Source: Acidithiobacillus sulfuriphilus (GTDB lineage: Bacteria; Pseudomonadota; Gammaproteobacteria; Acidithiobacillales; Acidithiobacillaceae). Taken from it: 44,401 nt of DNA. Below the pieces are notes generated by a model. It searched no databases. It was not told where the DNA came from and was given only the letters and a program-made list of their open reading frames with translations. Position numbers and translations under genes: made by a program. Each line of letters opens with the position of its first letter. The first letter of the stretch is position 1. This document shows, one piece after another, positions 1 to 44,401 of this stretch. The stretch spans positions 1-44,401 of the forward strand of contig NZ_RIZI01000186.1 of the NCBI RefSeq assembly GCF_003721225.1, written 5' to 3'.

Positions 1-2128
1 TCAGGAGGCCGCCTTGCTGGCCCAGCAGGAAATGCTGCGCAGCACCGAACCCATAGAGCTCTTTCACCGCCTTACCGATATCATCGTCAGCCAGACCGAT
101 TGCATAGCCGCTTACGTGGTAATCCCCGATGAGCACGGCGACGCCCTGAAAATCGCGGCGGTAGCGGCTAGGGACGCAGCGCGGCGGAATGCCATCGAGG
201 GGCTGGTCCCCTCCCGGGATCCGCAGCACCATCCCTATGGACAAATGCTGGTCAGCCGGGCCTTCCGCGAAGGGATTCCCATCGGCCCCCTCCCGCCGCA
301 TCCCGATATTATCGGCAACAATGCGGGCCTCAAGGGTTTGGGGGCGGTGGTGGCCTGGCCCATTCGCATCGCCGACAACGGGGAACCCGTGGCCGTGCTG
401 GCCATCGAACTCCTCGCCAGACGCCATTTCACCCTCAGATTGCAGCAATTGATGCAACTCCTGGCCGAAAACATCGGCAGTTTCCTCTACCAGCAACAGC
501 TTTATCGGCAGGTGCAGGACCTGGTGGTCCACGACATCCTCACCGGCCTGCCCAACCGCAGCCATTTCGAGCAATCCGTCAGTACCGCCATCACCCAGGC
601 GCGGGGCAGCGGCCGGCATCTGGCCATTGGCCTGCTCGACCTTGACGGTTTCAAGGAGGTCAACGATAGTCATGGTCATAGCGTGGGCGACGCCATCCTC
701 CAGGCCGTAGCCCAACGACTGCAGGACTTATGCAAAGAGAGCCTCATGGTGGCCCGCATGGGCGGCGACGAGTTTGCCTGCTGCCTGGACTGGCAGGCCG
801 GCGATGACCTCAATATGGTGTCGCAGAAGGCCCTTCTGGCGGTGATCGATGGTGCCGCCACCGTGACCGACATGCCCGTATCGGGCTCTCTGGGCTGGAC
901 GATCTTCCCCGACGACGGCCCGGACTTCAAGACCTTGTTCGCCCATGCCGATGAGGCGATGTATGCCGCCAAGGCCGCAGGCAAGTCCACCTACCGTTTT
1001 TATGGCGGTGCGGTAGCGGCGGCAGCGGAACGACGCATTCAGGTCCATCAGGATTTCCTCCTGGCTATCACCCATGGCGATATCGTCTTCTTCCTGCAAC
1101 CCCAGGCCGACGTCGTCGCGGGCCACATCGACGGCGCCGAAATGCTGGCCCGCTGGCGCCAGGAAGACGGCCGCTGGCGCGGTCCGGGCAAATTCATGTC
1201 CATTGTGGAACAAGACCACCGCCTCATCCGCGCCCTCGGCATCCATGCGCTCCAGGAAGCCGTCCGCCTGCGTGAGCGTTGCCGGAGCGAGGGTCTGCAC
1301 ATCCGCCTGTCCCTCAACATCGGCGCCCTGCATTTCCTGCATCCCGATTTTCTGGAAGACGTGGCGCGTTACTGTCCCCAGGGGGGAGGTCTCACCATCG
1401 AGATTACCGAATCCATTGCCCTGGCAGACCTCCGCCACGCCCAGCAGGTGGCCATGATTCTCAAGGAACGGGGCTTTCGCCTCGCCCTGGACGATTTTGG
1501 TACCGGGTACTCCTCCATGCTCTATACCACCCAACTCCCCTTTGATGAACTCAAGCTCGACCAAAACTTCGTCTTCCGCTTCCGCCGCGATAATGCCAGC
1601 TTTGCCGTGGCTGGCGCCGCCCGCTTGCTGGGCGACCTTTCGGGGCGCTCCATGATTGCCGAAGGCATTGCCAATCCGGCAGATCTCACCCTCTGGTTGC
1701 GCATGGGTGGGCGGCGCATCCAGGGCTATCACCTCGCCCCGCCCTTGCCGGAAAATGCCTTTTTTACCTGGTACCCCTGCCTGCAGCCCGTACTGCGCCG
1801 ATCCGTCGCCGCCCTCCTGCTGGAAGATCTCCCCCTCCTCAGTCATATGACAGGAGACGCGAGCTACCGCCAAGACCCGACCATGCTGGCTGCCTCCAGT
1901 TGTCCGATGGGCAAGTGGTTTAGCCTGCGGCGCGGGGAATATCAGTATATCCCGGCCTTTCTCCCCGCCGAGCGCATGCACCAGCGCCTCCATGCCCTGA
2001 GCACGGGTGCCGACGAAAAGGCCCTGCGCGCCGCCCTGGTAGAAATGCGCATCCTCTCCCTCGCGCTCTACGAGGCCATTGCCCAGCAACCCGGCGACAC
2101 CGCCAATGGTCTTCAGGACCGTCCATGA
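1..2128 (+). CDS. GAF-GGDEF-EAL cyclic-di-GMP protein with CZB-like C-terminal domain (5' partial)
   Basis: The reading frame is open to base 1 and the first visible residues are helical, so the true start lies outside the window. Counting from the TTG at base 14, a GAF-like sensor region covers about residues 10-160. A diguanylate cyclase domain follows with an intact GGDEF motif (about 250-254), then an EAL phosphodiesterase domain at about 345-595. The EAL signature reads EML, but the metal and catalytic positions look present (N in SLNIGA, EITES, DDFGTGYSS, KLD, AEG, QGY). No RxxD inhibitory site precedes GGDEF. The last 80 residues hold CPMGKWF (Cys630) followed by His656 and His660, like the chemoreceptor zinc-binding (CZB) domain. 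The protein could make and degrade c-di-GMP in the cytoplasm; its net activity cannot be read from sequence. The stop overlaps the next start (ATGA), so the two genes are probably translationally coupled. Confidence 0.9.
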   Translation, partial: QEAALLAQQEMLRSTEPIELFHRLTDIIVSQTDCIAAYVVIPDEHGDALKIAAVAARDAARRNAIEGLVPSRDPQHHPYGQMLVSRAFREGIPIGPLPPHPDIIGNNAGLKGLGAVVAWPIRIADNGEPVAVLAIELLARRHFTLRLQQLMQLLAENIGSFLYQQQLYRQVQDLVVHDILTGLPNRSHFEQSVSTAITQARGSGRHLAIGLLDLDGFKEVNDSHGHSVGDAILQAVAQRLQDLCKESLMVARMGGDEFACCLDWQAGDDLNMVSQKALLAVIDGAATVTDMPVSGSLGWTIFPDDGPDFKTLFAHADEAMYAAKAAGKSTYRFYGGAVAAAAERRIQVHQDFLLAITHGDIVFFLQPQADVVAGHIDGAEMLARWRQEDGRWRGPGKFMSIVEQDHRLIRALGIHALQEAVRLRERCRSEGLHIRLSLNIGALHFLHPDFLEDVARYCPQGGGLTIEITESIALADLRHAQQVAMILKERGFRLALDDFGTGYSSMLYTTQLPFDELKLDQNFVFRFRRDNASFAVAGAARLLGDLSGRSMIAEGIANPADLTLWLRMGGRRIQGYHLAPPLPENAFFTWYPCLQPVLRRSVAALLLEDLPLLSHMTGDASYRQDPTMLAASSCPMGKWFSLRRGEYQYIPAFLPAERMHQRLHALSTGADEKALRAALVEMRILSLALYEAIAQQPGDTANGLQDRP

Positions 2129-4383
2129 ACAATGGAACGCCCCTCTCCCACTTTCTCGGCCTCCACGGCGCTGATTTTGCCCTCATCGACCGCTACCGTG
2201 ACCGGCTTGAAGAGGGCGCGGAAGGGCTGGCACGCCACTTTTATGATTATTTGCTGGCCTTCCCCGTCACCGCCGCCGTTTTTCGCGACTTCTCCAAGGA
2301 GCGCCTGGAAGCCCTCATTCATCAACAGGCAGATCATCTGCGCAAGCTGCTGCGCAGCCATCTCGACGCCAACTGGCGGCAGACCATGCGCCATATCGGC
2401 GTCATCCATCAGCAGCTCGGCATCGAGCCCGCCTGGGTGGCGGGGGCTTACATCCTCTACTGGCAACACTGGCAGCAAACGCTGCGGCGGATCCCGAATC
2501 CGGACCGGGAGCCCCTGCGGGACATCCTCTTCCGGCTCCTCGTGGGCGACCTCATGCTGCAATTGGAGGGCTACGCCCATGCCTCCCAGGAGACGGACGC
2601 GGAACGATTGGGCCTATTGCAAGTGCTCCTCGGGGTGCTCAGCGTCTCCGGCCACGAAGAAGCCCCCCAGCCCGAAGAACTCCTGCAGCGCATCGCCGCC
2701 GCCCTGCCCATCCAAACCCGGGGAGTCCCCATGGCGGGCTACCTCATCACCACCAAAGGGAAAGACCTGCTCACCACCGAATACATGGCCGGCGCCAGGA
2801 TTGCCGAGTTGGAAATCCCGCAGCAAGCCGGCGACCCCTGCTGGGAAGCCCTAGAGTCCGGGCAGGTACAAATCGTGGATACAGCGGGACCTGGCGCACT
2901 GCCCTGGCTACAGTCTCTCCAGGGCGTTGCCGCAGAAGTGGGCATCTTTCCCTTTGGCGCCGCAGACCTGCGCGGGGTAGGCCTGGTGGGCGCCAAGACC
3001 AAGGGCTATTTTCGCCAGGTGGGCAGCGCCTATTTTCAAGCCTTTACCCATCTCGGCGCCCTGGTGCTGCAACTGCGCAACCAGGCCCTGCGCGACCCCC
3101 TCACCGGGCTGCCCAATCGCGCCCTGCTCATGGACCGACTCGAACATGCCTGCCACCAGGCGCTCCGCCAGGAGCGCCTGCTGGGCATCGGCCTGCTGGA
3201 TCTCGACGGCTTCAAGCAGGTCAACGATCGTCTCGGTCACGAGGTGGGAGACCGTCTCCTCAAGGCCGTGGTGGAGCGTATGCGCCAAGAACTCCGCGCC
3301 GAAGACACCATCGCCCGCATCGGCGGAGACGAATTCGCCCTGCTCCTACCCAGCATCGAACGCTTGGAAGAATTGGAGGTCCTCTGCGAACGTATCCTCG
3401 CGGCCATTCGTCAACCCCTGAAAATCCGCGGCGAAAGCATCACCGTGTCGGGCAGCCTCGGCCTTACCCTCTACCCCCTCGATGACAGCGACGCCCGCAC
3501 ACTGCTCCGCCACGCGGATCTCGCCCTCTATGCGGCCAAAGCCGGCGGAAGGGACCAGTACCACCTCCACACCCAGGCCCTGGATGAAGCCGTCCAGGCC
3601 GACGCCGCCCTACGGAGTCGCCTGGAAAAAGGACTCCGCGAAGACCACCTCCCCCTGCTGTATCAACCCATGGTCAGCACCACGGGCGTAGTCCTCGGCG
3701 TGGAAGCCCTCCTCTGCCTCCAGGACCCGAGCGCCGGCCAGATCAGCCCCTCCGCCTTGGCCAACGCCATCGATCACCCCCGACTGGCACGCCCCATCGG
3801 TCGCTTCATCCTCGCTGCGGCATTGCAACAGGCAGCGCTCTGGCTGGGAGAAGGGCTGAACCTGCGCCTGGCCATCAAAATCAGCGCCCGCCATTTGCTG
3901 GATGCCCGCTTCCTGGAGGATCTGCACGAGGCACTGGCCCGCCATCCCGCCCTCCCCCCACAGCACCTTGAACTCGAAATCACCGAATCGGCCCCGTTGC
4001 AAGACCGGGAAACGACGCTCCAGCGCCTGCAGGAATGCCGCAATGGGGGAGTACGCATCGCCCTCGACCAGTTCGGCATCGGCAACGCGCCGCTCCGCAC
4101 CCTGCAGCGCCTCCCGCTACAGTCCATCAAGATCGACCAAGGCTTGATCCGCGCCATCCTCCACCATCCCAATGACCTTGCCATCGTTGCGGGAATCATC
4201 ACCACCGGACGCATGATGCACCTCGATGTCATCGCCGACGGCGTGGAAACAGCAGAACATTGCCATCGTCTCCACAGCATCGGGTGCAAAATCCTGCAAG
4301 GCCCCTATTTCGCCACGCCCATGCCCGCCGCCGCCATAGCACCCTGGCTAGCCGCCTACCGTCCACCCTCCTGCAATAGCTAG
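2125..4383 (+). CDS. Globin-coupled diguanylate cyclase with degenerate EAL domain
   Basis: A 752-residue protein with an N-terminal globin-coupled sensor domain (about 1-160). HIGVIHQQLGIEPAW places His95 as the likely proximal heme ligand, as in DosC/HemAT-type oxygen sensors. A GAF-like region (about 165-315) and a GGDEF domain follow; the GGDEF motif is intact at 400-404, and RAED (391-394) sits exactly five residues before it, a complete product-inhibition I-site. The C-terminal EAL domain keeps EALL (527-530) and EITES. However, the metal-binding Asn is Lys585, the DD pair is Asp648-Gln649, DFGTGYSS is altered, and AEGVE is ADGVE. The sequence therefore suggests an active, feedback-inhibited cyclase controlled by O2, NO or redox state through heme, with an EAL domain that is probably inactive or only binds c-di-GMP. 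It overlaps the preceding gene by 4 bases. Confidence 0.92.
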   Translation: MNNGTPLSHFLGLHGADFALIDRYRDRLEEGAEGLARHFYDYLLAFPVTAAVFRDFSKERLEALIHQQADHLRKLLRSHLDANWRQTMRHIGVIHQQLGIEPAWVAGAYILYWQHWQQTLRRIPNPDREPLRDILFRLLVGDLMLQLEGYAHASQETDAERLGLLQVLLGVLSVSGHEEAPQPEELLQRIAAALPIQTRGVPMAGYLITTKGKDLLTTEYMAGARIAELEIPQQAGDPCWEALESGQVQIVDTAGPGALPWLQSLQGVAAEVGIFPFGAADLRGVGLVGAKTKGYFRQVGSAYFQAFTHLGALVLQLRNQALRDPLTGLPNRALLMDRLEHACHQALRQERLLGIGLLDLDGFKQVNDRLGHEVGDRLLKAVVERMRQELRAEDTIARIGGDEFALLLPSIERLEELEVLCERILAAIRQPLKIRGESITVSGSLGLTLYPLDDSDARTLLRHADLALYAAKAGGRDQYHLHTQALDEAVQADAALRSRLEKGLREDHLPLLYQPMVSTTGVVLGVEALLCLQDPSAGQISPSALANAIDHPRLARPIGRFILAAALQQAALWLGEGLNLRLAIKISARHLLDARFLEDLHEALARHPALPPQHLELEITESAPLQDRETTLQRLQECRNGGVRIALDQFGIGNAPLRTLQRLPLQSIKIDQGLIRAILHHPNDLAIVAGIITTGRMMHLDVIADGVETAEHCHRLHSIGCKILQGPYFATPMPAAAIAPWLAAYRPPSCNS

Positions 4384-4457
4384 GGGGAAACGGGAAGGCC
4401 CGCAGCACCCTTGGCCGAATCTCCGCTTTTCGCAGCGCGCCGGGGCAGATGGAACGC

Positions 4458-5645
4458 CTAGCGCCTCAGGCTCTCCAGCAGGTCCGGGCCGGTGCCGGGA
4501 GGGGGCAGGGTACAAACGCCTTCCAACAGCCCCGTCTCCTCGGACAGGCAGGGGGCATGAAACAACTGACCGGACCACATGCCCTGGAAACTGCGCCAGG
4601 TGACCAAAACCCAGAAAAACGCCAGCAACAGCGTAAAGCCCGCCCCCAGCGGCGCAAGAACGCCAAAATCCGTGTCATGGGCCAAAGCAAAGGTAGCCGC
4701 CGTATAGACCCCGAGGGGGAAGGTAAAGCCCCACCAACCCATATTGAAAGGCAGGCCTTCATGGAGATAACGCAGGGTAAACAATCCGGCCATCGCCATC
4801 CACCACAGGCCGAAGCCCCACAGCAGGAAGGCAATGAAAATACCGCCCATCTGCCCAAAGGCCGCCAACTGCGCCAGGGGCGTAGCGGCAAAGGCCTGGG
4901 TATCGGCATCCCCCAACAACACCAGGGCCAAGGCCCCGGTACCCAATGGCCCCAGGGGTAGCCAAGCGGAAACGGCCATATCCGCATGGGGAAGCTTGTG
5001 CAAGGTCAGGCGCAGGAACAAGATGGTCAGAATGCCCAAGGCCAAGGGCACCGAAATGGCCCAAAGAACATAGCTGATGTAAATCACCATCGTCGCCCCT
5101 CCCGTTGCCAGATGGGGAGCCAGCAGCCCCCCGCTGGCGGCCGCCACTTCCGGTGGAACGATGGGTAGGAGCCACGCCGCCGTCATGCGTTCGATGGCGT
5201 GTTCTTGGGCGGTAAACATGAAATAGGGCACCACCAATACCGAAAGCACCGACAACGCCACGTCTACCCACCAGAAGACCAAGGCCATCTCCAGCGCTGG
5301 CCCGGAATGAGGCCGGAGCAGCAGGCCGCCATTGATGATGGTGGCAAGCCCCATGGGAATGGCGCCAATAAACAGGGACTGCACGGGGTGCCCGAAAAGG
5401 CGCCGAAAGGAGGCCGGGTAAAAGATCGCCCGGCCCAGGAAGAGGCCGGCGAAAAGGCAGAAAAACAGCCCGTTGATGATCCACAGCCCCTGTGCCAATG
5501 GGCTCTGGCCCCAGAAAGGATAGGGAAATGCGCCCACCATCAGCGCCAGAATGCCGGTACCCATATTGGCGGCAAACCAGTTGGGGGTGAATTGACGCAC
5601 AATTTCGCGGAGATCGCCGCGGGGAAGATCAGAAAAAAGCGCCAT
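4458..5645 (-). CDS. SLAC1/TehA/Mae1-family (TDT) transporter
   Basis: An integral membrane protein of about 395 residues, almost entirely hydrophobic, with roughly ten predicted helices. The N-terminal segment containing PNWFAANMGTGILAL is characteristic of the tellurite-resistance/dicarboxylate transporter (TDT) family. This family includes TehA, the Mae1 malate carrier, the SLAC1 anion channel and the Ssu1 sulfite exporter. The substrate cannot be read from sequence. In a sulfur-oxidising acidophile, export of sulfite or another anion would fit, but that is inference. The ATG at 5645 is preferred over an in-frame TTG two codons upstream. The gene is divergent from a LysR regulator, the usual arrangement for a regulator controlling its neighbour. 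It converges with the globin-coupled cyclase across a 74-base gap in which no clear terminator is seen. Confidence 0.87.
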   Translation of the reverse strand: MALFSDLPRGDLREIVRQFTPNWFAANMGTGILALMVGAFPYPFWGQSPLAQGLWIINGLFFCLFAGLFLGRAIFYPASFRRLFGHPVQSLFIGAIPMGLATIINGGLLLRPHSGPALEMALVFWWVDVALSVLSVLVVPYFMFTAQEHAIERMTAAWLLPIVPPEVAAASGGLLAPHLATGGATMVIYISYVLWAISVPLALGILTILFLRLTLHKLPHADMAVSAWLPLGPLGTGALALVLLGDADTQAFAATPLAQLAAFGQMGGIFIAFLLWGFGLWWMAMAGLFTLRYLHEGLPFNMGWWGFTFPLGVYTAATFALAHDTDFGVLAPLGAGFTLLLAFFWVLVTWRSFQGMWSGQLFHAPCLSEETGLLEGVCTLPPPGTGPDLLESLRR

Positions 5646-5674
5646 AGTCAACTCATCGTTCAGTCTGTGAGAAT

Positions 5675-5721
5675 ATAACTATAGATTGCCGACCAGTTAT
5701 TATAAAATGATATTTTATAAT
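5675..5721. promoter_or_regulatory. AT-rich divergent promoter region with inverted repeats, probable LysR operator
   Basis: The 103 bases between the transporter and the LysR gene are strikingly AT-rich against a GC-rich background. They hold a perfect palindrome of 10-base arms (ATTATAAAAT / ATTTTATAAT) around a GAT spacer at 5699-5721. A second inverted repeat, ATAACT/AGTTAT (5675-5680 and 5695-5700), overlaps it. LysR proteins typically bind such dyads in divergent promoters. The position, 27 bases before the LysR start, suggests autoregulation plus control of the transporter. The binding protein itself is inferred. Confidence 0.6.
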
Positions 5722-5748
5722 TTATGATATAAACAGGTGTAATCGATT

Positions 5749-6648
5749 ATGAATGCCATTGATCCCCAACTTCTCCTCACCTGGGCCAGGGTAGCCCGCG
5801 CCGGCAATCTCCGCCTCGCCGCAATGGAGCTGCACCTCACCCAGCCCGCGGTCTCCCACCAACTACGCCGCCTGCAGGAATGGATGGGGGAGCCCCTCTA
5901 TCGGCGCGTCAGCCGCGGCATTGAGCCTACCCCAACGGGTATCCTGCTGCTGCGCACGGCCGAGCGCATGGAGGCCACCCTGGAGGAGGCGCAGGCTCTG
6001 CGCAGCCATACCCAGTCCCTCTTACGCGGGAGCTTGACCATCGTGGCCAGCCATAGCAATGCCGAATATCTGCTCCCCCCGGCCATTGTCGCTTTCCGGG
6101 CCCGCTATCCCGGCGTCTCGGTCCGCCTCACCAGCACCAACAGCCGTCAGGCGCGGGCCCTGCGCGAGGGCGCCGACCTGATTTTCATCGAAGACACGGT
6201 ATCCGGCGCCGATCTCGGCGGCGACTGGGAGCAACGGATCCTGGTGGAAACCGGGATCGCCCTGCTCGTCCCCCGCGATCATCCCTTCGCCCACGCCAGC
6301 GCTCCCATTCCCCTGACATCCATCGACCCGGAAATGCTGGTCTGGCGGGAAGATGGCTCGGGCATCCGCGAACATGCCTTGCAAGCGCTCCACCAACAGG
6401 GCATCTATCCGGATATCCGTTATGAGCTGAGTGGCTTCGCCGCGGTACGCAATGCCCTGCGTTGTGGTCTGGGCATCAGTCTGGTATCGGCCCTGGCCGG
6501 CGCAGAAGCCCTTCCCGACCTCCGCGTCGTGGCCGTGACCCCGGCCATCAGCCACACCCTTTCCGCCCTTTACCGCAAAGGGCTCAGCCAGGCCGCCCAG
6601 GCCTTTTTACCCTTGCTGCACGCCCCTGAACCCCAGGCAATGGCATAA
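5749..6648 (+). CDS. LysR-family transcriptional regulator
   Basis: A 299-residue protein with the standard LysR layout. The N-terminal winged helix-turn-helix (about 1-65) includes NLRLAAMELHLTQPAVSHQL. A linker helix and a periplasmic-binding-protein-like effector domain (about 92-290) follow. The effector is unknown. The protein is divergently transcribed from the TDT-family transporter, whose promoter it shares, and so is its most likely regulator. The start ATG follows the AT-rich operator region directly; no strong Shine-Dalgarno sequence is visible. The gene converges with the ppiD-like gene downstream. It could belong to the CbbR/CysB-like part of the family, but nothing in the sequence settles that. 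Confidence 0.92.
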   Translation: MNAIDPQLLLTWARVARAGNLRLAAMELHLTQPAVSHQLRRLQEWMGEPLYRRVSRGIEPTPTGILLLRTAERMEATLEEAQALRSHTQSLLRGSLTIVASHSNAEYLLPPAIVAFRARYPGVSVRLTSTNSRQARALREGADLIFIEDTVSGADLGGDWEQRILVETGIALLVPRDHPFAHASAPIPLTSIDPEMLVWREDGSGIREHALQALHQQGIYPDIRYELSGFAAVRNALRCGLGISLVSALAGAEALPDLRVVAVTPAISHTLSALYRKGLSQAAQAFLPLLHAPEPQAMA

Positions 6649-6729
6649 CCCCGGGCGGTATCTCTATAAGCGCGGGGGAAGCCGTGACCAGCCTTGCGCC
6701 GTGGGAAGAGGGGGAGAACTGACCCCGCG

Positions 6730-8328
6730 TCAGTGGGAAAACTTCGCCACCTGCTGCGGAAAGACCTTCACCTCGCCATGGCTGCGCAAATCCTGCGCAT
6801 ACCCCGCAAACAGCAACTGCATCCGCTGTTCTTCCAGCGATTGCGCGATCTGCGCGGAGACCTGCGGATTCAAGCTGGCCGCCGGCGGAACAGCGACGCG
6901 GGTAACGGCAAAGACCGCATATCCCTGCCCCGTCTTTGCCATGCCCAGCGAAGGCACCCCTCCCTGCGGAGCAGGAGCGTTGAAGACCGCCGGCAATAAT
7001 CCCTGGGGCAGACCTTGGGGATTATGCCGCGTCAAATTGACGGCATTCTGATAGGGAAAAATGCCATTGCGCGTCAAGGACGCCAGGGCCTTACCGCCCT
7101 GGGCCGCCTTCCATACCTGCTGCGCCGCTGCTTTTGCCAGCGCCGCGCTGTGCTGGGTGCTGAGAACCTGCGCAATATCCGGGCTCACCGCAGTCAGCGC
7201 CCGGGCCCGCCCGGGCCGAAAATGGACGAGATGCACCGCCAGCAAACTACCGTCGGGAAGAGTGATCGCCTCGCTGTTCTTCCCCGCCAGCACCGCTTTG
7301 CCAAAGGCCAGCGCCAAGGCCTTGGGGTCATGGAAAGGGCCCGTCGCCGCCACCTGCCCAGCCACCAGCAGCGGGCTCTCCTCCACCCGAAGACCATAGG
7401 CCTGGGCAACCGCTGCAAGATCCTTCGGGCTGCTGAAAAGGCGGTCCTTGAAATTCTCCACCTGGGCGTTAAACAACTGCCGGGCCTTCTCCTCCCGCGC
7501 TTTATCGCCAGACGGCGCCACCTCGGCGGAAAGACTGGGAGCGCTGGCCCGCCCCGCCCCCTGCGGAGCAGCGGCGGACGTCTTGTCGCCCACCTTGTCG
7601 AGGAACGCCTGGGGCCCAAAGACCACATATTGCACCTGGACCTGCTCCGGCTCCTGAAATGCCTGAATATGGGCCTGATAATACGCCGCGATATCCGCCA
7701 CACTCGGCGCGGCCTGCTGGGCAAAGGCGGCGAAAGGGATCTCCACGCTCTCCACATCACGAGTTTCCTGGGACCAGGCCCACAACTGCTGGGCTTCGCC
7801 GGCGTTGGCCAGGGGGGCAATCTGGGGAATCGCCTGCAATTGCGCCAGCAGCATGCTCTCGCGGAGCATGCCTTCAAACTGGGCAGGGGTCAGGCCATTG
7901 GCCACCAACAGTTTCTCGTAACGGGCCTTGGAAAAATGCCCATTTTCCGCAAACTCTGGTATGGATTCGATTTTCTTGACCAGCGCCGCGTCGGGCACCT
8001 GCAATCCCAGGCGCCGCCCTTCTTCACTCAGTAAAACATCATTGATCATGCTGTCCAGAATCTGCTCACCGAACCCCTGTTCCTGGGTAATTTTTTCCGC
8101 GGTGGCGGCACCAAAGACCTGCGCATAACGGGCCCGCGCATCCTCCAGACGTTTCTGGAAAAGCGCTCCGCCAATTTTTTGGCCATTGACCTTGGCGACG
8201 ACACTGCTCTGCTCGGATCCCGACAAGAAGTAATCACTGACGCCCCATAGCATGAACGACAATGCGATCAGCAATAACAGCACCTTTGCTGCCAGCGATT
8301 TGCCCAGATTCCGAAAAAATTCCAACAT
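6730..8328 (-). CDS. PpiD-like periplasmic chaperone lacking a recognisable parvulin domain
   Basis: A 532-residue membrane-anchored protein. A short cytoplasmic N-terminus and one membrane helix (about 14-34) lead into a SurA/PpiD-type chaperone region (about 40-200) including NGQKIGGALFQKRLE and INDVLLSEEGRRLGL. PpiD normally has a central parvulin-type prolyl isomerase domain and about 620 residues. Here that position is occupied by an Ala/Pro/Gly/Ser-rich linker (about 246-276), and no parvulin motifs can be found. The C-terminal part resembles the post-parvulin region of PpiD. The likely role is holding or handing over unfolded proteins leaving the Sec translocon, without isomerase activity. 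Gene order (tig-clpP-clpX-lon-hupB-tRNAs-ppiD) supports orthology to ppiD. A GGGGAAG ribosome-binding site precedes the ATG. Confidence 0.82.
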   Translation of the reverse strand: MLEFFRNLGKSLAAKVLLLLIALSFMLWGVSDYFLSGSEQSSVVAKVNGQKIGGALFQKRLEDARARYAQVFGAATAEKITQEQGFGEQILDSMINDVLLSEEGRRLGLQVPDAALVKKIESIPEFAENGHFSKARYEKLLVANGLTPAQFEGMLRESMLLAQLQAIPQIAPLANAGEAQQLWAWSQETRDVESVEIPFAAFAQQAAPSVADIAAYYQAHIQAFQEPEQVQVQYVVFGPQAFLDKVGDKTSAAAPQGAGRASAPSLSAEVAPSGDKAREEKARQLFNAQVENFKDRLFSSPKDLAAVAQAYGLRVEESPLLVAGQVAATGPFHDPKALALAFGKAVLAGKNSEAITLPDGSLLAVHLVHFRPGRARALTAVSPDIAQVLSTQHSAALAKAAAQQVWKAAQGGKALASLTRNGIFPYQNAVNLTRHNPQGLPQGLLPAVFNAPAPQGGVPSLGMAKTGQGYAVFAVTRVAVPPAASLNPQVSAQIAQSLEEQRMQLLFAGYAQDLRSHGEVKVFPQQVAKFSH

Positions 8329-8497
8329 GATTCTTCCCCACCAGAAATAATAAAAAATACCCTAAATAGCAAAGCAGACCCTTCGCTCATTCCCGGAGAC
8401 GGCAAGTGATCCGTAGCAGCGGCGCCGGGGAAGCCGGCCCGGCGCGGTAGATCAGCCTCAAGTCCGGCAGGCTGCCAATGAATCCGCCCCGGACGCG

Positions 8498-8527
8498 AAA
8501 AAGGGCGAACCCCAACGGGATCGCCCT
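8498..8527 (-). terminator. Rho-independent terminator after the tRNA pair
   Basis: Read on the minus strand, AGGGCGA pairs perfectly with TCGCCCT. An inner CCC/GGG extends the stem, and the hairpin runs straight into a T tract (8498-8502). It lies 9 bases beyond the 3' end of tRNA-Asp and so ends the tRNA-Val/tRNA-Asp transcript before ppiD. Confidence 0.85.
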
Positions 8528-8536
8528 ACGAAATGG

Positions 8537-8613
8537 TGGCGGGGTGGACGGGGCTCGAACCCGCGACCTCCGGCGTGACAGGCCGGCATTCTGACCAACT
8601 GAACTACCACCCC
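8537..8613 (-). tRNA. tRNA-Asp (anticodon GTC)
   Basis: A complete 77-base cloverleaf with a perfect 7-bp acceptor stem (GGGGTGG/CCACCCC), a standard D arm, anticodon loop with GTC, GGTTCGAGCC T arm and encoded CCA. It closely resembles enterobacterial tRNA-Asp. It lies 18 bases downstream of tRNA-Val on the same strand, so both are probably cut from one transcript. Confidence 0.97.
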
Positions 8614-8631
8614 TGGATGATGAATTCATAG

Positions 8632-8707
8632 TGGTGGGCGGTGAGGGGCTCGAACCCCCGACATTCGGCGTGTAAAGCCGACGCTCTACCAACTGAGCTA
8701 ACCGCCC
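8632..8707 (-). tRNA. tRNA-Val (anticodon TAC)
   Basis: A complete 76-base tRNA. The acceptor stem GGGCGGT/ACCGCCC is perfect, the anticodon stem TCGGC/GCCGA encloses loop TTTACAC with anticodon TAC, and CCA is encoded. The pairing of hupB with tRNA-Val/tRNA-Asp before ppiD is a common proteobacterial arrangement. It begins 13 bases after the hupB stop and may be co-transcribed with hupB. Confidence 0.97.
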
Positions 8708-8720
8708 TAACCATATTTTT

Positions 8721-8993
8721 TTAGTTTACTGCATCTTTCAATGCTTTACCAGCCTTGAATTTCGGAGTGCGGCTTGCGGCAATCATGATCTCCTGACCGG
8801 TGGCGGGGTTACGCCCCTTGCGAGCCTCCCGGGTAGAGACGAGAAACGAACCAAAGCCCACCAGCGTTACCTGCTCCCCAGCCTTGAGCGCTTCCTTAAG
8901 GGCTTCCAAGGTCGCATCCAGCGCCGTCCCGGCCGCTACGCGGGAAATCCCCGCATGATCTGCAATTTTTTCAATCAACTCCGATTTATTCAT
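8721..8993 (-). CDS. hupB: HU-type DNA-binding protein (beta-like)
   Basis: A 90-residue histone-like protein with the HU/IHF fold. It begins [17 protein letters not shown] and contains the family signature [21 protein letters not shown] and the DNA-intercalating arm with the conserved RNP. HU binds and bends DNA without strong sequence specificity and compacts the nucleoid. The start is certain: a strong AAAGGAGA ribosome-binding site sits just upstream. The gene follows lon, as in many gammaproteobacteria, but has its own strong promoter in the 112-base gap. The paralogue IHF-beta is encoded separately at 17589-17900; HU lacks the longer N-terminus seen there. Confidence 0.97.
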
Positions 8994-9060
8994 GCTACTT
9001 TCTCCTTTATGGGTATACCTACCGCCGGTAACTACTGCCTTCCCTCAGACAAGTCTGCAC

Positions 9061-9090
9061 GTTATAACAAGCGACAAAAAGTCATGTCAA
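9061..9090 (-). promoter_or_regulatory. Sigma70-type promoter of hupB
   Basis: On the minus strand, a perfect -35 TTGACA (9085-9090) and a -10 TATAAC (9061-9066) are separated by 18 bases. Transcription would start near 9054, giving a leader of about 60 bases that ends in a strong ribosome-binding site. This gives hupB high expression independent of lon. Confidence 0.75.
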
Positions 9091-9105
9091 GAAAACCTTC
9101 ACTGG

Positions 9106-11547
9106 CTAATGCGCCGTCGCCTTTTCGTCGGCACTGCCTTCCCCCACTTTGCCGGCCGGGACCAGAGGCGCGGAATCCTCCGGCTCGGGCAAGGGACTGG
9201 GCCGGGACTCCAGGGCTATGGCCAGGACCTCATCGATCCAGCGCACGGGCTTGATCACCAGCGCATCCCGGACATTCTTGGGGATTTCCTGAAGATCTTT
9301 CTCATTTTCCTGCGGAATCAGGACCGTGCTGATCCCGCCCCGATGCGCCGCCAACAGTTTTTCCTTCAAGCCGCCGATGGGCAGGACCTCGCCACGCAGA
9401 GTGATCTCACCCGTCATGGCCACGCTGGCATGCACCGGAATGTTGGTGAGGGCCGACACCAGGGCCGTACACATGCCGATGCCGGCGCTCGGACCATCTT
9501 TGGGTGTGGCGCCTTCGGGAACATGGATATGGACATCCTTGTTCTGGTAAAAGTCCGGCGCGATACCCAAGGCCTGGGCCCGGGAGCGCACTACACTCAT
9601 GGCGGCCTGAATGGACTCCTGCATCACGTCCCCGAGCTTGCCGGTGATCAGCAACTTTCCGCGCCCGGGAATGACCACGGCTTCAATGCTCAGCAGCTCG
9701 CCGCCAACCTCCGTCCACGCCAGGCCCGTCACTTCGCCAATGCGGTTTTCCTTTTCCGCCTTGCCAAAGTCATAGCGACGGACGCCCAGATACTTGTCCA
9801 GATTACGGTCGGAAACCTGGACCCGTTTACGCTTCTTGTCCAGGAGCAGTTCCTTGACCACCTTGCGGCAAATCCGGGCCAGTTCACGCTCCAGGTTACG
9901 CACGCCCGCTTCCCGGGTGTAGTAACGAATGATGTCACGAATGACGGCCTGCGAAACCTGCATTTCGCCGTCCTTCAGCCCGGCCTTGCTGATCTGCTTG
10001 GGCAGCAGATATTGCATGGCGATATGGATTTTCTCGTCTTCCGTATAACCGGAGAGGCGGATCACTTCCATACGATCCATGAGCGGTGCGGGAATATTCA
10101 AGGTGTTGGCCGTGGTGACAAACATCACCTCGGAAAGATTGAAATCCACCTCCAGATAGTGATCGTTGAAAGCGGCATTCTGCTCAGGATCCAGGACCTC
10201 CAGCAATGCCGAGGCCGGGTCACCGCGAAAATCCATGGCCATCTTGTCCACTTCGTCCAAGAGCATCAGGGGATTGCGGGTGGCCACCTTGGCCAGGCTC
10301 TGAATGATCTTTCCCGGCAATGCGCCGATATAGGTGCGCCGATGGCCACGAATTTCCGCCTCGTCGCGTACGCCGCCCAAGGACATACGGACAAATTTAC
10401 GCCCCGTAGCCGCGGCAATGGAGCGCCCCAGGCTGGTCTTCCCCACGCCGGGCGGTCCGACCAGGCAGAGAATCGGGCCTTGGCTGTTGCCCACCCGCTC
10501 CTGAACGGCCAGATACTCCAGAATCCGCTCCTTGACGTCTTCCAGGCCGTAATGATCGGCGTCGAGAATCTCCTTCGCCCGGGTCAGATCCTTGGTGATT
10601 TTGCTGCGCTTGCGCCACGGCACGCTCACCAGCCAGTCGATATAATTGCGCACGACGGTGGCCTCGGCGGACATGGGACTCATCATCCGCAGTTTTTTCA
10701 ACTCCGCTTCCGCCTTGGCCCGAACCTCCTTGGGCATACCCGCCTTCTCGATCTTGCGGGCCACCTCATCCGCTTCTCCTCCACCCTCTTCCGAAAGGTC
10801 ACCCAGTTCTTTCTGGATGGCCTTCATCTGCTCGTTCAGATAGTACTCGCGCTGGCTTTTCTCCATTTGCCGCTTGACGCGGCCACGGATACGCTTCTCC
10901 ACCTGCAGAAGATCGATCTCCGATTCCATCAGCCCGAGCAAATGCTCCAGGCGGACACGGGTGTCCGCCTTTTCCAGGATCTCCTGCTTTTCCTCCAGCT
11001 TGAGGCTGAGATGCGCGGCCACGGTATCCGCCAGACGCGCAGGGTCATCCATACTGGCCAGGGTGGACAGTATTTCCGGCGGGATTTTCTTGTTGAGCTT
11101 GACGTAGGATTCAAACTGGCTGCTCACCGAGCGCATCAATGCCTCGGTTTCGCGATCGGCCAGTTTGTCACTTTCTATGACCTGCACCTGGGCCCGCAGG
11201 GAATCGGCGCCGGGCAGGAAGGAAACCAATTTTGCCCGGTCGGTCCCTTCCACCAACACCTTGACGGTGCCATCGGGCAGTTTCAGCAATTGCAGAATCG
11301 TCGCCAAGGTGCCCACGCGAAAGATGCCTTCGGGTTGCGGATCATCATCCGCGGCATTTTTCTGCGCCACCAGCAGGATTTGTTTGTCACCCGCCATGGC
11401 CTCTTCCAGGGCATGAATGGATTTGACTCTACCGACAAAAAGCGGGATTACCATGAATGGAAAAACCACCACATCCCGCAACGGCAATACCGGTACCATC
11501 AAACCCTCGCCTTCGACCAGCAGGACATTCTTATCAACCAGTGCCAT
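9106..11547 (-). CDS. lon: ATP-dependent protease Lon
   Basis: An 813-residue LonA protease, the usual length. The N-terminal substrate-recognition domain (about 15-210) and coiled-coil region are followed by the AAA+ module with Walker A GPPGVGKT (364-371) and Walker [10 protein letters not shown]. The C-terminal serine protease domain has the [11 protein letters not shown] catalytic motif; Ser687 and Lys730 form the dyad, 43 residues apart as expected. Lon degrades misfolded cytoplasmic proteins and short-lived regulators. It lies downstream of clpX in the tig-clpP-clpX-lon-hupB block. The 97-base gap before it contains an imperfect GC-rich hairpin but no clear terminator. The start ATG follows AAGGGGT at good spacing. 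The acidic, Pro-rich C-terminal tail (about 40 residues) looks variable. Confidence 0.98.
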
Positions 11548-11645
11548 GGTTTACCCCTTGAACCAGGTAGATACCAACTACCGACATTTGTGAAAGTGGT
11601 GCCGCCACCCGTGGTTTTCAATGGTGGCGACGCAGAGCGGCAGAG

Positions 11646-12923
11646 TTAGGCCGGGTGGGAAATATCCACCTTGGCCGCGCCATCGTCGTAAACCAACAAC
11701 GGCTTACCCGCTCCATCGATGACAGCCGCATCGACGACCACCTTCTTCACCCCGTTCATGGACGGCAATTCATACATGGTATCCAGCAAGATTTGCTCCA
11801 GAATCGAACGCAAACCCCGCGCCCCGGTTTTCCGCACCAACGCCTTTTTGGCGATGGCCCGCAAGGCTTCGGGCCGAAACTCCAGATCAACGCCTTCGAG
11901 GAGGAAAAGTTTCTGGTATTGCTTGATGAGGGCGTTTTTCGGTTCCGTCAGGATGGAAACCATGGCCTCCTCATCGAGTTCATCCAGAACCGCCACCACG
12001 GGAAGCCGGCCGACAAACTCCGGAATGAGCCCATAGCGCACCAGGTCTTCCGGCTCCAGGTCACGGAGGAGCGTGCCCAGACTTTCCGGCTTGCTGCGGC
12101 TTTTCACCTCGGCATTGAAACCCATACCGCCTTTTTCGATACGTCGCATGACGGACTTTTCCAATCCGCTGAAAGCCCCGCCACAAATAAACAGAATGTG
12201 CCGGGTATCCACTTGCAGAAACTCCTGCTGGGGATGTTTCCGCCCACCTTGGGGCGGCACCGAGGCCACCGTGCCCTCGATGAGTTTCAGAAGGGCCTGC
12301 TGCACCCCTTCGCCGGAAACATCCCGAGTGATGGAGGGGTTCTCGGACTTCCGCGAAATCTTGTCTATTTCGTCAATGTAAACGATGCCCGTCTGCGCCT
12401 TTTCCACGTCATAGTCGCATTTCTGCAGGAGCTTCTGAATGATGTTCTCGACATCTTCGCCGACATAGCCGGCTTCCGTCAGCGTCGTCGCGTCGGCGAT
12501 GGCGAAGGGCACATTCAGCAAGCGCGCCAGCGTTTGCGCCAGCAGCGTCTTCCCGGATCCCGTCGGCCCAATCAGCAGGATGTTGCTTTTATCCAGCTCT
12601 ACCTCTTTTTCCTTGCTACCGTGCTCAAGACGCTTGTAATGATTATAGACCGCCACCGAGAGGACTTTCTTGGCCCCCTCCTGGCCGATCACATAATCAT
12701 CCAGGGTCTTCCGGATCTCCCGGGGCTTGGGCAACTTGCTGTGCCCCTCGGCCTGGGCGTCATCCAGAATTTCGTCTTTTACGATGTCGTTGCACAACTC
12801 TACACATTCATCGCAAATAAACACGGAAGGGCCGGCAATCAGTTTGCGTACTTCGTGCTGGCTTTTCCCACAAAACGAACAATAGAGCGTCTTTTCGCCA
12901 GTTCCGTCGTGTTTTCCAGCCAT
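11646..12923 (-). CDS. clpX: ATP-dependent Clp protease ATPase subunit ClpX
   Basis: A 425-residue AAA+ unfoldase. The N-terminal zinc-binding domain has CSFC (Cys15, Cys18) and CDEC (Cys37, Cys40). Walker A GPTGSGKT is at 119-126, pore loop GYVG at 152-155 and Walker [10 protein letters not shown] near 180-188. The ClpP-docking loop reads GMGF where most family members have GIGF, a conservative change. ClpX unfolds tagged or adaptor-delivered substrates and feeds them to ClpP. The gene is 19 bases downstream of clpP on the same strand, so the two subunits are co-transcribed. AGGAGA before the ATG supports the start. Confidence 0.98.
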
Positions 12924-12942
12924 GGTATTTCTCCTGCCTCGT

Positions 12943-13587
12943 TCAGGCGGTCTCGTTATCGCCGCGATGACTGATCACGGCATCCACGAGATGGTAGGTT
13001 TTGGCCTCGTCGGCCGACATGAAAAAGTCCCGGTCCAGATCCTGCTCGATACGCTCCCGGGATTGCCCGGTATGCTCGACCAGGATCTCATTGAGCCGCT
13101 CGCGGATCCGCAGTATTTCCTTGGCATGAATTTCGATATCCATGGCCTGCCCCTGGAAACCGCCCGATGGCTGATGCAGCATGATCCGGGCATTGGGCAG
13201 GGAATACCGTTTGCCCGCCGCTCCGGCAGCCAGCAGCACCGCCCCCATGCTCGCCGCCTGACCAACGCATACGGTACTGACATTGGGCCGGATAAACTGC
13301 ATGGTGTCATAGATCGCCATCCCGGCGGTGACCGATCCGCCCGGGCTATTGATGTAGAGGGCAATGTCCTTGTCGGGGTTTTCGGCTTCCAGAAAAAGCA
13401 GTTGGGCCACCACCAGATTGGCCATGAAATCCTCCACCTGACCCACCAGGAAGATGACGCGCTCTTTCAGCAGGCGCGAGTAGATATCGAAGGCCCGCTC
13501 TCCGCGTCCCGTCTGTTCGATGACCATGGGGACATAACCCAATGCATTTATTCCTGGCAATGACCTGCCTTCTTCCCCATAACCCAT
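12943..13587 (-). CDS. clpP: ATP-dependent Clp protease proteolytic subunit ClpP
   Basis: The serine peptidase of the ClpXP machine. The frame extends to a TTG at 13611. The ATG at 13587 is preferred because GAGGAG sits nine bases upstream; this gives 214 residues, close to the 207 of E. coli. The catalytic triad is visible as Ser113 (in GQAASMGA), His138 (in MLHQPSGG) and Asp187, at the spacing of the E. coli enzyme. The N-terminal region before [19 protein letters not shown] would be a short propeptide. It lies between tig and clpX on the same strand. Confidence 0.97.
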
Positions 13588-13633
13588 GCTGTGGTACTCC
13601 TCATCTAGCAATTTGCATACTGCATGACCAACA

Positions 13634-14923
13634 TTATGCGTTTACGGCGCCCACCGGCTCACGGCCGATCAGTTGATTAAAACTCACGGGCTCGTCGGTC
13701 ACTGTAACACGCTCCAGCACCCATGCCACCACTTTTGCCTCCAGCGCCATGGCCTCCGCCTCGCCGAGCTGCTCCGGGTTACGACGGTACCAGGTCATCA
13801 CCTCTTCCGGATCTTCATACTGTTCGGCGATTTCCTCAATGACCTTGGCCACCTCCTGGCGTTCGGCCCGCAACTGCTCGCGCCGCGCAATCTCGGACAT
13901 GACCAAGCCCAGGGTCACCCGGCGGCGGGCCAGCTCCTCGGCATTGTCAGGGACCTGGGTACCGGCTTCCTTCGCCTCTTTCTGCAGTCGCTCCACTTCC
14001 TGAGCAATCAACCGTCTGGGGAGATCGGGCGTGTTGCCTTGTATCAGCAATTCAAGCACCTGCGTTTTCAGGCGCATCTCACTGATGCGCCGGGCCTCGC
14101 GCTCCAGGTTTTCCCGCACCTCCCGGCGCAGGGTTTCTACTTCACCATCTTCGATACCCAATGACAAGGCGAAGGCGGCGTCTATTTCTGGCAGTTGCGG
14201 CTCCGCGACGTCCTTGATCAACAGATGAAATTGCGCCGTTTTACCGGCGAACTCTTTTTGATGGTAGTCCTCCGGGAAGGTGATTTCCACGTCCTTTTCC
14301 GCACCGGCGCGTAAACCCGTGAGGGCTCCTTCCAATTCCGGCAGCAGCCGGCCGCCACCAAGGATGGCCGGGTAATCCTGGGCGCTCCCACCGGGTAACG
14401 GCTCCCCGTCCATGCTACCGGAAAAATCGAGCAGGACCCGATCACCTTCCTGTGCGGCCCGATCCACGGAAACAAAATGACGACGCTGTTGACGCATGAT
14501 CTCGATGGTGGCATCCACATCGCTTTCAGCGACTTCGGCGCTTTGCCTGGTCACGGCACCCGCGGGCACCTGCGGCGCAAAATCGGGATAGACTTCGATG
14601 ATAGCGGTGTAGATCAAATCCTGTCCGCGCCCGCCCGAATCCACCTGGATTTCCGGCCGCCCGACAGGGCGCAAGCTCTGCTCTTGAAGGGCGTGGAAAT
14701 AGGTCTCGTTGATCAAGTGATCAAAGGCCTCCATGAGGACATCGGCACCAAACTGACGCTCCACCACAGCCATGGGAACGCGACCGGGGCGAAACCCGGG
14801 CAAGCGCGCCGAGCGGGCCTTCTGGCGCAAACGCTGGGTGACTTCCTCCTCAACACTGCCGGCGGGTACGGTAACGGTGATCCGCTTTTCCAACGGGGTC
14901 TCCGCCGTGATGGAGATTTGCAT
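13634..14923 (-). CDS. tig: Trigger factor, ribosome-associated chaperone and prolyl isomerase
   Basis: A 429-residue protein starting [18 protein letters not shown] longer in-frame ATG exists at 14959, but AAGGACG seven bases before 14923 and the family N-terminus fix the start. The ribosome-binding tail has the signature GFRPGRVP. An FKBP-like isomerase domain (about 155-245, with [14 protein letters not shown]) and the helical C-terminal chaperone domain follow. Trigger factor meets nascent chains at the ribosome exit. It heads the tig-clpP-clpX-lon block, has its own promoter upstream, and ends 46 bases before clpP. Confidence 0.97.
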
Positions 14924-14965
14924 GAATTCGTCCTTTTTTTGCATTTTGTCTAAGCCCATATTTCA

Positions 14966-14994
14966 ATCATAAACAGAAGGCGCATCGGCCTCAA
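14966..14994 (-). promoter_or_regulatory. Predicted promoter of tig
   Basis: On the minus strand, TTGAGG (14989-14994) and TATGAT (14966-14971) are separated by exactly 17 bases, a fair -35 and a good -10. A start near 14959 would leave a leader of about 36 bases before the trigger-factor ATG. This separates the chaperone-protease block from pyrE. Confidence 0.6.
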
Positions 14995-15047
14995 GGTTCC
15001 AGGTGAAGCAGCGGTTCAACATCCCGGCCTGCCCTTGGCAAATGGTC

Positions 15048-15635
15048 CTATTGCAACCCCCTGCTGCCGGGCTTGACGGGCGTACCACCCGCCGCGCACT
15101 GGGGGCAATCGACGGCTTCCCAGCTTTGCACCGGCAAACGCAGCAGGGGGAAGAAAGGCACACCGTCGAAATCGCCGATGCCGCCGCTGCGGTCGACGAT
15201 GGATGCTACCGCCAGCACTTCCCCGCCCGCCTCCCGGACAGCGGCGATACATTCACGGGTAGAGCCGCCGGTGGTGATGACATCTTCCACCACCAGCACG
15301 CCCTCTCCCGGGGCGATCACAAAGCCGCGCCGCAGGCGCATGCGCCCGCCTTCCCGCTCCGTGAATATGCTCCGCACCCCCAGGGCGCGGGCCGTCTCAT
15401 AGGAGACGAGGATGGCGCCGACGGCCGGACCGGCAACGACTTCGACCCGTTTGCGCAGCGGCTCCGGAATGGCTTGCGCCATGGCCGCGCAGAGGACGGC
15501 GGCATGCTCCGGATGCTGCAAGACCCTTGCCGATTGCAAATAGGCATCGCTATGCCGACCGGAGGAAAGGAGAAAATGCCCATTGAGCAAGGCGGCGTCC
15601 TGCCGGTATAATTCGATCACCTGTTCTGGCGTCAC
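15048..15635 (-). CDS. pyrE: Orotate phosphoribosyltransferase
   Basis: A 195-residue enzyme joining orotate and PRPP to give orotidine 5'-phosphate in pyrimidine synthesis. The PRPP-binding motif is VLVVEDVITTGGST, and the N-terminal region has HFLLSSGRHSDAYLQ. The C-terminus carries a CPQC pair and a Gly/Pro-rich tail, seen in the longer PyrE subgroup. The start is a GTG at 15635 preceded by GAGGAAA; the ATG five bases upstream is out of frame and meets a stop at once. It follows pyrF by 76 bases on the same strand, so the last two UMP-synthesis steps are encoded side by side. Confidence 0.95.
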   Translation of the reverse strand: MTPEQVIELYRQDAALLNGHFLLSSGRHSDAYLQSARVLQHPEHAAVLCAAMAQAIPEPLRKRVEVVAGPAVGAILVSYETARALGVRSIFTEREGGRMRLRRGFVIAPGEGVLVVEDVITTGGSTRECIAAVREAGGEVLAVASIVDRSGGIGDFDGVPFFPLLRLPVQSWEAVDCPQCAAGGTPVKPGSRGLQ

Positions 15636-15711
15636 TGCATTTCCTCTATCTTAAAATAGCCAAGCTGAAAATTCATACCCTTTCCCCCACCCCGGCGGCC
15701 GGCCGGTGTTT

Positions 15712-16419
15712 TTAGCCACCACCGGCCGATGCCCTGTCCATCTCCGCCAGGATATCCGCCAGCGCCCCCGCTGGATCGGCCGCTGCCGTAATGGGACGCC
15801 CGATGACGAGGTGATCCGCTCCGGCCCGCAGGGCCTGCGCCGGGGTCAATATGCGCCGCTGGTCATCTGCGGCGCTATGGGCCGGCCGGATCCCCGGCGT
15901 CACCAACAGCAACTGCGGATGGGCTTGGCGCAGCACGGCTGCCTCCTGCGCCGAACAGACCACGCCATCCATACCGCTATGGGCAGCAAGATTTGCGAGC
16001 CGATGTACTTGGCTCAGCGGACTGGTGAAGACGCCAATTTCCCGCAAGCCCTCTTCATCCATGCTAGTGAGCACAGTCACGGCAATCAAGAGGGGATGAT
16101 GGGATTCCTGATCAATGGCTTCCCGGGCGGCCGCCATCATCCGCCCCCCCCCGCTGGCATGCAGGTTCATCATCCAGACCCCCAGGCGCGCCGCGGCACG
16201 GCTCGCCCGGGCAACGGTTTGCGGGATATCGTGGAACTTGAGGTCCAAAAATACCGCAAAGCCCATGGCCTGCAGCCGTTCGACCACGACCGGGCCACTG
16301 GCCGTAAACAACTCCTTGCCCACCTTGAGCCGACACCGGGTGGGGTCAAGGCGTTGCGCCAGGTGGATGGCCTGGGCCGCATCGGCATAGTCCAAAGCCA
16401 CAATGATCCGGGCCGTCAT
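15712..16419 (-). CDS. pyrF: Orotidine 5'-phosphate decarboxylase
   Basis: A 235-residue TIM-barrel enzyme that decarboxylates OMP to UMP. The catalytic DxKxxD motif is in [11 protein letters not shown], the N-terminal strand is IIVALDYAD, and the phosphate-binding end reads VTPGIRP and LVIGRPIT. The frame is open far upstream, but the ATG at 16419 overlaps the lapB stop (ATGA) and matches the family start. The lapB-pyrF order is the same as in E. coli. A GC-rich hairpin spans the stop codon (15701-15727) without a T tract. Confidence 0.96.
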
Positions 16420-17573
16420 AGGGATCCCACCCCGGCGAAAGTGCCCCAACGCCGACAACTGGGGCAACGCCAGTAATGCTGGGGACTCTGGTAACCACAG
16501 ACCTGACAACTGAACAGGGGCGGGGTCACCGGCAATGCCCGCACGGCCTGGACCAGCGCCGGGTAAAGCAGCGGCGCAGGATCTCCCCCATCCATCTTGA
16601 GCAAGGTCTGGATGGCCGACAGCTCCGGCGCAAGCTGGATGACCGACAGCAGGAAGGCTGCGGCAGCCTGTTTGCCCTCGCCATGCAGGAGGGCGTTGGC
16701 CAGGCGATCCACGCCCAGGGGCGAGCGGCAGACCTCTTTCAGCCTGGCGCTGATCCGCCGGGCCTCCGGCACGTCGCCACATTGGCGCAAGGCCGCCAGC
16801 AGCAAATCCAGGACGACCAAAATGATGACCTTCGCCTCTCCTTCCAGGAGGGTTGCCCAGGTTTGCGCCGCCACTAGCCAGCGTTGCTGGCGATAGGCGA
16901 TGGTACCCGCCACCACCACTGCCCGGGGACTCGACCGGTCCTGTTTGCGGGCGGCGGCGAGATAGTCACCGGCGCGCTCCAGCTTGGCCTGGGCCAGCGC
17001 CTGCTCCGCCAGTTCGCAATAAAGCATGGCGATAATGGCTTTTTGCTCAAGCTGACCTGCTGCAAACAAACGCTCACGCACCCCTATGGCCTGCTCCCAG
17101 TCCCCTTCCAGCTCGTAGAGTTCGGCCAGGGCCGCAAGACCTTCCAGATGTTGGGGCCGAGCCGCAAGCAGTTCGCGCAGCATGGACTCAGCCCGATCCA
17201 GAATTCCCGCCTTCAGATAATCCTGGGCGATCTCGAAAAGAATACTCTCCCGGACCGATGGGGATAAGGCCTTCTGTTCAAACAGGTATTGATGCACGCG
17301 CAAGGCACGCTCCAACTCCCCGCGGCGGCGGAACAAGCGACCGAGTGCCAGGAGGATATCCACGGTCTCGGGGTGTTGCTGAAGGGCATCGAGAAAAATT
17401 TCGATGGCTTCGTCATTGCGCTCATTGAGGAGATAGTTGAGGCCCTGAATGTAAATATGGGAGATCGCTTCGGGATTGGCAACGGGAGTCGTCTTCGTAC
17501 CGGGAAATGTGCGTCCCAGCACGAAGCCCAGGCCGAGGGCGAACACCAGGATCAGCGCGGTGGTGATCTCCAC
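16416..17573 (-). CDS. lapB: LapB (YciM)-type TPR protein, LPS assembly regulator
   Basis: A 385-residue protein close to the 389 of E. coli LapB. One N-terminal membrane helix (about 5-24) anchors it, and TPR repeats fill most of the cytoplasmic part ([20 protein letters not shown] is the first). The C-terminus is a rubredoxin-like zinc knuckle with CQVC and CPSC. In E. coli, LapB couples LPS transport to FtsH-dependent turnover of LpxC. The start is GTG, 15 bases after the ihfB stop. Its usual partner gene lapA, upstream of lapB in E. coli, is not present here. The 3' end overlaps pyrF by 4 bases. Confidence 0.93.
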
Positions 17574-17588
17574 GTCGATGGCCTGCGC

Positions 17589-17900
17589 CTAGGATCCCGT
17601 AGCGCCCTGCAAGCCGTCGGCAGCCCAGTCCACCTGTTCGCGCAGTTCCTTGCCCGCCTTGAAATGCGGTACCCGCTTCTCCGGAACCATGACCGGCTCC
17701 CCCGTCTTGGGGTTGCGCCCCAGTTTGGCCGGACGGACATGCATGGAAAAACTGCCAAAGCCCCGAATCTCGATACGCTCGTCATCGGCGAGGGCATCAC
17801 TGAGATATTCCAGGATCAGACGCGTGGCCATTTCCACATCACGGCTACTTAATTGCGGATATTCTAAACAGATATTTTTAATCAATTCGGATTTAGTCAT
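17589..17900 (-). CDS. ihfB: Integration host factor beta subunit
   Basis: A 103-residue member of the HU/IHF family, with [21 protein letters not shown] and [25 protein letters not shown]. The extended N-terminus and the context after rpsA identify it as IHF-beta rather than HU. With IHF-alpha (not in this window) it bends DNA at specific sites in transcription, replication and recombination. It lies between sppA and lapB on the same strand; in Pseudomonas and E. coli ihfB also follows rpsA. The ribosome-binding site is weak (AAGAG close to the ATG). Confidence 0.93.
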
Positions 17901-17933
17901 GACTCTTGTCTTTATGAAGGAGTTTTATCGCGA

Positions 17934-18806
17934 TCAGAACAGATAAAAACGGGCGGCAGATTGCGCCAGCAGATCGCTGATTGCCGAACTGGCGGCGGTG
18001 GAAAACCAACTGCCCAAGGTATTCTCGCCATGCACCTCCCGGACCCGGGTGTCCTTGGGCAGTTTCAGTTGCGTCAGCAACCAGTTCTTCGCCGCATGCT
18101 CACCACCGATGGCATCCACCAGCCCCAGCTTCTGCGCCTCCAAGCCCGTGTAGACCTGCCCGGTGGCCAGCGCGTCGACCTTTGCCGGAGGGATATGGCG
18201 ATCATCGGCCACGAGTTGGACAAACTGGTCGCGAATATTCATGACGATCCCCTGGAGATACTTCTTGTCGACTGGCGACATGCTGCTGAAGGGCGAACCG
18301 GCATCTTTCAGCGGCCCGGAAACGATGGCATTACCCTGGATCCCGATTTTGTCCATCAAGCCCGATAAACTGAAAGTTTGCAGAATGACCCCGATGGACC
18401 CCGTAGCCGTGGCACCATAGGCAAAAATCCGGGAGCCCGCACAGGCAATCAGATACCCTCCGGATGCCGCCAGGGACTGCATGGATACCGCAACCGGCTT
18501 CTTCTTGGCAATGCGCGCAACGAGGTCGTGTATTTCCCAGGAAGGGACCACCGCCCCGCCAGGGGAATTGATGACCAGCAACAAGCCCTTGGCCTGGGGA
18601 TTCTCTTCGGCACGATGCAGGGCCTCGATGGTCTTTTTCGCGTCAAAAATCGGGCCGGCAATGCGGACTTCTGCAATGAAGGCCTGCCCGCTACCCAGGG
18701 AAGAATAGCCGGGCAAGCTATGTATGGCTCCCACGACCCCGGCCAACAAGAGGAAGAAGAGCACCACCAGCAGGAAAACCCGTGAACCTTTACCTTCCGA
18801 TGCCAT
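17934..18806 (-). CDS. sppA: Signal peptide peptidase SppA-type S49 protease (short form)
   Basis: A 290-residue single-domain S49 peptidase, half the size of the E. coli two-domain SppA. One N-terminal membrane helix (about 9-28) points the protease domain to the periplasm. The nucleophile is Ser115 in SLAASGGYLIACAG and the general base Lys167 in VSGPLKDAGSPF, forming the Ser-Lys dyad between subunits. VINSPGG and GSIGV are further family motifs. It would degrade cleaved signal peptides within the membrane. It sits between rpsA and ihfB, an insertion relative to the E. coli order, and is probably transcribed with them. Confidence 0.93.
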   Translation of the reverse strand: MASEGKGSRVFLLVVLFFLLLAGVVGAIHSLPGYSSLGSGQAFIAEVRIAGPIFDAKKTIEALHRAEENPQAKGLLLVINSPGGAVVPSWEIHDLVARIAKKKPVAVSMQSLAASGGYLIACAGSRIFAYGATATGSIGVILQTFSLSGLMDKIGIQGNAIVSGPLKDAGSPFSSMSPVDKKYLQGIVMNIRDQFVQLVADDRHIPPAKVDALATGQVYTGLEAQKLGLVDAIGGEHAAKNWLLTQLKLPKDTRVREVHGENTLGSWFSTAASSAISDLLAQSAARFYLF

Positions 18807-18864
18807 GCTCTACCCCCATATCGTCAGCGCCCTGCTTGGACAGGGTGGCCATGCTGCGAAGAAA

Positions 18865-20562
<1,698 letters not shown>

Positions 20563-20643
20563 AAAATTCAATAGGCCTCGTTTACCTGGGATCGCCACGC
20601 TGGGCGCCCATCGTCTGGGTTGGTGATGCCAAAATTGGCGACT

Positions 20644-21327
20644 TCATTCTTCCTCGAAGGTGTCTTTGATCCACCCGTTGAGGACGCTAAGGGTCTCGGA
20701 AACGGCTTGACCACTGGTATCAAGAATGCGCGCGTCGCCCGCCGGCTGTAAGGGGGCAACGCTACGCCGCTGATCTCGTTCGTCACGGGCGGCTATCTCC
20801 GTCTTTACGGCGCTGAGACTAGCATTTACGCCCTGTTCATTCAACTGGTTAAGCCGCCTTTTCGCGCGTTCCTCCACACTGGCGGTCAGAAAGACCTTGA
20901 GGGGCGCGTCGGGGAACACCACGGTGCCCATGTCCCGGCCATCGGCGATGAGGCCCGGTGCAGCGCGAAAGGCCCGCTGGCGCTCCAGAAGGGCGGCCCG
21001 CACGGGGGGATGCACCGCCAGGCGGGAGGCCATTTCACCGATTTCCGGCTGGCGGAGGACCTCGTCAATGGGCTCTCCGGCGAGGAAGACGCGGGTCTGT
21101 CCGGCGTCGCCCTGAAAATGCAGCGGCAATGTCCGCGCCATGTCCACCAGGGCGTGGATATCCTGGTCCGATATCCCTTGCTCCCGGGCCGCATAGGCCA
21201 GGGCCCGGTATATGGCACCGCTATCCAGGAGGTGCCAGCCCAGGGATTGGGCGAGCAAGCGGCTCAGGGTGCCCTTGCCGACACCTCCCGGACCATCCAG
21301 GGTAATGACGGGAATGGCGGCCCTCAT
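20644..21327 (-). CDS. cmk: Cytidylate kinase
   Basis: A 227-residue nucleoside monophosphate kinase that phosphorylates CMP and dCMP. The P-loop is GPGGVGKG at about residues 12-19, LDSGAIYRA follows as in the family, and IADGRDMGTVVFPDA is the Cmk signature. The start overlaps the aroA stop (ATGA), implying coupled translation. The aroA-cmk-rpsA order is conserved across many beta- and gammaproteobacteria. Confidence 0.97.
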   Translation of the reverse strand: MRAAIPVITLDGPGGVGKGTLSRLLAQSLGWHLLDSGAIYRALAYAAREQGISDQDIHALVDMARTLPLHFQGDAGQTRVFLAGEPIDEVLRQPEIGEMASRLAVHPPVRAALLERQRAFRAAPGLIADGRDMGTVVFPDAPLKVFLTASVEERAKRRLNQLNEQGVNASLSAVKTEIAARDERDQRRSVAPLQPAGDARILDTSGQAVSETLSVLNGWIKDTFEEE

Positions 21328-22631
21328 GCCTCCAGCACCTGCAGGGCGAGCCCTGCTTCTTGGGCCAAGCGGGGGAAATCGGGAAAGGAGGTGGCGACGT
21401 TGGCGCAGTCCTCGATGCGGATGGGCTGGCTGGCCGCGAGCCCGGCCATGGCAAAGGCCATGGCGACACGGTGATCGCCGTGGCTGACGATGCTGCCTCC
21501 ACCCAGGGAGCCGCCGCGAATGCGGGCGCCTTCGGGATCCTCGGCGACCTCCACGCCCAAGGTCTTGAGCCCCGCCGCCATGACCGCGATGCGATCACTT
21601 TCCTTGACCCGCAACTCTGCGGCACCCTCGATGATGGTTTCCCCCGCAGCGCAGGCAGCGGCAACGAAGATGGCCGGAAATTCGTCAATGGCCAGCGGTA
21701 CGAGATGGCGGGGAATGCGGATCCCCTGCAAGGGAGCGGAGCGCACCCGGATATCGGCGACGGGCTCGCCGCCGACCTCACGAAGATTGCCCAGATCGAT
21801 GCGTGCGCCCATCCGCGTGAGGATCTCGATGACCCCGGTACGGGTGGGGTTGATGCCGACGCCTTCCAGGCAGATGTCGGAACCCGGCGCAATGCTCGCT
21901 CCGACGAGAAAGAAGGCCGCCGAGGAGATGTCGGCAGGTACCACCAGGGCCTGCCCCTGCAGGCGGCCGCCGCCGCGCAGACAGGCCTGGGGCCCTTGGC
22001 GACGGACTGCGTAGCCGAAACCGGCCAGCATCCGCTCGCTGTGGTCGCGGGTGGGGGCGGGCTCCGTCACGCAGCTTTCCCCTTCGGCATAGAGCCCCGC
22101 CAGCAGGATGGCGGACTTGACCTGGGCGCTGGCAATGGGCATGGCGTAGCGAATGCCATGCAGGCGCGCACCCTTGATGGACAAGGGCGCACGGCCGTCC
22201 GCGGCGCTGATTTGCGCACCCATGGCGGTCAGGGGGGTGAGGATGCGGCCCATGGGTCGTCGCTGGAGGCTGGCATCGCCCACGAGGGTGCTGGCGAAGG
22301 ATTGACCCGCAAGAACGCCCGCCAGCAGGCGCATGGCGGTTCCGGAGTTGCCGCAATCGAGGGGAGCCAAGGGTTCCCTGAGCCCCTGCAGACCCACCCC
22401 ATGAATGCGCAGATGACCCCCTTGGGGCCCCTCCATGGCCACGCCCATGGCCTGAAAAGCGGCGATGGTGGCCAGCACGTCGGCCCCTTCCAGGAGGCCA
22501 TCGACCTCGGTGATGCCTTCGGCCAGGGCGCCGAGAATGACGGCGCGATGGGAAATGGATTTATCGCCGGGCACGCGCAGGCGACCGGAGAGCTGGCCAC
22601 CGGGGGTAACATGATAAATGGATTTTGACAT
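21324..22631 (-). CDS. aroA: 3-phosphoshikimate 1-carboxyvinyltransferase (EPSP synthase)
   Basis: A 435-residue enzyme of the shikimate pathway that transfers the enolpyruvyl group of PEP to shikimate 3-phosphate. VPGDKSISHRA (Lys24, Ser25, Arg29) and the GNSGTAMR motif (94-101) mark the substrate sites. RPMGRILTPL and the LDxGNSGT form resemble class II EPSP synthases (Bacillus type) more than the E. coli class I enzyme; this subclass call is from motif memory only. In Pseudomonas tyrA and aroA are fused into one gene; here they are separate, with only two bases between the tyrA stop region and the aroA start. Confidence 0.96.
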   Translation of the reverse strand: MSKSIYHVTPGGQLSGRLRVPGDKSISHRAVILGALAEGITEVDGLLEGADVLATIAAFQAMGVAMEGPQGGHLRIHGVGLQGLREPLAPLDCGNSGTAMRLLAGVLAGQSFASTLVGDASLQRRPMGRILTPLTAMGAQISAADGRAPLSIKGARLHGIRYAMPIASAQVKSAILLAGLYAEGESCVTEPAPTRDHSERMLAGFGYAVRRQGPQACLRGGGRLQGQALVVPADISSAAFFLVGASIAPGSDICLEGVGINPTRTGVIEILTRMGARIDLGNLREVGGEPVADIRVRSAPLQGIRIPRHLVPLAIDEFPAIFVAAACAAGETIIEGAAELRVKESDRIAVMAAGLKTLGVEVAEDPEGARIRGGSLGGGSIVSHGDHRVAMAFAMAGLAASQPIRIEDCANVATSFPDFPRLAQEAGLALQVLEA

Positions 22632-22633
22632 GC

Positions 22634-23575
22634 TTAGCTTTTCAGTAGCGGGGGAAATTGAAACTGCGCCCGCGCAGCCTGCCCCTGGACCAGAATGCCC
22701 TGCAGGATGGACGGATCCTCCTCCATCAAGGCATGGTCCAGGTTATCCAGAACGGCGCGGAACCGGCTCAGGTCGGCGTGGAGATGACGGCGGTTCTCCT
22801 GGAGGATCTCCCGCCAAAGGGCAGGATCCGAGGCGGCAATCCGGCTGAAGTCGCGCAGGCCGCCCCCACCCAGGAATTGTAGCGCGGCCGGATCCGATTG
22901 CCCTAAAAAGGCCATGTAGGCATAGGCCAGCAGGTGGGGCAGATGACTGGTCTTGGCGAGGCGGGCATCATGCTCTTCCGGCGACATTTCCAGGATTTCG
23001 CAACCCAGGGCGGACCAGAAGCGGCGCAGGAATACGCAGGTCTGATCATCCCCTTTGCCTGTGGGGGTCAGGACACAGCGCGCAGCACGGAACAACGTAG
23101 CCTTGGCCCCATGGAAGCCCTGCTGTTCCGAGCCCACGAGGGGGTGGGAGCCCACGTAGCGCTGGCCGAACAATGCCTTGCCCAGGACGGCGATCTCCCC
23201 TTTCACGCTGGCAATCTCGGTGACCGTGGTCTGGGGTGGTAGTTGCTCGATCAAGGCCTGGAAGATTTCGGGGATCGTCTGGGGCGGCGTGGCCACGAGG
23301 ACAAGATCGGCGCCGTCCACGGCGGGCCCCAACTGAGAGAAGCAGGCACTCACCAATTTGGATTTCCGAGACTTCTGACCAGGAAGTCTTTCCGCATAGG
23401 TCGCCTTCTGTACTGCCCTGCCTTCGCCATCGGACTTGATCACTACGTGAATGCGCCCGGCAAATCCCGCAACCGTGCGCAGGGCCTTGGCCACGGACCC
23501 CCCCATGAGGCCCGGCCCGATGATGACGATCCGGGCCGCGGGGGAGGCAAGAACGGCGGGCAGGGCCTCGGCCAT
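22634..23575 (-). CDS. tyrA: Prephenate (or arogenate) dehydrogenase with atypical segment
   Basis: A 313-residue TyrA enzyme oxidising prephenate or arogenate on the way to tyrosine. The nucleotide-binding loop is GPGLMGG (20-26). Catalytic-domain motifs include GSHPLVGSEQQGFHG and GGGLRDFSRIAASDP. Residues 43-81 (bases 23333-23449) do not look like the usual beta2-alpha3 part of the fold. They are Lys/Arg/Ser-rich, about 14 residues longer than expected, written with codons rare elsewhere here (AGA, AGG, ACA), and contain a DNA hairpin. The end of beta2 reads VVIKSD, without the acidic residue that normally selects NAD, so NADP may be preferred. The frame is intact. It starts 4 bases after aroF. 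Confidence 0.9.
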   Translation of the reverse strand: MAEALPAVLASPAARIVIIGPGLMGGSVAKALRTVAGFAGRIHVVIKSDGEGRAVQKATYAERLPGQKSRKSKLVSACFSQLGPAVDGADLVLVATPPQTIPEIFQALIEQLPPQTTVTEIASVKGEIAVLGKALFGQRYVGSHPLVGSEQQGFHGAKATLFRAARCVLTPTGKGDDQTCVFLRRFWSALGCEILEMSPEEHDARLAKTSHLPHLLAYAYMAFLGQSDPAALQFLGGGGLRDFSRIAASDPALWREILQENRRHLHADLSRFRAVLDNLDHALMEEDPSILQGILVQGQAARAQFQFPPLLKS

Positions 23576-23579
23576 GGGT

Positions 23580-24596
23580 TTAGAGCTCGCGGCCGATGGC
23601 CTCGGCGACCTTGCGCAAATCGCCCATGAGGGTACCCAGTTGCGCCGGGCTCAGGGCCTGGTCGGCATCGCACCAGGCCTCTTCGGGGCAGGGATGGGTC
23701 TCCACCAGCAGGCCGTCGGCCCCGGCCGCGATGGCGGCGCGGGCCAGATGGGGGACCAGCCAGGCCTTGCCGCCGGCATGGCTGGGATCGACGATAATGG
23801 GCAGATGGGTCTCGCGTTTCATGACCGGAATGGCGGTGACATCCAGGACATTGCGATAGGCCGTCTCGAAGGTGCGGATCCCGCGCTCGGCAAAGATGAT
23901 CCGGTGGTTGCCGTGGGCCGCGATGTATTCGGCGGCCATGAGCCATTCCTTGATGGTGGCGCTCATGCCCCGCTTGAGGATGACCGGGACGTCGAGACGG
24001 CCGACTTCCTTGAGAAGGTCGAAATTTTGCATGTTGCGGGTGCCGATCTGGATGATGTCGACGCCCTTTTCCAGAAAAAGGTCGATCTTGCGCACGTCCA
24101 TGAGCTCCGTGACGATGGGCAGATCGTAGGCATCGGCGGCGTCGCGGAAATAGTCCAGCCCCTCGTCACCGACCCCTTGGAAAGTGTAGGGACTGGTGCG
24201 CGGCTTGAAGGCGCCGCCGCGCATCAAGCGACATCCGGCCTCCTTCACCCCGGCCGCGGCGGCCCGCATCTGCTCCGGCGTTTCCACCGAGCAGGGGCCG
24301 GCGATGACCTGAATCTGCCGGCCGCCAAAGGGGATCCCCCGCACCTGGACGACCGTGTCCGTGGCCTTGAATTCGCGGCTGACGAGCTTGTAGGGTTTGA
24401 GGATGGGCATGACCTGTTCCACGGCGGGCAGGGATTCGAGGGCACCCTCGGCGAGGAGGCGCTCGTCTCCCAGCACGCCCACCACGGTGCGCTCGGAGCC
24501 CGTGCTGACCATGGGCTGCAGGCCCAGTTGACGAATACGATCCAGCACATGTTCCAATTGCTCGGGAGTGGCATGGGGTTTGATGATGACGATCAT
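23580..24596 (-). CDS. aroF: 3-deoxy-7-phosphoheptulonate synthase (DAHP synthase, type I-beta)
   Basis: A 338-residue enzyme that condenses PEP and erythrose 4-phosphate, the first committed step of aromatic synthesis. The N-terminal 65-70 residues (MIVIIKPHATPEQLEHVL) form the ferredoxin-like ACT-type regulatory domain of the Thermotoga-type enzyme, which mediates feedback by tyrosine or phenylalanine in studied members. The barrel follows with IAGPCSVET, GGAFKPRTSPYTFQG, IGTRNMQN, LKRGM and PIIVDPSHAGGK. It overlaps the hisC stop (ATGA) and precedes tyrA by 4 bases. Its place between hisC and tyrA puts the pathway entry enzyme in the same transcript as the later steps. Confidence 0.96.
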   Translation of the reverse strand: MIVIIKPHATPEQLEHVLDRIRQLGLQPMVSTGSERTVVGVLGDERLLAEGALESLPAVEQVMPILKPYKLVSREFKATDTVVQVRGIPFGGRQIQVIAGPCSVETPEQMRAAAAGVKEAGCRLMRGGAFKPRTSPYTFQGVGDEGLDYFRDAADAYDLPIVTELMDVRKIDLFLEKGVDIIQIGTRNMQNFDLLKEVGRLDVPVILKRGMSATIKEWLMAAEYIAAHGNHRIIFAERGIRTFETAYRNVLDVTAIPVMKRETHLPIIVDPSHAGGKAWLVPHLARAAIAAGADGLLVETHPCPEEAWCDADQALSPAQLGTLMGDLRKVAEAIGREL

Positions 24597-25699
24597 GATT
24601 TTTCCAGGACCTCGGCCAATACGGTTAAAAATCGTTGATTCTCTTCGGGAAGCCCGACACTCACCCGCAGGTGTTCCGGCATTCCGTAAGGTTGCAGAGG
24701 GCGCACGATCACCCCTTGCTGCAGCAGGGCGCCATAAACGCGCGCGGCCCCTCCGGGAACGGCAAAGGCGATAAAGTTGCCTGCTGCCGGCAGCGTTGTC
24801 AAACCCAGACGCAGCAGGCCGCGCTGGATCTGCTCCAGACCCGCGCGGTTGTTGGCCAGCGTAGCCTGCAGATAGGCGCTGTCGAAGAGGGCGGCATGGG
24901 CGGCCACCTGCGCCAGGGTGTTGACGTTGAAGGGCTCGCGCACCCGTTCCAAAAGGGCGATGAGGTCCGGGTGACCCACGCCATAACCGCAGCGCAGGCC
25001 CGCCAGCCCGTAGGCCTTGGAAAAGGTCCGGGTGACCAGCAGATTGGCAAAGCGTGGCAGCCAGCGCAGGCCGTCGGGATAATCGGCGGCGTTCATCAGC
25101 TCGAAATAGGCCTCATCGAGGACCACCAGCGCATGGGCGGGCAAGCTGTCGATGAAGGTTTCCAGGGCGTCGCGGCCGAGATGGGTGCCGGTGGGGTTGT
25201 TGGGGTTGGCGATGAATACCAGGCGGGTACGCTCGTTGACCAAACCGGCCATGGCATCGAGGTCGTGACCGAAATCCCGCGCCGGGGCCAACCGCAGCAG
25301 GGCACCGCTGGCCTGGGCAACAATGCCATACACCGCAAAGGCGTATTGGGAGACGATGACCTCGCTGCCGGGGCCGGCAAAGGCCCGCGCCGCCAGTTCC
25401 AGGACCTCGTTGGAGCCGTTGCCGAGGATGATCTGGACGGGCTCCACCTGCAGGTGCCTCGCCAGGGCTTGGCGCAATTCCGGTGCCGTACTTTCGGGGT
25501 ACAGGGCGAGGCCGGGCAACGCCGCGCTGACGGCGGACAGGGCCTTGGGACTAGGCCCCAGAGGGTTTTCATTGGAAGCCAGCTTGATGGCATGGCGGAT
25601 GCCCAGCTCCCGCTCCAGTTCCGCCAGGGGCTTGCCGGGCTGGTAGGGACGGAGATCCGCCACGCCGGGGGCGGCCCACTCCAGGTAAGGATTGCCCAT
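24593..25699 (-). CDS. hisC: Histidinol-phosphate / aromatic aminotransferase
   Basis: A 368-residue fold-type I PLP aminotransferase. Lys228 in TRTFSKAYGLAGLRCGY is the PLP lysine, DEAYFE (195-200) supplies the cofactor Asp and Tyr, and NPNNPTG is the family turn. The start is the ATG at 25699, which shares one base with the pheA stop (TGATG), rather than an upstream in-frame start. In this operon context (pheA-hisC-aroF-tyrA), the enzyme probably aminates phenylpyruvate, hydroxyphenylpyruvate or prephenate as well as serving histidine synthesis. The substrate range is inferred from context, as for HisC2 of Pseudomonas. Confidence 0.93.
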   Translation of the reverse strand: MGNPYLEWAAPGVADLRPYQPGKPLAELERELGIRHAIKLASNENPLGPSPKALSAVSAALPGLALYPESTAPELRQALARHLQVEPVQIILGNGSNEVLELAARAFAGPGSEVIVSQYAFAVYGIVAQASGALLRLAPARDFGHDLDAMAGLVNERTRLVFIANPNNPTGTHLGRDALETFIDSLPAHALVVLDEAYFELMNAADYPDGLRWLPRFANLLVTRTFSKAYGLAGLRCGYGVGHPDLIALLERVREPFNVNTLAQVAAHAALFDSAYLQATLANNRAGLEQIQRGLLRLGLTTLPAAGNFIAFAVPGGAARVYGALLQQGVIVRPLQPYGMPEHLRVSVGLPEENQRFLTVLAEVLEKS

Positions 25700-26781
25700 C
25701 AATACACCGCCTTGGGGTATGCGCCCAGACACCGATAAAAAGAGGCGCGGTCGGCCAGTTCCCGGAGGGCCGCCGCAATGGGCGCATCCTGGCAATGACC
25801 CTGCAGATCGAGATAAAAGACGTATTCCCAGATGGCCGAACGGGCGGGCCGCGATTCGATGCGCGTGAGGCTGATCCCCGCCGCTGCCAGGGGCGATAAG
25901 AGGGCGTGGAGGCTGCCGGGACGGTTGGGGCCCGCCACCACCAGGCTGGTCTTGTCGGCACCGCTGGGTTGCGTCTCCATGCTGCCGATGACCAGGAAGC
26001 GCGTGGTGTTCTCGGGGTTATCCTCGATGCCGGCGGCGAGGGTCTGCAGGCCGTGGAGCTCGGCAGCGATGTGGGTGGAGATGGCGCCCGATGCGGGATC
26101 GGCGGCGGCGCGCTGGGCGGCCACGGCGTTGCTGGGGGCATCCACCAGTTCTACTCCGGGAAGGTGATCCGCCAGCCACTCCCGGCATTGGGCGCGGGTC
26201 TGGTAATGGACGTGGATCCGTTGCAGCGCCACCAAGGGCGCGCCGCTGCTGACCAGATTGTGGACCACCCGCAACTGCACTTCGCCGCAGATCCGCAGGG
26301 GATAATCGAGGAGGAGATCCAGGGTCTGATTGACCGAGCCCTCGCTGCTGTTTTCCACCGGCACCACGCCGAAATGGGCCTGGCCGCCATCCACCAGCCG
26401 GAAAATCTCGGCGATATTGGCGCCCGGCTGCAGTTCCACCGCCGTGCCGAAATGTTTCTGCGCCGCCATTTGCGAAAAGGTCCCGGCGGGTCCGAGATAG
26501 GCCACCCGCAGGGGGCTTTCCAGGGCCAGGCAGGCGGAAATGATCTCCCGAAAGAGGAAGGCCACCGTATCCTTGGCGAGGGGGCCGGGATTTTCGGCCA
26601 TGATCCGGCGCAAAATGGCGGCTTCCCGCTCGGGACGATAGAACTGGGTATCCCCGGCCGCCCTCTTGACCTTGCCCACCTCCAGCGCAAGGCCGGCCCT
26701 CTGACTGAGCAGGCGCATCAAGTCCGAATCCAGTGCGTCGATGGCGGTGCGCAATGCCGCCAGATCCCCGGTGGCCTTCAC
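25699..26781 (-). CDS. pheA: Bifunctional chorismate mutase / prephenate dehydratase
   Basis: A 360-residue fusion. The N-terminal AroQ chorismate mutase domain (about 8-90, with IDALDSDLMRLLSQRAGLALEVGKVK) leads into prephenate dehydratase (about 93-270; VAYLGPAGTFS, VVPVENSSEGSVNQTLD, NTTRFLVIG). A C-terminal ACT domain (about 275-355; LVVAGPNRPGSLHALL and TRIESRP) binds phenylalanine for feedback inhibition in the family. The start is GTG, overlapping the serA stop (GTGA). The P-protein architecture is complete. It converts chorismate to phenylpyruvate, the substrate for the adjacent aminotransferase. Confidence 0.97.
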   Translation of the reverse strand: MKATGDLAALRTAIDALDSDLMRLLSQRAGLALEVGKVKRAAGDTQFYRPEREAAILRRIMAENPGPLAKDTVAFLFREIISACLALESPLRVAYLGPAGTFSQMAAQKHFGTAVELQPGANIAEIFRLVDGGQAHFGVVPVENSSEGSVNQTLDLLLDYPLRICGEVQLRVVHNLVSSGAPLVALQRIHVHYQTRAQCREWLADHLPGVELVDAPSNAVAAQRAAADPASGAISTHIAAELHGLQTLAAGIEDNPENTTRFLVIGSMETQPSGADKTSLVVAGPNRPGSLHALLSPLAAAGISLTRIESRPARSAIWEYVFYLDLQGHCQDAPIAAALRELADRASFYRCLGAYPKAVY

Positions 26782-28361
26782 AGATGCAACATGCGGGCCG
26801 CCAGGACCCCGGGAAGCGCCGAAATCTTCTGCAGCAGGGCATCGCTGATGGCATCATCGACGGCGATGAAAGACACCGCGCGCCCCCCCAGCCGCTCCCG
26901 CCCCAGATGAAACTGGGCGATATTGACCCCGGCAGCGCCCAGGAGGGTGCCTACCTGGCCGATGAGGCCGGGCTCGTCCCGGTTGAGCAGATAGAGGAGG
27001 TGACCGCTCAGACCCATCTCGATATCGATGCCGTCCAGTTGCACCAAGCGGGCCTCGTGCTCATGGACGAGGGTGCCGACAGCGGTCATGCTCCCGTTGT
27101 CCATGCGCAGGGTCACGGCAACCCGTGAACGCAGCTCATCGGCCAGCTCGCGCTTGCGCGTCTCCATGGCGATGCCGCGATCCTTGGCCAGAAAAGGGGC
27201 GTTGACGGCGTTGACGGTTTCGGGAAGGACCACCTGCAGGATGCCCTTGAGAATGGCCGTCACGATGGGCGCCACATTGAGCTCCGCCACTTCGCCGGCA
27301 AACTCCACCACCACTTCCCGCAGGCCGGAGTCGGCCAACTGCCCGAGCACCAGACCCAGGCGCTCGCCCAGGTTGAGGTAGGGTTGCAACAGAGGCAGAT
27401 CTTCTTCCTTGACCGCCGGGAGGTTGACTGCGTTTTGGACAACGCCGCGAAGCAGATAGGCGCTGATCTGCTCGGCCACCTGGATGGCGACATTGACCTG
27501 CGCCTCCTCCGTGGAAGCCCCGAGATGCGGCGTGCAGATGAAATTATCCAGATCCAGCAGACGGTTATCGCCCTTCACCGGCTCCTTGCAAAAAACATCC
27601 AGGGCGGCGGCGCGGATCTGGCCCGACTGGAGGGCCGCATAGAGCGCTTCTTCATCCACAATGCAGCCGCGCGCGGCATTGACCAGAATGGCCCCTTTTT
27701 TCATTTTCGCAAAGGTTTCGGCGCGGAAGAGATGGCGCGTGGCCTCCGTAAGGGGGGTATGAACGGTAATGAAATCGGCCCGCGCCAGGAGGGTATCCAG
27801 ATCCACCGGCTCCACCCCGAGGTCCGCCGCCCGCGCCTTGGAGATATAGGGATCATAGGCGATGACCCGCATTTGCAGACCCTGGGCCCGAGCGATGACC
27901 AGGGAGCCGATATTGCCGGTGCCGATGATGCCGAGGGTCTTTTGATAGAGCTCGACCCCCTCAAAGCGGGATTTTTCCCAGCGCCCCGCCTTGAGGCTCA
28001 TGGTGGCCTGGGGAATCATGCGCGCTGCCGCCAGCATCAGGGCGATGGCGTGCTCGGCAGTGGTCACGGTGTTGCCATAGGGGGTGTTCATGACGATGAC
28101 GCCACGCTTGCTGGCGGCGGCGATATCGACGTTGTCCACGCCAATGCCGGCCCGGCCCACCACCTTGAGATGGGTCGCCCCTTCCAGGATTTCGCTGCTG
28201 ACCTTCGTGGCCGAGCGGATGGCCAGACCATCGTATTGACCGATGATGGCCAGCAGTTCCGCCGGACTCAGCCCGGTTCGCACATCCACCGCAATGCCGT
28301 GATCACGGAACACTTGTTCTGCCCGTGCCGACATTTGATCGGCAATCAACACCGTTGGCAT
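26778..28361 (-). CDS. serA: D-3-phosphoglycerate dehydrogenase (long form)
   Basis: A 527-residue enzyme, the long type with a substrate-binding domain, a nucleotide domain (LGIIGTGNIGS), an allosteric-substrate-binding domain (about 310-450) and a C-terminal ACT domain (EPGLIGQVGTLLGAAGVNIAQ). The catalytic His is in CTPHLGAST and the catalytic Arg in VNAARG. It oxidises 3-phosphoglycerate to phosphohydroxypyruvate, the first step of serine synthesis, with serine feedback expected through the ACT/ASB domains. It lies between serC and pheA, 10 bases after serC, so the first two serine enzymes are encoded together. Pseudomonas lacks serA at this position. Confidence 0.97.
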   Translation of the reverse strand: MPTVLIADQMSARAEQVFRDHGIAVDVRTGLSPAELLAIIGQYDGLAIRSATKVSSEILEGATHLKVVGRAGIGVDNVDIAAASKRGVIVMNTPYGNTVTTAEHAIALMLAAARMIPQATMSLKAGRWEKSRFEGVELYQKTLGIIGTGNIGSLVIARAQGLQMRVIAYDPYISKARAADLGVEPVDLDTLLARADFITVHTPLTEATRHLFRAETFAKMKKGAILVNAARGCIVDEEALYAALQSGQIRAAALDVFCKEPVKGDNRLLDLDNFICTPHLGASTEEAQVNVAIQVAEQISAYLLRGVVQNAVNLPAVKEEDLPLLQPYLNLGERLGLVLGQLADSGLREVVVEFAGEVAELNVAPIVTAILKGILQVVLPETVNAVNAPFLAKDRGIAMETRKRELADELRSRVAVTLRMDNGSMTAVGTLVHEHEARLVQLDGIDIEMGLSGHLLYLLNRDEPGLIGQVGTLLGAAGVNIAQFHLGRERLGGRAVSFIAVDDAISDALLQKISALPGVLAARMLHL

Positions 28362-28371
28362 AAGGATCCCT

Positions 28372-29457
28372 CTAGCTATGGGAGCGGGCGAATGCCGCCA
28401 TGTAATCGGCCAGGGCCGCCACCCCCGCCTCGGGCATGGCGTTATAAATGGATGCGCGCATCCCGCCCACGGAACGGTGCCCCTTCAACTGCAGGAGGCC
28501 ATGGGCCTTGGCCCCCTTGAGGAAGGCCTCATCCAGGGCCGGATCCGGCAGGGTGAAGGGCACATTCATGCGCGAACGGTTGCGCACCTCCACAGGGTTG
28601 CGGTAAAAACCCGAGGAGTCGATGAGGTCATAGAGCCGCTGCGCCTTGCGGGCATTGATTTCGGCCATCTTTTCCAGTCCCCCCAGGGCCTTCAACCACT
28701 TGAAGACCAGACCCGCCACATAGATGGCGAAGGTGGGGGGGGTGTTGTGCATGGAGTCATCCTTGGCCTGGATGGCGTAATCGAGCATGGTTGGGGTATG
28801 GGCCGGCGCATGACCGAGGAGATCCTCCCGGACGATGACCAGGGTCAGCCCGGCCGGGCCGACATTTTTCTGGGCCCCGGCGTAAATGAGGCCAAAGCGG
28901 CTCACATCCATGGGCTTGGAAAGGATATGGGAGGAGGCATCGCTCACCAGGGGGATGTCGCCCAGTTCGGGGACAAAGTCGTACTCCACGCCGCCGATGG
29001 TCTCGTTGCCGGCGATATGGACATAGGCCGTGTCCGGGCTCACCTGCCAGGTCGATTGCGCCGGCACATAGCTGCCGTGGCGATCCTCGTTGCTGGCGGC
29101 GATCTCCACCGTACAGAAACGCCTGGCCTCACTGATGGCCTTTTTCGACCAAACGCCGGTTTGGACGTAGCTGGCCTTGGTCTTGCCGCGCAACAGGTTG
29201 AGGGGCACCATGGCGAACTGCAAGGTGGCGCCGCCCTGCAGAAAGAGCACCTTGTAGTTGACCGGGATAGCTAGGAGGTCGCGCAGGTCCTGTTCCGCCT
29301 CGGCCATGATTCCCATGAACTCAGGGCCGCGATGGCTCATTTCCATCACCGACATGCCCGAACCCTGCCAGTTGACCAGATCGGCCTGCACCTGCTCCAG
29401 GACCGAATGGGGCAACACCGCAGGACCTGCGCTGAAATTATAGATGGGATGGTTCAT
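28372..29457 (-). CDS. serC: Phosphoserine aminotransferase
   Basis: A 361-residue PLP enzyme converting 3-phosphohydroxypyruvate and glutamate to phosphoserine. The N-terminus (YNFSAGPAVLPHSVL) and GSGMSVMEMSHRGPEF are typical SerC sequences. The PLP lysine is in YAGAQKNVGPAGLTLV, and RMNVPFTLPD lies near the C-terminus. It starts 6 bases after gyrA on the same strand, the conserved gyrA-serC junction of gammaproteobacteria. Confidence 0.97.
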   Translation of the reverse strand: MNHPIYNFSAGPAVLPHSVLEQVQADLVNWQGSGMSVMEMSHRGPEFMGIMAEAEQDLRDLLAIPVNYKVLFLQGGATLQFAMVPLNLLRGKTKASYVQTGVWSKKAISEARRFCTVEIAASNEDRHGSYVPAQSTWQVSPDTAYVHIAGNETIGGVEYDFVPELGDIPLVSDASSHILSKPMDVSRFGLIYAGAQKNVGPAGLTLVIVREDLLGHAPAHTPTMLDYAIQAKDDSMHNTPPTFAIYVAGLVFKWLKALGGLEKMAEINARKAQRLYDLIDSSGFYRNPVEVRNRSRMNVPFTLPDPALDEAFLKGAKAHGLLQLKGHRSVGGMRASIYNAMPEAGVAALADYMAAFARSHS

Positions 29458-29463
29458 GGTCTC

Positions 29464-32001
29464 TTACAGGGGCAGATCGGACTGCTCCCCCTCCTCTTCG
29501 TCGCTATCGGCAATGAGCGCCAGACCGGCCAACTGCTCGCCGGCCCCCAGTTGAATGAGCCGCACCCCCTGGGCGTTGCGCCCGGTGCGACGGATGTTGT
29601 CCACATGGGTGCGGATCAGGGTGCCGCGGTCGGAGACCAGCATCACCTCATCACTATGGCGCACGGCCAGGGCACCCACCACCTTGCCGTTACGGTTGCT
29701 GGTCTGGATGGCGATCACGCCCTTGCCACCGCGATGGGTAAGGCGATATTCCGCCATATCCGTCAATTTGCCATAGCCGTTGCCGGTGGCGGCCAGGATC
29801 AGATCCCCTTCCACGACCAGTTGCGCCGAGATCACCCGGTCATCCCCATCCAGGGAGATCCCGCGCACCCCCCGCGCCCCGCGCCCCATGGGCCGCACCT
29901 GCTCCTCCGCAAAGCGCACGGCCATACCATTGCGGGTGAAGAGCATGAAGTCGCGGCTGCCGTCGGACAGGCAGACGCCCACCAGGCGGTCACCCGCATC
30001 GAGATTGATGGCGTTGATGCCCTGGCTACGCGGGCGCGAATACTCCATCAACGGGGTCTTTTTCACGACGCCATGGGCGGTGACCATACAGACATACTGC
30101 CCCTCGGCAAAGTCCCGCACCGGCAGTACCGTGGTGATTCCCTCGCTGGGCGCCAGGGAAAGCAGATTGACGATGGGCTTGCCCTTGGCCCCGCGACCCG
30201 CCTGGGGCAGTTGATAGACCTTCTGCCAGTAGACCTTGCCCAGATCGGAGAAAAACAGGAGCGTGGCATGGGTGGAGGCACAGAACATGCGCTCGACAAA
30301 ATCCTCTTCCCGGGTGGCCGTGGCCTGCTTGCCCTTGCCGCCGCGTTTCTGGGCGTTGAAGACGGTGACCGGCTGGGCCTTGATATAACCGGCATGGGTG
30401 AAGGTCACCACCATTTCCTCTTCGGCGATGAGATCTTCCATGGAGAGATCCGCGCTGTCTTCCACAATCTCCGTCCGCCGCGCATCCCCGTACTGGTCGC
30501 GGATGGCCACCAGTTCTTCGCGAATCACCGTCATCAAGCGGGGATAGGAGGCCAGAATGTCCAGCAGATCACGAATCCGGTTCAGCAGCTCCAGATATTC
30601 ATCGCGGATCTTGTCCTGTTCCAGACCCGTCAGGCGATGCAGGCGCAGATCCAGGATGGCCTGCACCTGCACTTCCGAAAGATGATAGCCATCCGCCTGC
30701 AGGCCCGCCGAAGGCTCGCCCCGTTCGGCCAGCAGGGCCGCCACCAAGCCCGGCTCCCAGGGACGCGCCAGGATCTGCGCCTTGGCCTCGGCGGGATTGA
30801 TGGCCGCGCGGATCAAGGCAATGAGGGTGTCGAGGTTGGCCAAGGCCACCGCCAGCCCCTCCAGGATATGGGCCCGATCCCGTGCCTTTTTCAACTCGAA
30901 AACGCTGCGCCGGGTGACGACTTCCCGGCGATGCTGGAGAAATGCCTGTAGAAGGTCGCGCAAGCCCAGGGTGCGTGGGGCACCGTCGATGAGGGCCACG
31001 ATATTGATATTGAAGACGCTCTGCATGGTGGTGTGCTGAAACAGGTTGTTGATCACCACATCGGCAATGGCGTCGCGCTTGAGTTCGATGGCTATCCGCA
31101 TGCCGGACTTGTCCGATTCGTCGCGCAGATCGCTGATCCCCTCCAGGCGCTTTTCCTTGACCAGTTCGGCGATACGCTCGATGAGCCGGGCCTTGTTGAC
31201 CTGATAGGGCAACTCCGTAACGATGACGCTTTGCCGGCCCGTCTTTTTATCGGTCTCCACTTCGGTGCGGGCGCGCATGACCACCCGTCCGCGACCGGTG
31301 CGATAGGCCTCGGCCATACCGGCCCGCCCGTGGATGAAGCCCGCCGTGGGGAAATCCGGGCCCGGTATCAGGGTGATCAGATCGGCGTCACTGGTCTCCG
31401 GATCATCGATGAGGGCGAGGCAGGCGGCAATGACCTCACCGAGGTTGTGGGGGGGGATATTGGTGGCCATGCCCACGGCAATGCCTGCCGAGCCATTGAC
31501 GAGGAGATTGGGAATCCGGCTGGGGAGGACCAGGGGCTCCATCTCCGACTCATCGTAGTTGGGCCCGAAATCCACCGTTTCCTTGTCAATGTCCGCCAGC
31601 ATTTCGTGGGCGATGCGCGCCATACGCACCTCCGTGTAACGCATGGCGGCGGGGCTGTCCCCATCCACCGAACCGAAGTTGCCCTGGCCGTCGATGAGGG
31701 GATAGCGCATGGAAAAACCCTGGGCCATGCGCACGATGGTGTCGTAGACCGCGGTATCGCCATGGGGGTGGTATTTACCGATGACATCGCCCACCACGCG
31801 CGCCGACTTTTTATAGGATTTGTTCCAGTCGTTGCCCATTTCGTGCATGGCATAGAGCACCCGGCGATGCACCGGCTTCAAGCCATCACGGGCATCGGGC
31901 AGGGCACGGCCCACGATCACGCTCATGGCGTAATCGAGATAAGACTGGCGCATCTCGTTTTCGAGACTAATGGGTATCGTTTCTTTGGCGAAATCTATCA
32001 T
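29464..32001 (-). CDS. gyrA: DNA gyrase subunit A
   Basis: An 845-residue type II topoisomerase subunit. The catalytic tyrosine is Tyr122 in [10 protein letters not shown]. The DNA-gate region reads [17 protein letters not shown], with Thr83 and Asp87 by E. coli numbering; Thr rather than Ser at 83 occurs naturally in some species and can affect quinolone sensitivity. The C-terminal pinwheel contains the GyrA box as QKRGGKG, which distinguishes gyrase from ParC. It is the first gene of the long minus-strand run that continues into serC. mtnA ends 110 bases upstream of it, and that gap should hold its promoter, although no convincing -35/-10 pair was found. Confidence 0.98.
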
Positions 32002-32111
32002 GCTGAGGCCATCAACTCCTGGCGGTTAAAGCCAACCCAAGACGCGGCCCGCAGACAAGCGCCGACCGCATGACAAAGTGTGAGTATGCCACAAGGGGCG
32101 GCACGCTGCAT

Positions 32112-33149
32112 TCACGCTCCCCGCAACTCCCGCAAACTGGCGGCGAAGGAAGGACGGGCCACCCCCCGCTCGGTAATGATGGCACTGATGAGGGCCGCCG
32201 GGGTGACATCAAAGGCCGGATTGCGCACTTGCACCCCCGCCGGCGCCACCGCCAGGCCGGCGCAATGGGTGACCTCTTCGGGCGGGCGTTCTTCAATCAC
32301 GATACCCGCGCCATGGGCCATGGCAAAGTCCACCGTACTGAGGGGTGCGGCCACGTAAAAGGGGATGCCGTGATAATGTGCCAGCACGGCCAAGGCGTAG
32401 GTGCCGATCTTGTTGGCCGCATCGCCGTTGGCGGCAATGCGGTCGGCGCCGACGATGACCGCCTGAATGAGCCCCTGCTGCATCAGTGCCGCCGCCGCAC
32501 CGTCGACATTCAAGGAAAAGGGGATGCCGTCTTTTTGCAGTTCCCAGGCGGTCAGGCGGGCACCCTGCAACCAGGGACGGGTCTCATCGGCATAGACCCG
32601 CAGGGCCTTGCCCGCCGCCACGGCCGCCCGGATCACGCCCAAGGCCGTGCCGAACCCGCCGGTGGCCAGACTGCCCGTGTTGCAATGGGTCAACACACCG
32701 CCGTCGGGCATGAGGGATGCCCCAAAGGCTCCCATCTGCCGATTGGCGGCGATATCGTCCTCCAGGAGGTCATGGGCGGCCTGCAACAAGGTGGTCGCCA
32801 CATCGGCGCCTGCCCCCATCTGCTCCGCAAGGGTCCATTGCCGATCAACCGCCCAGGCCAGATTGACCGCGGTGGGCCGGGCGGCCTTGATCTGTTCGGC
32901 GCCGCCCCGCAGCCGCTCCCGCCAGTCCGGATAGGGTGCCGCCTCCCGGGCCGCCAAGGCCATGGCGTAGGCCGCCGTCACGCCAATGGCCGGGGCACCG
33001 CGCACCGCCATGTTGCGAATGGCCGCCACCACCTCCCGATAATCCCCCAGGCGCAGGATCAATTCCTCCTGGGGCAGGCGCCGTTGATCCAGCAGGAGCA
33101 ACTGATCGGCTTCCCAACGGATGGCACGCACGCTATCTGCTTTGGACAT
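32112..33149 (-). CDS. mtnA: S-methyl-5-thioribose-1-phosphate isomerase
   Basis: A 345-residue member of the eIF2B-like isomerase family, acting in methionine salvage from methylthioadenosine. The catalytic Cys is in THCNTGSLATGGFGTAL and the catalytic Asp in GADRIAANGD; VRGAPAIGVTAAYG-like sequence near residue 55 and YADETRP are further signatures. GGGAG at good spacing precedes the ATG. mtnA directly upstream of gyrA is also the arrangement in Pseudomonas. No other salvage gene is in the window. It is divergent from rlmI across 113 bases that should contain both promoters. Confidence 0.95.
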   Translation of the reverse strand: MSKADSVRAIRWEADQLLLLDQRRLPQEELILRLGDYREVVAAIRNMAVRGAPAIGVTAAYAMALAAREAAPYPDWRERLRGGAEQIKAARPTAVNLAWAVDRQWTLAEQMGAGADVATTLLQAAHDLLEDDIAANRQMGAFGASLMPDGGVLTHCNTGSLATGGFGTALGVIRAAVAAGKALRVYADETRPWLQGARLTAWELQKDGIPFSLNVDGAAAALMQQGLIQAVIVGADRIAANGDAANKIGTYALAVLAHYHGIPFYVAAPLSTVDFAMAHGAGIVIEERPPEEVTHCAGLAVAPAGVQVRNPAFDVTPAALISAIITERGVARPSFAASLRELRGA

Positions 33150-33262
33150 GACGACTCCCGACGCGAAAAACCTGGCAAATATACCCCCGTCGACGGTCGC
33201 CGGTCTATCCCGGCGGACCCGCGGCGGTATCCAAGGCTACTGCCGACGGCTATGATAGGCCC

Positions 33263-34495
33263 ATGAACCCGAACCTACCCTACCCCGCACTGCGCCTACG
33301 CCCCAAAGAAGACCGCCGCCTCCGCGCCGGCCACCCGTGGATCTATAGCAATGAGGTGGACACCCGCGCGACGCCATTGACGGCCATCGCCCCCGGCAGC
33401 GTTTGCCGGGTGGAAGACGCAGGGGGCGCCGCCCTGGGCCTGGCCCATGTCAATCCTCACACCCTGCTCTGTGGCCGGATGCTGAGCCGCGACGCCGACG
33501 AGCGCGTCGACACGGCCTTCTACCGCCGCCGCCTGGAACAGGCCCTCACCCTGCGCCGAAGCCTCTTTGCCCGGCCCTTTTACCGATTGGTGCATGGCGA
33601 AGGAGATCTTTTGCCGGGCCTGGTCATCGATCGTTATGACGATTATCTCGTCATCCAGCCCGGCAGCCTGGGCATGGAGCAGGATCTCGCCCTGCTTCAA
33701 GAGGCCCTGCTCACCGTCCTGCACCCGACCGGCATCCTGATCAAGGGAAGCGGCCCGGCCCGTAGCCTGGAAGGGCTTGCGGAGCGCGTGGAAGTGCTGC
33801 ACGGCCATATTCCGGAGATCCTGGAGGTGGAGGAAAACGACTGCCGCTTCCACTTCTCGCCGCGAACGGGCCAAAAGACCGGGTGGTTTTATGACCATCG
33901 CGCCAATCGCGCCCGTCTGCGGCCCTTGGCCCGGGGACGACGGGTACTCGACCTGTTCTCCTATCTCGGCGCCTTCGCCATTCCGCTGGCCCAAGCCGGG
34001 GCGACGGCCGTGACGGCCGTGGACGCCTCGGCCAGCGCCCTCGCCCTGCTCCAGGACAATGCCGCCCTGAATCAAATCGGCACGCCCATCCGAACCGTGC
34101 AGGGGGATGCCTTCGACATCATCCGCAGCCTGCGGGACCACGGTGAAAGTTTTGATCTCATCATCCTGGACCCGCCGGCCTTCATCAAATCACGCAAGGA
34201 TCTGCACGAAGGCAGCATCGCCTACCGCCGCATCAATGACCTGGCCATGCGCCTGCTCAGCCCCGGCGGCCTCCTCTTCACGGCCTCCTGTTCCCACCAT
34301 CTCAGCCGCGAGATGCTGCTCCAGCAGATCGCTTTCGGCGCCCAGCGCGGCGACTTCCAGATCCTCGGGGAAGGCGGCCAGGACATGGACCACCCCATCC
34401 ACCCCGCCGTGCCGGAAAGCGCCTATCTCAAAGGCTTTCTGCTGCGGCGTAGCAGTCCGGGGGAAACGGGCGATTCACCCGATTCCACAGATTAG
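33263..34495 (+). CDS. rlmI: RlmI-like class I SAM-dependent rRNA methyltransferase
   Basis: A 410-residue protein with an N-terminal PUA-like RNA-binding domain (about 8-80; GHPWIYSNEV) and a C-terminal Rossmann methyltransferase domain. RVLDLFSYLGAFAIPLAQAGA is the SAM-binding loop, VTAVDASASAL follows, and IILDPPAFIKSRKD is the catalytic motif shared by RlmI/RlmKL-type enzymes. E. coli RlmI makes m5C1962 in 23S rRNA; the exact target here is inferred from similarity. FHFSPRTGQKTGWFYDHRANR is the conserved EEHD-like family stretch. A long 163-base gap separates it from the next plus-strand gene. Confidence 0.85.
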   Translation: MNPNLPYPALRLRPKEDRRLRAGHPWIYSNEVDTRATPLTAIAPGSVCRVEDAGGAALGLAHVNPHTLLCGRMLSRDADERVDTAFYRRRLEQALTLRRSLFARPFYRLVHGEGDLLPGLVIDRYDDYLVIQPGSLGMEQDLALLQEALLTVLHPTGILIKGSGPARSLEGLAERVEVLHGHIPEILEVEENDCRFHFSPRTGQKTGWFYDHRANRARLRPLARGRRVLDLFSYLGAFAIPLAQAGATAVTAVDASASALALLQDNAALNQIGTPIRTVQGDAFDIIRSLRDHGESFDLIILDPPAFIKSRKDLHEGSIAYRRINDLAMRLLSPGGLLFTASCSHHLSREMLLQQIAFGAQRGDFQILGEGGQDMDHPIHPAVPESAYLKGFLLRRSSPGETGDSPDSTD

Positions 34496-34620
34496 CTTTT
34501 CGCCGCCGGAGGGATGAGCCGCAGACCGGCCGCCAAAGGGTGCAGGGGCAAAAAACGAAGTCCTATGGCCGTGACTCCCGGGATCAACCCCCTTGGAGCC
34601 AACCAACGCGGGTTGCCATC

Positions 34621-34649
34621 TTGACAAGATACCGCTTGGTCGGTATCTT
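34621..34649 (+). promoter_or_regulatory. Promoter of the TetR gene with overlapping perfect operator
   Basis: TTGACA (34621-34626), a 17-base spacer and TATCTT (34644-34649) form a good promoter. Superimposed is a perfect inverted repeat of 9-base arms, AAGATACCG and CGGTATCTT, around CTTGGT (34626-34649). It covers the spacer and -10, so bound regulator would block polymerase. The core ATACCGCTTGGTCGGTAT is a typical TetR-family operator. A transcript would start near 34656, only about 3 bases before the ATG. Confidence 0.85.
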
Positions 34650-34658
34650 TATACTATC

Positions 34659-35276
34659 ATGATACCCGAATCCGTGAAAAAGACACGCAATCCCGAGCAA
34701 ACTCGGGCCGACCTCCTGGCCGCCGCCTATGGCGAGGTCCTGGAGTGCGGTTTCCAGGCGGCCAGCCTGGAGCGCATCCTTGCCAAGACTTCCGTGAGCA
34801 AAGGAGCCCTCTACCATCACTTCGGCACCAAGCATGAACTGGGCCTGGCGGTGGTAGAGGAAGTCGTCGGGCCGCAACTTGCCGAGCGCTGGTTTGAACC
34901 CCTGCGCCGCGATGGCGATCCCATTGCCGCCCTGACAGGGATCCTCGAAGAAAAAATCCAGTCCGCCTCCGAAGCCATCATCCGTTTCGGCTGCCCTCTC
35001 AACAACCTCATTCAGGAAATGAGCCCCTTGGACGAGCGCTTCCGCAGCGGCCTCCAAAACATCCTCGACGCCTGGATCAAGGCCATGGCCGATGCCCTGG
35101 CGGCAGGGCAAGAGGCGGGCAAGGTGCGCGGCGACATTCCCCCTCAGGAAGCGGCCCTTTTCATCGTGGCGGCCATCGAAGGCTGCGTGGGCTTGGGTAA
35201 AAACGCCCAGTCCGTAGATGCCTATCAGCGCTGCCTGCGGCAATTGCAACTCTATGTGCAGTCCCTGGCTGCCTGA
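34659..35276 (+). CDS. TetR-family transcriptional regulator
   Basis: A 205-residue repressor. The N-terminal helix-turn-helix (about 12-58) includes TRADLLAAAYGEVLE, ILAKTSVSKGALYHHFGTK and is classical TetR. The C-terminal ligand domain contains GCPLNNLIQEMSP, so Cys112 lies in the expected sensing core; Cys30 is the other early cysteine. TetR relatives that control flavin enzymes (NemR) sense electrophiles through a cysteine, so Cys112 is a candidate sensor by inference. The start ATG lies just after the promoter and operator with no Shine-Dalgarno sequence, suggesting a leaderless message. Downstream genes encode a dienelactone hydrolase and an Old Yellow Enzyme. Confidence 0.93.
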   Translation: MIPESVKKTRNPEQTRADLLAAAYGEVLECGFQAASLERILAKTSVSKGALYHHFGTKHELGLAVVEEVVGPQLAERWFEPLRRDGDPIAALTGILEEKIQSASEAIIRFGCPLNNLIQEMSPLDERFRSGLQNILDAWIKAMADALAAGQEAGKVRGDIPPQEAALFIVAAIEGCVGLGKNAQSVDAYQRCLRQLQLYVQSLAA

Positions 35277-35326
35277 TTGCAGCCTTGCCCCTAGCGCCCA
35301 ATTCATGGCCGGGGGTTCATTTTGAT

Positions 35327-35339
35327 GACCTTCAAGGTC
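35327..35339. promoter_or_regulatory. Palindrome GACCTTCAAGGTC before the dienelactone hydrolase gene
   Basis: A perfect 13-base dyad lies in the 107-base gap between the TetR gene and the hydrolase gene. TTGATG overlaps its left edge, but no good -10 follows. MerR-type regulators bind comparable ACCTT/AAGGT dyads. It differs from the TetR operator, so a separate regulator or chance is possible. Confidence 0.3.
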
Positions 35340-35383
35340 GCCCTCTAGCCCGTTGAACAAGCACCCTTTCCAGGAGAGCAAAA

Positions 35384-36112
35384 ATGAGCGAGATCCACTC
35401 ACAATGGCTGAACCTGCACGCTGACTTGCGCGCCTGGTACGCCCGGCCGGCGGCCGCCGGCCCCCATCCCGCCGTCATCGTCTTCATCGAGGCCTTCGGC
35501 GTCAATCTCCACTTTCAGGAAGTGGCCGAGCGTCTGGCGCGGGCGGGGTACTGCGCCATCGTTCCCGATATCTACCATGGCAAGATCTATGAATACACCG
35601 ATTTCCAAGCCGCCATCGCCCACCTGAAATCCCTGGATGACCAGCAGGTCATGGTCGAGGCGGCCCTCGCCCTGGATGCCCTGGGCGAGCGCGCGGAAGT
35701 CCGGAAAGATGCCATAGGCGCCTTGGGCTTTTGCATGGGCGGGCGCTATGCCTTCATGGCCAACGCCATCCATGCCCGGAGGCTCTCCGCCACGGCGGCC
35801 TTCTATGGCGGCGGGATTGCGCCGGAAAAAGATGCGGTGGGGCGTGAACCCCTGCTGCATCTGGCTCCGCAGATGCAGGCCCCGCTATTGCTCCTCTATG
35901 GCGCCAAGGACAACTCCATCCAGCCCGATGAGCACGGCCGCATCGCCAGCGCCCTGAGCGCCGCCGACAAGCGTTATACCCTGACGGTATTCCCCGCTGC
36001 CGGCCATGGCTTCTTCAGCGACCGGCGTGACAGCTATCACGAACTCGCGGCCAAGGAGGGCTGGCGCCTGACCCTGGATCACCTTGCCCAATATCTGGAT
36101 GGGCAGGCATGA
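35384..36112 (+). CDS. Dienelactone hydrolase family protein
   Basis: A 242-residue alpha/beta hydrolase. The catalytic triad is Cys117 in GFCMGGRYAF, Asp176 in YGAKDNSI and His208 in AGHGFF, the Cys-His-Asp arrangement of dienelactone hydrolases. Glu36 in VFIEAFGVN matches the residue that activates the nucleophile. AGGAGA is well placed before the ATG. Substrates in this family include dienelactone and other reactive lactones or esters; the true substrate is unknown. Its stop overlaps the Old Yellow Enzyme start by 4 bases, so the two are made together, probably for detoxifying unsaturated electrophiles under TetR control. Confidence 0.92.
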   Translation: MSEIHSQWLNLHADLRAWYARPAAAGPHPAVIVFIEAFGVNLHFQEVAERLARAGYCAIVPDIYHGKIYEYTDFQAAIAHLKSLDDQQVMVEAALALDALGERAEVRKDAIGALGFCMGGRYAFMANAIHARRLSATAAFYGGGIAPEKDAVGREPLLHLAPQMQAPLLLLYGAKDNSIQPDEHGRIASALSAADKRYTLTVFPAAGHGFFSDRRDSYHELAAKEGWRLTLDHLAQYLDGQA

Positions 36113-37191
36113 GCCCTGCGAGCCATCTGTTCAGCCCCTGGCAGCAGCGCAGCCTGCGCATCCGCAATCGCATCTGCGCCTCTCCCATGTGTCAGTATTC
36201 CACCCCCGACGGGGTGGCCCGCGACTGGCACATGGTCCATCTGGGCAGCCGCGCCGTGGGCGGCGCCGGACTGGTCATGGTCGAGGCCAGCGGGATCAGC
36301 CCCGAAGGGCGCATTTCGCCCCAAGACCTGGGCATCTGGAACGACAGCCAGGCCGAGGCCCTGCGCCCCATCGCAGCCTTTATGCGTGGGCAGGGCACCA
36401 CTCCCGCCATTCAGATCGCCCATGCCGGGCGCAAGGCGTCCACCGCGGCGCCTTTTCACGGCGGCCGACCCATTGCGCCCAAGGACGGCGGCTGGCAACC
36501 CGTCGCCCCCAGCGCCATCGCCTTCAGCGCCGAACACACGCTACCTAGGGCCATGGAAGCGGCGGATTTCCAGCAAATCCTGGAGGACTTCCAGGCCGCG
36601 GCCCGGCGCGCCCTGGCAGCCGGTTTCCAGGTCCTGGAGATCCACATGGCCCATGGCTACCTCCTGCATAGCTTCCTCTCCCCCATCAGCAACCAGCGCG
36701 AAGATCGCTATGGCGGTAGCCTGGAGAACCGCATGCGCTTTCCCCTGGAGGTGGCCGCGGCCCTACGCACCATCTGGCCCGATGATCTGCCCTTATGGGT
36801 ACGGATTTCCGCCAGCGACTGGGTGGAAGGTGGTTGGGACATCGAGCAATCCATTACCCTGAGCACCGCCCTGAAAAAACTGGGTGTGGATGCCATTGAC
36901 TGCTCCAGCGGCGGCATGACCCCCGATGCCAGGATTCCTGCGGCACCCGGTTTTCAGACCGCTTTTGCCGCCGCCATCCGCCATACCGTGGGCATCCCCA
37001 CCGTGGCCGTCGGTCTCATCACCGCAGCCGCCCAGGCCGAGCATATCCTGGTCACGGAACAGGCCGATGCCGTCAGCCTTGCCCGCGAGATGCTGCGCGA
37101 CCCCTACTGGCCCTTGCATGCCGCTCTGGCTCTGGGCGATGATCTGGCCTGGCCGCAGCAATATGATCGGGCCAAACCGCATCACCGTTAG
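36109..37191 (+). CDS. Old Yellow Enzyme (NADH:flavin oxidoreductase, YqjM/XenA type)
   Basis: A 360-residue FMN-dependent TIM barrel reducing activated C=C bonds such as enones and quinones. MCQYS (27-31) with Cys28 is the signature of the YqjM/XenA subclass, where the Cys tunes the flavin. QIAHAGRKAS and IHMAHGYLLHSFLSPISNQREDRYGGSLENR-type sequence mark the FMN and substrate sites. The start ATG overlaps the hydrolase stop. Linkage of an Old Yellow Enzyme with a TetR regulator parallels nemR-nemA of E. coli, pointing to electrophile defence. The EamA gene follows 34 bases downstream. Confidence 0.95.
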   Translation: MSPASHLFSPWQQRSLRIRNRICASPMCQYSTPDGVARDWHMVHLGSRAVGGAGLVMVEASGISPEGRISPQDLGIWNDSQAEALRPIAAFMRGQGTTPAIQIAHAGRKASTAAPFHGGRPIAPKDGGWQPVAPSAIAFSAEHTLPRAMEAADFQQILEDFQAAARRALAAGFQVLEIHMAHGYLLHSFLSPISNQREDRYGGSLENRMRFPLEVAAALRTIWPDDLPLWVRISASDWVEGGWDIEQSITLSTALKKLGVDAIDCSSGGMTPDARIPAAPGFQTAFAAAIRHTVGIPTVAVGLITAAAQAEHILVTEQADAVSLAREMLRDPYWPLHAALALGDDLAWPQQYDRAKPHHR

Positions 37192-37225
37192 CAGTTTCCG
37201 TCCTCCAGCGCAGGAATCGCGCAGC

Positions 37226-38128
37226 ATGTCCAAGACCCCGACCCTGCCCATGGCCGCCCTCGCTTTGCTCTCCCTGATCTGGGGATATAATTGGGTCGTC
37301 ATGAAGGTCGCCCTGGTCGACTGCCCGCCGCTACTCTTCGCGGCGCTGCGGGTGCTGGTCGGGGTGGCCGTGCTCTTTCCTTTGCTGATCCTGCTCAAAC
37401 GCCCCCTGGCCATGCCGCCTTGGCGCTTTATCCTGCCCCTCGGCTTGCTGCAAACCACCGGATTTGTGGGTTTCACCCTCTGGGCCCTGGAATATGGCGG
37501 GGCGGGCAAGACCGCCATCCTCGTCTACATGATGCCCATCTGGCTGATTCTTTTTGCCTGGCCCGTGTTGAATGAACGGGTGCATGGACTGCAATGGCCC
37601 GCCTTGGCCTTGGCCTTGCTCGGCCTGCTCTGCATCTTGGAACCCTGGCACTATCATGGCCAACTGCTGGGGTCGCTGCTGGCCTTGCTGGCCGGCATGT
37701 CCTGGGCCGCTTCGGCCCTCTGGCAAAAGCGCCACGCGCCGCACCGCTTGGATTTGCTCAATGTCACCACCTGGCAAATGGCCTTTGGCGGCCTGGCCTT
37801 GACCGTCCTGGCGCTGCTCATGGACCCCTTGACGATTCATTGGACCCCGACCTTCGTCGGCGCCCTGATCTATAACGCCGTCCCCGGCAACGCCTTGGCC
37901 TGGCTCCTCTGGACCTACGCGCTGCACAAGCTGCCCTCGGGCATCGCCGGCATGGGCACCCTGGCCGCCCCCCTCATCGGCGTACTCGCGGCCTGGGCGC
38001 AACTGGGGGAGCGGCCGGGCGACTGGGAGGGCATTGGCATGGCCGCCATTTTTTTCGCCCTGGCCCTGGTGAGCTGGCAGCACCTGCGGCCCAGGGAGGA
38101 TTTACCCTTACCCGCCGCACAGGAATAG
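37226..38128 (+). CDS. EamA/DMT-family transporter
   Basis: A 300-residue membrane protein with ten predicted helices in two EamA repeats. SLIWGYNWVVMKVAL opens the first half, and LLGSLLALLAGMSWAASALWQK the second. LGERPGDWEGIGMAAI near the end is typical of the RhaT/EamA group. The substrate is unknown; relatives export metabolites, amino acids or toxic compounds. The frame is open well upstream, but the ATG at 37226 with AGGAA before it gives the family N-terminus. It lies 34 bases after the Old Yellow Enzyme gene and may export a product of the same stress response. Confidence 0.9.
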   Translation: MSKTPTLPMAALALLSLIWGYNWVVMKVALVDCPPLLFAALRVLVGVAVLFPLLILLKRPLAMPPWRFILPLGLLQTTGFVGFTLWALEYGGAGKTAILVYMMPIWLILFAWPVLNERVHGLQWPALALALLGLLCILEPWHYHGQLLGSLLALLAGMSWAASALWQKRHAPHRLDLLNVTTWQMAFGGLALTVLALLMDPLTIHWTPTFVGALIYNAVPGNALAWLLWTYALHKLPSGIAGMGTLAAPLIGVLAAWAQLGERPGDWEGIGMAAIFFALALVSWQHLRPREDLPLPAAQE

Positions 38129-38151
38129 GGGCGGCCGCCGGGCAGGGGCCG

Positions 38152-38796
38152 TCAGTGACCCGATGAGCCCAAGGCAGGGCTTGCCGTGGGGGAGGTATCC
38201 AGCAGACGTTGCAACTGCGCCGCATTGATTCGCCGCAAGGGCTTGCCATCCACTGGGGAGGCAGGACTGCGCCGGTCTTCATCCAGACCAAAAATCACCA
38301 CCCGCAACTCGCAGCCCCCATAATGCAGGCGCAAAACCGGATACTCCCGCGGCGTCTGCTCGCCAAAATGCAGCATTTGCCGGCCTTCTTCATAGCTCGC
38401 TCCCTGATCCAGGAGGAAAAACAGCACGCTTTCGGGGGTATCGGCAAAAACATGGAGGACAATGGCGGAATGGCCGGTAGCCGTTCCTTCCAGGACCGGT
38501 CCGCTCAAACGCGGAGCAAAGTCCGCCAGCCAGTGCATGGCCGCCAGAGCGGTCCGCCGCAGGTGTTGCAGTTCGGCGCTATGGGCATCCCCATGGAAGA
38601 GCGCCAGACGCGACTGCAGCTCGGCATGAATCTCGGCGTTGCTCGGCCAGAGCTGCTGCGCATCCCCCGCGATGCCCAGGCGCCGCGCCGCCTTCTCCTT
38701 CGCTGCCCGAAAATCCGCCACCCCCTCTTCGGCCATGATCCGGGCCGATTCCACGACCAAAAGACGGCGCAAACGGGGCTGTTGTGACTTGACCAT
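38152..38796 (-). CDS. Conserved hypothetical protein
   Basis: A 214-residue soluble protein that I recognise only as a conserved proteobacterial family, without known function. The N-terminal half is helical with a run VVESARIMAEEGVADFRAAKEKAARRLG-type sequence. A central GPVLEGTATGHSAIVLHVFADTPESV looks like a nucleotidyltransferase-type beta sheet, and the C-terminus has SPVDGKPLRRINAAQLQRLL. The ATG at 38796 is preferred because GAGG sits six bases upstream; an ATG at 38814 is also in frame. It is convergent with the EamA gene and its start faces the tRNA-Leu gene. No signal peptide or membrane segment is visible. Confidence 0.85.
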   Translation of the reverse strand: MVKSQQPRLRRLLVVESARIMAEEGVADFRAAKEKAARRLGIAGDAQQLWPSNAEIHAELQSRLALFHGDAHSAELQHLRRTALAAMHWLADFAPRLSGPVLEGTATGHSAIVLHVFADTPESVLFFLLDQGASYEEGRQMLHFGEQTPREYPVLRLHYGGCELRVVIFGLDEDRRSPASPVDGKPLRRINAAQLQRLLDTSPTASPALGSSGH

Positions 38797-38861
38797 GGCA
38801 AACCTCATACCCATAAAGGTGATTGTCCGTTAGATCCATAAACCTTTAGAATAAGGCATAG

Positions 38862-38946
38862 GCGAGAGTGGCGGAATTGGTAGACGCACTGGATTTAGGT
38901 TCCAGCGGTTTCGGCCGTGGGGGTTCGAGTCCCCCCTTTCGCACCA
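38862..38946 (+). tRNA. tRNA-Leu (anticodon TAG)
   Basis: An 85-base class II tRNA. The acceptor stem GCGAGAG pairs with CTTTCGC, with one G-T pair. The anticodon stem CTGGA/TCCAG encloses TTTAGGT with anticodon TAG, and the long variable arm CGGTTTCGGCCG and encoded CCA are clear. tRNA-Leu 3' ends are common integration sites, relevant to the gene debris directly downstream. Confidence 0.97.
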
Positions 38947-39018
38947 AACACTCACAAAATATCCCATGGCTCCCGGTGCTTTTTCGTGGCGATAGCTTAG
39001 GAAAATATGGAGCAACCC

Positions 39019-39239
39019 ATGGCAAGCATTGTCCTCCGTAGGGATAAAGACGGCAACATCACGAGCTGGATCGCCCGGCTCCGCTGCAGGTGGCGGGACT
39101 GATTGGAGCGCACCCGCCTCGACGCGGCCATGCACCATGCCCAGGGCCACAAGCGGAATGCCGCCCACGAACTCGGCTCGGGGCCCGCAACACCCTCACG
39201 CGCAAGCGCAACAAGGAATTGGGCATGGAGGCGGGAAGT
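39019..39239 (+). pseudogene. Decayed gene remnant: ntrC-like C-terminal DNA-binding domain
   Basis: Reading forward from 39103, LERTRLDAAMHHAQGHKRNAAHELG is a clear match to the Fis-type helix-turn-helix end of NtrC. After a frameshift near 39180, RNTLTRKRNKELGME completes that C-terminus. The receiver and AAA+ domains are missing. Upstream in the same frame, and separated by a TGA at 39100-39102, is a 27-codon open stretch from ATG 39019 (MASIVLRRDKDGN). It loosely resembles phage-integrase N-termini, but that is weak. The remnant sits between tRNA-Leu and the porin stop. The fragment cannot encode a working regulator. Confidence 0.6.
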
Positions 39240-39293
39240 GGCGATGCCGAAGATGCCACTTCGCCGCCTACCGCAGCGGCGCGGCGGGAAGCG

Positions 39294-40616
39294 TCAGAAG
39301 GCGTACTGCAGCATTACCCGGTTGTCCACCAAGGTCCCCAGAGGGACATTGTTGATGTTGTGGAAACCGTGGTCGATGGCCAGCCGGTCACGGAGGGTTA
39401 AACCCTTGAACATGCCGGTCAGCGCATACCCTACGCTCAGATAATTGGCGCTTACATTCTGCACATAGGGCGCCGTGTGGTACCAGCTATACGAATACTT
39501 CACCCGCCATTGGGGGGTGGGCGTGAAGATGAAACCGATTTTCCAGGCAGAACCCGGCGCCGAGGCCGACACCAGGCCGTAGTTCATGATGCTGGTGAAC
39601 AGGGGATCGGCATTGTAGGGCTGGGTGTAGGGGGAGATGAATCCGCCGTTGTAGAGATCGCGCTGCCCGCCCACCGAGAAGGGGGTGCGGCTCGGGACCT
39701 CGTTGTAAGCGGCAAAGATCTCGCCATAATGGCTGCTTAGGCCGCCTTGAATGCCGTAGACGGTGGCATCGATGGGCCCGGCATAGTCGGCGCCGTCGCC
39801 CCATTGCCGGCCAAACTGCAGGTCCATAAAAGGCGTTACGGGGCCAAGCGCAATCCCATAATGCGCCGTTCCCCAGAAAAAATCGGCTAAATTGTAGAAT
39901 TGGTAGAGCCATGCCTGACCGCTGAGGTCTGGGATACCGTAGGGCTTGGCGGAGAGCTTCACGCCGAAGGCCAGGGCGCCGTTGTCCTCTCCGGGAATCT
40001 GGCGATAGAGCAGGCTTTCCGGTGACAGGTTGAGGAGATTGCTACGGCTGTAATCCGGGGCGGTGCGATTTTTGTAACGAAAGGAACGCAGACCCTCGAT
40101 CTCCACCCCGGCCACCGGGCGTAGCGCGCCATAAACGGCCTGGAAGGTGTTGGGGATCATGAAGGCGTCGGCCGGCCACATCCAAGGTGTATCCAAGAGT
40201 TGGTCGCCCGCCCGCAGCGTGGCCCAATGATTTTCATATTGCAGATAGGCTTGGCCGAGAACGTTCAGGGAATGTCCCGTGCCCATGAGGAGCGGGTCCA
40301 GATGCGGATAGGCGGGTGCGCCGCTGTGGTCGTTCACCCCCAGATCGTTGGCCGTGTAAAAAGCAATGCCGGCGCTGAGCCCATAGAGGGGTGCCGTCTG
40401 GACCTTGAGCATGCCGCCCAGGGAATAGGCATAGGTATTGGGCATGGTGGAGCTACCATAGTCCTGGGTGTAATAGTAATTGCGGATATCGCCAGAAACT
40501 TTGCTCTGCATGAGCCAATCCTTGATAGTCATGGTTGCTGCGTGAACAGGGACATTGACAGCCAGCAGGCCCATCATCACTCCGAGCATGCCCAGGGGGA
40601 GTATTCTTTTTTGCAT
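39294..40616 (-). CDS. OprD-like outer-membrane porin
   Basis: A 440-residue outer-membrane protein with a signal peptide (MQKRILPLGMLGVMMGLLAV, cleavage after VHA). The rest is built from alternating aromatic beta strands and ends in LQYAF with a C-terminal Phe, the mark of a barrel inserted by BamA. Length and features such as VSGDIRNYYYTQDY near the N-terminus and SVGYALTGMFKGLTLRDRLA near the end suit the OprD family of substrate-specific porins. The substrate is not evident. A strong AGGAGA site precedes the ATG. It lies downstream of the binding-protein gene on the same strand, but a terminator separates them. Confidence 0.83.
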   Translation of the reverse strand: MQKRILPLGMLGVMMGLLAVNVPVHAATMTIKDWLMQSKVSGDIRNYYYTQDYGSSTMPNTYAYSLGGMLKVQTAPLYGLSAGIAFYTANDLGVNDHSGAPAYPHLDPLLMGTGHSLNVLGQAYLQYENHWATLRAGDQLLDTPWMWPADAFMIPNTFQAVYGALRPVAGVEIEGLRSFRYKNRTAPDYSRSNLLNLSPESLLYRQIPGEDNGALAFGVKLSAKPYGIPDLSGQAWLYQFYNLADFFWGTAHYGIALGPVTPFMDLQFGRQWGDGADYAGPIDATVYGIQGGLSSHYGEIFAAYNEVPSRTPFSVGGQRDLYNGGFISPYTQPYNADPLFTSIMNYGLVSASAPGSAWKIGFIFTPTPQWRVKYSYSWYHTAPYVQNVSANYLSVGYALTGMFKGLTLRDRLAIDHGFHNINNVPLGTLVDNRVMLQYAF

Positions 40617-40676
40617 AACGGTTCTCCTGATAACGGTTGGTATCGAAGTATTTTCTGTAATATTACGTAAGGCAGC

Positions 40677-40717
40677 AAAAGAGGTCCTTGATATGGCCTT
40701 GCCTCTTCAAGGACCTC
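40677..40717 (-). terminator. Rho-independent terminator after the binding-protein gene
   Basis: A perfect 11-bp stem, GAGGTCCTTGA (40681-40691) and TCAAGGACCTC (40707-40717), with a 15-base loop. On the minus strand it is followed by TTTT. It lies 11 bases beyond the stop of the binding-protein gene, so the porin must have its own promoter in the remaining 60 bases; a GTAATATTAC palindrome at 40657-40666 is there. Confidence 0.8.
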
Positions 40718-40728
40718 AGGGTTCCCTT

Positions 40729-41766
40729 TTAGGAGAGATCGCCTCCCTTGGGCGGGTTGTAGCCCGTCTCCCGGAACACGGCCTGGCCGGCCTTGCTGGT
40801 CATGAAGCGAATGAAGGCCTCCCCCAGTTTGGGGTGCGGGGCGTCTTTGGGCACGGCGGCATAGAACACCAGAGGCTGGGTGTGCAAGGTCTGGGTCTTG
40901 CCGTCCACCTGCATGGTGAAATGCACGGTGTCGTACCAGGCCTTGGCCATGGCGGGATTGCTCAGATTGATTTCATCCGGGAGGGGGATGGAAGGAAGGT
41001 GCAGGGATTTCACCGCGCTCTCATATCCGGAGGAGGCATCCATCTGTCCGCTCTTCAGGCGCGCCAGCAGCGAGGCCTCGGTGAAGATCTGCCCTTGGTT
41101 CTCCACGGGGCCGAGAATGCGCTGGACAAGCTCGGGCTGGTGGTAGTACTTCTGCGCCAGGAGAAAGGTAAAAATGATGTTCTGACCCTGGGGATCCGTC
41201 TGCGGGTCCGTGCGTCCGAACTGGATCCCGGGCTTCTCCAGCACCGTGTACCAGGGCAACTTGCCGGCGGCGGCGGCCGCAAAATCCTTGGCATAGCGGC
41301 TCTTGGGGCTATAGGCGATGACCATGGCGGTGCTGGCCACCGGTATCGCCTTGTTCACCATGCCGGCCTTTTCCAGCACCCGGATGGGGCCTGGTGTAAT
41401 GGAGATGAACACGTCCGTGCGCAGCTTCTTGGCCGCAATGAGGTGGGCGAGGCCATAGGCACCCTGCCCTTCTCCTTGATAGGTGACGTGATGGGCCTTG
41501 GCGAAGGCGGGGCCCAAGTGCAGGTCCATGACCGCTCCCATGGAGCCGGCATAGGCGACCTGGAGAGGGGTAGCGGCCACGGCCGTTCCCATACTCGCCA
41601 CCCACAGTACAGCGAGCAGGGCCATGGCAGGTTGGGCTTGCATGGGTGCAGGCCGATCCCAGGCCGCGCCTGGCGCCGGCGTGATGGCCGGATTCCTGGG
41701 GTGGGGATCCATCTGTATATTTCGTGACATATAACGATGTAGCAAAGCAGACCAATTGTTTTGCAT
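40729..41766 (-). CDS. Tungstate/molybdate-type periplasmic binding protein (WtpA/ModA-like)
   Basis: A solute-binding protein. YAGSMGAVMDLHLGPAF, TDVFISITPG, MVIAYSPKSRYAKDF and PGIQFGRTDPQTDPQGQN follow the WtpA/ModA pattern (AGSL, NxxxDP) for oxyanion binding. The signal peptide hydrophobic core is MALLAVLWVASMGTAVA, unusually far from the N-terminus, about 46 residues after the first ATG. Start choices are 41781, 41766 and 41712; 41766 is chosen because GGAGA sits at good spacing. No ABC permease or ATPase gene is nearby, so it is an orphan. It may serve a transporter elsewhere, or work with the adjacent porin. Oxyanion identity is inferred from family. Confidence 0.82.
   Translation of the reverse strand: MQNNWSALLHRYMSRNIQMDPHPRNPAITPAPGAAWDRPAPMQAQPAMALLAVLWVASMGTAVAATPLQVAYAGSMGAVMDLHLGPAFAKAHHVTYQGEGQGAYGLAHLIAAKKLRTDVFISITPGPIRVLEKAGMVNKAIPVASTAMVIAYSPKSRYAKDFAAAAAGKLPWYTVLEKPGIQFGRTDPQTDPQGQNIIFTFLLAQKYYHQPELVQRILGPVENQGQIFTEASLLARLKSGQMDASSGYESAVKSLHLPSIPLPDEINLSNPAMAKAWYDTVHFTMQVDGKTQTLHTQPLVFYAAVPKDAPHPKLGEAFIRFMTSKAGQAVFRETGYNPPKGGDLS
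41716..41754. repeat. 39-bp imperfect direct repeat, copy 1
   Basis: Starts TATAT and contains CGATGTAGCAAAGC (41735-41748) followed by ACC. It matches copy 2 with identical internal spacing: the 14-base core agrees at 13 positions. This copy lies inside the N-terminal coding region of the binding-protein gene if that starts at 41766. Confidence 0.7.
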
Positions 41767-41817
41767 GTTGGATATCTCCATTTTTTGATCAGGTCAAATA
41801 ACCATCGAGGGATACGG

Positions 41818-41856
41818 TATATATGATCGAATATCTCGATGTCGCAAAGCTTACCT
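41818..41856. repeat. 39-bp imperfect direct repeat, copy 2
   Basis: TATAT at 41818 and CGATGTCGCAAAGC at 41837-41850, exactly 102 bases from copy 1, in an AT-rich stretch upstream of the binding-protein start. The pair could be paired operator sites for a regulator, or remnants of a local duplication. Confidence 0.7.
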
Positions 41857-41937
41857 GCATACCAGAAATTTGGCTATACCACATCACAAAAGCAGTTATT
41901 ATGCCAAGGTGATGTGTCGGGCTTGCATCGGGACATG

Positions 41938-42006
41938 CGCCTGCCAAAGCAAGGCGAACGCCGATGCCGCTGATCCTGGATCCGCCAATTGGCAGCGGCG
42001 TTTTTT
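41938..42006 (+). terminator. Two hairpins ending in a rho-independent terminator within the Nramp leader
   Basis: The first hairpin, CGCCTGC-CAAA-GCAAGGCG (41938-41956), is followed by a terminator of TGCCGCTG (41965-41972) pairing with CAGCGGCG (41993-42000) and six T residues (42001-42006). The terminator arm GGCAG can also pair with CTGCC of the first hairpin, so alternative folds exist. It lies about 220 bases before the small ORF and 350 before the Nramp gene. It could end a small RNA or act as an attenuator or riboswitch. The rest of the 41782-42222 gap shows no other recognisable gene. Confidence 0.6.
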
Positions 42007-42222
42007 GTTCCGGCGGCCCGTGGGTTTGAACAGTTCGCCTGCCGAGCGCATAATTTCGCCAAAAATAACAACCGCGTGGGCCAATGTCGCGGAAAATCGC
42101 CCATGCCAAGTGCCGTTTCTGGGATGAGCCATCTCGTTAAATGGATCCCCCTGGGTCGCAACGCGCCACGGCAGGGGAAAGAGGACGTTCATCCCATTAC
42201 TTCCGCCGGATTCGAGGCCGCC

Positions 42223-42360
42223 ATGAGCGAAGACACAAAGCTCCAAAGTCCAACTCCGGAAGAGGTTCCGTGTACCCTGCACCGGGGCACAAAGGGCCGG
42301 AGCGCGAAAAAGGCCCGGCGCCGCGCCAGTCCATCCCATCACCGCGTTGATCGCCCATGA
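42223..42360 (+). CDS. Small basic ORF overlapping the Nramp start
   Basis: A 45-codon frame beginning MSEDTKLQSPTPEEV and ending in a strongly basic Arg/Lys/His-rich half with GRSAKKARRR. GAGG lies five bases before its ATG. The stop overlaps the Nramp ATG as ATGA, while the Nramp gene has no ribosome-binding site of its own, so coupled translation is likely. I do not recognise the peptide; it may be a leader peptide whose main role is coupling. Longer reading frames in this stretch have no better start. Confidence 0.45.
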   Translation: MSEDTKLQSPTPEEVPCTLHRGTKGRSAKKARRRASPSHHRVDRP

Positions 42361-43571
42361 GCAAAGCTAGGGACAGGCTGAAGGCGCTGGGACCAGGTGT
42401 CATCACGGGCGGCGCCGACGACGATCCGGCCGGGATCGTCACCTATTCCGTGGTGGGGGCCACCACCGGCTTCTCCCTGCTCTGGCTGATGCTGCTCGCC
42501 ACCCCCATGATGATCGCTGTGCAAAGCATGGCCTCGCGGATCTCCATCATTACCGAGAAGAGTCTGCCCGAGGTGATCACCGCCCATTTTTCCCGGCGGG
42601 TCACCATGTCCGTCATCACCCTCCTGGTGATCGCCAACGTCATCACCATCGGCGCGGACCTCTCGGGGATGGCGACGGTGCTGGGCATCCTGACGGGCAT
42701 TAAGCCGGGCCTGCTGCTGATTCCGGTGACCGCATTGATCGCCTATCTCGTGATCTTCAATGCCTATCGTGTGGTCAAGACGGCGCTGCTGAGCCTTACC
42801 TTGATCCTCTCCGTTTATATCGTCTCTGCCATCCTGATCCACCCGAATCTTGAGACGCTCCTCGTCAACACCTTCATCCCCCACATTAGCTTCGCGTCGG
42901 GCTATGTGGTCGCCGCCCTGGGGCTGCTGGGGACCACCATCTCCCCTTACATGCTGTTCTGGCAAGCGGCCGAGGAGCGCGAGGAAAAGCGTACGGTGGT
43001 ACAGGCAGCGGAGGCGGATTTCGACACCGTGGCCGGCATGCTGTATTCCAATGTGGTGTCTTATTTCATCATTGTCGCCGCTGCGGCGGTCCTCTACGGC
43101 AGCGGGGTGCCCATCCAGACCATGGAGGACGTGGCGCTGGCCCTGCAGCCCTTGGGGGGCAGGTACACCTTCGCCCTCTTCGGCGTCGGCGTGCTGGTCG
43201 CCGGTTTCCTAGCCATCCCGGTCCTGGCGGGCTCCAGCGCCTACGCCATCGCGGACACCTACGGCTGGCGCGAGGGGATGGATTACAAGGTCGCCGACGC
43301 CCGCGGCTTTTATGCGGTGTTCCTGGGTTCGCTGCTGGTCGGCGACCTCATCTACCTGTCCCCCCTCTCCACGGTGGATGCGCTTTATTACAGCCAGGTC
43401 CTGGACGGGATTTTGCTGCCCCTCCTGGTGGCATTGCTGCTGATCCTTGGCAACAACAAGGGGATCATGGGAAGCTATACCAATTCCTGGTTTAATAATC
43501 TCTTTGGCATATTCACCTTGTTGGTGAGCCTGGGCTTGTCCGCTATCCTTTTCTACCAGATGGTGTTTTGA
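42357..43571 (+). CDS. Nramp-family divalent metal transporter, non-canonical clade
   Basis: A 404-residue membrane protein with about eleven helices. It begins GPGVITGGADDDPAGIVTYS, the form found in a divergent Nramp group. The classical TM1 motif DPGN reads DPAG (23-26), and the TM6 motif with Met-Pro-His reads SPY (196-198) in GTTISPYMLFWQ. The loss of the metal-binding Asn and Met means selectivity for Mn2+ or Fe2+ cannot be assumed; related divergent Nramps carry Mg2+ or have unknown substrates. The start is fixed by the short family N-terminus. No ribosome-binding site precedes it, but the small ORF upstream overlaps it. A structured leader with a terminator lies further upstream. Confidence 0.9.
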   Translation: MSKARDRLKALGPGVITGGADDDPAGIVTYSVVGATTGFSLLWLMLLATPMMIAVQSMASRISIITEKSLPEVITAHFSRRVTMSVITLLVIANVITIGADLSGMATVLGILTGIKPGLLLIPVTALIAYLVIFNAYRVVKTALLSLTLILSVYIVSAILIHPNLETLLVNTFIPHISFASGYVVAALGLLGTTISPYMLFWQAAEEREEKRTVVQAAEADFDTVAGMLYSNVVSYFIIVAAAAVLYGSGVPIQTMEDVALALQPLGGRYTFALFGVGVLVAGFLAIPVLAGSSAYAIADTYGWREGMDYKVADARGFYAVFLGSLLVGDLIYLSPLSTVDALYYSQVLDGILLPLLVALLLILGNNKGIMGSYTNSWFNNLFGIFTLLVSLGLSAILFYQMVF

Positions 43572-43600
43572 TTGGGATTGCCGGGCGCTCCGAGGCGTTG

Positions 43601-43626
43601 GGGTTCCCCTTTTCCCTACGGAACCC
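43601..43626. terminator. Hairpin in the convergent gap between the Nramp and AhpD-like genes
   Basis: GGGTTCC (43601-43607) pairs perfectly with GGAACCC (43620-43626) around a 12-base loop. Neither strand has a T tract after it, so it is at best a weak bidirectional terminator. Confidence 0.3.
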
Positions 43627-43641
43627 GGCCAGCGGCGATGC

Positions 43642-44175
43642 TCAAAAATCCCGCTCTACCTTGAAGGCATTGATGATGACATCCGCCATCTGATTGCGGG
43701 CGCCATGCACCACGGCGTCCAGGACGTCGCTCTCCGTCCAGCCCTGGGCAAGCACCGCCTCCACATCTTCCCGCGTCAACGACGCCGGCGTCTGTACGGC
43801 CTTGAGCACCAGCAGGAGCATGGCCTTTTCCCCGTCGCTCAAGGGTGCCGCCCTTGGATCACGCTTGGTCGCCGCCACCGCTTCGGGGCTTTGGCCCAGG
43901 TGGTTGATCAGCATGGCTTCATTGAAGCCTACGCAGTAGTCACACTGGTTGGCCTGGGAAACCAGCATACGGATGGTGGCCAGCAACGCCGCTCCGAGGC
44001 GGGGATGGTGGCGGTAGTATTGGATGCCGTCCCACTGTTGGGCGAGGATCTCCGGGCTCAACCCGTAGACTTGCACGACGGCGGGAACCCGTCCGAAGGC
44101 ACCCTCAATTTCGTGGAACAGCTCGGCGGTCTTGCCGGATGCTTCCTCCGGAGCGATGGTTTGCAGGATGGTCAT
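43642..44175 (-). CDS. AhpD/carboxymuconolactone decarboxylase-like protein
   Basis: A 177-residue all-helical protein of the AhpD/CMD fold. QANQCDYCVGFNEAML holds the redox-type CxxC pair Cys78 and Cys81. The usual AhpD pattern is CxHCxxxH; here the positions of both histidines are Tyr and Asn85, so the classical proton relay is missing. It may be a peroxidase-related or thiol-disulfide protein of altered chemistry. GGAGG seven bases before the ATG at 44175 fixes the start. Its promoter contains a near copy of the TetR operator found at 34626-34649, linking it to the Old Yellow Enzyme cassette. It is convergent with the Nramp gene. Confidence 0.85.
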   Translation of the reverse strand: MTILQTIAPEEASGKTAELFHEIEGAFGRVPAVVQVYGLSPEILAQQWDGIQYYRHHPRLGAALLATIRMLVSQANQCDYCVGFNEAMLINHLGQSPEAVAATKRDPRAAPLSDGEKAMLLLVLKAVQTPASLTREDVEAVLAQGWTESDVLDAVVHGARNQMADVIINAFKVERDF

Positions 44176-44214
44176 AAAACGCCTCCAGTTGTGCGTAGGT
44201 GTGCGTGGTTTCAC

Positions 44215-44232
44215 ATACAGACTAGTCGGTAT
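44215..44232 (-). promoter_or_regulatory. TetR-type operator before the AhpD-like gene
   Basis: On the minus strand ATACCGACTAGTCTGTAT is palindromic in 8 of 9 base pairs and matches the operator of the TetR gene (ATACCGCTTGGTCGGTAT) at 14 of 18 positions, with conserved ATACCG and GTC/GTAT. It begins 40 bases before the start codon. TTGCCA lies just upstream as a possible -35, so binding would overlap the promoter. Confidence 0.7.
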
Positions 44233-44379
44233 TATCAGACTTGGCAAGCAACGGTCCGGCAAGGGGCTTGGCCATCGTCCCCGTGTCCATCGTCCCCGTT
44301 GACATCCATACGCCTTATTCCATTTCTACATCATTAGGGCAATAATAGCCATGATTATGCACGAGAGGGTAGAGCGGAC

Positions 44380-44401
44380 ATGGCAAGGATTGCGAGAGGT
44401 G
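44380..44401 (+). CDS. Possible start of a REP-type (Y1) transposase, 3' cut by the window edge
   Basis: From the ATG at 44380 the frame reads MARIARG and runs off the window. MARIAR is the usual beginning of REP-associated tyrosine (Y1) transposases. AGGG lies 10 bases upstream. Seven residues are too few to be sure; another ATG at 44351 opens a different frame that is also unbroken to the edge. Confidence 0.3.

Follow-up and report, generated by a model that had tools for sequence, protein, structure and literature searches.

The TetR-type protein encoded at positions 34659..35276 (plus strand) of the window, the 44,401-nucleotide stretch of Acidithiobacillus sulfuriphilus DNA that was analysed, probably acts as the repressor for a thiol-stress regulon that is dispersed over the genome. 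Judged from its sites, the regulon appears to extend, in this genome, over 6 to 8 transcription units, or about eight switches. It is thus larger than that proposed in the first-pass annotation, which had grouped TetR, a dienelactone hydrolase (DLH), an Old Yellow Enzyme (OYE), an EamA exporter and an AhpD-like protein into one regulon; that grouping is supported by a genome-wide profile scan, by sites upstream of AhpD-like genes in relatives, and by the proximity of tetR and AhpD-like genes in distant bacteria. In the mechanism that we propose, a TetR homodimer would bind ATACCGACnnGTCGGTAT-type dyads and, since one of these sits between the -35 and -10 elements of the tetR promoter, would repress its own gene and the DLH-OYE-EamA genes behind it. 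Through distant copies of the operator, the same control would reach a second OYE, the AhpD-like gene, and genes for a nitroreductase and an aldo/keto reductase. Probable further targets are a TauE permease-methyltransferase pair and an outer-membrane efflux protein, and a possible one is an alcohol dehydrogenase of the iron type. Modification of Cys112 by a thiol-reactive compound, perhaps with a bond to Lys181, would make the repressor leave the DNA and the reductases, hydrolase and exporters would clear the compound.

The repressor is composed of 205 amino acids and exceeds the cut-offs for PF00440, PF16925 and PF21993, corresponding to a TetR_N domain and an LmrA/YxaF-type C-terminal domain (TetR_C_13). 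The NCBIfam AcuR model NF051457 is not reached (81.5 versus a cut-off of 247). The PDB matches include NemR (4yze, 4.6e-8), to which 42 of 199 aligned residues are identical, and on its sequence the repressor is NemR-like. Cys112 and Lys181 align with NemR Cys106 and Lys175, and the pair is present in all 33 aligned sequences, being invariant across the 32 that remain when NemR is left aside. NemR Cys21 and Cys116 are replaced by Val and Ser, and cysteine occurs at these positions in one of the 33 sequences, NemR itself. This raises the question of why the Cys-Lys pair never varies in this set, when the remaining sensor cysteines of NemR are not conserved.

The tetR promoter (34621..34649, plus strand; TTGACA-17-TATCTT, 10/12 in a consensus scan) encloses operator A (34626..34649, unstranded), which reads AAGATACCG-CTTGGT-CGGTATCTT. 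The two 9-bp arms of this 24-bp dyad are perfectly paired and the 6-bp spacer has no palindromy. The 18-mer at its core, ATACCGCTTGGTCGGTAT (34629-34646), matches at 6 of 9 pairs when taken alone, so the perfect dyad described earlier is one of the arms, and not of the spacer or the 18-mer. In all 17 close tetR loci (L029-L045) TTGAC lies immediately 5' of the operator, which starts 27-47 bp ahead of the tetR match. Behind tetR on the plus strand are genes for a DLH family protein (35384..36112; 242 amino acids, PF01738 at 1.1e-48, GFCMGG motif), a NamA/YqjM-like OYE (36109..37191; 360 amino acids, PF00724 at 2.3e-68, 390.9 bits with the NamA model and so below its cut-off of 431) and an EamA-family transporter (37226..38128; 300 amino acids, PF00892 at 5.8e-43). 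The order tetR-DLH-OYE is found in 17/17 of the close loci, the OYE match being short in L033, and EamA follows in 11 of them. At the level of sequence, an operator in the repressor's own promoter and an OYE downstream recall NemR systems, with a DLH gene in between.

A profile (R2) trained on tetR operators alone, from 12 other related loci (TetR 70-76% identical), identified six places in the 2.8-Mb genome at E≤10 among the best 150 of 1014 first-look candidates. These are tetR (E 2e-5), the second OYE (OYE2; C22:6930, E 0.005), a nitroreductase (C92:5940, E 0.038), an aldo/keto reductase (C185:2098, E 0.12), an outer-membrane efflux protein (C107:48371, E 0.34) and the AhpD-like gene (C97:44215, E 0.47), the last being the weakest. 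Neither the TauE site nor the alcohol-dehydrogenase site was among those that R2 found in its best 150 candidates; they come from a separate search and from another profile, R1, which contains the TauE site by construction. Because the best 150 of 1014 (R2) and the best 150 of 964 (R1) candidates were scored, weaker sites may remain unseen. Matches at C15:6165, inside a 406-residue open reading frame (ORF), and C87:5046, in coding sequence as judged by eye, were set aside as chance, as were several inside ORFs in relatives (for example, G022:231303 and G010:C91). Two further sequences recur in relatives, ATACCTTGGGGTCGGTAT in front of an Rrf2 gene and ATACCGTAGAATCGGTAT in front of one for a truncated globin, but their half-sites fit poorly and they were not counted as targets. 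The wide pattern ATACCN8GGTAT with one mismatch was uninformative (57 matches versus 61 in the control).

The motif does not occur at random frequency; a random frequency is what the first-pass annotation had named as speaking against a regulon. With up to one mismatch, the pattern ATACCGNNNNGTCGGTAT gave 160 strand-hits versus 39 for the reversed control in 29 genomes of the family (this one included), which are related to one another so that counts across them are not independent, and 51 versus 37 in 47 genomes that belong to the class but not to the family. TetR orthologues (E<1e-80) are present in 25 of the 28 other family genomes. Of 97 ORFs flanking the remaining family sites, 45 belong to detoxification or efflux families (reductases, DLH, cupins or exporters), and these lie at 41 of the 66 sites; beside reversed-pattern sites the count is 0 of 43. 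No paa-type family was seen among the 25 of 46 families listed for the 97 flanking ORFs. One relative (G025, 96% complete) keeps the OYE and efflux sites and has an AhpD-like gene without a site; no strong TetR match was found in it, which may be a gap. In another (G020), the tetR site is the only match, and a search at 1e-20 gave no AhpD-like gene.

The AhpD-like gene (43642..44175, minus strand) encodes 177 residues with the motif CDYCVGFN and was assigned to the CMD superfamily from that motif, PDB matches to AhpD-like proteins, and scores under the cut-offs for TIGR01926 (56.9 versus 81.8 bits) and Pfam CMD (20.1 versus 23 bits). The AhpD motif is CxxCxxxH. The CxxC is found in 31 of 35 AhpD-like sequences, and in all 31 Asn replaces the AhpD His, so the earlier label of a CxxC AhpD-like protein fits the cysteines and not the histidine. 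Operator B (ATACCGACTAGTCTGTAT; 44215..44232, minus strand) occupies 40-57 bp upstream of the gene, beginning 57 bp ahead of its ATG. Both 18-mers lie where they had been reported, and the second is indeed a near copy on the minus strand, with 14 of 18 positions identical and 8 of 9 palindromic pairs. The claim that it overlaps the AhpD-like promoter is plausible only, since no promoter emerged at this place from a scan for the sigma-70 consensus. Identity at 14 of 18 positions is by itself weak evidence, being expected about 0.35 times in the window and 22 times in the genome (uniform bases); the combined degenerate pattern, derived from both sites, gave four strand-hits in the window versus 0.08 expected in shuffles. 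Together with the missing sigma-70-like promoter and the last rank in the R2 scan, this expectation favours a chance resemblance, with the AhpD-like gene not regulated by the window's TetR, but the relatives make that reading very improbable. The identical 18-mer stands upstream of 9/9 AhpD-like genes of 64-100% protein identity (the window's own and eight relatives at 64-94%), and weaker variants precede 14 of the 18 remaining, more distant genes, giving an operator-like site in 23 of 27 family cases. When the upstream DNA was shuffled 1000 times, the site score was never reached for 19 of these 23 genes and was reached in 2-5 shuffles for the other four. It is these relatives, and not the 14/18 identity, that lead us to take site B as real. 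Mere relatedness was rejected as the source of the shared sites, as AhpD-like genes of ∼40% identity have differing flanks and keep the dyad. Among 36 more distant tetR loci, eight also have an AhpD-like gene behind tetR within 600 bp, and this proximity in distant bacteria independently backs the regulatory tie.

Two TetR_N proteins are encoded in the genome at E≤1e-3, and it is conceivable, if unlikely, that they share the sites, the second protein (on contig C14) binding part of them and perhaps controlling the AhpD-like gene. It is 28% identical to the window's TetR over 158 residues, and a similar core, GACCGTCTGGTCGGTT, precedes its start. The core ACCGACCGGTCGGT also serves PaaR, a Burkholderia TetR, as its operator (PMC2770484), so more than one regulator uses this half-site, the core does not by itself name its regulator, and cross-talk with other TetRs is possible. 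However, the ATA/TAT ends kept at site B are missing from the C14 sequence, which is absent at E≤10 from the R1 and R2 results (best 150 of 964 and 1014 candidates), and it is distant orthologues of the window's TetR that the AhpD-like gene adjoins. A more probable alternative, although one we would not expect to prevail, retains the same repressor and regulon and has as its natural signal some hypochlorite-like, polysulfide or thiosulfinate-like compound, an oxidant or a reactive species of sulfur, in place of quinones and carbonyl electrophiles. Relatives of this bacterium oxidise sulfur, the possible targets include the TauE permease, and of the NemR sensor residues the Cys106-Lys175 pair alone is kept. 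A review ascribes hypochlorite sensing to that pair and electrophile sensing to Cys21/Cys116 (PMC7464077), and AltR Cys100 is described as sensing thiosulfinates and as unresponsive to NEM or diamide (PMC13178969). On the other hand, reductases of carbonyl, alkene or nitro groups make up most of the targets, which fits electrophiles, and distant tetR orthologues are adjoined by genes for NmrA-like NAD(P)H-binding proteins, which account for 14 of the 35 neighbouring ORFs that were scanned. For the regulon as proposed here we infer quinones or electrophiles from the targets, in a repressor that lacks Cys21 and Cys116 and keeps the hypochlorite pair. A broader proposal, which we regard as doubtful, is that the invariant Cys-Lys pair is a covalent sulfenamide- or NOS-type switch throughout this TetR subgroup (Proteobacteria, Nitrospirae and Bacteroidota). 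In sulfur- and iron-oxidising acidophiles it would sense reactive sulfur or oxidant stress and drive a stress regulon spanning at least six operons; the AhpD-like member of that regulon, with its CxxCxxxN motif, would be a new type of thiol reductase and no peroxidase.

The first-pass annotation knew of no description of a TetR-controlled OYE combined with a DLH and a CxxC AhpD-like protein. TetR with OYE and AhpD is already found in PfAR-1 islands (PMC7119367), so the additions are limited to the DLH and the dispersed layout; a regulon that is dispersed and shared across the family, together with the cassette of DLH and OYE, is apparently new. No account of this regulon was found in the open-licence PMC literature, judged mainly by titles and abstract openings. 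If true, it would give a family of bioleaching acidophiles a testable thiol-stress regulon, with its operator, regulator and targets, and would link to one function several orphan enzymes, namely the DLH, the second OYE, the CxxCxxxN AhpD-like protein, a ChrR-type cupin and glyoxylate-reductase-like proteins.

Several dispersed detoxification genes are likewise governed by a single thiol switch in the Gram-positive quinone and electrophile regulons of QsrR, YodB and MhqR (MarR/DUF24 family) and GbaA (TetR), whose operators differ from those here. In Escherichia coli, NemR represses its own gene and the OYE gene that follows and is released by stress (PMC7464077, PMC3739934). Unlike nemRA-gloA, the cassette here has an EamA gene behind the OYE and no glyoxalase, and NemR is described, in what is available of these sources, for one operon and not for 6 to 8 scattered units. 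AltR of the alt/TTG allicin-tolerance clusters (Pantoea, Pseudomonas) is likewise a NemR-related TetR with dyad-based self-repression and one key cysteine, but it is described as cluster-specific and its operator is CAATCTAC-N6-GTAGATTG (PMC13178969), whereas those here read ATACCG...CGGTAT. The PfAR-1 allicin-resistance islands of Pseudomonas hold tetR, ahpD, oye and sdr, although their conserved sets as listed there (osmC, sdr, tetR, dsbA, trx; ahpD, oye, 4-ot, kefF, kefC) name no DLH (PMC7119367). DitR of Stenotrophomonas maltophilia is a cysteine-dependent TetR that is released by thiol oxidants and controls an exporter, but it uses Cys92 and Cys127, is 15.9% identical to NemR and is described for one operon, mfsBC (PMC9342713). 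The palindromic core itself, ACCGACCGGTCGGT, is already in print as the operator of the TetR-type PaaR of Burkholderia cenocepacia, where it lies between -35 and -10 and serves several separate clusters (PMC2770484, PMC9493321). The cores of the sites studied here resemble it. The printed PaaR operator has no ATA/TAT ends, and PaaR is AcrR-like according to its authors, with phenylacetyl-CoA as effector according to a review and catabolic (phenylacetate) targets, whereas the targets in this genome are reductases, a hydrolase and transporters, with no phenylacetate catabolic genes among them.

Both 18-mers lie where the first-pass annotation had placed them, one in the tetR promoter and one at 44215-44232 on the minus strand, before the AhpD-like gene (43642-44175). 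The perfect dyad claimed for the tetR promoter holds for the 9-bp arms of a 24-bp dyad (34626-34649), of which the 18-mer is the core and which sits between -35 and -10. The ATG of the AhpD-like gene, on the opposite strand to tetR, is 57 bp past the start of its site; scanning this site for a sigma-70 consensus revealed no promoter. Taken alone, the likeness of the two sites (14 of 18) is not strong, as chance predicts about 0.35 matches of this quality per window. On the plus strand, tetR (TetR_N and TetR_C_13 domains) is followed by genes for a dienelactone hydrolase (DLH) family protein (Pfam), a NamA/YqjM-type Old Yellow Enzyme (OYE; Pfam and curated protein-family models) and an EamA transporter (Pfam). 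The AhpD-like protein scores under the curated cut-offs of Pfam CMD and TIGR01926, but it matches AhpD-type structures. The interval separating the cassette from the AhpD-like gene holds a tRNA-Leu gene (38862-38946).

Close tetR loci (L029-L045, TetR 69-76% identical) number 17, of which 13 are labelled Acidithiobacillus or Igneacidithiobacillus and four are MAGs labelled Proteobacteria (three) or Thiomonas (one). All 17 keep the tetR-DLH-OYE order (the OYE match of L033 is short), with the operator starting 27-47 bp ahead of the tetR match, and EamA follows in 11. TetR orthologues (E<1e-80) occur in 25 of the 28 other Acidithiobacillaceae genomes; those without a match are G001 (71% complete), G019 (61%) and G025 (96%). 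An extra operator lies directly before the DLH gene in five congeneric genomes (G004, G007, G011, G013 and G015). With at most one mismatch, ATACCGNNNNGTCGGTAT gave 160 strand-hits in the 29 family genomes versus 39 for the reversed pattern, a control for chance matches, and is thus not at random frequency; 47 genomes from other families of the class gave 51 versus 37. Second TetR gene copies, each with its own operator, were seen in an Acidithiobacillus sulfurivorans contig (L046) and at G016:C109 (L235); because the query matched them in two pieces, they may be decayed.

A scan of the A. sulfuriphilus genome with ATACCGNNTNGTCNGTAT (up to two mismatches) located further sites on contigs C22, C92, C32 and C185. 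The C22 site precedes a second OYE, the C92 site a nitroreductase, the C32 site a TauE-type permease with a methyltransferase behind it, and the C185 site an aldo/keto reductase. To avoid circularity, an operator profile (R2) was built only from the tetR operators of 12 other loci (TetR 70-76% identical), taken in both strands, and searched against this genome. Of 1014 first-look candidates the top 150 were scored, and six places had E<=10, all upstream of the regulator or of a stress, redox or efflux gene: the tetR operator (E 2e-5), the second OYE (0.005), the nitroreductase (0.038), the aldo/keto reductase (0.12), an outer-membrane efflux protein (C107:48371, Pfam; 0.34) and, weakest, the AhpD-like gene (0.47). 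R1, a broader profile of 54 sites, among them the six then known in this genome, was scored on the top 150 of 964 candidates. It recovered the TauE site, which was one of its inputs, and added a site upstream of an iron-type alcohol dehydrogenase gene (Pfam), at a distance of 150-220 bp that varies with the start chosen. These two are weaker candidate targets.

The proposed tie between TetR and the AhpD-like gene is supported by relatives. AhpD-like sequences at E<=1e-20 number 27, from 23 of the 29 genomes, and 23 of the 27 genes have a site scoring at least 12/16 within 150 bp upstream. An identical 18-mer precedes the window's gene and all eight relatives at 64-94% protein identity. Three of the four genes without a site (L165, L168 and L169) also lack CxxC; L166 has a site although CxxC is absent from the aligned stretch. 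At eight of 36 more distant loci (L047-L082, TetR 29-53% identical), namely L050, L052, L053, L055, L056, L057, L060 and L074, an AhpD-like gene (44-58% identical) lies 48-561 bp behind tetR, a proximity that supports the putative link independently of any operator. Among L047-L080, NmrA-like NAD(P)H-binding proteins made up 14 of the 35 neighbour ORFs scanned, of 69 listed, and the ~295-aa ORF adjoining tetR in many of L064-L080 is likely NmrA-like. The AhpD His position is Asn in all 31 sequences, of 35 AhpD-like ones, that have CxxC, suggesting that these proteins do something other than reduce peroxides.

Outside A. sulfuriphilus, 66 site regions were fetched, excluding the usual tetR and AhpD-like sites and with G009, G017 and part of G015 missing; one (L235) precedes the second tetR copy. 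On either side of each site, the longest ORF beginning no more than 250 bp away was taken, giving 97 ORFs. Pfam matches were OYE (8), ChrR-type cupin (6), NAD_binding_2 of the glyoxylate/hydroxyisobutyrate reductase type (6), MFS (5), outer-membrane efflux (5), DLH (5), short-chain reductase (4), aldo/keto reductase (3) and nitroreductase (3). By a BLAST check, the OYE, cupin, reductase, DLH and exporter families comprise 45 different ORFs at 41 of the 66 sites. Under the same rule, 29 of 37 distinct reversed-pattern sites (loci of 3 kb, versus mostly 5 kb for real sites) gave 43 ORFs, none in these detoxification and efflux families by Pfam. Because one target can recur across related genomes, the Fisher p of 1.5e-9 for this excess overstates independence. 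The remaining real-site ORFs include, unexplained, three each of DapF, truncated globin and Rrf2. ATACCGTAGAATCGGTAT, or a close form, lies ~150 bp ahead of ORFs with like beginnings in four relatives (L184, L195, L205 and L211), the whole set of ORFs having three Pfam matches to truncated globin; ATACCTTGGGGTCGGTAT precedes ORFs with like beginnings in three (L186, L206 and L214), and is perhaps the Rrf2 regulator's own site. At L180 (G005:C245:4451), a molybdopterin oxidoreductase gene and a gene for MerT-like mercuric transport flank an operator-like site.

Several observations count against a regulon under this TetR. The site before the AhpD-like gene is the weakest of the six R2 places. 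G025 keeps operator sites with no TetR detected at E<1e-80, and G020 has the tetR site only, with no AhpD-like gene at E<=1e-20. One other TetR_N protein was detected in A. sulfuriphilus (C14:5707-6153, L236); GACCGTCTGGTCGGTT lies immediately ahead of its gene start, with a core like those of the studied operator and of the printed PaaR operator and without the ATA/TAT ends, and this protein might serve similar sites. PaaR, which represses phenylacetate genes in Burkholderia and is itself of the TetR type, has a published operator with the palindromic core ACCGACCGGTCGGT that likewise lies between -35 and -10 (PMC2770484, PMC9493321, in excerpt); the core is therefore already in print and available to other TetR proteins. 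The data show the operators, where they lie and that they are kept along with the NemR-like repressor, as well as the target families and the conserved residues. In the likeliest mechanism, a homodimer of this repressor would block polymerase at operator-bearing promoters until a thiol-reactive compound modified Cys112 and freed the DNA. Reduction of the compound would then fall to OYE, nitroreductase, aldo/keto reductase and other enzymes, with the hydrolase and the AhpD-like protein handling products or disulfides and exporters clearing what remains.

In an alignment of 33 TetR proteins including E. coli NemR, Cys112 (NemR Cys106) and Lys181 (NemR Lys175) are present in all 33; in an alignment of 32 sequences that leaves NemR out, both are invariant. 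Cys176 (27 of 33) and Cys192 (29 of 33) are absent from NemR, to which the window TetR is identical at 42 of 199 residues. The electrophile signal originally proposed is suggested by the target set, whereas NemR Cys21 and Cys116, tied to electrophiles in a review that ties Cys106-Lys175 to hypochlorite (PMC7464077, in part), showed no conservation in this alignment. The conserved residues would leave oxidants or reactive sulfur open as the signal. The Pantoea protein AltR, described as homologous to NemR, depends on Cys100 and responds to thiosulfinates and not to NEM or diamide (PMC13178969).

The combination of TetR, OYE, DLH and AhpD was only partly new: in the excerpts available, the PfAR-1 allicin islands are described with a TetR, ahpD, oye and sdr (PMC7119367), and, among the open-licence papers listed, neither a TetR-controlled DLH-OYE cassette nor a NemR-like regulon dispersed over an Acidithiobacillaceae genome was described. 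From partial texts, NemR, AltR (by its description) and DitR (PMC9342713) are the same kind of switch as the TetR studied here.
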